Source: Lentisphaeria bacterium (GTDB lineage Bacteria > Verrucomicrobiota > Lentisphaeria > Victivallales > UBA1829). Taken from it: DNA of 51,572 bases. The translations under genes and the position numbers were made by a program. Shown piece after piece: positions 1 to 51,572 of this stretch (the stretch's first letter is position 1; the number at the start of each line of letters is the position of its first letter). The stretch lies in the NCBI GenBank assembly GCA_017646015.1, contig JAGCNI010000108.1:1-51572 (forward strand). The letters are read 5' to 3'. The notes beneath the pieces were generated by a model that searched no databases, was not told where the DNA came from, and saw only the letters and a program-made list of their open reading frames with translations.

Positions 1-1104
1 ATCAGCTATGTCAAAAAAGTTTGGGCTGCGATCAACGATCCCTCCAAGACTGTTATCGTCCAGACTGCTCCGGCGGTCCGCGTTGCGGTCGGTCAGGAAT
101 TCGGTTTCGCTCCCGGCGTGCCTGTGACCGGAAAGATGGTCGCCGGTCTCCGTGCGCTCGGTTTTGATAAAGTCTTCGACACCAACTTCTCCGCTGACCT
201 TACCATCATGGAAGAGGGCAACGAAATCGTTGAACGCATCAAATCCGGTAAGAACCTCCCGATCCTCACCAGTTGCTGCCCGGGCTGGATCAACTTTATC
301 GAACACAACTTCCCGGATCTGCTGAACATTCCGTCCAGCTGCAAATCCCCGCAGCAGATGTTCGGTGCGATTGCCAAGAGCTTCTACGCTGAAAAAATCG
401 GCGTGAAACCGGAAGATTTGATCGTTGTTTCCATCATGCCCTGCCAGGCTAAGAAATATGAAGCAGCACGTCCGGAATTTGCTCCGAACGGCGTCCGCGA
501 TGTTGACTATGTCGTCACCACCCGCGAACTCTGCCGTATGTTCCGTGAAGCCGGTATCAATCTTTCTAACATGGAAGATGAAGAATATGACAGCCCGCTC
601 GGACTTTCCTCCGGTGCTGCTGACATCTTCGGTGTTACCGGTGGTGTTCTCGAAGCTGCATGTCGTTCTGTTTACTTCATGCTCAACGGCAAAAACCTCG
701 AAGGCGATGCAATCAACTTCCGCGCTGTCCGCGGTCTGGACGGTATCAAAGAAGCTACTGTTGAAATTGCTCCCGGAAAGAGCATCAAAGTTGCTGCCTG
801 CTCCGGTCTGGGTAATGCCCGTAAAGTCCTCGAAATGGTTCGTGAAGATCCCAACCGTTTCCAGGCTATCGAAATCATGGCATGCCCCGGCGGCTGCATC
901 AACGGTGGCGGTCAGCCCTTCCTCCATGGCAGAACTGACCTCGTGGAAAAACGCATGAACGGTCTCTACGCTGAAGATGGCGAAAAGACTCTGCGTCTTT
1001 CTCATGAAAACTCCGATATCAAACAGCTTTATGCTGAATATCTCGGAGAACCCGGCAGTGAAAAAGCACATCATCTGCTTCACACGGTTTACCACCAGAA
1101 GTAA
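1..1104 (+). CDS. [FeFe] hydrogenase catalytic subunit, 3' part (5' end outside window)
   Basis: The reading frame is open from base 1 to the stop at 1104, so this is the C-terminal 367 residues of a longer protein. It carries all three H-cluster signatures of [FeFe] hydrogenases: TSCCPGW (bases ~268-288), MPCQAKKYE (~436-462) and the MACPGGCINGGGQP block (~877-918). The end of the protein (YLGEPGSEKAHHLLHT) matches the iron-hydrogenase small-subunit region fused at the C-terminus of HndD/HydA-type enzymes. The family makes or oxidises H2 with ferredoxin or NAD(P)H in anaerobes. The N-terminal iron-sulfur domains are off the window, so the subgroup (HndD-like electron-bifurcating or monomeric) cannot be settled. 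A strong terminator follows at 1133. Confidence 0.95.
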   Translation: MSYVKKVWAAINDPSKTVIVQTAPAVRVAVGQEFGFAPGVPVTGKMVAGLRALGFDKVFDTNFSADLTIMEEGNEIVERIKSGKNLPILTSCCPGWINFIEHNFPDLLNIPSSCKSPQQMFGAIAKSFYAEKIGVKPEDLIVVSIMPCQAKKYEAARPEFAPNGVRDVDYVVTTRELCRMFREAGINLSNMEDEEYDSPLGLSSGAADIFGVTGGVLEAACRSVYFMLNGKNLEGDAINFRAVRGLDGIKEATVEIAPGKSIKVAACSGLGNARKVLEMVREDPNRFQAIEIMACPGGCINGGGQPFLHGRTDLVEKRMNGLYAEDGEKTLRLSHENSDIKQLYAEYLGEPGSEKAHHLLHTVYHQK

Positions 1105-1132
1105 GAGACGCGTTTTTATACGCCATACAAAA

Positions 1133-1170
1133 GGGAATTCCGGAATCCTCCGGGGTTCCCTTTTTTTTGG
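1133..1170 (+). terminator. Rho-independent terminator of the hydrogenase gene
   Basis: A GGGAA..CCGGA / TCCGG..TTCCC stem begins 29 bases after the hydrogenase stop and is followed by a run of eight T. Confidence 0.85.
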
Positions 1171-1179
1171 TATTTACGC

Positions 1180-1213
1180 AAAAAAATCCGGAGAATGTAA
1201 TATTTTCTCCGGA
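1180..1213 (-). terminator. Second (distal) terminator of the eda-ppiB operon
   Basis: A perfect TCCGGAGA/TCTCCGGA stem (1187-1194 with 1206-1213). Read on the minus strand it is followed by seven T. It lies just beyond the terminator at 1217-1264, so the minus-strand operon ends in tandem terminators. Confidence 0.65.
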
Positions 1214-1216
1214 AAC

Positions 1217-1264
1217 AAAAAACTCCTCAAATCCGGATGGTTCCGGCAGATGAGGAGTTTTCTT
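1217..1264 (-). terminator. Proximal terminator downstream of ppiB (possibly bidirectional)
   Basis: The stem AAAACTCCTCA/TGAGGAGTTTT has an inner hairpin, with T-rich tracts on both strands. It starts 24 bases beyond the ppiB stop. Confidence 0.8.
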
Positions 1265-1287
1265 ATGCTGTTGGAGCAGCTTTTTAT

Positions 1288-1797
1288 TCAGGCACGATAG
1301 GCTTTGAGGATGATCACCGGTTCGATGGGAACATCCTGGTGCATTCCGTGGCTGGTGGTTGCGACTTTTTCGATTTTGTCCACAACATCCATGCCTTCAA
1401 TGACCTGACCGAAGACACAATATCCGAAACCGCGGGGAGTCGGGGAGGAGAAGTTGAGGAAATCGTTATCCACAGTGTTGATGAAGAACTGGCATGTGGC
1501 ACTGTCAACAACGCTGGTTCTTGCCATGGCAATGGTTCCGCGTTTATTTTCTGCGCCGGACTGAGCTTCATTTTTGATCGGATCCTGAGTGGGTTTCTGA
1601 TTCATTTTGGTATCGAAACCGCCGCCCTGGATCATGAATCCGGGAATCACGCGATGGAAGATGGTGTGGTCGTAATGACCTGCATCGACATAAGCGAGGA
1701 AGTTGGCGACAGTAATGGGGGTATCCTTGTCAAAGAGTTCCAATTTGATATTCCCCATGGATGTTTCCAAAACGACTTTCTGAGTTTCTGTGATCAT
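1288..1797 (-). CDS. ppiB: Peptidyl-prolyl cis-trans isomerase, cyclophilin type
   Basis: This is a 169-residue single-domain cyclophilin without signal peptide, so probably a cytosolic protein-folding enzyme that isomerises X-Pro bonds. The catalytic block [14 protein letters not shown] holds the family's Arg, Phe and Gln residues, and the active-site strands MART and [10 protein letters not shown] follow. Its length is that of bacterial PpiB. The ATG at 1797 is preceded by AAAGGAA at a good distance. It is the last gene of a minus-strand run (eda, oxidoreductase, ispE, ppiB), with 21 bases to ispE and two terminators downstream. Confidence 0.95.
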
Positions 1798-1818
1798 GAT
1801 TTTTCCTTTTCTTTATGA

Positions 1819-2676
1819 TTAAGATTGAAATAATGTAAGTTCATATTTCCGGAACTCCGGCGAGAGTTCCCTGTATGCCTTTTCCTGAGTTTCAAAATCC
1901 GGATAGAGTGCAAAGAGGGTCGGTCCGCTTCCGGAAAGAAGAACGGAACCACCGGTTTTTGCGAAAAGTTCAGTACAGAGTGTGAGCACTGGAAATTTCT
2001 GTACGACTGCCGGAGCCAAATCATTCCGGAGCAATTTCCCGGCAGCTGCAAAATCTTTTTTCTGCAATGTCCGGATCAACAGTTCCGGATCAGAAGATGC
2101 CGGCGCATGATCTTTATACTGATTCCAGTAACGGTATGCCCATGCGGCTGAAACCGGGAATAGAGTCGGCAGGATCAGGAGAGGCAGATGATCCGGCAGA
2201 TCCACCGGAGAAAGCTGTTCGCCTCTGCCCCGGGCGAGTGCGGGTTTCGGATTCAGAAAAAAGGGTACATCCGCTCCGATCGCAAGAGCAGTTTCCGCAA
2301 GTTGTGATGGCGTCAACGCCTGAAATTTTTGTTGCAGGAGCAGAAGAACAGCAGCCGCATCAGAGCTGCCACCGCCCATACCGGCTGCGACCGGGATCTT
2401 CTTTTCAATATGGATATGAAGTCCCGGATTTTTCATGCCGGCGGCATCAAAATATTTATCTGCTGCTTTGCAACAGATATTTTTCTGATCCACTGGGACA
2501 CCGGGAGCGGAGCATGAGAGTGCAGTGCAAGCGGTGTCTGAGAACTCGACCTGAACAAGATCCGTGAATGTTGTGACCGGATAAAACAGAGTCAGCAATT
2601 CATGATAGGAGTCCGGGCGTTTTCCTTTGATTTCCAGATACAGGTTGATCTTTCCCGGGGCTTCAAGAGTAGGCAC
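1819..2676 (-). CDS. ispE: 4-diphosphocytidyl-2-C-methyl-D-erythritol kinase
   Basis: This GHMP-family kinase of the MEP isoprenoid pathway phosphorylates CDP-ME at the 2-hydroxyl. The 285-residue protein shows the catalytic Lys9 in APGKINLYL, the glycine-rich ATP loop PVAAGMGGGSSDAAA (~95-109), the catalytic Asp136 in GADVPFFL, and a C-terminal SGSGPT motif. The start codon is GTG, two bases after the stop of the upstream oxidoreductase gene, which implies translational coupling. The later MEP enzyme ispH is also in this window, at 36.5 kb. Confidence 0.95.
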   Translation of the reverse strand: MPTLEAPGKINLYLEIKGKRPDSYHELLTLFYPVTTFTDLVQVEFSDTACTALSCSAPGVPVDQKNICCKAADKYFDAAGMKNPGLHIHIEKKIPVAAGMGGGSSDAAAVLLLLQQKFQALTPSQLAETALAIGADVPFFLNPKPALARGRGEQLSPVDLPDHLPLLILPTLFPVSAAWAYRYWNQYKDHAPASSDPELLIRTLQKKDFAAAGKLLRNDLAPAVVQKFPVLTLCTELFAKTGGSVLLSGSGPTLFALYPDFETQEKAYRELSPEFRKYELTLFQS

Positions 2677-2678
2677 GG

Positions 2679-3686
2679 TCAGGACTTTCTGAATCTGTAA
2701 AGATCATATTTTTTGTTATATGCGTCAATTTCTTCGGTGATTGCGGCTGCCAGTTCGAGGGCGCGCAAGCCCTGACTTCCGGTGACTTTCGGTTGAACGA
2801 TCATCGGACCTTCTTTTGTTTTTCTGACAGCATCAACGAAGTCCGCGATTTCAGCTGCGAGAGCATTCTTTTCGCAGAGATTGACTTTTTTGACTGCCAC
2901 GCCGAGGAAGCTTTTGCGGAGGATTTTTCCGGTACTTTTTGCATAATCCATAGAGATATATGAATCTGTTTGAAATACACGGAATTTCCGCATGGGTTCG
3001 GCACTGACACGGCTTGCAGTGATATTGGCGACCGCTCCGTTTTTGAATTTGAGGCGGACACTTGCAATATCTTCTGTTTTGCTGAGTACGGGCATTCCGA
3101 CAGCATCAAAACGTTCGACTTCGCTGCCGACCATGGTCAGGACGAGGTCAAGGTCATGGATCATCAAATCGAGCACGACACTGACTTCAGTTCCACGTCT
3201 GTGCAAGCCTGGTCTGGGCGGGGGATATTTTGCCAGACGGTGAGCTTCAATGAAGAGTGTATTGGAACGGTTTTTTTCCAGGAAATCCATTGCTGCATTG
3301 AAACGTTCTACGTGACCGACCCCGAAGACAAGATTTTTCGCTTCTGCTGCCTGTACCAGTTCTCTTGCTTCCGGAACAGTAGCAGCGAGGGGTTTTTCCA
3401 TCAGAAGATGTTTGCCCATATCGATCAGGGGCATTGCTGTTTCATAGTGTTTTGTAGCGGGTACAGCTACGGTGAGGGCATCGCAATGGTTTGCGAGATC
3501 GGTGAAAGACTCGAACGGTTTGACACCGAATTCTTTTGCCACTGCATTTGCGGCGGCAGAGGAAACATCGTACACCCCGACCAGTTCAACGTTAGGATTT
3601 TCTTTATAAAGTTTCGTATGGAAACGACCGAGCACGCCGACACCAACGACACCGACTTTCAATTTTTCTTTACTTGAAAACAGCAT
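2679..3686 (-). CDS. Gfo/Idh/MocA-family NAD(P)-dependent oxidoreductase
   Basis: A 335-residue soluble oxidoreductase with an N-terminal Rossmann fold (VGVVGVGVLGRFH, ~11-23), the family EKP motif (EKPLAATVPEA, from residue 97), and the C-terminal alpha/beta dimerisation domain beginning GVGHVERFN. Members oxidise or reduce sugars, inositols or bile pigments, and the substrate cannot be read from sequence. The gene sits between eda and ispE with 26-base and 2-base gaps, so it is co-transcribed. Residues HDLDLV resemble the conserved histidine region in other family members. Confidence 0.88.
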   Translation of the reverse strand: MLFSSKEKLKVGVVGVGVLGRFHTKLYKENPNVELVGVYDVSSAAANAVAKEFGVKPFESFTDLANHCDALTVAVPATKHYETAMPLIDMGKHLLMEKPLAATVPEARELVQAAEAKNLVFGVGHVERFNAAMDFLEKNRSNTLFIEAHRLAKYPPPRPGLHRRGTEVSVVLDLMIHDLDLVLTMVGSEVERFDAVGMPVLSKTEDIASVRLKFKNGAVANITASRVSAEPMRKFRVFQTDSYISMDYAKSTGKILRKSFLGVAVKKVNLCEKNALAAEIADFVDAVRKTKEGPMIVQPKVTGSQGLRALELAAAITEEIDAYNKKYDLYRFRKS

Positions 3687-3712
3687 GATACACCCCGATT
3701 CCGGTTGATGAC

Positions 3713-4327
3713 TCAGAGAGATGCAGCCAGAGCAGCCGCTTTACGGATACCTTCTTCGTCCGCTTTATTCAGCCATGTGCCGCCTGCAGCAGCGACGACA
3801 TCCAACGCCAGCCAGTCGGCTGCATTTTCGATCGTGACACCGCCAGTGGGCATGAATTTGATGCCAAGGTGTTTATAGGGAGCTGCGATGGAGCTGAGCA
3901 TTTTCACGCCGCCGGCAGCTTCTGCGGGGAAGAATTTAAGAAAATTGCATCCGAGTTCGTAAGCCTGTTCGATTTCGGAGGGAGTGCAAATCCCCGGAGC
4001 GAAGGTGTAGTTGTTTGCCATAGCTTCTTTGACCACGGTGGGATTGAATCCGGGTGCGACCGCAAATTTTGCACCTGCATTGAAAGCTCTGTGCAAGTCT
4101 TTTACATTCAAAATTGTACCTGCACCGATGAACATTTCCGGAAATTCTTTGGAAACAGCTTTGATCACATCTTCAGCGGCGGCGGTGCGGAAAGTGATTT
4201 CTGCAACCGGCAAACCGTTTTTGCAAAGCATTTCGCAGCGTTTGAGACCGCTTTCAACATCGTTGAGAACGAGAACGGGAATAATTTTGTACTGTGCCAG
4301 TTTTTCGGCAATTGTCATTTCAGCCAT
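3713..4327 (-). CDS. eda: KDPG / 4-hydroxy-2-oxoglutarate aldolase (class I)
   Basis: This 204-residue (alpha/beta)8 aldolase of the Entner-Doudoroff and uronate pathways cleaves KDPG to pyruvate and glyceraldehyde-3-phosphate. The Schiff-base Lys131 lies in KFFPAE. Glu43 and Arg47 lie in VAEITFR, and the phosphate-binding MPTGGV and GGTW segments are present. It is the first gene of the operon running to ppiB. A TGAGG ribosome site precedes the ATG, and a TTGACT/AACAAT promoter candidate lies 29-57 bases upstream. In a carbohydrate degrader this enzyme often handles uronic-acid products, which is an inference here. Confidence 0.95.
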   Translation of the reverse strand: MAEMTIAEKLAQYKIIPVLVLNDVESGLKRCEMLCKNGLPVAEITFRTAAAEDVIKAVSKEFPEMFIGAGTILNVKDLHRAFNAGAKFAVAPGFNPTVVKEAMANNYTFAPGICTPSEIEQAYELGCNFLKFFPAEAAGGVKMLSSIAAPYKHLGIKFMPTGGVTIENAADWLALDVVAAAGGTWLNKADEEGIRKAAALAASL

Positions 4328-4355
4328 TTTGATACCTCATACTATAAAATTTTTG

Positions 4356-4384
4356 ATTGTTAAAATGAGAAAATCATGAGTCAA
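4356..4384 (-). promoter_or_regulatory. Sigma-70-like promoter for the eda operon
   Basis: On the minus strand TTGACT (4384-4379) is followed after 17 bases by AACAAT (4361-4356). It is placed correctly for the eda ATG at 4327. Confidence 0.5.
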
Positions 4385-4515
4385 TATATCATTCCTTCGA
4401 TGATTTGCAAGAGAAATAGATGCTTTCAGAAAGGAAAAGAGCAATGGATTTTGCTATAAAAGAGCTGAAAAAGTCACTTTTTTCCATTTTTTTGAGATTT
4501 TTCTTGCGAAATAAC

Positions 4516-4543
4516 TTGCCATTTTGAAATTTGATGTTAAATT
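4516..4543 (+). promoter_or_regulatory. Sigma-70-like promoter for the small ribosomal-type protein gene
   Basis: TTGCCA (4516-4521), a 16-base spacer and TAAATT (4538-4543). The expected start near 4550 would leave a leader of about 47 bases before the ATG at 4597. Confidence 0.5.
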
Positions 4544-4596
4544 AAAAGGCATTGTTTCTAAGTTGAACAACAAAAAACTGGAAGAGAGATCAAGAC

Positions 4597-4686
4597 ATGG
4601 GAAACCTGAGAAAAAAACGTCGCACAAAAATCGCCCAGCATAAACGCAAAAAAATGCGTAAGGCGATGCGTCATAAGACCAAGTAA
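4597..4686 (+). CDS. 29-residue AURKAIP1/COX24-domain protein (mS38/bS22-type ribosomal protein)
   Basis: The sequence reads MGNLRKKRRTKIAQHKRKK followed by ten further residues, nearly half Lys or Arg. It has the MGsxxKKRRxKxxxHKxxKxxxxxRHK pattern of the AURKAIP1/COX24 family. That family includes the mitochondrial small-subunit protein mS38 and the tiny bacterial bS22 described in mycobacterial ribosomes. A GGAAGAG ribosome site precedes the ATG. The gene has its own promoter candidate at 4516 and terminator at 4715, so it looks like a short monocistronic transcript, as expected for an abundant ribosomal component. Such short genes are often missed by gene callers. Confidence 0.85.
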   Translation: MGNLRKKRRTKIAQHKRKKMRKAMRHKTK

Positions 4687-4714
4687 GATGCTTTTCATCT
4701 GAAAGGCAGCAAAA

Positions 4715-4767
4715 GGTTCCCTTTTCTATGGCTTTGCAAGAAGCCCGGAAACAGGGAACTTTTTTTA
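4715..4767 (+). terminator. Terminator of the small ribosomal-type protein gene
   Basis: GGTTCCC (4715-4721) pairs with GGGAACT (4754-4760), followed by a T run. An in-frame ATG at 4728 inside this hairpin would extend the next gene by 23 codons, but the hairpin argues against that start. Confidence 0.7.
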
Positions 4768-4796
4768 TCTCTGCAACTTTTCTAATGGAGCTGTGT

Positions 4797-5699
4797 ATGT
4801 TTCATAAATCTTTCCGGACCATTGGAGTGATTGCTCCTGCCGGACCTGTTAAAAAAGAGAAAGTAACTGATGCTGTTGCGTTTATGGAATCCTGCGGTGT
4901 TCGCGTCGTTATCGGGGGATCCATTCTGAAAAACGATGATGCACCTTATCTTTCTGCTTCCGCGGAGGCTCGACTTCAGGATTTGAACGGGATGATCCGG
5001 AATCCGGAAGTCGATTTGATTTGTTGTCTGCGCGGCGGATACGGTTCTGTTCATCTGTTGGATCAGGTCGATTGGGAAACCTTTCGGAAACGTAATCTTC
5101 CTTTGATCGGATACAGCGATATCACAGCATTGCATCTGGCGATGATCCGTCAGAAAGCGGGGATCCCGATTGCCGCCCACATGGCGTTGACTTTTCGTAA
5201 AGAGTTTGAGAATAAACAGTTCTGTCATTCTTTCCGTCGTGCATGTGCTCTTGCCGCAGGGGAACGTGGAACGTTTCGCAAATGTGGGCGTCTTATTTCC
5301 TGCGGGGTAGAAAGTCCGGATGTAAGCGGGCGTCTTCATTGTGCGAATCTGACCGTGATGACTTCGTTGTGCGGAACGGCTCACCTGCCATCTATGCGCG
5401 GGAGGATCCTTGTGCTTGAAGATATTGGTGAACCTGTCCGTAAACTGGATCGGAATCTGATGCAGTTGAAACAGAATGGGATTTTCGATGAATGTGCGGC
5501 AGTTGTATTCGGCAGTTATAAGAATTGCGGGAGTGTTGCAGATCGCAGTTATCTGTTTGAGAATTTTGCGAAATCAATTCCTGTTCCCTGTTTTTCCGGT
5601 TTACGATTCGGACATTGTGCCAATTCGCTTTCTTTTATCTGTGGAGAGGAAGCGGAGATTTCAGCGGGGATCCTGAAAGTGTGTACTCCGGAGTTGTGA
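4797..5699 (+). CDS. LD-carboxypeptidase family protein (peptidase S66)
   Basis: A 300-residue serine peptidase of the LdcA/MccF family. LdcA removes the terminal D-Ala from murein tetrapeptides during cell-wall recycling, while MccF-type members cleave peptide-nucleotide antibiotics. The predicted catalytic triad is visible: Ser107 in GYSDIT, Glu208 in LVLEDIGE and His273 in FGHCANSL, with the family's APAGP start and RGGYG motif. I chose the ATG at 4797 because GGAG lies six bases upstream and because the upstream in-frame ATG (4728) sits in a terminator hairpin. There is no signal peptide, which fits a cytoplasmic recycling enzyme. Confidence 0.9.
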   Translation: MFHKSFRTIGVIAPAGPVKKEKVTDAVAFMESCGVRVVIGGSILKNDDAPYLSASAEARLQDLNGMIRNPEVDLICCLRGGYGSVHLLDQVDWETFRKRNLPLIGYSDITALHLAMIRQKAGIPIAAHMALTFRKEFENKQFCHSFRRACALAAGERGTFRKCGRLISCGVESPDVSGRLHCANLTVMTSLCGTAHLPSMRGRILVLEDIGEPVRKLDRNLMQLKQNGIFDECAAVVFGSYKNCGSVADRSYLFENFAKSIPVPCFSGLRFGHCANSLSFICGEEAEISAGILKVCTPEL

Positions 5700-5701
5700 G
5701 T

Positions 5702-6643
5702 TTACCAGAGAAAGATTTTGAATGGTTTTTCCCGGAGCAGACTGCAGAAAAAGTCCGAAAAAGCTTTGATCCTGCGTTCCGGAATAACGGCTTCATCTTC
5801 ATGATAAGAGAGCCATTTCCGTGCAAAATCTTTGAATCCTCTGAATGTGAGGATCAGCGGGAATTCGGCGAATTCCGGATCGTTCCGCAGTCTTGCACAT
5901 TCCCAATCCAGTTTTTCAACAACAGGAAAGAAAAGTCCTGTCATGGAAAGTTCTGTCAATGGCGGTGTCAGAGTGCAGTTTTCAAACAGCAGATTCAAAT
6001 TGATTTCTGCCCGTATCGAAGGGAAGATCGTATCGCTGCAGCGGACAGTGCAAACCGTATTTTTTTCCGGTTGAATTGAAAGATCCGTTTTTTTCTGTGC
6101 GGGATTCATCAGTGAGATCGTTTTTGCAACCGGATTTATTTTCTGTGCGGATGCAGCTGTTTCTCTGAAATGGCGTGCCAGTTCAAGAACCAGTCGCGGA
6201 GAACATTTTTCTGCACCGATTGCAGCCATAGCACAGCGTACCTGTTCCGCCAGAACAGTCACACCCGGTTCAGCCAGTTGCAATTTTGTGATGAGATATT
6301 CTTTGACTGTATCAAGAGTCAGTTTTCCGAAATCGCCGGAATGAGCAGTTGTTTTTCTGAAATGGGTTGAAACGACGGGATATCCGGAATCTTCCAAAAT
6401 GCGGCTGACACAGTCATCGATATCTGCTGCATGGATGAGGAGTCCATTGCCGTCATTATTTCCGGCACGGCATCGGAGAGCGTATTCGACAGCCAGCACG
6501 ATTTCTCCGGCGATCCATGGATCCGGCATACCGACTGCCATGCAGCTTTTTTCCAAACGCTGCCGCAGTTCATCCGGATCAAATGCCGCCGAAGTGCCGT
6601 CGGTATAAAGAATACTGATAATCCCGCTGCTGACTTCTATCAT
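5702..6643 (-). CDS. Hypothetical protein with ATP-cone-like N-terminus
   Basis: A 313-residue soluble protein I do not recognise as a whole. Residues ~8-100 resemble an ATP-cone: ISILYTDGTSAAFDPDEL, then a helical stretch, then ADIDDCVSRILEDSGYPVVSTHFRK. ATP-cones are the allosteric nucleotide-binding modules of NrdR and ribonucleotide reductases. The rest (100-313) is a helical region followed by an unassigned C-terminal part with several Phe/Trp residues, and it shows no reductase motifs. The gene converges on the LD-carboxypeptidase gene with only two bases between stops. It ends in KIFLW. Function unknown. Confidence 0.75.
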   Translation of the reverse strand: MIEVSSGIISILYTDGTSAAFDPDELRQRLEKSCMAVGMPDPWIAGEIVLAVEYALRCRAGNNDGNGLLIHAADIDDCVSRILEDSGYPVVSTHFRKTTAHSGDFGKLTLDTVKEYLITKLQLAEPGVTVLAEQVRCAMAAIGAEKCSPRLVLELARHFRETAASAQKINPVAKTISLMNPAQKKTDLSIQPEKNTVCTVRCSDTIFPSIRAEINLNLLFENCTLTPPLTELSMTGLFFPVVEKLDWECARLRNDPEFAEFPLILTFRGFKDFARKWLSYHEDEAVIPERRIKAFSDFFCSLLREKPFKIFLW

Positions 6644-6825
6644 TGTTCTGTCTCTTTATTTTCGTACAATCGAATTTTGCCGTAATTATATCATAAAAAC
6701 CGGAAAATGCAAAAAGATTTTGATTGAATCCGGCTAAAAACTGAAGGTTTTTGCATTTTTTTTATCCGGTTTGGAGAGAAAAGGTTGAATCTTTCAAAAA
6801 AATACGGGATTATTGCAAAACATTT

Positions 6826-6854
6826 TTGAAAAAAGCACAAAACAAATGTAAATT
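6826..6854 (+). promoter_or_regulatory. Sigma-70-like promoter for hisF-malic enzyme-panC
   Basis: TTGAAA (6826-6831), 17 bases, TAAATT (6849-6854). It is followed by an AAAGG ribosome site before the hisF ATG at 6885. Confidence 0.5.
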
Positions 6855-6884
6855 ACATGACTTTCAAAGAAAGGTTATACAAAA

Positions 6885-7649
6885 ATGTTTGCCAAAAGAA
6901 TAATACCGTGTCTGGATGTGACTGGCGGACGGGTTGTGAAAGGTGTCAATTTTGTAGATTTGATTGATGCCGGTGATCCGGTCGAAGCTGCACGGGAGTA
7001 TAATAGACAGGGGGCGGACGAACTGGTTTTTCTGGATATTACAGCGACCAGTGACGGGCGTGAAACCATGGCTGATCTTGTACGCCGTACTGCCTCGCAG
7101 GTATTTATTCCGCTGACAGTGGGAGGAGGGATCCGTTCTGTTGGCGATATCCGCAAGATGCTGGAGTCCGGAGCCGATAAAGTTTCTCTCAATTCTGCAG
7201 CCGTGTATGACCCTGATTTGATCCGCGCCGGAGCGGAACGTTTCGGTTCGCAATGTATTGTGCTGGCAGTGGACGCCCGTGCTGTACCGGGACGATCCGG
7301 GAAATGGGAGGTCTACACGCATGGCGGCAGACGCAATACGGGAATGGATGTGATGGAATGGGTCGATCAGGCGGTATCGCTCGGGGCAGGGGAGATTCTG
7401 TTGACCAGCATGGATGCCGATGGTACGCAGAACGGATATGACTGTGCGTTGACCTGTGCTGTATCGGAACGGGTCAATGTGCCGGTGATCGCTTCCGGCG
7501 GAGCAGGCAGACTGGAACATCTGGAAGAGGTATTCCAGATCGGAAAAGCCGATGCTGTCCTGGCGGCAAGTATCTTCCATTTCGGAACATATACAGTTTC
7601 GCAGGCAAAAGAATTTTTACGGAATAAAGGTATTTCCATACGATTTTAA
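6885..7649 (+). CDS. hisF: Imidazole glycerol phosphate synthase, cyclase subunit
   Basis: A 254-residue (beta/alpha)8 barrel that joins ammonia delivered by HisH to PRFAR, forming imidazole glycerol phosphate in histidine synthesis. The catalytic residues are Asp11 (IIPCLDV) and Asp130 (VLAVDAR), with phosphate-binding loops VGGGIRS and IASGGAG. The usual partner hisH and other his genes are not nearby. Instead the gene starts an operon with a malic enzyme gene (16-base gap) and panC. The length is normal. Confidence 0.96.
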
Positions 7650-7665
7650 CCAATAGGAGTTTTAC

Positions 7666-9009
7666 ATGAGCGACAAAAATCTTACTCTGGCTGAACGCAG
7701 TTTGGCCTATCACAAAGATCCGGTTCCCGGAAAATTGAAAGTCATCCCCTCCAAACCCTGTGTTACCCAGCAGGATCTTTCTCTGGCATACACTCCCGGT
7801 GTGGCAATTCCCTGTCTGGAGATCAAAAAGAATAAAGACAACGTGTGGAGCTATACCAACCGTTCCAATTCTGTGGCTGTTGTCAGTGACGGAACCGCAG
7901 TTCTCGGCCTTGGCAATATCGGTCCGGAAGCCGGAATGCCGGTCATGGAAGGTAAAGCAGTTCTTTTCAAATCTTTTGCCGATATCGATGCCATTCCGCT
8001 GTGCCTTTCCCATGTCCACGGTGAAGACGGCAAAACAGATGCTGACAAACTGATCGAAGCTGTCCGTACTCTTGAACCCTCTTTCGGTGGGATCAACCTG
8101 GAAGATATCGGAGCACCTGCCTGTTTCAAAGTGGAACAGACCCTGAAGAAACTGATGGGAATTCCGGTGTTTCATGATGACCAGCACGGGACCGCGATCA
8201 TTTCTCTTTCCGGGATCATCAATGCGTTGAAGATCGTTGGCAAAAAGATCGAAGACTGCCGTTTTGTGATGAACGGAGCCGGAGCTGCCGGGATCGCCTG
8301 TGCAGAATATTACATTTCCGCCGGAGCCCGTCGTGAAAACTTCCTGCTTTGCGACTCCAAAGGTGTGATCCGCAGTTCCCGTACTGATCTGACTCCTGAA
8401 AAACAGCGTTTTGCCCGTGATACTGATTGTGAAACACTGGCGGATGCGATCCGTGGTGCTGATGTGTTCATGGGTGTTTCTGTTGCAAAAGCACTTACCC
8501 CTGAAATGGTTGCCACCATGGCACCGGGAGCTGTTGTGTTTGCCATGGCGAATCCGGAACCGGAAATCTTCCCGGATCTGGCATTGGAAGCCGGGGCGGC
8601 AGTTGTCGGTACAGGCCGTTCCGATTTCCCGAACCAGGTCAACAACGTTCTCGGCTTCCCCGGAATTTTCCGTGGCGCATTGGATGTCCGTGCAACTGAT
8701 ATCAATGAAGCGATGAAACTTGCAGCCTCCCGCGCTCTTTCTGAAATCGTCTGCGAACCCATGCCGGAAAAAATCCGTGAAATGCTGGTCGCCGCTTATC
8801 CGGAAGAAGCCGCAAAAGGTGTGTTTGAAGGTGAGATCCCGCTGAAAAATACCTTTGTGATCCCGAAACCCTTTGATCCCCGCGTTGTGCCCAGAGTTGC
8901 CCGTTATGTCGCTCAGGCTGCAATGGAAACAGGGGTCGCTCAACTCCGAATCGATGATCTTGACGCATACGAAGCCGCTGTTGCAGCCCGGATCGGAAAG
9001 GAATATTGA
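7666..9009 (+). CDS. Malic enzyme (malate dehydrogenase, oxaloacetate-decarboxylating)
   Basis: A 447-residue enzyme converting malate to pyruvate and CO2 with NAD(P). The N-terminal catalytic domain shows LAYTPGVA, EGKAVLFKSFADIDA and the metal-binding VFHDDQHGT segment (~166-174). The NAD-binding domain shows NGAGAAGIA. ANPEPEI and the FPNQVNN region complete the family pattern. It lacks the phosphotransacetylase-like tail of MaeB proteins, so it is the short bacterial type. TAGGAG precedes the ATG. The stop lies two bases before panC, so the two genes are translationally linked. Confidence 0.95.
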   Translation: MSDKNLTLAERSLAYHKDPVPGKLKVIPSKPCVTQQDLSLAYTPGVAIPCLEIKKNKDNVWSYTNRSNSVAVVSDGTAVLGLGNIGPEAGMPVMEGKAVLFKSFADIDAIPLCLSHVHGEDGKTDADKLIEAVRTLEPSFGGINLEDIGAPACFKVEQTLKKLMGIPVFHDDQHGTAIISLSGIINALKIVGKKIEDCRFVMNGAGAAGIACAEYYISAGARRENFLLCDSKGVIRSSRTDLTPEKQRFARDTDCETLADAIRGADVFMGVSVAKALTPEMVATMAPGAVVFAMANPEPEIFPDLALEAGAAVVGTGRSDFPNQVNNVLGFPGIFRGALDVRATDINEAMKLAASRALSEIVCEPMPEKIREMLVAAYPEEAAKGVFEGEIPLKNTFVIPKPFDPRVVPRVARYVAQAAMETGVAQLRIDDLDAYEAAVAARIGKEY

Positions 9010-9011
9010 AA

Positions 9012-9854
9012 ATGGATATCATCCGTTCTGTCAAAGAAATGCAGCAATGGTCCCTTGCCCGTCGCCGGGAAGGGAGAACGATTGGTATCGTGCCGACCAT
9101 GGGATTCCTGCATGAAGGACATCTTTCTCTGATCGATACTGCCCGTGCCAACGGGGCTGATTGCGTGGTCGTTACGATTTTTGTCAATCCGATCCAGTTT
9201 GCACCCAATGAGGATTTTGACAGTTATCCGCGGGATTTTGAACATGACAGAGCTCTCTGCGAAGAGAAGAAAGTAGATGCAATTTTCGCACCGGGTGTCA
9301 ATGACATGTATCCCGCACCGGTGACATGCTATGTCTCCGAACGTAAACTTTCCAAAGGGCTCTGTGCCAAAACACGCCCAACTCATTTTGACGGTGTGAC
9401 AACTGTTGTTGCCAAACTCTTCAATGCAGTTCTGCCGGATCTGGCTGTTTTCGGACAGAAAGATGCTCAGCAGGCGCGTGTTCTGCGGCGTATGATCCGG
9501 GATTTGAATTTCCCGATCCGCATGGTGATCTCTCCGATTATCCGTGAAGCAGACGGACTTGCTAAAAGTTCCCGTAATAAATATCTGACTCCTGAAGAAC
9601 GCAGTAATGCACTTGTGCTTTCCCGTTCTCTGCAGGAAGCAAAGAATGCAATCGCCAATGGTGAAAAAGATCTGGTCAAGATCGCCAATGAGATCAAAGA
9701 AAAGATCACTGCCGCCGGTGGACGTGTTGATTATGTGGAAACAGTAGATGCGGATGAACTGGAAGCTGTTGAAGTCAAAAGCGAAGCTCCCATTATGATT
9801 GCTCTGGCTGCTTATTTCGGCACAACACGATTGATTGATAATATGGTCATTTGA
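9012..9854 (+). CDS. panC: Pantoate--beta-alanine ligase (pantothenate synthetase)
   Basis: A 280-residue HIGH-superfamily ligase that activates pantoate with ATP and joins it to beta-alanine. The ATP-binding PTMGFLHEGH (28-37), FVNPIQF (57-63), FGQKDAQQ and the KMSKS-like KSSRNKYL segments are all present. A TTG at 9006 would also open the frame, but the ATG at 9012 has GGAAAGGA about nine bases upstream and is preferred. It is the last gene of the hisF operon, and a strong terminator follows at 9885. Confidence 0.96.
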   Translation: MDIIRSVKEMQQWSLARRREGRTIGIVPTMGFLHEGHLSLIDTARANGADCVVVTIFVNPIQFAPNEDFDSYPRDFEHDRALCEEKKVDAIFAPGVNDMYPAPVTCYVSERKLSKGLCAKTRPTHFDGVTTVVAKLFNAVLPDLAVFGQKDAQQARVLRRMIRDLNFPIRMVISPIIREADGLAKSSRNKYLTPEERSNALVLSRSLQEAKNAIANGEKDLVKIANEIKEKITAAGGRVDYVETVDADELEAVEVKSEAPIMIALAAYFGTTRLIDNMVI

Positions 9855-9884
9855 CACTGTTCAGATCGTTATCAGTATTTTATG

Positions 9885-9924
9885 AAAAAGACTCTTCCTG
9901 ATTCCGGGGAGGGTCTTTTTTTTT
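9885..9924 (+). terminator. Terminator of the hisF-panC operon
   Basis: AAAGACTCTTCC pairs with GGAGGGTCTTT, followed by a run of nine T. Confidence 0.85.
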
Positions 9925-10070
9925 ATTTGGAAGAACAGCTTTTTCTCTGTCAGACTCTTTTATTTTTGGATAACATACTGTTTATTTTGTGGATACACAG
10001 TTTTGGGATAGGTCTCTTTTCAAGTAGTTTTGATTTTAAGGAAAAATTCAGGATTTTTTTATTTGCGATA

Positions 10071-10145
10071 TTGATTTTTTTTACACCAGAATTATATTAC
10101 AATGCCGTCCGTAATTGAAGCAGGAATTACGGACGGCATTTTTGA
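10071..10145 (+). repeat. Promoter-hairpin unit, copy 1 (possible tiny RNA gene)
   Basis: TTGATT (10071-10076), 16 bases, TATATT (10093-10098), then a perfect 16-bp inverted repeat: AATGCCGTCCGTAATT at 10101-10116 pairs with 10125-10140 around the loop GAAGCAGG, followed by T-rich DNA. A transcript from the promoter would start at about the first base of the stem. It is near-identical to copy 2 at 10322. The type of element is inferred. It may be a small RNA, a terminator-like attenuator or a short mobile repeat. Confidence 0.6.
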
Positions 10146-10321
10146 TTGAATTTTTTAAAAAAATTAAATTTTATTTTTATTTTATTATATAAGTGTAGTT
10201 ATTGATTTTTTACTTTATTTTATGTTTTTCTCTACTATCAGAAGAAGGGATATTTTTTTAAGATTCTTTGCAGACTGAACAGCTGATATTTCACTATTTA
10301 CCCAATATTTGCAGAGCCAGC

Positions 10322-10397
10322 TTGACTTATAGTGTTATCAGAATTATATTACAATGCCGTCCGTAATTGAGGCAGGAATTACGGACGGCATTTTTAT
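10322..10397 (+). repeat. Promoter-hairpin unit, copy 2 (possible tiny RNA gene)
   Basis: TTGACT (10322-10327), 17 bases, TATATT (10345-10350), then the same perfect 16-bp stem (10353-10368 with 10377-10392) around the loop GAGGCAGG, and a T run. Identity with copy 1 runs from CAGAATTATATTACAATG through the stem and the first T tract, with one loop base changed (A to G). The -35 is closer to consensus here than in copy 1. Confidence 0.62.
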
Positions 10398-10470
10398 TGA
10401 TTTTTTCAGTCTTATTTGAGAAAAAACATTTCTCATGTTGTTTTACAAATTGTTCTGCTCCACAGCTGAT

Positions 10471-11439
10471 TTAATTGACCACATTGATGGGATTTCCGGC
10501 AATAAAAGCCCGTACATTTTCTTCTAGGATCTGAATCAAACGTGCTCTTGCTTCCAGAGTTGCCCATGCAACGTGAGGTGTCAGACGGCAATTTCTTGCG
10601 GTAAGAAGCGGATTTTCCGGTTTTGGCGGTTCCGTACTCAGAACATCCAATCCTGCTCCGAACAGTTTTCCTGTATTCAATGCTGCTGCAAGAGCCGGTT
10701 CATCGATCAATCCACCGCGTGCTGTATTGATCAGAATTGCGGAATCTTTCATCAAAGCCAGACGTTCTGCATTCATCAATCCGGTTGTTTCCTGTGTTTG
10801 CGGACAGTGCAGCGAGACAATATCACTTTGTGCAAGGAGTTGTTCCATCGGTACCTGCTGTGCCGGATAATCCACTTGTTTCGGGGATCTGGAGTGATAG
10901 ATCACTTTCATTCCGAAGGCATTGGCAATTCTGCCGACAAGTTGACCGATTGTTCCGAATCCGATAATTCCCAGAGTCCGGTTGGCGAGTTCACTCAGAG
11001 GGAGCGTGTAGAAGGTGAAGTCTTCTGACTTGACCCATTTTCCTTCATGGACAGCCTTATTCTGAGCGGCTGTTTCTGAATAGAAATCAAGGATCATGGC
11101 GAAAGTCAACTGAGCCACAGAGTTAGTGCTGTATGCGGGGACGTTACTGACAATGATACCTTTTTCTCTTGCGTATTTTGTATCGATGATATTATATCCG
11201 GTTGCCTGAACGGCAATGAATTTCAAATTGGGAAGCTGATCTATGACTTCCTTTGTGAAAGGAGCTTTATTGGTCAGTACGATTTCAGCCTGAGCGGCTC
11301 TACGTATGATTTCAGCGGGATCGGGGGGACAATGTTCATAGACTGTAAGATTTCCATATTCTGCAATTCCAGCCCAGGAGAGGTCTCCCGGATTGGCTGG
11401 GTGTGCGTCGAGGATCACAATATTGAGTTGTTTCTGCAT
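10471..11439 (-). CDS. D-2-hydroxyacid dehydrogenase (glycerate dehydrogenase-like)
   Basis: A 322-residue NAD-dependent dehydrogenase of the D-isomer family, interconverting 2-keto acids and D-2-hydroxyacids. The nucleotide loop GIIGFGTIG (~157-165) and the catalytic set Arg241 (NTARGGLIDE), Glu270 (LSTEPP) and His289 (TPHVAWAT) are all in place. The overall pattern is closest to hydroxypyruvate/glycerate dehydrogenases (HprA-like), but the substrate is inferred. AGGAGGT, a perfect ribosome site, precedes the ATG. It lies 21 bases downstream of rsmB on the same strand. Confidence 0.9.
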   Translation of the reverse strand: MQKQLNIVILDAHPANPGDLSWAGIAEYGNLTVYEHCPPDPAEIIRRAAQAEIVLTNKAPFTKEVIDQLPNLKFIAVQATGYNIIDTKYAREKGIIVSNVPAYSTNSVAQLTFAMILDFYSETAAQNKAVHEGKWVKSEDFTFYTLPLSELANRTLGIIGFGTIGQLVGRIANAFGMKVIYHSRSPKQVDYPAQQVPMEQLLAQSDIVSLHCPQTQETTGLMNAERLALMKDSAILINTARGGLIDEPALAAALNTGKLFGAGLDVLSTEPPKPENPLLTARNCRLTPHVAWATLEARARLIQILEENVRAFIAGNPINVVN

Positions 11440-11460
11440 AAATCTGACCTCCTGATCTTG

Positions 11461-12717
11461 TTATGAAATTCGTTCCAGCAAAGCACCGAAAGCCCCGTCG
11501 CAGAGAGCAGAGGGCATTTGTTTCAGCTGTCTGACGAAACGGAAATCGGGATGTTTTGCAAGGAAATTTTCGATTTGTTTTTCATCTTCATTCTGTTCGA
11601 TACTGCAAGTGGAATAGAGCAATGCGCCACCGGGTTTCACCAGTTGAGCCAAAGCGTTCAGGATTTCTGCCTGGAGTTTTACGATATCAGCCAATTTTGA
11701 AGTGGAGAAATGCCAGGGTACATCGCAACGTCTCCGGATCACACCGCTGTTTCCGCAGGGGACATCTGCCAGAATCAGATCGAAAGAGTCTTTTTTGAAC
11801 GGATTTTTTTCTGCGGAAGCATGAAGAACTTCTGCTGTTACTCCTGCATTCTGCAAATTTTCTTTCAACGTATTGATTCTCTGTAAAGAACGATCTGCTG
11901 CGGTCAACTGGATTTCAGAACCAGCTTTTTTTGCAAGATCCCACAGGAGAATACTTTTTCCACCGGGAGCGGCACATGCATCGAGGACTTTTCCTTTGAG
12001 TTTATCGCCGAGCAGGGAGAGTGCCACCATTGTTGCCGGATCCTGCACGTAAACAATTCCTTTTTCAAGCCAGTTGAGTTTGAAAAATTTTTCCGGTTTG
12101 AGGATTTCATAAAAACGGAATGGAGATTTGAACGGGAGCGCAGAGATTTCTCTGTAAATCTCCTGTTCATCGCATCCAGGCAGACCTACATTGCGCAGAC
12201 GGAAAGAGGGGAGAGGATTGGTTGCATAATTTTCGATCAGATGTGTGGTTTGTTCTTCTCCGAATTCTTTGATCCAATGGGCACGGAGACGTTGCGGGAA
12301 AGAGCAGGGCGGAGGTGTTTTGATTTCATCCGAAGCAAGGATCGCCCGCAGGATCGCATTGACGAAAGCGGAGGGTCCGCGTCCGAATTTTCTTTTGGCA
12401 CAATCTACTGCGATATTGGCGGCAGACTGAGCGGCGATCCCTGTTTGAAAGACCATTTGCGTTACTGCACAAGCAAGGAGATTCCGCAAATCCTGCCGGA
12501 CAGCCCCTTTTTTCGCCCGGGAAGCGATCAGTTGATCGACAAATTCTTTGTGTCTGAAGTATTCAAACAGCAGAGAAGAGACCGCCGGTTTTCCTTCGCA
12601 TCCATCGGAACGCAGTTTGTCAAGACATTCATCCAAAGTGGTATTGGAGCGTTCCCATTCCATCAGTGCATTCCATGCACAGAACAATATATTTTCAGAA
12701 ATCCGATTATTTTTCAT
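11461..12717 (-). CDS. rsmB: 16S rRNA (cytosine-967-C5)-methyltransferase
   Basis: A 418-residue RsmB/Nop2-Sun family protein. An N-terminal NusB-like helical domain (~1-130) is followed by the SAM-dependent methyltransferase domain with DACAAPGGKS (~246-255), ADVPCGNSGVIRRR (Cys321) and the catalytic YSTCS (Cys371). It makes m5C in 16S rRNA. The frame is open further upstream to a TTG at 12795, but that extension is not RsmB-like, so I start at the ATG at 12717. It is divergent from proC, with about 134 bases shared between them. Confidence 0.93.
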   Translation of the reverse strand: MKNNRISENILFCAWNALMEWERSNTTLDECLDKLRSDGCEGKPAVSSLLFEYFRHKEFVDQLIASRAKKGAVRQDLRNLLACAVTQMVFQTGIAAQSAANIAVDCAKRKFGRGPSAFVNAILRAILASDEIKTPPPCSFPQRLRAHWIKEFGEEQTTHLIENYATNPLPSFRLRNVGLPGCDEQEIYREISALPFKSPFRFYEILKPEKFFKLNWLEKGIVYVQDPATMVALSLLGDKLKGKVLDACAAPGGKSILLWDLAKKAGSEIQLTAADRSLQRINTLKENLQNAGVTAEVLHASAEKNPFKKDSFDLILADVPCGNSGVIRRRCDVPWHFSTSKLADIVKLQAEILNALAQLVKPGGALLYSTCSIEQNEDEKQIENFLAKHPDFRFVRQLKQMPSALCDGAFGALLERIS

Positions 12718-12851
12718 GCTTTTATTACCATCTGTTAAAGATTCTGACAGTAAAATAACGCATTTTTTTGATTTTTCATCTTTTTTTGATAACAAAATCA
12801 GAAAATACAGCTATATTATCAGATAAAAATTGAAAAATGGAGAGATTTATC

Positions 12852-13661
12852 ATGAATCAATATGGAAAAATAGCATTTATCGGTGCCGGGAAGATGGCAA
12901 CAGCAATCGGAAAAGGACTTGTCAACAGCGGAGTCAGTGTTGCTGATATGTCTGCCTATGATCCATCTGCTGCTGCGGCGGAGGGATTCAGCCGGATGAC
13001 CGGAATTGTTTGTTATGACAGTATGCAGGTTGCTTTATCCGGAGCTTCCATCGTGATCCTTGCGGTGAAGCCTCAGTTTGCCCAGTCTGCGTTTGCGGAG
13101 GCTGCACCATACTTGAAAGACAGTCTTTTGATTTCCATTGCAGCCGGACTTTCAATCCGTAATCTTGAAAAGATGTCCGGGATCAAACGGATTGTCCGTG
13201 TCATGCCCAACACTCCGGCATTGGTTGGTGCGGGGATGAGTTGTTTTGCTCCGGCGGAAGGAGTCAGTCCGGCGGATGTGGAAAATACACATTTGATTTT
13301 GAGTTCTTTTGGCAAAAGCCGTCAGGTTTCAGAAAAACTGATGGATGCGGTGACCGGCTTGAGTGGAAGCGGGCCAGCTTATGTATTTGAGTTTATCATG
13401 GCATTGGCGGATGGTGGTGTGTATGAAGGTCTGCCCCGTGAAACAGCACTTGAACTTGCGGCGCAGACGGTGTACGGTGCGGCGAAAATGGTTTTGGAAA
13501 GCAGCGAATCTCCTGCAATACTCCGTGATGCAGTGATTTCTCCGGGGGGGACAACTGCCCGAGGGGTTGCAAAATTGGATGAAGGAGCTTTCCGCAGTAC
13601 GGTTCTGAAAGCGGTCGTGGCTGCGTCTGAGCGTTCTGCTGAATTGAATAAATGTTCTTGA
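12852..13661 (+). CDS. proC: Pyrroline-5-carboxylate reductase
   Basis: A 269-residue enzyme performing the last step of proline synthesis, NAD(P)H reduction of P5C. The N-terminal Rossmann loop is FIGAGKMA (9-16), followed by AVKPQ, RVMPNTPALVGAG and the C-terminal dimer signature LSGSGPAYVFEF with SPGGTTARG. The ATG at 12852 follows ATGGAGAGA at proper spacing. An in-frame ATG at 12837 overlaps that ribosome site and is unlikely to be used. The rRNA methyltransferase gene follows after 20 bases. Confidence 0.96.
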   Translation: MNQYGKIAFIGAGKMATAIGKGLVNSGVSVADMSAYDPSAAAAEGFSRMTGIVCYDSMQVALSGASIVILAVKPQFAQSAFAEAAPYLKDSLLISIAAGLSIRNLEKMSGIKRIVRVMPNTPALVGAGMSCFAPAEGVSPADVENTHLILSSFGKSRQVSEKLMDAVTGLSGSGPAYVFEFIMALADGGVYEGLPRETALELAAQTVYGAAKMVLESSESPAILRDAVISPGGTTARGVAKLDEGAFRSTVLKAVVAASERSAELNKCS

Positions 13662-13681
13662 GAATAAGGATTGATTGAACG

Positions 13682-14929
13682 ATGTTTCCCGGTTTGCCCG
13701 AATATCAGCCGGATCCGATCCGGACTGCGGCTGTACGGCTGGAGGTCAAAGGCTTGCAGGCTGTCCGCAAAAAACACCCGTGGGTTTTTGAGGATTCCAT
13801 TTTAAAAATGTCCGGTGATCTCCGGACAGGTGATATTGCGGTGATTTTTGACAACCGCAAGAAATTGGGTGCAGGGCTGTTTGATCCGGGCAATGAGATC
13901 CGTATCCGTATGGTTTCTTACGGTGCGACCGCGAAAGATATCGGTCTGGAGTTGTTTCATGAGCTTGCTGCCAAAGCAGCGGCGAGACGGAAAGGTTTAT
14001 TTGGAGCTGAAACGGATGCCTACCGATTGATCAATGGAGAGTCGGATGGTTTTTCCGGACTGGCGGCAGACCGTTATGCGGATGTTCTTGCGATCAAAGT
14101 TTATTCAGCGGTCTGGCTGCGTTATCTTCCGGCAGTGGCGGAGGCTTTGCAGAGTTCTTTTGAAGGTTTGCAGCGATTGGTGATCCGTCTGTCGAGAGAT
14201 GTTGCGGGGCTTTCCTTGAAACAACGTTTCGGGTATGAAGATGGGATGTTGTTTGGCGGGCAAGATTGGGATGGAACGGTTCAATTTCATGAAAACGGTC
14301 TGACCTTTGAAACGAATGTACGATTTGGTCAGAAGACAGGATTTTTTCTGGATCAGCGTGAGAATCGTGCCCGAGTGGGGGAATATGCGGCAAATTGCGG
14401 CAAGGTATTGAATGTATTTGCTTATTCCGGCGGCTTTTCATTGTATGCTGCTGCCCGTGGTGCGTTGGAAGTGACCGATCTGGATTTCAGCAAACCTGCA
14501 TTGGAGGCATCGGAACGTAATTTTTCTCTCAACACCCATATTCCGGGGATCGCGCGTTGTAAACACCGGACTATTTCCGGGGATGCGTTTGTTGAGATGA
14601 AAAAATTGGCGGACAAAGGAGAACGGTTTGATGTTGTGATCGTAGATCCTCTCTCCTTTGCGAAATCCTCACTGGAATGGAAACAGGCATTGAATTCCTA
14701 TTCCAAGCTGGCAGTTCTTGCATTGCGGCTGTTGAAAAAAGGCTCTCTGCTTGTTTTTGCATCCTGTTCCAGCCGGGTTTCAGCGGATGAATTGTTTGAT
14801 GAAGTTCACCGGACAGCCCGCAGTTGCGGTTCCCCTTTGAAAGAATTGGAACGGCGTGCCGAGGCACCGGATCATCCGGCAGATTTCCGGGAATCCCATT
14901 ATCTGAAATGTCTGTATGCCCGGAAGTGA
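13682..14929 (+). CDS. RlmI-type class I SAM-dependent rRNA methyltransferase (PUA domain)
   Basis: A 415-residue protein with an N-terminal PUA RNA-binding domain (~15-95: LEVKGLQAVRKKHPWVFE), an EEHEP-like middle domain and a Rossmann methyltransferase domain (FGQKTGFFLDQRENR, then VLNVFAYSGGFSLYAA). RlmI adds m5C to 23S rRNA. The motif normally DPPxF reads DPLSFAKS here, so one conserved proline is replaced by leucine. The later SCSSRVS segment holds the candidate catalytic cysteine. It follows proC closely and is probably co-transcribed. Confidence 0.88.
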   Translation: MFPGLPEYQPDPIRTAAVRLEVKGLQAVRKKHPWVFEDSILKMSGDLRTGDIAVIFDNRKKLGAGLFDPGNEIRIRMVSYGATAKDIGLELFHELAAKAAARRKGLFGAETDAYRLINGESDGFSGLAADRYADVLAIKVYSAVWLRYLPAVAEALQSSFEGLQRLVIRLSRDVAGLSLKQRFGYEDGMLFGGQDWDGTVQFHENGLTFETNVRFGQKTGFFLDQRENRARVGEYAANCGKVLNVFAYSGGFSLYAAARGALEVTDLDFSKPALEASERNFSLNTHIPGIARCKHRTISGDAFVEMKKLADKGERFDVVIVDPLSFAKSSLEWKQALNSYSKLAVLALRLLKKGSLLVFASCSSRVSADELFDEVHRTARSCGSPLKELERRAEAPDHPADFRESHYLKCLYARK

Positions 14930-15077
14930 TGTATCCGGTATTTTCTGATAAACGGCATTTTATATTCATGATATATTTGTGAAATGGTATTGAAAAAGGT
15001 AAAAAGTGTGCTATTTTACTGTATAATATTTATTTAAATTTCAGGTACGTTTTTTGGGGAAGGATTTTTATAGAATC

Positions 15078-15998
15078 ATGGAAAATAAATTATCATCTGC
15101 TGCGAAGAAGAACTGTTTAGGTTCTCTTGCATGGCTGGGGATCAAGAAGGCCTTGAAATTTCTGGATTTCACCGGCTTGGCTTTGACTGTATTTCAAAAG
15201 CGTGACTTGGTACGTCAGCTTATAAAACGGAATATCTCTGTTCGTTATCGAGGATCTTTTCTCGGAATTTTTTGGAGTTTTGCCAATCCGTTGTTGATGT
15301 TGGGAGTATATCTTTTTGTATTCGGGGTTCTTTTTGGAAGCCGTTGGGAAGGTTTGAATAAAAATACAGACAAGCCCGGAGCTTTTGCGTTGGTTATGTT
15401 ATGTGGGTTGGCAATTTATAATATTTTTGCGGAAACGGTCAATTATTCCTGCAATATTATTATAACGAATCAGAATCTTGTTAAAAAGGTTGTATTTCCA
15501 CTTGAGCTTCTCTCTTTTGTTCAGGTCATTGCAACATTTCTGCTTGGTCTTGTCTGGTTCGTTTTGTTGTTTGCGGGCGGTCTTTTTGTATTTGGTTTGC
15601 ATTGGACAATGCTCTTGCTTCCGGTATTTCTTTTGCCTCTGATCTTGTTTTCATTGGGGTGGAGTTACATTGTTTCCTGTTTTGGAACGTATATACGTGA
15701 TACACAGCATGTGGTTTCTGTTTTACTTCAGATGCTCTTTTTTATGTCTCCGATTTTTTATCAGTTCGGGCTTGTTGAAAAAAAATTACAAGCGGCGGGT
15801 TGGGGATGGGTTATTTATATTTTGCAATTGAATCCGTTGGTATATATCATTGAAGATTCGCGAAGGATTTTTCTTTTTGGTGAATTGCCTGCCAACTGGT
15901 GGCATGTCTGTTTGATTTATCTGATTTCCATAGTGGTATTTCTCATTGGATTTTACTGGTTCCGTACAGTAAAGAAAGGATTTGCAGATGTCCTCTGA
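15078..15998 (+). CDS. ABC transporter permease for polysaccharide export (Wzm-like)
   Basis: A 306-residue integral membrane protein of the ABC-2 polysaccharide/polyol-phosphate export family. The cytosolic N-terminus carries the typical amphipathic KRDLVRQLIKRNISVRYRGS segment just before the first membrane helix (LGIFWSFANPLLMLGVY). About six membrane helices follow, with the family's LNPLVYIIEDSR near the end. It forms the channel through which a lipid-linked glycan crosses the inner membrane. A TTG at 15054 could extend it by eight codons, and the ribosome site (AGGA at 15061) is rather distant from the ATG. It overlaps the ATPase gene by 11 bases. TATAAT at 15022-15027 may be part of the operon promoter. 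Confidence 0.93.
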   Translation: MENKLSSAAKKNCLGSLAWLGIKKALKFLDFTGLALTVFQKRDLVRQLIKRNISVRYRGSFLGIFWSFANPLLMLGVYLFVFGVLFGSRWEGLNKNTDKPGAFALVMLCGLAIYNIFAETVNYSCNIIITNQNLVKKVVFPLELLSFVQVIATFLLGLVWFVLLFAGGLFVFGLHWTMLLLPVFLLPLILFSLGWSYIVSCFGTYIRDTQHVVSVLLQMLFFMSPIFYQFGLVEKKLQAAGWGWVIYILQLNPLVYIIEDSRRIFLFGELPANWWHVCLIYLISIVVFLIGFYWFRTVKKGFADVL

Positions 15999-17457
15999 AA
16001 ATAATATAATTACTGATGCCGGGGTCAGAGAGAATTCTTCTGATTTGATGTTGAAGATTGAAAATGTTTCAAAATGTTTTGAACTGTATAATAACCCCGC
16101 AGATCGCTTGCGTCAGATGTTTCATCCCCGCAAGAAATTGTATAAAGAATTCTGGGCTTTGCAGAATATTAATTTTGAGCTGCATCGTGGTGAATGTATC
16201 GGGATCATCGGTCGGAACGGTGCCGGCAAATCGACGTTGTTGCAGATTATTACCGGAACGTTGGGTGCGACGACCGGGACGGTAGAACGGAATGGCAAGA
16301 TTGCCGCTCTGCTTGAGTTGGGAAGTGGATTCGATCCGGAATTCACCGGACGGCAAAATGTGTTTTTCAATGCATCTATTTTGGGGATGTCTGAAGAAAA
16401 AACTGCGGAAAAGTTTCAGGATATTGTTGATTTTGCTGATATCGGAGATTTTCTGGATCAGCCAGTGAAGACCTATTCCAGCGGGATGATGGCAAGACTT
16501 GCATTTGCTGTGAATGCTTTTGTGGATGCTGACTTACTGATCGTCGATGAAATCCTGTCGGTCGGGGATGCACTTTTTCAGCAGAAATGCAATTTGCACT
16601 TGAAGCGACTCTTGGAAAAAGGAACTTCTCTGTTGTTTGTTTCCCACAGTACCGGTGCGGTTCAACAGCTTTGTTCCAAGGCCTTGTATCTTGATCATGG
16701 TAAAATGGTTACTTTTTCTGATTCTGCAACTGCAATTTCCATGTATTTGAAAGATCTCAGTCTTACTTCCTCCAATAAAACTTCCGGTACAAAAGAGAAT
16801 ATTCCTGCAAAATCTGCTGATGATTCTGCAAAAACCAAGACTGAGCCGGTGGAGAAAAAAACAGTTGTTCCGGTAGAGGAAGAAAAGAAAGAACCACCCA
16901 AAAAAATCTTTTATGAAATCTATGAAGCAGGAAAAAATATTTCTATTCCCCTGTCTCCTGTGAATGAAGCGGTGTATGAAAAAAAGAATCAGGGAGAACG
17001 TTATGGTTCCATGCGTGCAAAAATCATCGGAGTGGATATCTTTGATGCCCAAGGAAAGCCGAGAGAATGTTTCATGACAGGTGAGACAATGGTTTTCCGT
17101 ATGCATGTAAAATCAGATCATGATATCAACAGAGTTTGTTACAACCTGAAAATTTTAACTGAGTACGGAGTAGGAGTGGTTCATTTTTCATCCTATGAAC
17201 GTGGACAGAAAGAACTTATGTTAAAAGCCGGAGAGACTGTTTCGATTGATTTTGTGATTCCTTGTGTTTTGGGCGGAAAAAGAAAATATCAGGTACTTGC
17301 CAGTCTGACAACACTTGAAAATGGAAGCACGATGATGGGCGAACATGAAGTTTTGGATGCGATTCAATCCTGCAATGTCTTTGAAGTCAGAAATACAGAA
17401 GGATATGATATTTGGGATTTAATTGATATTCCTTGCACAATCAAACAGGTAAAATGA
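15988..17457 (+). CDS. Polysaccharide ABC transporter ATPase with C-terminal glycan-recognition domain (Wzt-like)
   Basis: A 489-residue ATPase pairing with the permease. The nucleotide domain (~20-255) has Walker A GRNGAGKS (75-82), signature YSSGM (163-167), Walker B LLIVDE (183-188) and switch His220. A Lys/Glu/Pro-rich linker (~262-306) leads to a beta-rich domain (~335-489) with the layout of the Wzt C-terminal domain. In E. coli O8/O9a that domain binds the modified non-reducing end of the chain and gates export. The start at 15988 has AAAGGA seven bases upstream. The presence of the C-terminal domain predicts a capped polymer, matching the methyltransferase next door. Confidence 0.9.
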   Translation: MSSENNIITDAGVRENSSDLMLKIENVSKCFELYNNPADRLRQMFHPRKKLYKEFWALQNINFELHRGECIGIIGRNGAGKSTLLQIITGTLGATTGTVERNGKIAALLELGSGFDPEFTGRQNVFFNASILGMSEEKTAEKFQDIVDFADIGDFLDQPVKTYSSGMMARLAFAVNAFVDADLLIVDEILSVGDALFQQKCNLHLKRLLEKGTSLLFVSHSTGAVQQLCSKALYLDHGKMVTFSDSATAISMYLKDLSLTSSNKTSGTKENIPAKSADDSAKTKTEPVEKKTVVPVEEEKKEPPKKIFYEIYEAGKNISIPLSPVNEAVYEKKNQGERYGSMRAKIIGVDIFDAQGKPRECFMTGETMVFRMHVKSDHDINRVCYNLKILTEYGVGVVHFSSYERGQKELMLKAGETVSIDFVIPCVLGGKRKYQVLASLTTLENGSTMMGEHEVLDAIQSCNVFEVRNTEGYDIWDLIDIPCTIKQVK

Positions 17458-17471
17458 GATAGAGGAAGACC

Positions 17472-19193
17472 ATGAAAAAAGTAGAACATATAATTTCGGC
17501 ACTATCTTTTCCGCATGTGATTGATGATTTGATTATTCCTTTTCAAATCAGCAACGAAGAGGTCTATCCGGATCGTCTTGCTTTTTTGGTGGATGCGGTC
17601 AAAGGGAAACGTGTTTTGCATTTGGGATGTTGTGACCATATTGATATTATTGAACAGAAGATTGCGAACAATATCTGGTTGCACGGGCTGCTCTGTGATG
17701 CATCTGAATTATGCTATGGCATAGACAATAATCAGGAAGCGGTTGACTTTCTGACCAATAAAGGCTGGAAAAATATTTATTGTGCGGATATCAGCCGGGG
17801 AATACCGGAAGAGGTAAGACAGCAGCATTTTGATGTAATGATTCTCGGGGAGATTCTTGAGCATATCAATGATCCTGCTGCTTTCTTGAAACAGTTACAT
17901 TCATTTTTTGATTATGAATATACTTTGATCATTACAGTTCCCAATGCGTTTACTTTGGATAACTGGAAGAATGTAATGAATAATTTTGAACGGATCAATT
18001 CTGATCACCGTTATTGGTTTACGCCCTATACGATTTCAAAAATCTGCTATGAAGGCGGTTATAAAACAAAAAATGTCAACTTTGTCTATCGTTCTTCAGA
18101 GACAAAATATGGAATTGGAAGTGATATTGATAAATCGCTCTTCCGCTATTATCCAGGATTCCGTGATGTGCTCGTTGTTGAAGCCTCTTCAACCGGTGAT
18201 GGATTGAAAGATAAAATCAATCCGGAGATTCCAGAGTTGAATAAAGAGGATATTTATTCTTTATTCCGTTGGGATTCTTCTCCGGAATCATGTAAGTTCC
18301 GTTCCTTTGTAAAAAACACCTTGTACAGTTTGGAAAGATCCTGGAATACTTCTGTTTATGACAGAAATTTACAGATGTTTCTTGCAGAACAGGAACGCAT
18401 TGTTGAGGAAAATCAGAAGCTCGGTACGGATTTGCAAACAGTTACAGCACAGAAAAATACGCAGTCAGCACAGTTGACAGATGCACTCCGTGCCAATGAA
18501 AAAATGTCTGTGGAATTGGGGGAAGCTCTCAAGGCAAGAGAAGAACGGAGCCGTTTACAGGCGTCATTGGATGAGGCTGGCAAACGGGAGGCAGAACTTC
18601 GATCCGGAAATGAAATATTGAAAAATACCGTGGCTGAACGTGACCGGACTGTTGTTGCTGTCACCACTGAAAATAATCACTTGAAAAATTCTTTGACGGA
18701 ATATGAAAAGTCGGTTGCCGAAGTTCGATCCGGAAATGAGGAGTTGAAAAAACTCTTGGCAGAACAGGAAAAAATGATTGCTGTTCTTACTTTGGAAAAG
18801 GAACAGCTTTCCAGTCGTCTGGCAGAGACCGGGAAAACTCTCAGTAAGACAGAAGAGGTGTTGTCTAAGAAAAATGATGAGTTGGCAGTTCAGCAGAAAG
18901 CGTTACAGGAAGTGAAGAGTCGTATGGCAAGACAGGATTCTGACATTGCTTCTGCAACACGCGAAAATATTGCTTTGCAAAGTCAGCTCAATTCGTTGAA
19001 ACAGGAAAATTTAAGAGTTTCAGCAGACTTGCTTCACATGACCGGACATTCACAATATCTTTCTGCGGAATTGACTAAAAAAATCGCCGAAGCAGAGGAG
19101 TATTTTGCGGAAGCTCAGCAGTATCAGACACGATATTTCCGGCTCTGTGCAAAAATTCGGAAAATATTGAAAAAGATTTTATTCCTCAAATAA
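17472..19193 (+). CDS. SAM-dependent methyltransferase fused to a long coiled coil (WbdD-like capping enzyme and ruler, predicted)
   Basis: A 573-residue protein. Residues ~35-240 form a class I methyltransferase: motif I VLHLGCCD (48-55), acidic GIDNN (83-87), and DVMILGEILEHI (121-132). Residues ~310-520 are heptad-rich coiled coil, including an internal 42-residue repeat (374-415 and 416-457). At 525-536 is GHSQYLSAELTK, the same module that repeats in the next gene product. The last ~30 residues are basic and amphipathic (IRKILKKILFLK), suited to membrane contact. No kinase domain is seen between methyltransferase and coil, so it resembles the O8 (methyl only) rather than O9a (methyl-phosphate) WbdD plan. 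The chain-capping role is inferred from order and architecture. Confidence 0.85.
   Translation: MKKVEHIISALSFPHVIDDLIIPFQISNEEVYPDRLAFLVDAVKGKRVLHLGCCDHIDIIEQKIANNIWLHGLLCDASELCYGIDNNQEAVDFLTNKGWKNIYCADISRGIPEEVRQQHFDVMILGEILEHINDPAAFLKQLHSFFDYEYTLIITVPNAFTLDNWKNVMNNFERINSDHRYWFTPYTISKICYEGGYKTKNVNFVYRSSETKYGIGSDIDKSLFRYYPGFRDVLVVEASSTGDGLKDKINPEIPELNKEDIYSLFRWDSSPESCKFRSFVKNTLYSLERSWNTSVYDRNLQMFLAEQERIVEENQKLGTDLQTVTAQKNTQSAQLTDALRANEKMSVELGEALKAREERSRLQASLDEAGKREAELRSGNEILKNTVAERDRTVVAVTTENNHLKNSLTEYEKSVAEVRSGNEELKKLLAEQEKMIAVLTLEKEQLSSRLAETGKTLSKTEEVLSKKNDELAVQQKALQEVKSRMARQDSDIASATRENIALQSQLNSLKQENLRVSADLLHMTGHSQYLSAELTKKIAEAEEYFAEAQQYQTRYFRLCAKIRKILKKILFLK
18591..18842 (+). repeat. 126-bp tandem duplication inside the coiled-coil coding region
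   Basis: Two successive 126-bp units (42 codons, six heptads) begin with A-E-L/V-R-S-G-N-E. The DNA TTCGATCCGGAAATGA occurs at 18598 and again exactly 126 bases on, at 18724. The protein repeat is clear for about 25 residues per unit and decays afterwards. Confidence 0.75.
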
Positions 19194-19237
19194 GGTGTTG
19201 GGGCGAGAATAGAAATTACAGAAAAGAGGATAATATC

Positions 19238-22200
19238 ATGAAAAGTAATAGTACAGTATCTGTTATTGTTCCGGTATTCAATACGGAAAAATATTTGCAG
19301 GCTGCATTGGATTCTCTGTTCAAACAGACTCTGAAAGATATTGAGATCATCTGTGTGAATGATGGTTCAACCGATTCATCCCGCCAGATCCTGGAAGAGA
19401 ACAAAGATCGGATCCAGATCGTAGATAAAGAAAATGGCGGTCTTTCTTCTGCCCGGAATGCAGGTCTGCTCCGTGCTCAGGGAAAATATGTATATTTCTT
19501 TGACAGTGATGATCTTCTGATGCCGGATGCCTTGGAAACACTGTATTTGCAGTCCGAAAAAAATGAGTTGGATATTCTTCATTTTGAGTGGGTCCGGTTC
19601 TTTGATGATGAGGATGCCAAACAACATTTCAATGGCAATACGCAGGATTCGCTGAACGGGATTTATAATCAGGTTTATGAGAATGGCGAATTATTTGCAC
19701 AGAAAGTGGGAAATGATGATTTCCGTTCCAGTGCCTGTCTGCGTTTTTTCCGGAAAGAATTTCTGGATCGTGAATCTCTGACTTTTCTGGAGGGGATCGT
19801 TCACGAAGATGAACTTTTTGCAGTTCTGTGTGATGTCCATGCCAAACGGGTGATGCATTGTCCGCATAAATTTTTCCACCGTCGTGTCCGCAGCAATTCG
19901 ATCATGACAGCGAAGAATACCAATCATCTTCATGCTGCCTGCCGTTTTATTGTGGCTGCGACTTTGTTGGAACATTTTGAAAAACAGCAGAATATTGCAG
20001 ACGCAGTGTTGGAAAAGGTCCGGAAACGGATCGAAATCGTTTTGAATGCGGCACTGTGGGATTATATTCATCTGGAAGATAATCAGAAAATATTGGTGCG
20101 TGAGGAGTTCCAGAAAAAGACCGGACTTGCCTGTGAAGTATTTCTGCATATTTGTGAATATGCGTTTCAGCGCGGCTGCATTCAGAAAAATAAATTGGAA
20201 TCCCAACTCAATGAGTATCAGGAAAAACTCTCTTCCATTGAGAATAAATTGGCTTATGAATCCAAAATTCTTTCTGATCCGGAAAAGAAACTCGGCGATG
20301 GATGTGTTGCTGTCGGCAAAATGGAAGAGAATGACACTGCCCCTCTGATTTCTGTGATTATTCCTGTTTTCAATATGGAAAAATATCTGGGTGAAAGTTT
20401 GCGTTCTGTGATATCCCAGACTCTTCAGAATATTGAGATCATCTGTGTTGATGACGGATCCAAAGATGCGTCTGTGAGTGTGCTGAAAGGTTTTGCTGCG
20501 AATGATTCCCGGATCCGTATTTTCCAACAGCCGAACTCCGGAGTGGCAGCCGCCCGTAATCTCGGGATGCTCCATGCCAAAGGGAAATTTCTGGCATTTC
20601 TGGATCCGGATGATATGTATCCGGAGGAAAAGACACTGGAAAAATTGTATCATGCAGCCGTTGACAATGATGTGTTGATTGCCGGGGGAAGTGTCTGCTG
20701 GCTGGAAAACGGGGTGATTCAGGAACATCCGGAACGCGGATTCGGCGAGATGGTTTTTGAAACCAGCGGGAAACGATCCTATGCGGATTATCAATATGAT
20801 TATGGATTCTGGCGATTCATTTACAATCGTGAACTGGTTCAGAAAAACAACATCGTATTTCCGCCATACCGTCGTTTCCAGGATCCGCCTTTCATGGTGG
20901 CGACCTTTGCGGCTGCCGGAGATTTTTATGTATTGAAAGAACCTGTGTATGTGTATCGTGCAAACTACCGGAAACAGGATGTTTCTGCCATGCCGATCGA
21001 TAAGGTGTTGGATATTTATTCCGGTAATCTGGATGTGATCCGTATTGCAAAAGCTTATTCTCTGAATCGTTTTCATCAGCGTGTATTTAAGAGAATCAAC
21101 TGTGAATTGCATGAAATTTCCTATTCCGCTGTATATAACGGAAATCGTGCAGTGTTCGATAAATTGATGGCGATTCAGAAAGAATTAGATCCGCAATTTT
21201 TGGAAGAGGAGGATTCATTGCTGATTCCTTTGAAGAGAATTTTTGAATCCTGCACGAATAATAACCGTTTGATTTTTTCAATTATTATTCCTGTTTATAA
21301 GACAGAACAATATCTGGAACAATGTATCAATGCCCTTCGCAGACAGACTGTTCGGAAATTTGAGGTGATTTTTGTTGATGATGGCAGCAATGGAAATTGC
21401 GAGCAGATTGTGGCAGACAGTTATGATTCCCGATTCCGTTATATCCGTCATGAAGAGAATAGAGGTTTGTTGGCTGCCAGAATTACCGGAGCCCGGCATG
21501 CTCAAGGAGAATTTTTGGTTCATTTGGATCCTGATGATACCTATGAACCGCATTTGCTGCAAAATCTTTTGAATGTGATCAATGCTTGTTCTGATGTGGA
21601 CATCATCACCTACTGGGCGAATATTATTGAGGGAGATAAAAAATCCGCATTCTGGGCAAATAATCCGACGGAAACAGTGGTTGGCAAAGAGATTTTCTCC
21701 CGGCTCATCAATGGAAAACAGTATTGGACAATCTGGGGAAAATGTATTCGCAGATCACTTTATATCAAGGCGGTTGATGCGTTGGATCTCCCGCAAGATT
21801 TGAATTTGACGAATACGGAAGATTTGTTGCAATTTCTGCCGATCGCATATTTCGCCAGGAAAATGGTTTCTATTGAATATCCCGGATATAATTATTTCAA
21901 AAATCCGCAGTCTGTGACAATGAATGTCACGCAGATGGATAAGTGGACAAGATGCTTTACCAATGTTTACAACTCCTGGAAATATCTCTGCCGTTTTGCC
22001 GAAGCACAGCATGTGACAGAAGAAGAACTCTGTCGGATCCGGAATTTGCAGAAAGGTGTGATTGAATGGGGCTTGAAGCTGATCGATCCAATGCCTGCCA
22101 AAGATTGGAATGAACATTTTACAGTGCTGCATGATTGCTGTTATCAGAGTTATCTTTATAATATTATTTGCAGTAAATATATGTCTCATTTTTACGACTT

Positions 22201-23767
22201 GGATCTTTCCCCGGTAAAACTGCCGACTGTTCCTGATCGGAAAATTCAGACTGTCGCTGTGCTCAGTGATACTATGGCCGGTGGGGGTGCTGAACGGGCT
22301 ACGGCTGTGTTGATCCGGAATTTTGTGGAAAATGGTTACCGGGTCGTTCTTTTCAATGGTTATGAGCCAAAATCCAATGAATATGATTTTCCGAGCGTGC
22401 CTCGTTATATCCTGCCGGAAAGTTACAGCGTAGAACGTTGGGATATGCTGCAAAAAAAATGTCAGGAACATCAGGTCGATTGTGCCATTCTTATCGGTCA
22501 TCTGCACTTGCGGGCTTATATTGATTTGATTTGTCTTAAAATGACAGGATGCAGAATTGTCATGCAGGAACATTCTGCCTATCTTTATCCCTTGATCGAT
22601 TCTGCGTATTATACCAACTTCTTCTATCGCAAGCCATTCTACAAAATTGCAGATGTTTTGACTTGTCTTTCTGATTACAATGTAAAGTGGTGGCAGACTG
22701 CTGGCGTTTCTCAAACTGTTTATATGCCGAATTTCCTTACTTTCAAATGTGATGAAAATGTTGCTCAATCCTCATTGAGCAGCAGTGATTTACTGTTTGT
22801 CGGACGTATTTCAAGATTGAAAGGTGCATTCAAAGCTGTTGATATGATGAAATTCCTGATTACAAAACAGCCTGAGGCAAAACTTTATATGTTGGGACGT
22901 TTCGTGACAGAGAAAGAGGAAAAAGAATTCAGAGATCATGTAGCAGCCCGGGGCGTTGAAAATAATGTAGAAATCGTTGGTTCTGTCACTGATGTGGCTG
23001 CTTATTTCAAAAAGGCTGCCGCTCTGGTGATGTGTTCCCGTGTGGAAGGGGCTCCGATGGTTCTCTTTGAAGCAAAAGCCTATGGCGTGCCGACTGTTTT
23101 GTTTGATCTGCCGTATGTGGACAGTACCACTCCGGAAGAGGGGGTTGTTTCGGTTCCGCAGGATGATGTCAAAGCGATGGCGGATCGTCTGGCTGAACTG
23201 CTTGGAGAGGATAGAACTGAATTGCAGAAACTGGGAGCTCTTGCCAAGAAGAGTCTGACGCGTTTTACGGATGCTGTGATCATGGAACAGTGGAAAGCTC
23301 TGTTTGCAAAATTGGAATCCGGTATTCCTCTTGAAGCCGCTCCTGTTGATCCGCTTTTGAAAGTGACCATGAACGAATTTGAAATGACGATCCGTGGAAT
23401 GTCCGCACGAATAGAGGAAGGCTTGGGGAAAATCGGTCATAACCAGTGGCTTACCTCCGAGCTTACCAAGGCAAAAGGACATGGAGATTATCTTTCTGCA
23501 GAGTTGACTCATATGACTGGACATGCTCAGTATCTTTCTGCTGAATTGACAAAGGCACAGGGGCATGGGCAGTATCTTTCTGCAGAATTGCTGAAAGCTC
23601 AGGGGAATGAGCAGTATCTTTCTGCTGAATTGACAAAGGCACAGGCATATTATGAATCTCTTGAAGCAGAGTTGGCAGTATATAAAAGGTATTTCCTGGT
23701 TCGGCTGGTGAAGAAATTCTGCCGGATCCCTGCAAAATTGAAATCCATATTCATGCGGGGAAGATGA
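19238..23767 (+). CDS. Giant multidomain glycosyltransferase: GT2-GT2-GT2-GT4 plus C-terminal repeat module
   Basis: A 1509-residue cytosolic or membrane-associated glycan polymerase candidate. GT2 domain 1 (~1-240: SVIVPVFNTEKYL, NDGSTDSS, FDSDD), GT2 domain 2 (~370-620: SVIIPVFNMEKYL, DDGSKDAS, LDPDD), GT2 domain 3 (~680-900: SIIIPVYKTEQYL, DDGSNGN, LDPDD) and a GT4 domain (~1004-1370: AGGGAERAT, FVGRISRLKGA, VEGAPMVLFEAKAYG). All three GT2 domains keep the aspartates for nucleotide-sugar and metal binding. Residues 1400-1483 hold six 14-residue repeats (GHxxYLSAELTKAQ), then a basic amphipathic tail. It resembles multi-active-site O-antigen polymerases such as WbdA, but the sugars are unknown. 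It lies 44 bases after the methyltransferase gene. Confidence 0.9.
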   Translation: MKSNSTVSVIVPVFNTEKYLQAALDSLFKQTLKDIEIICVNDGSTDSSRQILEENKDRIQIVDKENGGLSSARNAGLLRAQGKYVYFFDSDDLLMPDALETLYLQSEKNELDILHFEWVRFFDDEDAKQHFNGNTQDSLNGIYNQVYENGELFAQKVGNDDFRSSACLRFFRKEFLDRESLTFLEGIVHEDELFAVLCDVHAKRVMHCPHKFFHRRVRSNSIMTAKNTNHLHAACRFIVAATLLEHFEKQQNIADAVLEKVRKRIEIVLNAALWDYIHLEDNQKILVREEFQKKTGLACEVFLHICEYAFQRGCIQKNKLESQLNEYQEKLSSIENKLAYESKILSDPEKKLGDGCVAVGKMEENDTAPLISVIIPVFNMEKYLGESLRSVISQTLQNIEIICVDDGSKDASVSVLKGFAANDSRIRIFQQPNSGVAAARNLGMLHAKGKFLAFLDPDDMYPEEKTLEKLYHAAVDNDVLIAGGSVCWLENGVIQEHPERGFGEMVFETSGKRSYADYQYDYGFWRFIYNRELVQKNNIVFPPYRRFQDPPFMVATFAAAGDFYVLKEPVYVYRANYRKQDVSAMPIDKVLDIYSGNLDVIRIAKAYSLNRFHQRVFKRINCELHEISYSAVYNGNRAVFDKLMAIQKELDPQFLEEEDSLLIPLKRIFESCTNNNRLIFSIIIPVYKTEQYLEQCINALRRQTVRKFEVIFVDDGSNGNCEQIVADSYDSRFRYIRHEENRGLLAARITGARHAQGEFLVHLDPDDTYEPHLLQNLLNVINACSDVDIITYWANIIEGDKKSAFWANNPTETVVGKEIFSRLINGKQYWTIWGKCIRRSLYIKAVDALDLPQDLNLTNTEDLLQFLPIAYFARKMVSIEYPGYNYFKNPQSVTMNVTQMDKWTRCFTNVYNSWKYLCRFAEAQHVTEEELCRIRNLQKGVIEWGLKLIDPMPAKDWNEHFTVLHDCCYQSYLYNIICSKYMSHFYDLDLSPVKLPTVPDRKIQTVAVLSDTMAGGGAERATAVLIRNFVENGYRVVLFNGYEPKSNEYDFPSVPRYILPESYSVERWDMLQKKCQEHQVDCAILIGHLHLRAYIDLICLKMTGCRIVMQEHSAYLYPLIDSAYYTNFFYRKPFYKIADVLTCLSDYNVKWWQTAGVSQTVYMPNFLTFKCDENVAQSSLSSSDLLFVGRISRLKGAFKAVDMMKFLITKQPEAKLYMLGRFVTEKEEKEFRDHVAARGVENNVEIVGSVTDVAAYFKKAAALVMCSRVEGAPMVLFEAKAYGVPTVLFDLPYVDSTTPEEGVVSVPQDDVKAMADRLAELLGEDRTELQKLGALAKKSLTRFTDAVIMEQWKALFAKLESGIPLEAAPVDPLLKVTMNEFEMTIRGMSARIEEGLGKIGHNQWLTSELTKAKGHGDYLSAELTHMTGHAQYLSAELTKAQGHGQYLSAELLKAQGNEQYLSAELTKAQAYYESLEAELAVYKRYFLVRLVKKFCRIPAKLKSIFMRGR
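23435..23644 (+). repeat. 42-bp tandem repeats encoding the GHxxYLSAELTKAQ module
   Basis: Five in-frame 42-bp units, with a sixth degenerate unit after them, encode residues 1400-1469 (+1470-1483). The core CAGTATCTTTCTGC recurs almost unchanged. The third unit is preceded by CATATGACTGGACATG, which closely matches the single copy in the methyltransferase gene at about 19035-19080. Confidence 0.85.
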
Positions 23768-23774
23768 GGCTCTT

Positions 23775-26072
23775 ATGCAGAAATTACTTTTTGTTATCAA
23801 TCAGTTATTTAAAGGCGGTGCAGAAACATCTCTTGTGGCGATCTTGAAAAATCTGCCGCCGGAAAAATTTGCGGTAGATTTGGTCGTTTATGATCATAAG
23901 ACCAATGTGGAGTCTATTTCTCTGATCCCGGAGATCCCTCCACATGTGAAGACTTGTATTTCCACCGGAAATGTGGCTGATTATGACGAAAATGGTTTTT
24001 TCAGACGCTATACGCCGGAAGTTCTTAATTTCGTTTCCCGGAAAAAGTATGATTTGGCTCTTTCTTTCGGGGAATGGTTTTCTACGGAATTGGTAATGAA
24101 ATATACCAAGGCCGCACGGAAAGCCGTTTGGCTGCACAGTGATATTTCCCAGTCGGTTCTGGTCAATTTGGAAGATATTTTTAAATACGATCATATTACG
24201 GATTTTTACATTTGCGTGTCCAACGTTTTTGCCGGGAATATTGTTTCAAAATTTCCGTTTCTGGAAGGCCGGACTCCGGTTGTACATAATGTGTCCGATA
24301 TTGAATATCTCCTGCGGATGGCGGAGGAGCCTGTGGAGGTTTTTGACTGCAATGATCCGGTCCGGAGACTTCTTTCGGTTGGTAATTTCAGACCGGAAAA
24401 GAATTATCGCCGTGCGATCCATGCGGCTGCGATCGTTAAAAAACGTGGCGTGAAATTCCGTTGGTATTGTGCCGGTGCGTTCAGTCATGAAACGACTTAC
24501 ACGGAAGCATTGGCATTGATCCGGGAGTTGGGACTTGAAGAAGAGTTTGTTCTGCTGGGACCGCAGAGAAATCCGTATAAACTGATGAAAAATGTATCAG
24601 CCCTGGTTTCTTCATCGGATTATGAATCCTGGTCAATGGTTATTTCGGAGGCAAAAGCGATTGGTTTGCCGGTCATTGCCACCAATACAGATGGTGCTGC
24701 GGAACAGCTGCATCATGAAGTGGATTCTCTGATTTGTGATTTTACACCGGAGGATCTTGCTGAAAAGTTATATACCTATCTGACCGATCCGGAATTGGAA
24801 ATCCGTTTCAGAGAATCTCTTGCCAATAATACGGCAAAGGTGCGGATCGCAGAGGAACTTCAGACTTTGCTTTCGCAGCCTGTCCGGAAAGCGGATATGC
24901 TCTTTGTAATCGACAGTGTCAATTACAATGGAGGGGCTCATATCGCAACTGCAAATCTGATGAAACGTCTGCACCGGAACGGTTATCACATTGATATTTT
25001 CTCCGGAACCATTCCCACATTGGAGGCGCGGAATAAATTTGCACCGCTCCGGATCACCCACATGAATCTGACAGAATGCAGTATCTGGGAGAATGTTCCT
25101 TTCCGGAAATGTCTTCTTTCTCCGGAGTTTACGTTGAAGCAGAAATTCTACAAACTCAGACTGGCGGTAATGAAACGTCTTTTCCCCGCAAGTATCCCCT
25201 GGTTCAACTCCTCCCGGCGTCTGCTCTCTGCTTTCTTTTCCCATTATCCACGGGTCTGTGTCATGTCGGAAGGTTCTGAATACCGTAAAGAGGTGAGTGT
25301 CGCATCTGTTCCGCTCAAAATTCAGATGATCCATACCAATTATAAACAATGGCGTGATTTCAGTGATTACACCCGCAGTATTACTGCTTCAGATCGTGAG
25401 CTCTACAAATCTGTTGATTCGATTCTGCTTGTCTCTGAAAAAAGCAGGGAGTCTTTTGCGGAGATTTTTCCGGAATATAATGGAAAGACTCATGCTGTTT
25501 TGAATATTATTGAGTGTCAGCGGAATATTTCTCCGCTTCCCAAACGTACCAATGATCCGTTACAGCTCCTGACTGTGGCAAGGTTGGAAGCGGAAAAAGA
25601 TATTCCCCGGATGATTTCTCTGGCTGCTTCTTTGAAAAATGCAGGGATCCGTTTTGAATGGAATGTATATGGTTACAGTTCTGCCATTGAGGATTTCCGG
25701 AAACAGTGTGTGGAAGATCAGGTCGATGATGTATTCCATTTGTGCGGATACAGCAATCAGCTTGATGAAGCATTTGAAAAAGCGGATCTGTTTTGCCTGT
25801 TCTCTCATTATGAAGGGCTTCCCAATACGGTCTTTGAATCTTTGATCAAAGGTGTCCCTGTGATTGCAACAGCAGTCGGAGGAATTCCGGAACAGCTTGA
25901 AGACGGAAAAAGCGGTTTCCTGGTTGAAGATGATGAACAGAAGATATTTCAGAAACTTCTGGAACTCTCTTCGAATCCGGAACAGCTTGTGAAAGCACGG
26001 GAATTTCTGGAAGATTACAAATATGACAACGATAAGATCCTGCGTGATTATATCGCTCATTTCAAATTGTGA
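23775..26072 (+). CDS. Tandem GT4-GT4 glycosyltransferase
   Basis: A 765-residue protein with two complete GT-B (family 4-like) glycosyltransferases. Domain 1 (~1-365) starts LLFVINQLFKGGAETS and has LSVGNFRPEKN and the E-x7-E type motif SMVISEAKAIGLPVIAT. Domain 2 (~375-765) starts MLFVIDSVNYNGGAHIAT and has LTVARLEAEKD and GLPNTVFESLIKGVPVIAT. Two active sites in one chain suggest that it adds two residues or forms alternating links in the exported glycan. GAGG five bases before the ATG is the ribosome site. The gene begins seven bases after the stop of the giant glycosyltransferase gene. Confidence 0.9.
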   Translation: MQKLLFVINQLFKGGAETSLVAILKNLPPEKFAVDLVVYDHKTNVESISLIPEIPPHVKTCISTGNVADYDENGFFRRYTPEVLNFVSRKKYDLALSFGEWFSTELVMKYTKAARKAVWLHSDISQSVLVNLEDIFKYDHITDFYICVSNVFAGNIVSKFPFLEGRTPVVHNVSDIEYLLRMAEEPVEVFDCNDPVRRLLSVGNFRPEKNYRRAIHAAAIVKKRGVKFRWYCAGAFSHETTYTEALALIRELGLEEEFVLLGPQRNPYKLMKNVSALVSSSDYESWSMVISEAKAIGLPVIATNTDGAAEQLHHEVDSLICDFTPEDLAEKLYTYLTDPELEIRFRESLANNTAKVRIAEELQTLLSQPVRKADMLFVIDSVNYNGGAHIATANLMKRLHRNGYHIDIFSGTIPTLEARNKFAPLRITHMNLTECSIWENVPFRKCLLSPEFTLKQKFYKLRLAVMKRLFPASIPWFNSSRRLLSAFFSHYPRVCVMSEGSEYRKEVSVASVPLKIQMIHTNYKQWRDFSDYTRSITASDRELYKSVDSILLVSEKSRESFAEIFPEYNGKTHAVLNIIECQRNISPLPKRTNDPLQLLTVARLEAEKDIPRMISLAASLKNAGIRFEWNVYGYSSAIEDFRKQCVEDQVDDVFHLCGYSNQLDEAFEKADLFCLFSHYEGLPNTVFESLIKGVPVIATAVGGIPEQLEDGKSGFLVEDDEQKIFQKLLELSSNPEQLVKAREFLEDYKYDNDKILRDYIAHFKL

Positions 26073-26141
26073 AATCTCCTTATGATCCGGATCGCCGCTT
26101 GTTACAACGAAAAATGAAATTGAAAAAAGGTTTTGCTGGCA

Positions 26142-28253
26142 ATGAAAATCGTTCCTTATTATATTCCCGCAACCGGGATGACAGTTGTGGATTTTACACG
26201 ACTCCGTGAAAATCTGAAACTGCTCAATGCCGAATATCTCTGTTTCCTTGCCGAAGGTGAAAAATATCATAAAAGATATTTTAGAAAATTATTGAAAGCC
26301 GTTGATTCCCAAGCGGATATTGTTATGGAGGCTGTCTCTGCGTATCCGGAAAAACAGTGGAAAACGGTTCCTATGGATATTGTTAAATTCTGTGACCGTT
26401 TTACATTTGTACCCTGTTTCAATGGCAAATTGATCCGGGTCGATTTCCTGTTGGAGATCCTGAATCGGGAGGATTTCAATAAATGGACAGCTTTTTCCAT
26501 GCCGGAATTATTGGTATTCTGTCTTTTCCCGTTGAAACTTGCCGGAGTGGAAACTGAACAACCTGTTGCGGCAAAAGATCTCCGGCGTATCTCTGCCTGT
26601 GTGAATGAGGCTGAACTCTGGATCAAAAATTCCGGTTATCCGTCAACAGAACAGGATCGTGCGCTGACAGCTCTCTTCTGTTGTGAAGAACGGATGGTCA
26701 ATGCAGCTGTCCGGAAAAATTATGAAAACAGCGAACTCTTTTCTTTGTTCAACCGCAGTGTAGTTGTTTGGAATTTTCATAAACATCATCAGGAACGGTT
26801 GCAGGATCTCTTCCTGACAAAACAAAAGGAAAAACGGGTTGGTAAAGTACGTAAAATCGGTGTTTTCTGTTGGGCTTTGCGTGGTGGCGGAGCAGAACAA
26901 TGTGCTTCTCTGATGCTTCAGAAATGGTCTGAGATCCGTCCGGATATCCAATTCTATCTTTTCGTTTTCAAACCGTGGCAGAAAGGTGATTATAACTGTC
27001 CGGAAAATGTGAAACAGATCGTTCTTCCTTTTGAGGCATTATCCCGTATTATCATGGAAGAACGTATTTTGAAAGAGGAAGAGATCGACACCTGTATTTA
27101 TTATGATCATCTTTTGGAGCAGACGTATCTGGATATTCTTACGGCTGATTCTCTGGGGATCCGGACTGTTCCTATGGAACACAGTACCTTTTCTCTGCCG
27201 TATTATAATGGTTATCCGGAATTGGTTTCATTGCGTCATGCCGTGTACGGCGTGGCAGATTATATGACTTGTCTTTCCAATTCAGATGAATTTATCTGGA
27301 CAGAAACCGGGATCAACACCCGGTACATGCCCAATCCGTTGACTTTTGAGCCCCGTGGAATCGAATCCCGGCAGCTTGAAAATAAAACAATGATCTTCAT
27401 CGGTCGCATGATTCCGGAAAAAGGTGTAGAGGCGGCTGTCCGGCTGACTGCTCTGCTCAAGAAAAAACATCCGGATGTCAAACTCCTGATGCTGGGGGCT
27501 TTTCTGCCGGAAAGTGATTATAAGGATTATATTGCACAACTGGTGCAGTCTCTGGGGGTGGAGAAACAGATCGAATTTGTCGGTTTCACCAGTAATGTTT
27601 CTGATTATCTGCAAAAGGCGTCGGTTCATATCATGCCGACAATGGTCGAGGGGTATTCCATGACCCTGATGGAGGCAAAAGCTTATGGCCTGCCGACAGT
27701 TGCTTTTGCGATGCCGTATCTGGAAGCCGCCAAGGAACAGTTCGGTACGATCCAGGTTCCGAAACAGGATATTGATGCCATGGCAGAGGTCGTTTCCGGT
27801 TTGTTTGATGATTTTACCCGCATGAATGAAATGGGACGTCTTGCCAAAAATACTCTGGCTCTCTTCAGCAATGAAATGGTTTATGCCCGTTGGAACGATC
27901 TTTTTGAATCATTGGAATACGGCGAAGATCGCGGAGCCATGCGGAAAGTTCTGCCGGATACAGAACAACGCCTTGAATATCTGCGGATACAGTATCAGGA
28001 ATTGCTTTATTCGGTTCAATACCTTCCGAGAAATACGCTCTATCGTGAGAAATTTACCAACGATGAACTCAAAACTCAACGCAGGAATAATCTTCTGCTG
28101 GATGTCGTTTTCCAGGTTTATTTCCTCTTGGTGAAACTGGATCAGAAAGAATCGGCAAAATTTATTGTCAAAGCTTTTATTTTCTGTATTCAATTTATGA
28201 AACGGATCTACCGCCGTTTCGTGCCGTGGACCGGGGAAGAACAGAAGTTATGA
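26142..28253 (+). CDS. GT4 glycosyltransferase with degenerate GT2-like N-terminal region
   Basis: About 703 residues. The C-terminal two thirds (~245-630) is a GT4 domain: WALRGGGAEQCAS, IFIGRMIPEKGVEA, VEGYSMTLMEAKAYGLPTVAF. It is clearly related to the GT4 domain of the giant enzyme. Residues ~10-110 look like the second half of a GT2 domain (LLNAEYLCFLAEGEKYHKRY), but the DxD aspartates are missing and the N-terminal nucleotide-binding strand is absent. This part is probably structural or a relic. The tail (FIFCIQFMKRIYRRFVPW) is basic and amphipathic. The start is uncertain: the ATG at 26142 has AAAAGG about 12 bases away, and a TTG at 26133 is an alternative. It is the last gene of the export operon. 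Confidence 0.87.
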   Translation: MKIVPYYIPATGMTVVDFTRLRENLKLLNAEYLCFLAEGEKYHKRYFRKLLKAVDSQADIVMEAVSAYPEKQWKTVPMDIVKFCDRFTFVPCFNGKLIRVDFLLEILNREDFNKWTAFSMPELLVFCLFPLKLAGVETEQPVAAKDLRRISACVNEAELWIKNSGYPSTEQDRALTALFCCEERMVNAAVRKNYENSELFSLFNRSVVVWNFHKHHQERLQDLFLTKQKEKRVGKVRKIGVFCWALRGGGAEQCASLMLQKWSEIRPDIQFYLFVFKPWQKGDYNCPENVKQIVLPFEALSRIIMEERILKEEEIDTCIYYDHLLEQTYLDILTADSLGIRTVPMEHSTFSLPYYNGYPELVSLRHAVYGVADYMTCLSNSDEFIWTETGINTRYMPNPLTFEPRGIESRQLENKTMIFIGRMIPEKGVEAAVRLTALLKKKHPDVKLLMLGAFLPESDYKDYIAQLVQSLGVEKQIEFVGFTSNVSDYLQKASVHIMPTMVEGYSMTLMEAKAYGLPTVAFAMPYLEAAKEQFGTIQVPKQDIDAMAEVVSGLFDDFTRMNEMGRLAKNTLALFSNEMVYARWNDLFESLEYGEDRGAMRKVLPDTEQRLEYLRIQYQELLYSVQYLPRNTLYREKFTNDELKTQRRNNLLLDVVFQVYFLLVKLDQKESAKFIVKAFIFCIQFMKRIYRRFVPWTGEEQKL

Positions 28254-28255
28254 CT

Positions 28256-28304
28256 GAATGATGAAAAGAAATAAAGAATGGTTTATTCTTTATTCTTTTC
28301 ATTC
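28256..28304. terminator. Hairpin between the convergent glycan operon and rarA
   Basis: The long imperfect stem AAGAAATAAAGAAT / ATTCTTTATTCTT, with T-rich arms in both directions, overlaps the last codons of rarA. It probably serves both strands. Confidence 0.55.
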
Positions 28305-29599
28305 TGTTGTTTTTCTCTGCGCAACCGGTCCCAATAAGCAAGCCGTTTGACGATTTCCCGCTCAAAACCCCGTTCCGGCGGGTTGTAGAATTTATGCCGG
28401 GGCATTTTTTCGGGAAAATAATTCTGTCCGGAAAAAGCATCCGGAAGATCATGATCATATTGATATCCCTTGCCGAAGCCGAGTTCTTTCATCAGACGTG
28501 TCGGAGCATTGAGAATATGAGAGGGGGGCATGAGTGTGCCGAACTCTTTCGCCGCTTTCCGGGCGGCATTCCATGCAACTTCGATCGAATTGGATTTCGG
28601 TGCTGTTCCCAGATATACGATCAGTTCCGCCAAGGCAAGATCGCCTTCCGGTGAGCCCAATCGTTCATAGGTATCCCATGCCGCAACTGCCACATTGATC
28701 GCATTCGGATCAGCCATACCCACATCTTCCGTGGCAAAACGGGTCAGACGGCGCAGCAGATAGAGTGGATCTTCTCCCCCCTCCAACATCCGGGCAGCCC
28801 AGTACAAGGCTGCATCGGTATCGGAGCCGCGCAATGATTTATGCAGGGCACTGATCAGATTGTAATGCCCATCACGATCCTTGTCATAACCGGGGGCTTT
28901 CTGTTGAACGATATGCAAAAGTTTTTCTTTATCAAGAATTTCTCCCTCTCTTGTCAGGTTGAATACACTTTCTGTCAGATTGACTGTATAACGTCCGTCC
29001 CCATCAGCCATATCCCGCAGCGTTGCCCGGGCTTCTTCATCAAGGGGCAGGGGGCGTCCCACAATTTTTTCCGCCCGCTGCAGGATCTTCTCAATCGCAT
29101 CGTTATCCAACGGTTTCATTACAAATACTTTGCAACGGGAGAGCAATGCACTGTTCAATTCAAAAGAGGGATTTTCTGTTGTCGCTCCAACCAGAATCAC
29201 TGTACCGTTTTCCACATACGGAAGAAATCCATCCTGCTGAGCCCGGTTGAACCGGTGGATCTCATCAACAAACAACAACGTGCCCTGTCCGGCATTCCGG
29301 CGGCGTGCCGCTTCTTCAAAGGCTTTCCGCAAATCTGCAATTCCGGAAAAGACAGCGGACAATGCCGTGAAATGCAGAGATGTATTATTTGCCATCAGGC
29401 GTGCCGCAGTGGTTTTCCCGCAGCCGGGAGGACCCCAGAGAATGAAACTTGAGAGTTTTTTACTGTCCACCATACGTCGCAATGGACCATCTGCTCCCAG
29501 AAGATGATCCTGCCCGACAATATCATCCAGCGAGGCGGGACGGAGCCTGTCTGCCAATGGTTGTCCGGCTAATGTGGAGAACAGACTGTCTTCCGTCAT
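28283..29599 (-). CDS. rarA: Replication-associated recombination protein A (AAA+ ATPase)
   Basis: A 438-residue RarA/MgsA/WRNIP1 clamp-loader-like ATPase acting at stalled forks. Walker A is GPPGCGKT (56-63), Walker B FVDEIHRF (110-117), and sensor 1 VGATTENPSFELN. The family C-terminal tetramerisation region (SLRGSDTDAALYW, EDVGMADP) follows. The start overlaps the cinA stop by four bases (ATGA), so it is translationally coupled. It is the final gene of the long minus-strand array. Confidence 0.96.
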   Translation of the reverse strand: MTEDSLFSTLAGQPLADRLRPASLDDIVGQDHLLGADGPLRRMVDSKKLSSFILWGPPGCGKTTAARLMANNTSLHFTALSAVFSGIADLRKAFEEAARRRNAGQGTLLFVDEIHRFNRAQQDGFLPYVENGTVILVGATTENPSFELNSALLSRCKVFVMKPLDNDAIEKILQRAEKIVGRPLPLDEEARATLRDMADGDGRYTVNLTESVFNLTREGEILDKEKLLHIVQQKAPGYDKDRDGHYNLISALHKSLRGSDTDAALYWAARMLEGGEDPLYLLRRLTRFATEDVGMADPNAINVAVAAWDTYERLGSPEGDLALAELIVYLGTAPKSNSIEVAWNAARKAAKEFGTLMPPSHILNAPTRLMKELGFGKGYQYDHDLPDAFSGQNYFPEKMPRHKFYNPPERGFEREIVKRLAYWDRLRREKQQNEKNKE

Positions 29600-30834
29600 T
29601 CGACGACCTCACCATTCAACATTCTGCGTAATGTATTCAATGCGGTTGCCGCAGTACGGGCTCGAACCTGTTCCCGGCTGCCACGGAAATGATATTCTTT
29701 GACAAGTTTCTGTCCGGCACATTTGACTCCGATAAAGACCAGTCCGACCGGTTTTTCGGCTGTACCCCCGTCCGGACCGGCAATGCCGGTGACAGAAATC
29801 CCGCAGTTTGTATGGAATTGGCACATTGTTCCTTCCAGCATTGCATCGGCACATTGGGAACTGACTGCCCCGTACCGGATCAGGATTTCTTCCGGAACAC
29901 CGAGCAGTTCCGCTTTGGCTTCGTTCGCATAAGAAACGATCCCTCCGGGAAATACCGAAGAGGCTCCCGGATTGTCTGTGATCAGCTGGGAAATCAATCC
30001 GCCTGTACACGATTCCGCCAATGCGAGAGAGGAGCGTTTTTCTTTCAATAAAAGAATCACTTCGGCAGATACCGATTTGACATTATCATGCAGCAGTTCT
30101 TTGGCAAATTCTTTCTGTACCGCCTGTTTTGCGGATTCCAGACATGCCGGATCTTCTGTTTTCAAAAAGAGTTTTACAAATTCCGGCGCAGCGCAATATG
30201 CCACGGAAAGTCCCGGATGAGCTTCAATGATCGGAAGAGTACGTTCTTCCACACGGGATTCCGGAACTCCTGCAATATGAAAGAGTTTGGTATGAAGACG
30301 TGCATCAAGGTTTTTCAACAGTTCCGGCAGAAGCTGATTGTCAAACATCGGATGCAGCTCCGAGGGCGGTCCCGGCAGCATGAAAATCTGTTTCGGATTT
30401 TCGCCCTGTGTTTTGATATGGATTCCCGGAGCTGAACCATACGCATTCAAAAATGGTTTTGCGCCGCGCGGAATCAATGCCTGATTCAGAAAATGATAGG
30501 GCAGTTCGCCCCGTTTCAAAGACAACCAGCGGTCACGGACAGCCTTCTCCGCTTCAGGATGCATTTCAAGCGGCATTTGCAAATACTCTGCAATCGATTG
30601 TTTTGTCAAATCGTCTGCTGTCGGACCCAGTCCGCCGGAGGTGATGATGAAATCTGCCTGATCCATTGCATATTGCAAGGTCTTGACCACGTCCTGCGGA
30701 GTATCCGGCATTTCCATGCACAGTTCCGGCATGATCCCATGTTCCAGCAAACGTTGTCCCATATAAGCAAGATTTGTATTGATCACTGCTCCTTTCAGCA
30801 GTTCATCGCCAATGCAGAGAATCGCAACTTTCAT
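29596..30834 (-). CDS. cinA: CinA-family protein (MoCF-like domain + nicotinamide-nucleotide amidase)
   Basis: A 412-residue two-domain protein. The N-terminal COG1058 domain (~1-170: LCIGDELLKGAVINTN, TSGGLGPTADDLT) is joined to a C-terminal PncC domain (~255-410: LALAESCTGGLISQLIT, GIAGPDGGTAEKPVG). The combined enzyme hydrolyses NMN and acts as an ADP-ribose pyrophosphatase in pyridine-nucleotide salvage. It overlaps rarA by four bases and lies six bases downstream of the DUF374 gene. Confidence 0.94.
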   Translation of the reverse strand: MKVAILCIGDELLKGAVINTNLAYMGQRLLEHGIMPELCMEMPDTPQDVVKTLQYAMDQADFIITSGGLGPTADDLTKQSIAEYLQMPLEMHPEAEKAVRDRWLSLKRGELPYHFLNQALIPRGAKPFLNAYGSAPGIHIKTQGENPKQIFMLPGPPSELHPMFDNQLLPELLKNLDARLHTKLFHIAGVPESRVEERTLPIIEAHPGLSVAYCAAPEFVKLFLKTEDPACLESAKQAVQKEFAKELLHDNVKSVSAEVILLLKEKRSSLALAESCTGGLISQLITDNPGASSVFPGGIVSYANEAKAELLGVPEEILIRYGAVSSQCADAMLEGTMCQFHTNCGISVTGIAGPDGGTAEKPVGLVFIGVKCAGQKLVKEYHFRGSREQVRARTAATALNTLRRMLNGEVVE

Positions 30835-30840
30835 ATTGAC

Positions 30841-31542
30841 TCACTCCTTCTTTTTATCTACCGTAATGGCATTGAGTTGTTCCTGAACTTTCAGACGCCA
30901 GGTATCCATTTCCTCTTCCGTCAGATTTTTCGGGATGAAAATCGCTTTCCCTATATGCATTGTGATTTTTGCCCAGGGTTTCGGAATCTGGAATCTATCC
31001 CATCCTTTCAACTCCCAGTAGGAGGAATAATTGACTGCGATCGGGAGGATACGTACACCTGTTTCACTGGCAAGATGGATCGGTCCGCGACTCATGGTAT
31101 ATTTCGGTCCGCGCGGACCATCCGGTGTGAAGCTCACATATTTCTTTTCTTTCAGGATCGCCTTGGTCGCACCGAGCAAAACCTGTACCGCTTTCCGGGA
31201 GGAGGAACCGCGCACACTTTTGATCCCGAACTGACGACAGAGGTCGGCAATATATTCCCCATCACGGGAGGCACTGATCACTGCCACAGTATGTTCCCGT
31301 TCCCAACGGTCAAACATCGCAGGGAAAAAAAGCAGTCTGTTGTGCCATGTCACTGTGATTGCAGGCGGATTCTTTTCTGCAATGGTATTATCTTCATCAA
31401 TGATCTCTGTCCGCATGATGTACCGCATCAAAAGAAGCAATTTTGCGGGAAACCAGTAAACCCAGTCCGGAAAGTTTTTGATCTGACGGAATTTATAGGT
31501 AAGAGAATTCATTTTCTTTTCTTTCTTCTCTTCGACTTTCAT
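30841..31542 (-). CDS. DUF374 lysophospholipid acyltransferase-like protein
   Basis: A 233-residue protein of the DUF374 / acyltransferase superfamily. Diagnostic segments are VTWHNRLLFFP, ISASRDGEYIA, RGSSSRKAV and TPDGPRGPKY. A hydrophobic stretch (FPAKLLLLMRYI) near the N-terminus suggests membrane association. DUF374 proteins are thought to acylate lipids or lipid A-type glycolipids in PVC and Bacteroidetes-type bacteria, and the substrate is unproven. The ATG at 31542 overlaps the nth stop (ATGA) with AGGG upstream. Met11 at 31512 is an alternative. The position next to pssA and psd fits membrane-lipid metabolism. Confidence 0.85.
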   Translation of the reverse strand: MKVEEKKEKKMNSLTYKFRQIKNFPDWVYWFPAKLLLLMRYIMRTEIIDEDNTIAEKNPPAITVTWHNRLLFFPAMFDRWEREHTVAVISASRDGEYIADLCRQFGIKSVRGSSSRKAVQVLLGATKAILKEKKYVSFTPDGPRGPKYTMSRGPIHLASETGVRILPIAVNYSSYWELKGWDRFQIPKPWAKITMHIGKAIFIPKNLTEEEMDTWRLKVQEQLNAITVDKKKE

Positions 31543-32228
31543 TTCTTTTTCCCTTTTTTCAATTTATTTTTTCCCGCAGCATGACGGCAGAGATGCGATA
31601 CTGGACAGTGTTCACATTTCGGGCGGCCGGCAGGACACAATGTTCTGCCGTGAACGATCAGAAGATGCGAAAATTCTCCCCAGCGTTCCGGGGGAAGAGC
31701 TGAACAGAGAATCGTTTCAATTTTGACAGGATCTTCCGTTTTGACCAATCCCAGCAGATTGGTGATCCTTTTGACATGGGTATCGACCGGCAGACCGGGA
31801 ACACCAAATGAATCCGCAAGGACAACATTGGCTGTTTTTCTGCCGACTCCGGGCAGGGCTGTGAGATCTTCCATATTGTCCGGCAGTTGCGAGTCGAATT
31901 GTTCCACGATCGCTTTCGATGCAAGAATGATATTTTTGGCTTTTGCCCGGTAATATCCGCAGGAATGGATCCATTTTTCCAGTTCTTCCGCCTGAAGAGA
32001 GGCAAAATGTGCCGGTTCAGAATATTTCTGAAATAATTCCGCAGTGACTTTATTCACCATTTTATCGGTGCATTGTGCGGAAAGGATCGTTGCCACCAGT
32101 AATTGAAAAGGAGTCTCATGTTCCAGAAAACATTTCTGCGGACCGTATTGCTGCAGAAGAATACGGTCGATTTCAGACAACGTCTGCCGCAGAAGAGTTG
32201 TCTTTCCTTTTCCTGAGGCAGCACTCAT
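31539..32228 (-). CDS. nth: Endonuclease III (base-excision repair)
   Basis: A 229-residue bifunctional DNA glycosylase/AP lyase for oxidised pyrimidines. The helix-hairpin-helix LPGVGRKTANVV carries the catalytic Lys131. Asp149 lies in PVDTHVKR. The 4Fe-4S loop has Cys198-x6-Cys205-x2-Cys208-x5-Cys214. The ATG at 32228, eight bases after the pssA stop with TGAGG upstream, gives the family length. An open extension to 32342 lies within pssA and is not Nth-like. Confidence 0.95.
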   Translation of the reverse strand: MSAASGKGKTTLLRQTLSEIDRILLQQYGPQKCFLEHETPFQLLVATILSAQCTDKMVNKVTAELFQKYSEPAHFASLQAEELEKWIHSCGYYRAKAKNIILASKAIVEQFDSQLPDNMEDLTALPGVGRKTANVVLADSFGVPGLPVDTHVKRITNLLGLVKTEDPVKIETILCSALPPERWGEFSHLLIVHGRTLCPAGRPKCEHCPVSHLCRHAAGKNKLKKGKKK

Positions 32229-32236
32229 GATCTGCC

Positions 32237-33070
32237 TCAGATATTTGCGTCGCTGGGAGACTTCAGCAGTCCGATTTTTGCAGCCAGTGTTGCCAACGGA
32301 GCCCAGATCACATATCCGTTGATCAGAAGCAATGCGACCCATGCCGGTTCAAAACAGGTGGCACCGAGGACAATGAGCACGATCAGGAGACGTTTTTTAT
32401 GGCGGGGAATGGAGAAGATCCATTTTCCGAAATGTTGGTAGGGGATCACGCTGACCATCAGGAATCCCAGGATCGCGGCATAATACGGAAGAAACGAAAT
32501 CAGACGATGCATCGCTTCGCTGTCCGATTTTTCCACAGCGTAGAAAATGATCACACTGCAAATTGCTGCCGCTGCACCGGGAGAGGGCAGTCCAGAGAAT
32601 TTTTCGCTGCTCTTCTTTTCGAGCATTGCATGAACATTGTATTTTGCCAAGCGCAAAGCGGCACAGCCAATATAAATGGCGCAAAGACACCATACCTGAG
32701 TGAACTGAGTCGGGCGCAGGTGATTCAGGGAGTGAGCCATCACCGCAACAACAGTTGCCGGAGCCACCCCGAAAGTAACCATGTCCGCGAGAGAGTCCAT
32801 CTGGATCCCATGAACACTTGCCGCATTCAGCAATCGTGCTGCATATCCGTCAAAAGCATCAAAGACCATCGCAAAGATAATCATCAGTGCACTGACCATG
32901 AAGATTTTTTCAATTCCTTCAGCTCCATCACGATACATCATTTTTTCGTAGACCTGAAGAGTAAAGAGGATTGCAGCAAATCCGCAAAGGGAGTTGCCGA
33001 GTGTAAGAGCATTGGGAACCCATTTCAACCACTGGTTGCGGATCAGAAGATCTCGAAACGTCTTTTTCAT
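32237..33070 (-). CDS. pssA: CDP-diacylglycerol--serine O-phosphatidyltransferase
   Basis: A 277-residue membrane enzyme making phosphatidylserine. The CDP-alcohol phosphotransferase signature D-x2-DG-x2-AR-x8-G-x3-D-x3-D is complete in DAFDGYAARLLNAAS..MDSLADMVTFG. Around it are several hydrophobic helices. The ATG at 33070 has AAGGGAG eight bases upstream, and a TTG two codons earlier is less likely. It follows psd after 27 bases, so both steps to phosphatidylethanolamine are encoded together. Confidence 0.95.
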   Translation of the reverse strand: MKKTFRDLLIRNQWLKWVPNALTLGNSLCGFAAILFTLQVYEKMMYRDGAEGIEKIFMVSALMIIFAMVFDAFDGYAARLLNAASVHGIQMDSLADMVTFGVAPATVVAVMAHSLNHLRPTQFTQVWCLCAIYIGCAALRLAKYNVHAMLEKKSSEKFSGLPSPGAAAAICSVIIFYAVEKSDSEAMHRLISFLPYYAAILGFLMVSVIPYQHFGKWIFSIPRHKKRLLIVLIVLGATCFEPAWVALLLINGYVIWAPLATLAAKIGLLKSPSDANI

Positions 33071-33097
33071 AAGCAAAACTCCCTTGCTGCCGGATGA

Positions 33098-33823
33098 TTA
33101 TTCCGCTTGTTGTTCTTTATAGCAGGCAATGACAGTGACTCCTCCGGTGACCCGGTCGCCTGTATTGACTTGCGGTTCAAAATTGCTTTTTGCCGGAAGA
33201 TATAATTCAGTACGGGATCCGAATTTGATCATCCCGTATCGTTCGCCTTTTTTCAATTCAGTTCCGGGATCAGCTTCGCAGACAATACGTCTTGCGATCG
33301 CACCGGAGATCTGTTTGACCGCCATCGGAAATTCTTTTCCGGCGATCTTTCCTTTGCCGCCCAGAAGCAGAGATTCATTTTCCTTGATCGCATCCGGGTT
33401 GCGGGCATCATGGTATGCCCCGTTTTTATGAGCCGAGAAAACAACCTGCATATCGCAGGGTGCACGATTGACATGCACATCAAAAACCGACAGAAAAATG
33501 CCGATCCGCAGCATGTCCTGCCCCTCAAACAACTTAGCCAGTTCAGGATTTCCACAGTTGCCGTTGGGGATAAATTCAATGTCTCTCACAACACCATCCG
33601 CCGGTGCAGTCAGCACTGTCGCGCCTTCTGTCACTTTCCGGTTGGGGTCACGGAAAAATGCAACCGCTGCAAGCCAGACGATCAAGTCAAAAATCAAAAA
33701 TCCGATCAACCCTTTGAGGCTGAAAAGATGATAGAACCAACCAATCAGAAACAGAATTGCAAAAATAAGCGCAATCACTGTTGTTCTCAACCATTCACGC
33801 TTGCCGTATTTCGTAAGAGTCAT
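33098..33823 (-). CDS. psd: Phosphatidylserine decarboxylase, short proenzyme
   Basis: A 241-residue proenzyme that cleaves itself at Gly202-Ser203 (KFGSRTEL) to make the pyruvoyl cofactor and converts phosphatidylserine to phosphatidylethanolamine. Two hydrophobic segments (~14-56) anchor the N-terminus, followed by FFRDPNR, APADG and FLSVFDVHVNR, typical of the short archaeal/alphaproteobacterial-type Psd. It is directly upstream of pssA. Confidence 0.94.
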   Translation of the reverse strand: MTLTKYGKREWLRTTVIALIFAILFLIGWFYHLFSLKGLIGFLIFDLIVWLAAVAFFRDPNRKVTEGATVLTAPADGVVRDIEFIPNGNCGNPELAKLFEGQDMLRIGIFLSVFDVHVNRAPCDMQVVFSAHKNGAYHDARNPDAIKENESLLLGGKGKIAGKEFPMAVKQISGAIARRIVCEADPGTELKKGERYGMIKFGSRTELYLPAKSNFEPQVNTGDRVTGGVTVIACYKEQQAE

Positions 33824-33866
33824 TCTTATTTTTCCTTATATTATATAATGGGTGTCCGCTGTTTTT

Positions 33867-34373
33867 TTACAATTCATGACCGGCGAGACCGGCAAGTTCC
33901 GGGCGGGATGCGATATTGGCATGACATACTGCCAGAGCCAGAGCATCTGTTGCATCATTCGGGATTTGCCGGACATCCAGCGAACACATTGCTGCAAGTA
34001 CAGACGCAACCTGTTCTTTCGCTGCAGTTCCCATTCCGACGGCTGCTCTTTTTGCTGTTTTCGGAGAATATTCAAAAACCGGGATCCCGCAAATTGCTGC
34101 TGAAGATACCGCTGCCCCGCGAGCCATGCTCAAAAGCATCGTCGTTTTTATGTTTTTATTTGCAAATGCCGCTTCAATCGAAGCTGCATCCGGGTGGAAT
34201 GTTTCAATTAATTCCTTAATACCGAGAAAGATACGGCGCAAACATTCACCATGTTTCAGAGAGGCTTTATTGCAGATAACTCCGCAATCCAGAACAGAAA
34301 AAACTCCATTCTCAAGCCGAATCACTCCGTAACCGGTTGTCCGCAGTGCCGTATCTATTCCCAGTACGATCAT
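33867..34373 (-). CDS. ruvC: Holliday junction resolvase RuvC
   Basis: A 168-residue endonuclease that resolves four-way junctions with RuvAB. The four acidic catalytic residues are visible as Asp7 (GIDTAL), Glu67 (SIEAAF), Asp140 and Asp143 (NDATDALALA). It lies 14 bases after yebC, an association seen in many bacteria, and 43 bases before psd. ruvA and ruvB are not in the window. Confidence 0.95.
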   Translation of the reverse strand: MIVLGIDTALRTTGYGVIRLENGVFSVLDCGVICNKASLKHGECLRRIFLGIKELIETFHPDAASIEAAFANKNIKTTMLLSMARGAAVSSAAICGIPVFEYSPKTAKRAAVGMGTAAKEQVASVLAAMCSLDVRQIPNDATDALALAVCHANIASRPELAGLAGHEL

Positions 34374-34387
34374 TATATCAACGCAGA

Positions 34388-35143
34388 TCAGGCATCCAGA
34401 GATTCAAGGATCTCTTCATCGATTTCTGCATTGTGGTGCACAGACTGAACGTCTTCGAGTTCTTCCAACTTGTCAACCAGACGGAGGAGCTGGGAAGCGA
34501 TATTGGCTTCTTTGATTTCGACAACGTTATCAGGACGGCGTGTGATTCCTGCTTCAGCTGTGGCAATTCCGGCATCTTCCAATGCTTTTGCAATGTCAGC
34601 AAAGGTTTCCGGCGGAGCCCAGATTTCAGCAATGCCGTCTTCAACACTGATATCTTCTGCTCCTGCATCCAGAACCACATCCATCAGTTTTTCTTCATCT
34701 GCGTTGGCTTCATCGGTGATGACGAAGTGAGCCTGACGCTGGAACATCCAGCCGACAGCTCCGGTTGCAGCGAGGTTACCGTTGTTGCGGTCAAATGCAA
34801 CACGGACATCCCCGATGGTACGGTTTTTGTTGTCGGTAAGGCATTCCACGATCATGGCAGTTCCCTGCGGACCGTAGCCTTCATAGACGATTTCTTCGTA
34901 AGTGACGTTTCCGAGTTCACCGCTGCCTTTTTTGATTGCGCGTTCAATGTTGTCGCGCGGCATGTTGGCAGCTCTGGCTTCGATCAAAGCCATACGCAGA
35001 CGCGGGTTGGTGCTCGGGTCTTTGCCGCTCTGTTTGACACAGACCATGATTTCTTTGGCAAGTTTCGAGAAGATCTTGCCTTTCTTCTTGTCAGAAGCTT
35101 CTTTTTTGTGCTTGATGTTTGCCCATTTACTATGACCTGACAT
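34388..35143 (-). CDS. yebC: YebC/PmpR (TACO1) family regulatory protein
   Basis: A 251-residue three-domain protein starting MSGHSKWANIKHKKEASD, the family hallmark, with NMPRDNIERAIKKG and YEGYGPQG segments. Members act as DNA-binding regulators or as translation factors that help ribosomes at difficult motifs. It is the first gene of the array through rarA. A TTGACA/TATTTT promoter lies 59-87 bases upstream, with a perfect GTTATTAATAAC palindrome (35166-35177) in the leader. Confidence 0.95.
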   Translation of the reverse strand: MSGHSKWANIKHKKEASDKKKGKIFSKLAKEIMVCVKQSGKDPSTNPRLRMALIEARAANMPRDNIERAIKKGSGELGNVTYEEIVYEGYGPQGTAMIVECLTDNKNRTIGDVRVAFDRNNGNLAATGAVGWMFQRQAHFVITDEANADEEKLMDVVLDAGAEDISVEDGIAEIWAPPETFADIAKALEDAGIATAEAGITRRPDNVVEIKEANIASQLLRLVDKLEELEDVQSVHHNAEIDEEILESLDA

Positions 35144-35201
35144 GGTAAACGACCTTTCTTTACTGTTATTAATAACCGATTGATGAAATTATTGATCGGG
35201 T

Positions 35202-35230
35202 AAAATAGCACACATAGTGCATTTTGTCAA
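35202..35230 (-). promoter_or_regulatory. Sigma-70-like promoter for the yebC array
   Basis: On the minus strand TTGACA (35230-35225), 17 bases, TATTTT (35207-35202). The -35 is perfect and the spacing ideal. Confidence 0.65.
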
Positions 35231-35291
35231 CATATTTTTGTAAAATCATGCCTATGATCCATGAAAAAAGAATTTTTTTTGCTACTGCTCC

Positions 35292-35319
35292 TTGCTTTTC
35301 TTTAAAAGAGAGTTATATT
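35292..35319 (+). promoter_or_regulatory. Candidate promoter for rpmB
   Basis: TTGCTT (35292-35297), 16 bases, TATATT (35314-35319), leaving a leader of about 55 bases. A second candidate, TTGACA at 35340 with TTATAG at 35363, would place the RNA start almost on the ribosome site, so it is less likely. Confidence 0.35.
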
Positions 35320-35380
35320 TATTCATCCAAAAACAGTTTTTGACACAAAGACAACAATTTATTTATAGAAAGGTGTAGCT

Positions 35381-35611
35381 ATGAGCAACGTATGTGAAAT
35401 TTGCGGAAAGAAGAAAGTTCAGGGTGCAAGAATCATCCGTAGAGGTCTTGCAAAGAAACAGGGTGGTATCGGTATGCACGTGGTCAAAGTTTCTCCGCGT
35501 ACATTTGAACCGAACATTCAGTCCATCCGTGTCAACGAAAATGGTCAGAACAAACGCATGAAAGTCTGCACTGCATGCATCCGCAGCGGTAAAGTCAAAA
35601 AAGCCTGCTGA
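35381..35611 (+). CDS. rpmB: 50S ribosomal protein L28 (zinc-ribbon form)
   Basis: A 76-residue ribosomal protein starting MSNVCEICGKKKVQG, with the pair Cys5/Cys8 and Cys63/Cys66 (CTAC) of the zinc-binding L28 paralogue. HVVKVSPRTFEPNIQSIRV matches the conserved core. AAGGTG precedes the ATG. It is monocistronic with its own terminator. The C+ form means the protein needs zinc, and a zinc-free paralogue may exist elsewhere. Confidence 0.96.
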   Translation: MSNVCEICGKKKVQGARIIRRGLAKKQGGIGMHVVKVSPRTFEPNIQSIRVNENGQNKRMKVCTACIRSGKVKKAC

Positions 35612-35634
35612 TCCAGTTTCGTACTGAATTCTTT

Positions 35635-35676
35635 GAAAGCCGGGGTCATTCAGCTGATTCCGGCTTTTCCTTTTTA
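35635..35676 (+). terminator. Terminator of rpmB
   Basis: AAAGCCGG (35636-35643) pairs with CCGGCTTT, followed by a T-rich tract. Confidence 0.75.
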
Positions 35677-35704
35677 CATTATATAATACAGGAGATAATT
35701 CATC

Positions 35705-36484
35705 ATGGAAATCGACCGTAAGAAAATCTTGAAGAAAACAGGTGTCATCGCCGCATGGATCGTTGGAATCATTCTCCTCCTCCTGATCCTGACTCCCTTT
35801 ATCGCTCCGGTTATCGCCAAAACATCTATCAAAACTGTCGGCTCGGCAATCACCGGTGTACCGATGGAGATGCAGTCCATGTCCATCAATCCTTTCACAG
35901 GAAAAGTTTCTATCAAAAATCTGAAAGTCGGAAATCCGAAAGGATATACTTCCGCTCAGGCTTTCCTCCTTAAAGATTTCTTCGTGGATCTGGATGCCTC
36001 TTCGCTTCTTTCCAAAAAACTGGTGATCGAAAATATCCAGATCAAAGGGGTCGAAGTCAATTTTGAAACAACTCTCCTGAGTAACAATCTCTCTGATATT
36101 CAGAATAATGTCAACAAAACTCTGGGAATCGATCCGGATAAAAAGAGCACCAAAACTGATGCTGCTCCGGCAAAACAGAAACCGTTGCAGATCAATCATT
36201 TTGAAATGTCTGATATTACCGCATGGCTGGTGCTCAAAGGTACAAAAGCTCAGGCTCCGATCATGCTTGTTCCGGTCACTCTCAATAATCTCGGAACTGG
36301 TCCGGATGGCGTTTCTTCCGCTGCCGTGATCAATTACGTGCTTGTTTCCATGCTGACAAGTCTTGCAAAAGTTCCCGGTGTGGATATCGCTGTGAAAGCT
36401 GTTTCTGATGGCGTTTCCGCAGTCGGAAATTTCCTCGGCAATGCCGCTGATGCCATTATCGGAAATGACAGTAAAAAGAAATAA
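35705..36484 (+). CDS. AsmA-like membrane-anchored protein
   Basis: A 259-residue protein with a Lys/Arg-rich start, one membrane helix (~13-37: IAAWIVGIILLLLILTPFI), then a periplasmic part. The segment MEMQSMSINPFTGKVSIKNLKVGNPKGYTSAQAFLLKDFFVDLD has the beta-rich pattern of AsmA/DUF748 proteins, the bridge-like lipid-transfer and outer-membrane-assembly family. It is far shorter than most AsmA proteins and has a Lys-rich insert (~148-160) and a Gly/Ala-rich tail. The identification is by pattern, not a firm match. It lies between two terminators, so it is monocistronic. Confidence 0.7.
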   Translation: MEIDRKKILKKTGVIAAWIVGIILLLLILTPFIAPVIAKTSIKTVGSAITGVPMEMQSMSINPFTGKVSIKNLKVGNPKGYTSAQAFLLKDFFVDLDASSLLSKKLVIENIQIKGVEVNFETTLLSNNLSDIQNNVNKTLGIDPDKKSTKTDAAPAKQKPLQINHFEMSDITAWLVLKGTKAQAPIMLVPVTLNNLGTGPDGVSSAAVINYVLVSMLTSLAKVPGVDIAVKAVSDGVSAVGNFLGNAADAIIGNDSKKK

Positions 36485-36502
36485 GTTATTTCTGTAAAAC
36501 AG

Positions 36503-36545
36503 AAAACGCCGGAAGTCGATTTGATTTTCCGGCGTTTTTTTTTAT
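36503..36545. terminator. Bidirectional terminator between the AsmA-like gene and ispH
   Basis: AACGCCGGAA (36505-36514) pairs with TTCCGGCGTT (36527-36536), with eight T after it on the plus strand and a T-rich tract on the minus strand. Confidence 0.85.
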
Positions 36546-37408
36546 TGTTCTTGAGTATATATTCTGATTTTTTCTGTCAATTCTTTTACCAATGATTCCG
36601 GGGCGGATGCGCCTGCTGTAATACCGACAGCGGAGACATTTTGCAGCCATTCTTTCCGGAGGGATCCTGCATCCGGGAGGAGATATGCTTTGACGCCATT
36701 CCGCAGAGCAACATCCAGAAGACGTTTGGTATTGGAACTTTGTTGAGAGCCTGCCACGAGAATCAGATCGCAGCATGCAGCAAGGTCACGGACTGCATTC
36801 TGGCGGTCACGGGTCGCAAAACAAACTTCCGCTGAAACTTCAAGATCCGGTAAGGCTTTTTTCAGTTCTTCTGTCATGGCATGAATATCATCTGCATTCA
36901 AGGTCGTCTGTGATAAACACGCATAGGATTTTTTACGATCCGCTTGAGCGAGAAAATTCTGCAAGCCCTCCTGTGATTCGATCACATGGACCGGAGTTGA
37001 AACTCTTCCCAGCAAACCTTCTACTTCCCGGTGTCCTTTTCTGCCGAACAGAATGATCTCTTTCCCAGCCAGCGAAAACTGTTCCATTTTTCTGTGGAGA
37101 GCTTTTACGATCGGACATGCCGCATCAATGACTTTGAGAGAGAGTTTTGCCGCCCGTTCTTCCACATCCCGGCTGACGCCGTGAGCACTGAAAATCAATG
37201 TGCCGCCATCATCCGCTTCCTCCGGTTCATTGATGAAACGGACTCCCCGTTTTTTCAACTCATTCACGATACATTCATTATGGACGATTTCGTGGAGGAC
37301 ATAGACGGGAAACGGTCCTTCCGATAAAGCTTTTTCCACGGTTTGCAATGCACGTTCCACTCCGGCACAGAAACCGCGCGGTTCCGCAAGAAGGATTTCC
37401 GGGTTCAT
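36542..37408 (-). CDS. ispH: 4-hydroxy-3-methylbut-2-enyl diphosphate reductase
   Basis: A 288-residue 4Fe-4S enzyme for the last MEP-pathway step, giving IPP and DMAPP. The three cluster cysteines are Cys14 (RGFCAGVERA), Cys98 (DAACPIVKAL) and Cys196 (EVCFATRDRQ). His residues at HEIVHN and SAHGVS and the Glu of GHREVEG are also conserved. The start overlaps the trmO stop by four bases. Confidence 0.96.
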   Translation of the reverse strand: MNPEILLAEPRGFCAGVERALQTVEKALSEGPFPVYVLHEIVHNECIVNELKKRGVRFINEPEEADDGGTLIFSAHGVSRDVEERAAKLSLKVIDAACPIVKALHRKMEQFSLAGKEIILFGRKGHREVEGLLGRVSTPVHVIESQEGLQNFLAQADRKKSYACLSQTTLNADDIHAMTEELKKALPDLEVSAEVCFATRDRQNAVRDLAACCDLILVAGSQQSSNTKRLLDVALRNGVKAYLLPDAGSLRKEWLQNVSAVGITAGASAPESLVKELTEKIRIYTQEQ

Positions 37409-38190
37409 GAATATTTCTCCAGAAAACGACGGTGCTGATCTTTATCCTGATAGCGATCATCGGCATCCGGCAGTAATTCTTCCGGGAGATAATTGGAATG
37501 GACATCATACACATGCACACCCTGTTCATCGACCGTATAAGCGATTTTCCAGGTTCTGCATCCGATCGTGTAAGAACCATCCGAATAAGAAATGATCCGT
37601 TTGCGGTCAGGAGAAACCGGATCATGTGCCAACTGAACTTTACAGAAATGCGTGAGATCTCTGCCGGCGATCTCTTTGATGAATGCAAATTTTTCCAGTG
37701 CATCTGCGGTGAAATCGACCGGAATTTCCGAGGCGTCCACTTCATCCCGCCATCCCGCTTTTGAGCTCGGGAACGCATCCGCTGAGGGAATGTAAGGTTT
37801 CAAATCCAGAACCGGTGTCAGATCCAGCAGATCATGGTTGCGGATATAAATTTTGAGTCCCTCGATCTTGACCAGTTCCACACAACTCATTCCGATCCGG
37901 TTGGGTCTGTGAGGGGATCGGGTCGCAAAAACTCCGATCCGTTTTTTGATTCCGGTCAGGGGCGGGGTCACTTTGGGACGCCATGTTTCATTCAAATGAA
38001 AAACAAAGAGGACCCAGATCCGTTCAAAACCGGACAGGTCCTCCAGTGCTGTTTCGTAACCATGTCCGGGTTGGAGCTCGATTACTCCTTCGTTTCCTTC
38101 TGAATATACACCCTGCCGTGCGGCTTCATATCTGTACCTGCTGGCACAATGAACCAAGCCGATCGGAGAAAATGCAAAAGAACTGTCCAT
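37405..38190 (-). CDS. trmO: tRNA (N6-threonylcarbamoyl-A37) methyltransferase TrmO
   Basis: A 261-residue beta-barrel SAM methyltransferase (UPF0066/TsaA) that makes m6t6A in tRNA-Thr. The family core reads SPIGLVHCASR, GFERIWVLFVFH, VFATRSPHRPNRIGMSCVEL and LDLKPYIPSADAF. The C-terminal third includes RDLTHFCKVQL and is longer than the core domain, as in E. coli TrmO. It is coupled to ispH by ATGA. The upstream pseudopilin gene ends 28 bases before it with no terminator between, so read-through from the pilin promoter is possible. Confidence 0.93.
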   Translation of the reverse strand: MDSSFAFSPIGLVHCASRYRYEAARQGVYSEGNEGVIELQPGHGYETALEDLSGFERIWVLFVFHLNETWRPKVTPPLTGIKKRIGVFATRSPHRPNRIGMSCVELVKIEGLKIYIRNHDLLDLTPVLDLKPYIPSADAFPSSKAGWRDEVDASEIPVDFTADALEKFAFIKEIAGRDLTHFCKVQLAHDPVSPDRKRIISYSDGSYTIGCRTWKIAYTVDEQGVHVYDVHSNYLPEELLPDADDRYQDKDQHRRFLEKYS

Positions 38191-38218
38191 GGTTACAAAA
38201 TAAATTTAAATCATCAGA

Positions 38219-38956
38219 TCATTCTTTGATCTTGAAATAGTTTTTATCAAACATTCCCTGAATATCCGCTTTGCCGATGGTTTCAGCATGTCCATCCAGA
38301 AAACTCATATTGAAATCATTGGAGTGCGGTTTGCGTGTCAACTGAGCCGGATAGCCCATTGCCGCAGCAGAGGCTGCAGTGGAATCCATGCCGAGCTGTC
38401 CATTATCATTTTCAGCAAACATGACCACTCCGCTCGGAGAACGGGTAACGCTTGTCATTTTGATGAATGATCCTCCGGCAACTCCTCCGGGACGGTCTGC
38501 ATCGCCATAATTGATGGAGTAGGAAGATGCATTGGTGCTTGCATCAAAGAGATTGAGTGCACGTTCATCGGAGGGACAGAAGAAAACACTCATATCATAT
38601 TTTGCGTAACGGAGCAAACCGGTTGTCCACAGTCTCCGGTTTGTGCCGGTCGTAATGGCTGTTGTGGCATTGGCTGGGTCATTGAATTTACTTTCTTTTT
38701 CACCTCTTGCATAATTTTCCACGTTTTTGCTGCGGACATTATAGTCGTTTGCTGCCTGATACATAACGATCTGTCCATTGCGGTCATTGCTGAACTGCAT
38801 CCCCAACACACCGACCTGACGGAGATTGGAAGAACATTCTGTTCTTTTTGCTTTTGCCCGGACAAGTGCCGTTGCGGGGAGAATCAATCCTGCGAGGATT
38901 GCGATCACTGCGATCACTGTGAGGAGTTCGACCAGCGTATAAAAATGTTTTTTCAT
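38219..38956 (-). CDS. Prepilin-type pseudopilin with H-X9-DG motif
   Basis: A 245-residue protein starting MKKHFYTLVELLTVIAVIAILAG, a class III prepilin leader with Glu five after the processed end, plus the hydrophobic N-helix. The C-terminal H-S-N-D-F-N-M-S-F-L-D-G is the H-X9-DG motif that marks the large planctomycete/Lentisphaerota pseudopilin family (DUF1559-like). The ATG at 38956 has GAGGG six bases upstream. The protein should be processed by a prepilin peptidase and exported by a type II/IV-pilus system, and its surface function is unknown. It follows the next pseudopilin gene by 10 bases. Confidence 0.9.
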   Translation of the reverse strand: MKKHFYTLVELLTVIAVIAILAGLILPATALVRAKAKRTECSSNLRQVGVLGMQFSNDRNGQIVMYQAANDYNVRSKNVENYARGEKESKFNDPANATTAITTGTNRRLWTTGLLRYAKYDMSVFFCPSDERALNLFDASTNASSYSINYGDADRPGGVAGGSFIKMTSVTRSPSGVVMFAENDNGQLGMDSTAASAAAMGYPAQLTRKPHSNDFNMSFLDGHAETIGKADIQGMFDKNYFKIKE

Positions 38957-38966
38957 GTGTACCCTC

Positions 38967-39662
38967 TTACTGTTCATTTGTTTTCCAGGAATACAGGAAT
39001 GCTTCTGTATCATCTGCTGCTTCTGCATTACCATAAGAATAGATCAAAATCTGTCCGAGGAGCGCATCTTCTTCTTTTTCTCTGGCAAATTTATCAGTGG
39101 AACTCAAATTGATTTTTCCATCATAGTTCCAGTCCAGAGCGATATTGTAGCGTCTGCCCCATGGGTCGAGTTTGAGAAATCCGGAACCAGAACCTACGGC
39201 AGCCTGCACCGGTTTTGCGGGGGGATCAAGATAACGTTTTTTCTTGCTGTTACCGAAATGATATTTTGCAGATGTTTTATTTGTTATCAAGTCTTCCGGT
39301 ACAGTACCGCTGACAACATTATTGGTCAGAGCCTGAGTCAGATTATCATAAGCGGCAACAGATGCAGTGAATGAATTTGCGGTATCTGCGGTATCAAAAG
39401 GAGTTTCAATCAAAAGATCTCCACTTGCTGTGATCGTATTGAAATTAGAGATGGAAGGGCCTTTATCAATCAGCGGCCAGACGGAATAATCTGCTTTGAA
39501 CTGAGTGAGAGCCAGTTTAATGGCATTCATATCGGCACGGGCGGAAGTTTCTTTTCCTTTGGCTGACATTCCGACAACGACGGGGATCGTGATTCCTGCA
39601 AGAATGGCAATCACAGCAACCACTGTGAGCAATTCTACTAATGTGAAATAACGACGCTGCAT
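38967..39662 (-). CDS. Prepilin-type pseudopilin (GspG-like)
   Basis: A 231-residue protein starting MQRRYFTLVELLTVVAVIAILAG, a class III leader. The C-terminal part contains LDPWGRRYNIALDWNYDGK, like the calcium-site region of the major type II secretion pseudopilin GspG, and YSYGNAEAADDTE. The ATG at 39662 follows AAGGAGGT. It is the first gene of the pilin pair, with a strong promoter at 39702-39730. The central region is longer than in classical GspG. Confidence 0.88.
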   Translation of the reverse strand: MQRRYFTLVELLTVVAVIAILAGITIPVVVGMSAKGKETSARADMNAIKLALTQFKADYSVWPLIDKGPSISNFNTITASGDLLIETPFDTADTANSFTASVAAYDNLTQALTNNVVSGTVPEDLITNKTSAKYHFGNSKKKRYLDPPAKPVQAAVGSGSGFLKLDPWGRRYNIALDWNYDGKINLSSTDKFAREKEEDALLGQILIYSYGNAEAADDTEAFLYSWKTNEQ

Positions 39663-39701
39663 ATTGGATACCTCCTTATAAATTGTTGTTTCTCTGTTGG
39701 A

Positions 39702-39730
39702 ATTATAATACCCGAATGGGTAAAATGCAA
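39702..39730 (-). promoter_or_regulatory. Strong sigma-70 promoter of the pseudopilin pair with an inverted repeat in the spacer
   Basis: On the minus strand TTGCAT (39730-39725), 17 bases, and a perfect TATAAT (39707-39702). The spacer holds the inverted repeat TACCC-N4-GGGTA (39709-39722), placed where a repressor or spacer-twisting activator would sit. Confidence 0.65.
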
Positions 39731-39815
39731 GAGCTGTTTTATGAAATATTGATGAAAAGAGAATATTTTCCGGTGAAAATCTCCTGAAAATCAATTTTTC
39801 CAGCTCTGCTGATTT

Positions 39816-40226
39816 TCATCTGCGGGTACTTTTGATCCGTCCGGAACTGTCCCGGAAAGTGGTACTGTTCCCGTTTTGAGATGCGGATCCCTTGATTCTA
39901 CCGGATGAGTCCCGATAAACCGTTCTGTTTCCTGTTTGAGATGCGGACCCTTTGATTCTTCCGGAACTGTCCCGATAAACCGTTCTGTTTCCATTGGTAG
40001 TGGCAGTTCCCTGAATTCTGCCGGATGAGTCCCGGTAAACCGTTCTGTTTCCATTGGTAGTGGCAGTCCCCTGAATTCTGCCGGATGAGTCCCGATAGAC
40101 CACACGATTTCCATTTTTTGTAGCGGTGGACTGGATTCTTCCTGATGAATCTCGATAGACTTTCCGTTCGGCGGCAAAGAGGACGCAGACGAAACACAAG
40201 AGGATTGCGATAAGGAACTTTTTCAT
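39816..40226 (-). CDS. Small secreted protein made of 20-residue YRDSSGRIxG repeats
   Basis: A 136-residue protein with a Sec signal peptide (MKKFLIAILLCFVCVLFAA), then six tandem 20-residue repeats of the type V-Y-R-D-S-S-G-R-I-x-G-x-A-x-x-x-G-N-R-T, the last truncated. The pattern (aromatic, D-S-S-G-R-I, Gly/Thr-rich turn) suggests short beta-hairpins, reminiscent of YD/MORN-like solenoids, but I cannot name the family. The ATG at 40226 has GGAG nine bases upstream. It is 18 bases downstream of the sugar-epimerase gene and probably in its operon. Function unknown. A periplasmic or surface location is predicted. Confidence 0.8.
   Translation of the reverse strand: MKKFLIAILLCFVCVLFAAERKVYRDSSGRIQSTATKNGNRVVYRDSSGRIQGTATTNGNRTVYRDSSGRIQGTATTNGNRTVYRDSSGRIKGSASQTGNRTVYRDSSGRIKGSASQNGNSTTFRDSSGRIKSTRR
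39819..40160 (-). repeat. 60-bp tandem repeats coding the YRDSSGRI units
   Basis: Six units of 60 bases in frame. Units 2 and 3 are almost identical in DNA (the + strand around 39985-40105 differs at only a few bases), while the outer ones have diverged. Confidence 0.85.
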
Positions 40227-40244
40227 TTCCAAAATCTCCTTTTT

Positions 40245-41207
40245 TTATTTACAGAATTCGGGATCTTCTTTCAAGAGCTGATCGAAATACTCAATGGTTT
40301 TTGTCAATCCCTCGCGGAGCGGAGTGACCGGTTCCCAGTGGAGGATCTCTTTCGCTTTTGAAATATCGGGCTTGCGCTGTTTGGGGTCATCCGATGGCAG
40401 GGATTGACGGATGATTTTTGAGCGTGATCCGGTCAATTCAATGATTGTTTCCGCCAGTTGGAGAATGGTGAATTCTCCCGGATTTCCGATATTGATCGGA
40501 CCGGTGACATCTGCGGGTGTTTCCATCATGCGGATCATGGCTTCGATCAGATCATCCCGGTAACAGAAACTGCGTGTCTGGGAACCATCGCCGTAAATGG
40601 TGATGTCCTGATTCTGCAAAGCCTGCAGGATGAAATTGCTGACAACTCTGCCGTCATTGGGGTGCATTCTCGGCCCGTATGTATTGAATATACGCACGAT
40701 TTTTACAGGGAGAGCGCACTGCATATTGTAGCAGTTGAAGAGTGTTTCAGCGCATCGTTTCCCCTCATCGTAACAGGAACGGACACCGATCGGGTTCACA
40801 TTTCCCCAGTAGGATTCGACCTGCGGATGGATCACGGGGTCACCATAGACTTCGGAGGTGGACGCCTGCAGAATTTTGATACGGAGTCTTTTTGCCAGAC
40901 CGAGCATATTGATTGCGCCGTGAACACAGGTTTTCACTGTCTGCACGGGATCGCGCTGATAATGGATCGGGGAGGCGGGACATGCCAGATTGTAAATTTC
41001 ATCGACTTCTGCATAGAGGGGGAAAGTGATGTCATGCCGGATCAGTTCAAAGTGATGATTATCCAGCAAATGAAGAATATTCCGTTTCGCGCCGGTGTAA
41101 AAATTATCCACACAGATCACATCGTTGTTCCGTTCCAGCAATTTTTCGCAGAGCCATGAACCGAGAAATCCGCTGCCGCCCGTGACGAGAATTGTTTTTT
41201 TACTCAT
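40245..41207 (-). CDS. UDP-glucuronate decarboxylase-like NAD-dependent epimerase/dehydratase (UDP-xylose synthase)
   Basis: A 320-residue extended SDR. NAD loop [12 protein letters not shown] (8-19), catalytic Y-x3-K in SCYDEGKR, and the UXS-typical segments [43 protein letters not shown] and [18 protein letters not shown] enzymes turn UDP-glucuronate into UDP-xylose for surface glycans. It is 20 bases downstream of a GT2-GtrA gene, so the pair likely makes and transfers a sugar. Product identity is inferred from strong similarity of motifs. Confidence 0.88.
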
Positions 41208-41227
41208 AAAAGTTTCTCCGGAATGGT

Positions 41228-42331
41228 TTATTCAGCTTTTTTGTTTTTCAGGAAGAATACAAAATATTTCCGCAACAGGTAATTGCCGAAGAATCCCACG
41301 ATAGAAGCGAGAAATTTTGCAAAGATCATTCCGATTCCGATATGGATCAATCCGACCGTGATCCCGTAATCAATTCCGCCCATGATCACCAGTGTGATGG
41401 TGTATGCCATGAATTCACCGAAAGTGCTCCAGCAGGCTTTATGTCTGAAGAGCAGAAGAATACAGAGAATGTAATTGACAACTGCCGAAATCACATACGA
41501 ACCGATCACCGCCGGCAGCAATGTCATGGAGTAGGAGGTCATTACTGCAAAACAGATCAAGTTGACCAGTGCGGCTGTGCCGCCGATAAAGAAATAGAGC
41601 AGCAGTTGCATGGGGACAGGAGCATTGCAAGCCCCGTAGTGAAGGATGCAGTACAACGCCCGGACACCATCTTTCCAACCGATTTTTTTCCCTTCATCAT
41701 AGGTACGCGGATTGTAATTGATCGCACATTCATAGACACGGCATTTTTCTTCTGCGACATAAGCGGTCACTTCCGGTTCAAATCCGAAGCGGTTTTCTTT
41801 CAGTTTCGGAGCGATTTTCTGAATGATCTCCCGGCGGAAAAGTTTGTAGCAGGTCTCCATGTCTGTAATATCGAGATTGGTAAACATGTTGGAACAGGTG
41901 GTCAGAGTTTTATTCATCCAGGTGTGCCAGAAGTAGAGAACTCTGCGAGTTCCGGGGCGGAGATAACGGGAACCATAGACCACATCTGCCCGACCGTCCA
42001 GCATCGGTTCCAGCAGTGTGTAATAATCTTCCGGATCATATTCCATATCGGCATCCTGAATTCCCACATAGTCTCCGGTTGCTTCAAGAAAACCTGTCCG
42101 CAATGCTGCACCTTTTCCCTGATTGACTTCATGATGAGCCAATTTGATTTCCGGATAAAGCTTGCAGAGTTCCTGTGCTTTCTGATAACTGTTATCAGTG
42201 GAACAGTCATCCACAATGACCAGTTCCAGTTTCAGATCATCTTTTTGGATTTTCAAAACACGTTCCACGATTTCATGAAGAGTCTTTTCTTCATTATAAC
42301 ATGGTATGATCAAACTTAATGTTACAGCCAT
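41228..42331 (-). CDS. GT2 glycosyltransferase fused to GtrA-like membrane domain
   Basis: A 367-residue protein. The N-terminal GT2 domain (~1-235: [35 protein letters not shown]) resembles dolichyl/undecaprenyl-phosphate mannosyl- or glucosyltransferases (DPM1-like). The C-terminal ~115 residues have four hydrophobic helices of the GtrA type ([19 protein letters not shown]), which flip or anchor the lipid-linked sugar. The fusion suggests synthesis and membrane passage of a polyprenyl-phosphate sugar. The ATG at 42331 has AAAAGGA nine bases upstream, and an open extension to 42403 lacks GT2 similarity. Confidence 0.9.
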
Positions 42332-42649
42332 AGTTTCAGTCCTTTTCTTACTGTAATTTTTATTTTCTGTTTTTAATATACACGTCCCCGTATTTTTTTC
42401 CATGTTGAAAACAGAGATTTTACAAGATTTATTTGTAAAAAAATTACAGCTTTTGCTATCGTTCCGGTACTGATACTGAATTATCTGCAGAAAAATCTCT
42501 TGATTTCATCTTTTTTCTATGCTGTTCTGTATTTTTCTGATAAAAAACAAACTTTTTTTGATTGTTATGGTAAAAAATGCTTGACATTTCATAATACCTG
42601 ATTTGATATTACCTCCAAGAAAGATACTTGAATAATACCTGAGGGAAAA
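42332..42649. other. Divergent AT-rich intergenic region between the GT2-GtrA gene and the GntR-type regulator gene
   Basis: It holds the regulator promoter and boxes (next entry). On the minus strand a TATATT element lies in the leader of the GT2-GtrA gene, without a good -35. I see no gene in it. Confidence 0.6.
42581..42644 (+). promoter_or_regulatory. Promoter and putative operator boxes of the GntR/LacI-type regulator
   Basis: A perfect TTGACA -35 (42581-42586) is followed at 17-18 bases by TGATAT/GATATT as a weak -10. Overlapping it are two exact ATAATACCTGA boxes (42591-42601 and 42632-42642, 41 bases apart) and a related GATATTACCTCC (42605-42616). The second box abuts the ribosome site just before the ATG at 42650. 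The arrangement suggests autorepression. Confidence 0.5.
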
Positions 42650-43780
42650 ATGCAGAATACAAAAAAAATGCAAGTTTATGCGTTATTGAAAGAGCGTATA
42701 GAAAATGGATTTTATTCTCCGGGGAGCCGTCTTCCGAAAGAGGTCGATCTCGCAGAAGAACTGCATGTTTCCCGTGTGACGCTGCGTCCTGCACTGGAAT
42801 TATTGGAGATTGAAAGTCTGATTCACCGGATCAAGGGACAGGGTACTTTTATCCGTGATTTTTCGGTCAACGATAAAACTTCTCTGCTGCTTATAACGCA
42901 TGACCGGAAATTGACGGAGAACGGAATTCATATATCACCGAATTATATATTGGATATTCTCCGTGCGGCGGAGCGACAGAATGTGCAGCTCAAAGAATTT
43001 CATGAATCTTCTCTTTTTCTTTCTGATCCGGATTATTGTGCGAAACAGATTCTTGCCACCGGAGTGCAGGGGATTTTCTGGCTGGCTTCTAATTTCAAAG
43101 GGGATGAACCGTTGTTGAAGATCATCCGCAGTACAGGATTGCCGGTGTTGCTGCCGCATGCAACTTATAATGATGCTTTGATCACAGGCTTTCCGACTTT
43201 GGGAACAAATTATCCGGAGTTGTTTCAGGATGGCTTGAAATATCTTGCGGCACAGGGACATCAGCGTATCGGGTATTTGGCGGGCAATACGGATATCCGC
43301 GGAATTACAGAAGATTTGTATCGTTCCTGGATCCGTGAAATGAAATTGAATCCGGATCCCGCGTTGCTGCAGATCGTAAACGTTGCTGAATATGCTGACA
43401 GTAAATTTTCGTTTGGACAGGCGGCTGAGCGATTGATGAAAGATACAGTCAAACCGCCGACAGCAGTGATTTGTTTTTCAGATTATATCGCCGCTCTGAT
43501 GTATGGATACTGCAACAGGGAAGGAATCCGGATCCCGGATGATGTGGCATTGTTGACGATCGGCGGGCAGATCGGGTGCAATTATTTGAATCCGCCTTTG
43601 AGTGCATTGGATTATGACAGTCCGCAGATCGCCGAAATTTCTGTCCGCTTTATGTTGGAAATGATCCGTGAAAAACGGAGTTTTGTATATGCCGTTACTC
43701 CCCATAAACTTGTAGTCCGGGCATCCACCAGGAAAGTCGTTTGGAATGATATGAAACGTAATGATAAAAAAACGGTATGA
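42650..43780 (+). CDS. GntR-family regulator with LacI/periplasmic-binding-type effector domain
   Basis: A 376-residue regulator. Residues ~5-70 are a GntR winged helix (VYALLKERIENGFYSPGSRLPKEVDLAEELHVSRVTLRPAL in outline, then GQGTFIRD). Residues ~75-360 are a LacI-like sugar-binding domain with RIGYLAGNTD, AVICFSDYIAALMYGYC and LNPPLSALDYD. This AraR-like hybrid usually represses sugar-utilisation genes until a sugar binds. The linked genes downstream (pseudopilin, DUF4838 protein, propeller glycosidase) are the likely targets. GAGGG precedes the ATG. Confidence 0.88.
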   Translation: MQNTKKMQVYALLKERIENGFYSPGSRLPKEVDLAEELHVSRVTLRPALELLEIESLIHRIKGQGTFIRDFSVNDKTSLLLITHDRKLTENGIHISPNYILDILRAAERQNVQLKEFHESSLFLSDPDYCAKQILATGVQGIFWLASNFKGDEPLLKIIRSTGLPVLLPHATYNDALITGFPTLGTNYPELFQDGLKYLAAQGHQRIGYLAGNTDIRGITEDLYRSWIREMKLNPDPALLQIVNVAEYADSKFSFGQAAERLMKDTVKPPTAVICFSDYIAALMYGYCNREGIRIPDDVALLTIGGQIGCNYLNPPLSALDYDSPQIAEISVRFMLEMIREKRSFVYAVTPHKLVVRASTRKVVWNDMKRNDKKTV

Positions 43781-43909
43781 TGAAAGGAGAAACAAAAAAA
43801 GGAGAAAGAATATGACTGTATGAAAAATAGACTGGGTGAGCTGCATTTATTGCAGTCTGTAAAAACAGAAAAGTTTTTTTGTATTTTCAAACAACAAGGA
43901 GAATTGTAA

Positions 43910-44647
43910 ATGAAACAAAGAGCGAATTTTACATTGATAGAGCTTCTCGTGGTGATTGCTATTATTGCAATTCTTGCCGGGATGCTGCTGCCTGCATTGA
44001 ACCAGGCTCGTAACAGTGCTTATTCCAGTAAGTGTTTAGGCAATTTCAAGACTTATGGCACAGCCACTGCTCTCTATACATCTGATAATAAAGATTATAT
44101 CATGGGGTATTATAATGGAAATGATTCCACCCGGAAAACTTTTTATCTTGGGAAATCGAGTGGGCTGCTCTCTGATTATGTGCATGAAACAACCGGAACG
44201 ATCGGCGGCATTGGATCTAAAGGCGATGTTTCAAAACTTGCATGTCCGAGAATCATTACCGCTAAGACCGAATGGGCAAAAACAAATAAGACTGATGCCC
44301 CCGGAATTTCAATCAATTCCCGGATCATGAGTTCTGTCACCCCATCCGTTCTTTCTCTGAAACTTTCTCTTGCACGCAGACCGTCCCGTACAGCACATCT
44401 TTCTGAGCCGACCAATTTTAAAGCCAATGCCGGTTGGTATATTGCTTATAAATATTTTGGACCGGATAAGGAAGGGGCTCCTGCTTTTGTCCATGGCAGT
44501 AAATCTGCCACATTCCTCTTCCTTGATAATCATGTTCAGATGATGAAGTTGAATGATATCCCGTGGGAAGCTGGTGGGATCATGCCCAAGAGAATCGGTT
44601 ATAATGCCACATTCTGGAATCCTGTTTCAAATGAGGATAATTGGTAA
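43910..44647 (+). CDS. Prepilin-type pseudopilin in the carbohydrate locus
   Basis: A 245-residue protein starting [24 protein letters not shown], the canonical class III prepilin leader. Near the C-terminus, [16 protein letters not shown] is a variant of the H-X9-DG motif, with ten residues between and DN in place of DG. AAGGAG precedes the ATG. The 129-base leader after the regulator gene has a hairpin-prone AGACTG..CAGTCT segment and two minute start-stop frames. The gene lies 33 bases before the DUF4838 gene, so pseudopilin and carbohydrate protein are co-expressed. Confidence 0.9.
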
Positions 44648-44680
44648 AAGCGACATTAAATTATTAAGGAAAAGATATTT

Positions 44681-47179
44681 ATGAAAAAAATTTTTTGTTT
44701 GTTGTTCTGTTGCGGGCTGATGATTTCTGTTTCAGCTTTGGAAATAGATAAAAAAACGGATCTGCAAATCATTGTGCCGGATAAGATCCCTCAGGCCTTT
44801 ATTGAGAAAAATCTTCTCAAGACAGCCAATATGCTTGCGGATGCTTTCAAGACCGGTCCCGGCTGCAAAGTGAAAGTTGTCAAAGAATCCAAAGCTGTGA
44901 ATGGTATGAAAGGAATTTATCTCGGCAATACCCGGAAAGCCCGGGAAGTGGGAATTCAGATTGAAAAGTATCCAAATTTTGCATTTATCATTCAGGAAAA
45001 AGACGGCAACATTTTTATTGCGGGTGAAGACTCTTACCGCAATTCGATCCCCGCGAAACAGAAGACCATGAGGAAAAATGCGGATCTTGTTCTCGGGACA
45101 CTCTGCGGTGCGGTGAAATTTGCAGAAAAATTCCTCAATACCCGTTTTCTTTTTCCCGGAGAAATCGGGATCGATTACGATGAAACACTCAAGAAAGTCG
45201 TTGTGCCGGATCAATTTAAATGGGAAAATACACCGCGTTTGCGTTTCACCAATGGTTCTAACGGATTGTTTTATTCTGCCGCAATCGGAATTCCCGGTTT
45301 CGGGAAATGGCATCTCAATGCGGGACATTCTCATCCCCGGGCTGTGCCGGCTGCCAAATACGGAAAGACCCATCCTGAATATTTTGCTTTGATCGGCAAC
45401 CGCCGCACTCCCGGACTGGGACATCTTTGTATTTCCAATCCGGAAGTTCAGGAATTGCTGTATCAGTATCTCGTGGAAACAGGGAAAGGATATGATGCTG
45501 TTGAGCTTGGGCAGACAGATGGTTACATTCTCTGTACCTGCAAAAATTGTGCTGCGTACGGCGGGGTGAAAGAAGCATCTGAAAAGTTGTGGATCCTTCA
45601 CCGGAATATTGCAGAACGCATGTACCGTTCTCATCCGGATAAAACTGTGATCATTATTTCGTATGGTCCGACTATTTCACCGCCGCGGACATTCAAAAAA
45701 TTCCCGCCCAATGTGATGATCGAACTCTGTACTTTTGCAGATAATGAGATCGAAGAGTGGAAAAAATATGTGGTTCCCAAAGGTTTCGGTGCTTATGTCT
45801 ACCTTTTCGGTAATTATCATACTCCCGGTATCACTCCGAAACGTACTCCCTATTATACCGCTGCATTCGGGAAAAAATTGGCAAAACTGAAGATCAAACA
45901 GCTGCATCGTTGTCATTTCGGAGATTGTTTTGGTTTGCAGGGCGCAGCGCAATATATTTTCAGCCGAGCCATTGAAAATCCGGATCTGGATGTGAAGAAA
46001 GAGGTGGAAGAATACAATAAACGCGCATTCCGGGAAGCGGGAGCTTCCATGAACCGTTTCTTTGATCTGCTCTATAAGAATCTGGAAATCTTCTCCCGCC
46101 TTGAGGGGGAAACTACTCTGGAAGGCGGAGCAAAAAATGCTTCTCTGCTGCCGGGACCTCAGGCTCTTCTTGCTGTGATCTATCAGCCGCAGACTTTGAA
46201 AAATATGCAAGCCTGGCTTCGTCTGGCTCTGAAACAGGTCCGTCATCCCAAAGCCAAAAAACGTATGGAACTGGTCAAGATCCAGTTTGATTATCTGAAA
46301 AATCTGGCGGAGATCTGCCATTTATACACCGCTTATCAGTTGACTCCGAACCGTGAGCTGTTGGCTGAAATCGGCAAACGGGTGGAAGAACGCCGTCAAA
46401 TGCTGGATAAGTTTTTTACCGGAAAAGGTTATCCGATGTTTTGGGAGGATGTGCCCGTATTCGGATATTATTCGCGCAAACAGGTTGAGACAAATGGAGT
46501 TCTTCATGGTCCCATCAATGCACCATTGAACTGGAATTTCAAAGTTCTGCTGAATAAAGATAATCTGGATACCACTCCCCCGAAAACCGATGTAATCAAG
46601 ATCAATGGAGCTGTTCCAGTGAATGATTTTGAAAGCGGTGTCTGGGAAAAAAGTGCATGGAACGAGATCGGTGAAATCTCCAGAGGCGCCTTGCAGCGGA
46701 AAAGCCGTTTCAAAGCGGTCTATGACGATCAGAAACTCTATGTCGGAGTCGAATCTGAACTGCCGGATACGATTGTTGTCAGACCGATGGGCAGAGATGG
46801 AAGAGCTTATCAGCGGGAATGTATCGAGTTGATGGTCGAATCCGAAAAAAGTTTCTCTCATTTTGTGGTGAATCCGTCAGATGAGATCTCCTGCTATGAT
46901 GAAAAATGGAATCCGATCATTGGCAAGATGGAATCCGGCTGGAATGGAAAATGGAGTTACAGAAATTTCCGTGGCAAAAATAAATGGCGTGTTGTTTTTG
47001 AAATTCCGTGGAGTGATCTGGATTCTGAAAAACCTGTTCCGGGAACTGTCTGGCGGATCAATATCGGACGGATGAGTTATATTCAGTCCAACCTCAGAGA
47101 AATGCTTCTCTGGGCACCCAACTACAATAAGCTCAGTTTCAGTGACAGAAACATTTACGGGGAGTTTATCTTCAAATGA
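44681..47179 (+). CDS. Secreted DUF4838 protein with C-terminal CBM9-like domain
   Basis: An 832-residue protein with a Sec signal peptide (MKKIFCLLFCCGLMISVSA). Residues ~20-160 resemble the N-terminal alpha-glucuronidase/GH20-type accessory domain (IIVPDK, GIYLGNTRKA). DUF4838 follows (~210-490), with GQTDGYILCTCKNCAAYGG and a helical part to ~600. The C-terminal ~640-832 looks like a CBM9-type or DOMON-like beta-sandwich (FKAVYDDQKLYVGVESE, RECIELMVES, WRVVFEIPWSDL). DUF4838 proteins are suspected glycoside hydrolases of Lentisphaerota/Bacteroidota. Substrate unknown. The stop overlaps the next start by four bases. Confidence 0.86.
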   Translation: MKKIFCLLFCCGLMISVSALEIDKKTDLQIIVPDKIPQAFIEKNLLKTANMLADAFKTGPGCKVKVVKESKAVNGMKGIYLGNTRKAREVGIQIEKYPNFAFIIQEKDGNIFIAGEDSYRNSIPAKQKTMRKNADLVLGTLCGAVKFAEKFLNTRFLFPGEIGIDYDETLKKVVVPDQFKWENTPRLRFTNGSNGLFYSAAIGIPGFGKWHLNAGHSHPRAVPAAKYGKTHPEYFALIGNRRTPGLGHLCISNPEVQELLYQYLVETGKGYDAVELGQTDGYILCTCKNCAAYGGVKEASEKLWILHRNIAERMYRSHPDKTVIIISYGPTISPPRTFKKFPPNVMIELCTFADNEIEEWKKYVVPKGFGAYVYLFGNYHTPGITPKRTPYYTAAFGKKLAKLKIKQLHRCHFGDCFGLQGAAQYIFSRAIENPDLDVKKEVEEYNKRAFREAGASMNRFFDLLYKNLEIFSRLEGETTLEGGAKNASLLPGPQALLAVIYQPQTLKNMQAWLRLALKQVRHPKAKKRMELVKIQFDYLKNLAEICHLYTAYQLTPNRELLAEIGKRVEERRQMLDKFFTGKGYPMFWEDVPVFGYYSRKQVETNGVLHGPINAPLNWNFKVLLNKDNLDTTPPKTDVIKINGAVPVNDFESGVWEKSAWNEIGEISRGALQRKSRFKAVYDDQKLYVGVESELPDTIVVRPMGRDGRAYQRECIELMVESEKSFSHFVVNPSDEISCYDEKWNPIIGKMESGWNGKWSYRNFRGKNKWRVVFEIPWSDLDSEKPVPGTVWRINIGRMSYIQSNLREMLLWAPNYNKLSFSDRNIYGEFIFK

Positions 47180-48540
47180 AAAACCGTCTTTTCCTGATGG
47201 CAGACCGAACTTTTGTGGATAAGAGGTCTGTTAAATATGAAGATTTGCACTGGGCACAGGAACGTCCTGTTCCGGCAAATGTGATTTTTTTTGATGACAA
47301 ACCGTGGGAAGCCGAACACATGCTCGGCAGTGTGATTACAGTCAAACCCGGGTATTACCGGATGTATTACCGCAGCAAACATCACGGTCCGCAGGGGATG
47401 GGGGAATGTCCATGCTGTGCGGAAAGTTACGATGGTATCAACTGGCATAAGCCGGAATTGGGCTTGTTTCTGTATGAGGGATCAGACAGGAACAACATCA
47501 TTATCGGTGGGGATTGTCAGAAATATCCGGCAACAGAAAAATTCACCGGTTGGCTGAATTTTGAAACCGGGATGCACTGGCGCGGTGAAATGGATCCTTT
47601 CATTGATCCGACCTGTCCGGAGGGGGCACCCGATCGTTACAAAGTGTTGCTTCGTGGCAACCGTGGAAAATGTCAGGTGCTTTCAGAATGTTATGACTAT
47701 GGAATGTACCCGGCAGTTTCTCCGGATGGCTATAATTGGCGTGTTCTTACAGACAAGCCGGTTATTACCAAAGGAAAGTTTGACAGTATCAATAAGGCAT
47801 TGTATGATCCTGTCCGGAAACGGTATGCAGCATTTGTCCGTGATACCAAAAACGGTTTGCAGGATACAAATGATCCGGAAGTCTGGCGTGGTCTTGTCTG
47901 TCGTGATGTCCGAGTCTGTTTCTCCTCGGATTTTATCCATTGGACAGAACCGGAATACATCAAATATACCGATTTCGATTTCTTCCAGCTCTACACCAAT
48001 GGAATCAATATTTATCCGCCTGAACCGGAGTATATGATCGGTCTTCCGACTTATTTTCATGAAGATACCGGACAGACAGAACCCTCTTTTATGATCAGCA
48101 GTGATGGTGGAGTCAGCTTCTTCCGCTGGCCGGTCGGAATGATTCCGATCAGTGCTCCGGAAGAACGAGACGGCAACCGTTCCAATTACTTCATTCATGG
48201 AATGGTCTTCCCGAATGAGGATGAGATCTATGTGTATGCTCTTGAGGGATATTACCGCTCGGAAACACACCGGATCCGCCGTTTTGTCTGGCGCCGTGAC
48301 CGTTTTGTATTCATGCGCGGAACCGGATCTTTCAAGAGCCGGAAATTGGATTGGGAAGGTGGTGAACTGCAGTTGAATTACACTGGAAAAGTGATTGTTT
48401 CCTCGCTGGATGAATCCGGTAACAAAATCGCCAGTGTTGTGATGCAGGGCGATGAAATCCGTGGAAAAGCACAACTGCCTCCGGCAGATCAACTCCTGTT
48501 TGAGTTGTTCGATGCAAAGGTGTATGCTGTACGGCTCTGA
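47176..48540 (+). CDS. Beta-propeller glycosidase-like protein (GH32/43-superfamily-like), cytoplasmic
   Basis: A 454-residue protein with repeated beta-propeller blades: YRMYYRSKH, SYDGINWHKPELGLF, YDYGMYPAVSPDGYNWRVL, RYAAFVRD, FSSDFIHWTEPEY, MISSDGGVSFFRWPVGMIP. The S-x-D-G-x-x-W pattern is typical of five-bladed propellers of GH32/GH43/GH130-type enzymes and related hypothetical proteins. No signal peptide is seen, although the coupled upstream protein is secreted. The ATGA overlap implies joint translation. A bidirectional terminator follows. Catalytic residues cannot be assigned with confidence. Confidence 0.75.
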   Translation: MKNRLFLMADRTFVDKRSVKYEDLHWAQERPVPANVIFFDDKPWEAEHMLGSVITVKPGYYRMYYRSKHHGPQGMGECPCCAESYDGINWHKPELGLFLYEGSDRNNIIIGGDCQKYPATEKFTGWLNFETGMHWRGEMDPFIDPTCPEGAPDRYKVLLRGNRGKCQVLSECYDYGMYPAVSPDGYNWRVLTDKPVITKGKFDSINKALYDPVRKRYAAFVRDTKNGLQDTNDPEVWRGLVCRDVRVCFSSDFIHWTEPEYIKYTDFDFFQLYTNGINIYPPEPEYMIGLPTYFHEDTGQTEPSFMISSDGGVSFFRWPVGMIPISAPEERDGNRSNYFIHGMVFPNEDEIYVYALEGYYRSETHRIRRFVWRRDRFVFMRGTGSFKSRKLDWEGGELQLNYTGKVIVSSLDESGNKIASVVMQGDEIRGKAQLPPADQLLFELFDAKVYAVRL

Positions 48541-48566
48541 CAGCTTTCCGGAAATAGAAAAATAAA

Positions 48567-48607
48567 AAAACGCTGTTCCTGCGTGAGAACCGGGAACAGC
48601 GTTTTTA
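48567..48607. terminator. Bidirectional terminator between the propeller gene and the acetylxylan esterase gene
   Basis: AAAACGCTGTTCC pairs with GGAACAGCGTTTT, with T tracts on both strands. Confidence 0.88.
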
Positions 48608-48624
48608 TTTTTCAAAGAAATTTG

Positions 48625-50022
48625 TTATTTTGCTCCGGCTGCGGCTTTCCGGGTTTCTTCGATCAGTTCCTGGACCCGTTTATTGAAAGAGAGCGAATAC
48701 GTTCTGCTGTGTCCGTGGGAGGGCAGACACGTGATATGTTTTTTCGCTGTAATATTGTTGTATGCCGCCCAAACAGAGGTCGGGGAACAGGTCGTATCGA
48801 TCAGCCCGACTGTGAAATAGGTTTCCGCTTTGATGCGTTTCGCAAAAAAGGCTACATCATAATAAGGGGCAGTCGCGGCAATGCCTTGATTGAGCGGTTG
48901 TCCTTTTTTCAGTTGGATCAGACGCGGCCATCCAGCTTGGCGTTTTGCATAGACACCTCCGTGGTCACACAGTGCAGGGACTGCCGCATAAATCAACTTC
49001 ACATCAGGCTCCAGTGCTGCCGCCACGATCGTTTGGGCTCCGCCCTGGCTGTTCCCGACAACGATCAGAGTTTTTCCATCATATTCCGGCAGGGTCTTGA
49101 CATAATCCAATGCACGTTTCACACGGAGGAACATGCCCCGGAAATAAAAATTATCCCGGTTGTCTGCATTCTGATACATATATTTCTTATGTGAGGTCTG
49201 GAACATCTGATGATAGAACTCTGCGGATTTTCCATTTTCGATTCCGTGGGGATTGACATCAAACCGGATCGCATTGTCAACAAAAGCCTGTCGTGCGGAT
49301 TTTCCACTTGCTCCGTGGAAAGAGACGATTGCAGGGAGACTTTTTTCTGCAGCATTGACTGGCATTGTGAGATAGCCGGACACCGGAGCGCCGACACATT
49401 TGATTTTGACATCCCAACTTTTGAATTTTCCTTCCAGAGAGGTGGGTGTTTTCATTTTCTGCGGCATCCGGAAACTGAAATAAGAGGGGGCAGTTTTCAG
49501 CATACTATTGGAGATTTTCATCTCTTTGCGTTCAATTTCTTCAATCGGTATATTTGCCAGTTCTGCCAGTGATTTATCCCAGAATTCCCAGAAATCAGCC
49601 GGTTCTTCCATCCCTGTCCGGAACTCCTGCGGATTGCTCATCATGCCGATGGAGGTGGAAACAGCAACTTTTTTTCTGCCTTTCATATACGTGATCGGTT
49701 TGTTGTCCAGAGTCATTGCTGTGACTGTGAATTTATAAGATGCAGGTGAAGTTTTCGGTACAAATGAGAATTGTCGGTCACCTTCTTTGATATCGGTGAC
49801 TTTTTTGACCCCATCCTGTCTGAGGATCGTGAGTTTCAGAGGCCCGGCTGCATTTTTTCCATTGAAGAGATATCGTATATTCAGCGTGACCTTTTCGCCT
49901 TTTTTGTAAATACCATCCTTTTTATCCAGCGACAATTCGATTTCATGTTTTTTCGCTTCATCTGCTCTTGTTACGAGAGCTGCAGTCAGTGTCAGCCATA
50001 AACATACTTTGCTCATTCTCAT
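48625..50022 (-). CDS. Secreted acetylxylan esterase-like alpha/beta hydrolase (AXE1 family)
   Basis: A 465-residue protein with a signal peptide (~1-20), an N-terminal beta-sandwich (~25-130), and a C-terminal alpha/beta hydrolase of the AXE1/CE7 type. The predicted triad is Ser325 (GNSQGG), Asp409 (GLIDTTCSP) and a His at 436/438 (SHGHSR). RCF/GS-type oxyanion elements appear as VSFHGASG. The family removes acetyl groups from xylan or xylo-oligosaccharides and cephalosporin C. AGGAG precedes the ATG. It is convergent with the propeller gene. A co-function in hemicellulose breakdown is inferred. Confidence 0.9.
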   Translation of the reverse strand: MRMSKVCLWLTLTAALVTRADEAKKHEIELSLDKKDGIYKKGEKVTLNIRYLFNGKNAAGPLKLTILRQDGVKKVTDIKEGDRQFSFVPKTSPASYKFTVTAMTLDNKPITYMKGRKKVAVSTSIGMMSNPQEFRTGMEEPADFWEFWDKSLAELANIPIEEIERKEMKISNSMLKTAPSYFSFRMPQKMKTPTSLEGKFKSWDVKIKCVGAPVSGYLTMPVNAAEKSLPAIVSFHGASGKSARQAFVDNAIRFDVNPHGIENGKSAEFYHQMFQTSHKKYMYQNADNRDNFYFRGMFLRVKRALDYVKTLPEYDGKTLIVVGNSQGGAQTIVAAALEPDVKLIYAAVPALCDHGGVYAKRQAGWPRLIQLKKGQPLNQGIAATAPYYDVAFFAKRIKAETYFTVGLIDTTCSPTSVWAAYNNITAKKHITCLPSHGHSRTYSLSFNKRVQELIEETRKAAAGAK

Positions 50023-50048
50023 AGAAAACTCCTGTTGTCAAATTGATT

Positions 50049-50945
50049 TTATTTATAGATAGGGATCCGTTCTTCTCCGTGATATTCCACTGTTTTTACG
50101 ATTTGAAATGGAGCCTTTGCATTTTGCCGGTAGAGAAGATTTTTATTTTCATCTTCGGCGAAACATCCGGCGGTGAAATCATCGATCAAGGCGGGATAGA
50201 CTGTATGATCTCCTGCATATTTCAAACGTTCCTGATTATAGTTTGCCAGTTCAGAAAGGAGGTCATGATGCAGACCATGCCGGTGCGGTCCTTTCCGGCT
50301 GTTGAAGAGTTCCTGCAGTTCCTGTACGGAATGACCTTTGAGATCGAGCCCGACCGGAGCGGAGATTCCGAGAATATGTCCGCCATCCATTTCTTTGGCA
50401 CCGGGAGTATAGGGCTGAACAAGGATCACACTGCTGCGTAAAGTGGAATGACCTTCCAATATAGCCAGTTCCATTGGGACTGTATGCAGACCGACAAGAT
50501 AACGTTTTCCGTTTTTTTCATACGTCAGATCTCCGGGATGCACATTGAGACAGGGCAGTTTTGCAACGATATTCGTAAGTGGAACAAATCCGGCGAGGAT
50601 TCCGAAATCGACCTCATACTGCTGCAGTTTTTCCGCCAGCTCCTCCGTCCAGAGATCGCGGAGACGTCTGCCTTCTTCTGTGGCAAGAGAGACCTGTTCA
50701 CATCCATGAGCCCGGTAGAAAGAGGCGATCGGGTGTTCCAAGAGCGGAATATTGTATTTTTGCGCGATTTCTTTTGCTCTGCTGGTCTTGGGACGGTCTG
50801 TCACAAGGAGTTTGGGAATCCATGGTGATTTTTCTCCTGCGGCATGAACGTGTTCCAGAATTTTTTCAGCATTTGAGCCATTTCCGCTTAAAAACAGTGC
50901 TCCGGATGGCTTTTTTTGCAAAACTTTTAAAAAAAACTTATTCAT
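50049..50945 (-). CDS. PurN/Fmt-superfamily formyltransferase-like protein
   Basis: A 298-residue protein with the formyltransferase fold. The N-terminus LFLSGNGSNAEKIL corresponds to the PurN nucleotide loop. The catalytic Asn134-x-His136 lies in LNVHPGDL, and Asp187 in KEMDGGHILG. Compared with PurN (about 200 residues) it has inserts between the catalytic His and Asp and a long C-terminal extension (~200-298), so it may act on a substrate other than GAR. The ATG at 50945 follows AGAGGGT. An open extension to 50999 is not similar to the family. It ends 26 bases before the esterase start on the same strand. Confidence 0.75.
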   Translation of the reverse strand: MNKFFLKVLQKKPSGALFLSGNGSNAEKILEHVHAAGEKSPWIPKLLVTDRPKTSRAKEIAQKYNIPLLEHPIASFYRAHGCEQVSLATEEGRRLRDLWTEELAEKLQQYEVDFGILAGFVPLTNIVAKLPCLNVHPGDLTYEKNGKRYLVGLHTVPMELAILEGHSTLRSSVILVQPYTPGAKEMDGGHILGISAPVGLDLKGHSVQELQELFNSRKGPHRHGLHHDLLSELANYNQERLKYAGDHTVYPALIDDFTAGCFAEDENKNLLYRQNAKAPFQIVKTVEYHGEERIPIYK

Positions 50946-51044
50946 TAAACCCTCTTTGATTTGAAATTCTTCACTTTGTGTTATAGAATATACGGTCAAT
51001 GAAAATTTTCAACCCCGGAACGGGATAAAATTGGAGAAAAAAAC

Positions 51045-51572
51045 ATGTTGATATTGTATAAACTGGCAAGAAATACTTTTGTGGAGTGCATCCGTGAACC
51101 TGTTTACTATTTGATGTTGATCAGTGCCATGTGCTTGATCGGTCTGTATCCGACTGCTGCGATGTTTGTTTTCCGTGAACAGATCAAATTCGTGGTTGAC
51201 AGTGCCATGGCAACTTCGTTGGTATTCTCTCTGATCGTGGCAGTTGTCTGTTCCGCACATACGATCAGCCGGGAGATGCAGAATGGAACTGTGTTGCTGC
51301 TGCTTTCCAAACCTGTGACCCGTTTTTCCTTTGTTTTCTCCAAGATCCTCGGGATCATCGGGGCGGTGTCTGTGTTTCTTTTCCTTTTGAATTGTGCTTC
51401 TCTGATTTCTGTTCTGATTGCCAAAGATCAGTTCCGTCTGGAATTCAAACTGATGGCAGTTTATTACGGAGCTCTTGCTGTTGCAGCGATTTATGGCGGT
51501 TGCCGCAACTATTTCAGACAAGTTTCTTTCACCAGTAATACTTTGCAGGCGTTGTTGGTTCTTGTTCCGGTG
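51045..51572 (+). CDS. ABC-2 type transporter permease, 5' part (continues beyond window)
   Basis: 176 residues from the ATG at 51045, open to the window end. Hydrophobic helices alternate with the segment ISREMQNGTVLLLLSKPVTR, the usual cytosolic loop of ABC-2 family permeases (GT..lLskPvsR), followed by FVFSKILGIIGAV. GGAG lies about ten bases before the start. The gene is divergent from the formyltransferase gene. The transported substrate is unknown, and its ATPase is probably off the window. Confidence 0.85.
   Translation, partial: MLILYKLARNTFVECIREPVYYLMLISAMCLIGLYPTAAMFVFREQIKFVVDSAMATSLVFSLIVAVVCSAHTISREMQNGTVLLLLSKPVTRFSFVFSKILGIIGAVSVFLFLLNCASLISVLIAKDQFRLEFKLMAVYYGALAVAAIYGGCRNYFRQVSFTSNTLQALLVLVPV

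Follow-up and report, generated by a model that had tools for sequence, protein, structure and literature searches.

A 14-residue tail module common to a predicted chain-terminating methyltransferase and the adjacent multimodule glycosyltransferase of a Lentisphaeria glycan operon

The described systems closest to the locus analysed here are the WbdD/WbdA pairs of E. coli O8/O9/O9a and K. pneumoniae O3/O5. According to the accounts cited, the C-terminus of WbdD recruits the polymerase WbdA (PMC3482155, PMC11231755), while its coiled coil serves as a ruler whose length sets the chain length, the capped chains being recognised by Wzt (PMC3482155, PMC5082667, PMC11231755). WbdD itself has been described as a homotrimer (PMC3482155). 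A fused design is reported for K. pneumoniae O12 WbbB and O7 ORF6, where the termination module, the coil and the glycosyltransferase modules lie in one protein and Wzm/Wzt are encoded in the operon (PMC11231755). Control of glycan length depends centrally on where the polymerase sits with respect to the ruler.

An operon of the terminator and polymerase type

The window, that is the whole stretch of 51,572 nucleotides that was analysed, includes genes for a Wzm-like permease, a Wzt-like ATPase with a Wzt_C domain, a methyltransferase (MT) and a giant glycosyltransferase (GT). They are read in the same direction with short intergenic gaps, and the GT gene adjoins that of MT directly downstream (Table 1). 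Since Wzm and Wzt, the latter with its Wzt_C domain, precede MT and GT, this is an ABC-transporter-dependent glycan operon, and it is of the 'terminator with coiled-coil ruler plus polymerase' type, of which WbdD/WbdA is the prototype. The permease and the ATPase with a carbohydrate-binding C-terminal domain are present (PF01061, PF00005, PF14524), as are a predicted chain terminator that carries a long coiled coil (Methyltransf_23 at residues 30-198, coil at 296-558) and a predicted multimodule polymerase in the same operon (GT2 x3 + GT4). MT probably caps, and GT probably builds, a surface sugar chain.

As far as the cited descriptions go, the likeness to WbdD/WbdA covers Wzm/Wzt with Wzt_C, the N-terminal methyltransferase, the long coil and a multimodule glycosyltransferase in the cluster, and the C-terminal region of MT could be the membrane or recruitment region (PMC3482155, PMC5082667, PMC11231755). 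MT has a basic amphipathic stretch there, a mere candidate for the membrane helix and polymerase recruitment site that WbdD-type terminators have at their C-terminus. Unlike O9a WbdD, in which a kinase domain lies between methyltransferase and coil, and as described for O8 WbdD, MT has no kinase family among its Pfam or NCBIfam matches. The PDB sequence search gave no match to WbdD, and the GT2 x3 + GT4 composition of GT also departs from WbdD/WbdA.

Like O12 WbbB and O7 ORF6 as described (PMC11231755), and like the loci L101 and L102 of the same order, the operon combines a termination module, a coil and GT modules with Wzm/Wzt. In all four these parts form one polypeptide, whereas here they belong to two proteins, joined, if at all, by their common tail. 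The fused MT-coil-GT2-GT4 proteins of L101 (3479-7312) and L102 (3477-7607) follow ABC transporter genes, so that coupling of MT and GT through a coil does occur in this order. Another locus of the order, L083, has the same gene order and domain plan (Wzm, Wzt, Methyltransf_24-coil, separate GT2/GT4). It differs in its methyltransferase family, in a GT that ends without a coil and in having no detectable tail common to MT and GT; the module is therefore not generally required. Other architectures are seen in the phylum. L109 (5232-10073) and L172 (4239-9446), both Wzt_C loci, encode single proteins with a sulfotransferase-like N-terminus, a long coil and GT modules, which are possible sulfate-capping terminators. 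In L099 (3459-6656), a protein with a GT99-type N-terminus, a GT4 domain and a C-terminal coil with a basic end is encoded after ABC transporter genes.

The general scheme, in which a coiled-coil terminator recruits the polymerase, was already known from E. coli O9a. The initial annotation of the window knew of no described equivalent, which is not so for the principle (WbdD/WbdA; PMC3482155, PMC11231755). What does stand is that a module common to both enzymes was not found elsewhere in the genomes and loci searched. Its presence on terminator and polymerase alike seems to be a novelty; the cited descriptions of WbdD/WbdA, on which this comparison is based, do not report one.

Table 1. Coordinates of the operon genes and tail features in the window
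Feature	Positions	Strand	Support
Wzm-like ABC-2 permease, 314 aa	15054..15998	+	Pfam PF01061 E 6e-20; NCBIfam galactan_ABC_perm Wzm/RfbD E 1e-15, under model cut-off
Wzt-like ATPase with C-terminal carbohydrate-binding domain, 491 aa	15982..17457	+	PF00005 E 2.4e-22; PF14524 Wzt_C E 1.8e-16
MT with long coiled coil, 573 aa, proposed chain terminator	17472..19193	+	PF13489 at 30-198, E 5.5e-10; coil heuristic 296-558
MT coiled coil, residues 296-558, proposed ruler	18357..19145	+	263-residue run (coil heuristic); heptad phase constant ~340 to 528
Weaker MT unit m2, residues 511-524, QENLRVSADLLHMT	19002..19043	+	6/14 to GT U2; pre-unit alignment p 0.0002 (plain shuffle)
Clear MT unit m3, residues 525-538, GHSQYLSAELTKKI	19044..19085	+	11/14 identical to GT U3
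Basic amphipathic MT C-terminus, residues 553-573, possible membrane helix	19128..19190	+	Hydrophobic moment up to 0.62; net charge up to +7 in 18 residues
GT, 1509 aa, GT2 x3 + GT4 x1, proposed polymerase	19238..23767	+	PF00535 three stretches E 1.7e-105; PF00534 1184-1333 E 7.3e-23
Continuous predicted helix, GT residues 1372-1495	23351..23722	+	AlphaFold2 single sequence; mean pLDDT at least 90 for 1423-1482, lower elsewhere
GT units U1-U6, residues 1400-1483; U1-U5 clear, U6 degenerate	23435..23686	+	Direct reading
Basic amphipathic GT C-terminus, residues 1484-1509	23687..23764	+	Hydrophobic moment up to 0.65; net charge +6 to +7 in 18 residues

Units of the tail module and their relationship

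A 14-residue unit, GHxxYLSAELTKxx, had been annotated once in MT and six times in tandem at the end of GT. Its coordinates were correct and the array of six units stands. The count needs some qualification: only five of the GT copies are clear, the sixth, U6 (AYYESLEAELAVYK), being degenerate (4/14 against the other units), and a weaker unit precedes the one clear copy of MT. The strict GHxxYLSAELTK occurs a single time per protein, in m3 and in U3; U1, U2, U4 and U5 differ from this motif by one to three changes. Residues 511-538 of MT match U2-U3, down to the HMT that GT contains at the U2/U3 junction alone. In the DNA of the array, Tandem Repeats Finder detects a period of 42 at 23528-23645. 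Two-heptad tandem repeats of unrelated sequence are also present in L083 and L173, the latter in the coiled tail of a GT2 protein (5190-6629; SSVTSNDALITELR). Repeats of 14 residues are thus not unusual, and the distinctive point is that the module is common to both enzymes.

Because coiled coils resemble one another anyway, the tail alignment was compared with shuffles in which the MT coil was permuted within heptad positions, the composition of each position being kept. None of 2,000 such shuffles reached the observed score (107, against a shuffle maximum of 79), and blastp of MT against GT gave E 8e-8. Judged from these comparisons, the tail modules are homologous, with a similarity beyond coiled-coil bias, which upholds the annotated sharing. 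Once the clear MT unit is masked, the residual similarity is weak (49/2,000 shuffles reach it); the common element is therefore one strong unit with its upstream neighbour, not the entire tail. Homology of the whole C-termini was considered and dropped, the tails after the module (RYF... basic ends) being not significantly alike (p 0.2).

The likeness of the DNA had been read as proof that the module was copied between the two genes. Over 48 bases around the unit, MT and GT are identical at 38, against an expectation of 34.9 (SD 2.2, p = 0.12) when both peptides are drawn with local codon usage. As this level is predicted by the common amino acids and codon usage, the argument for a recent transfer fails, and the DNA identity is no independent evidence of recent copying between MT and GT. 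At the protein level, 14/16 residues are the same, over codons diverged to the level that codon usage predicts. This residue identity implies that the modules descend from one source, and the fact that it has outlasted the divergence of the codons suggests selection at the level of the protein. Such selection argues against an explanation that we consider very improbable, in which the module is functionless and arose as neighbouring coil genes prone to repeats duplicated or converted one another. In its favour, the GT array does duplicate (U3 and U5 are identical at 38/42 bases, which fits a recent duplication inside the array) and coils of this pathway gain internal repeats, with a lag of 42 residues in MT and of 56 in L083.

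Distribution of the module

The searches support, within everything covered, confinement of the module to this one MT/GT pair of a glycan operon. In its own genome (78.8% complete) it occurs in MT and GT and in no other frame; a further match (C78, E 0.235) proved to be an unrelated 765-aa ORF without repeat. It was not found in 35 other genomes of the family (36 including its own), nor by a profile search of 387 other genomes of the phylum (388 including its own). A DNA pattern of two YLSAEL-like cores 14 residues apart was also run on ~85,000 species, a set that may omit this genome and very close ones, so that closely related strains with the module may have gone undetected. The 23 stretches matched lie mostly in short or simple-repeat frames, and none encodes GHxxYLSAELTK units in the matching frame. 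The same pattern revealed no module in viral contigs, and plasmid and phage matches were weak (E 2e-3 to 3e-2).

Among 100 Wzt_C loci surveyed in the phylum, 27 have a coil of at least 80 residues by a home-made heuristic with at least one omission, the coil of L083, a locus also without a tail match. No other coil protein in the 100 loci has a tail common to a neighbour. Candidate matches in L073, L086, L093, L106 and L110 were rejected as ordinary domain homology or unrelated repeats, and those in L144, L145, L160, L169 and L172 involve no coil protein. Matches to the catalytic part of MT elsewhere in the phylum lie in open frames of 216-263 aa only, too short for the coil. The alignments of GT4 relatives stop before the GT tail, and their C-termini are without units. 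As the nearest catalytic relatives of both enzymes are without the module, the two tails look like add-ons.

This distribution bears on the main rival to a packing of one tail against the other, namely that each tail self-associates as a homo-oligomeric coiled coil while the basic helix anchors each enzyme at the membrane, the module stemming from common descent of a convenient tail. Coil tails with basic ends are indeed carried by lone GTs and MTs in the Wzt_C loci L099, L161 and L173, with no partner tail, and WbdD is itself homotrimeric (PMC3482155). However, the module was found in no frame of the genome but those of the very two proteins that would be expected to work together, and independent anchors would not need an identical sequence. 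We hold self-association to be somewhat unlikely; a functionless by-product, or a third partner as discussed below, is less likely than this.

Coiled-coil register and possible docking of the two tails

Fourteen residues amount to two heptads, as the initial annotation remarked, and the a/d (hydrophobic core) positions, at unit residues 3, 6, 10 and 13, are in phase with the MT coil heptads from ~340 to 528. The MT unit is therefore inside the coil, not just after it as had been annotated; the GT tail is predicted to be helical.

The explanation that we favour, at about even odds, is that MT and GT form a split terminator/polymerase pair whose coiled-coil tails, packed in register, keep the two enzymes together close to the membrane. 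MT would cap the non-reducing end of the chain, its long coil holding it away from the membrane and acting as a length ruler, and GT would polymerise the glycan. Each would end in a helical stalk that contains the two-heptad module and leads into a basic amphipathic stretch. At the membrane, the stalks would come together as an in-register coiled coil, which would recruit GT to the foot of the MT ruler. The basis of this reading is the gene order, the domains, the homology of the tail modules, the GT helix prediction, the common heptad phase and the rarity of the module, from which we infer the catalytic roles, contact with the membrane and, most of all, binding between the tails. It is supported by the fusion of MT, coil and GT in L101 and L102 and by the WbdD/WbdA precedent, as described. 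Several observations count against it: MT has one clear unit against five in GT; unit residue 3, an a position, is occupied by small or polar residues (N, G, A, G, E in the GT units and S in that of MT); taken by itself, the GT array has only a weak 3.5-residue periodicity (p 0.13); the AlphaFold model of MT, tail included, has low confidence (mean pLDDT 48) and gives a hint at most; and L083 is without such a tail.

Gly-His and Tyr, located at exposed heptad positions, are conserved across U2-U4 and m3. This conservation, like the presence of an identical short module on two proteins, would also be expected for a common docking site, both tails binding one third partner (e.g. Wzt, Wzm or a scaffold) and gathering at the exporter without mutual contact. 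No candidate receptor was identified, and recruitment in the known case, as described, runs between terminator and polymerase (PMC3482155); a third partner looks quite improbable.

At ~1.49 Å per helical residue, the MT coil would extend over ~390 Å and the GT helix over ~185 Å; if U3 is assumed to pair with m3, simple arithmetic leaves ~170 residues, or ~260 Å, of MT coil projecting past the point where the GT helix begins. The matching module might even act as a sequence-specific zipper, the number of GT units setting the docking point along the ruler (~21 Å per unit), which we regard as rather unlikely. If so, the number of units in the GT tail would give glycan length a second control, itself open to evolution. 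If the module is a dock, it would be a small, portable and testable coupling element, and homologous tails on neighbours with no other relationship could aid the prediction of enzyme partners in further clusters.

The coils themselves also contain longer repeats. Inside the MT coil, residues 355-389 and 397-431 (18534-18764 of the window) form an internal duplication with a lag of 42 residues, or six heptads, and are identical at 17/35 positions, against a maximum of 13 in 300 shuffles; a past lengthening of the ruler is possible. The MT coil of L083 (14699-16519, - strand), encoded directly after Wzm/Wzt, is made of 56-residue tandem repeats, identical at 40/40 positions at best, and the length of this ruler could change by whole repeats.
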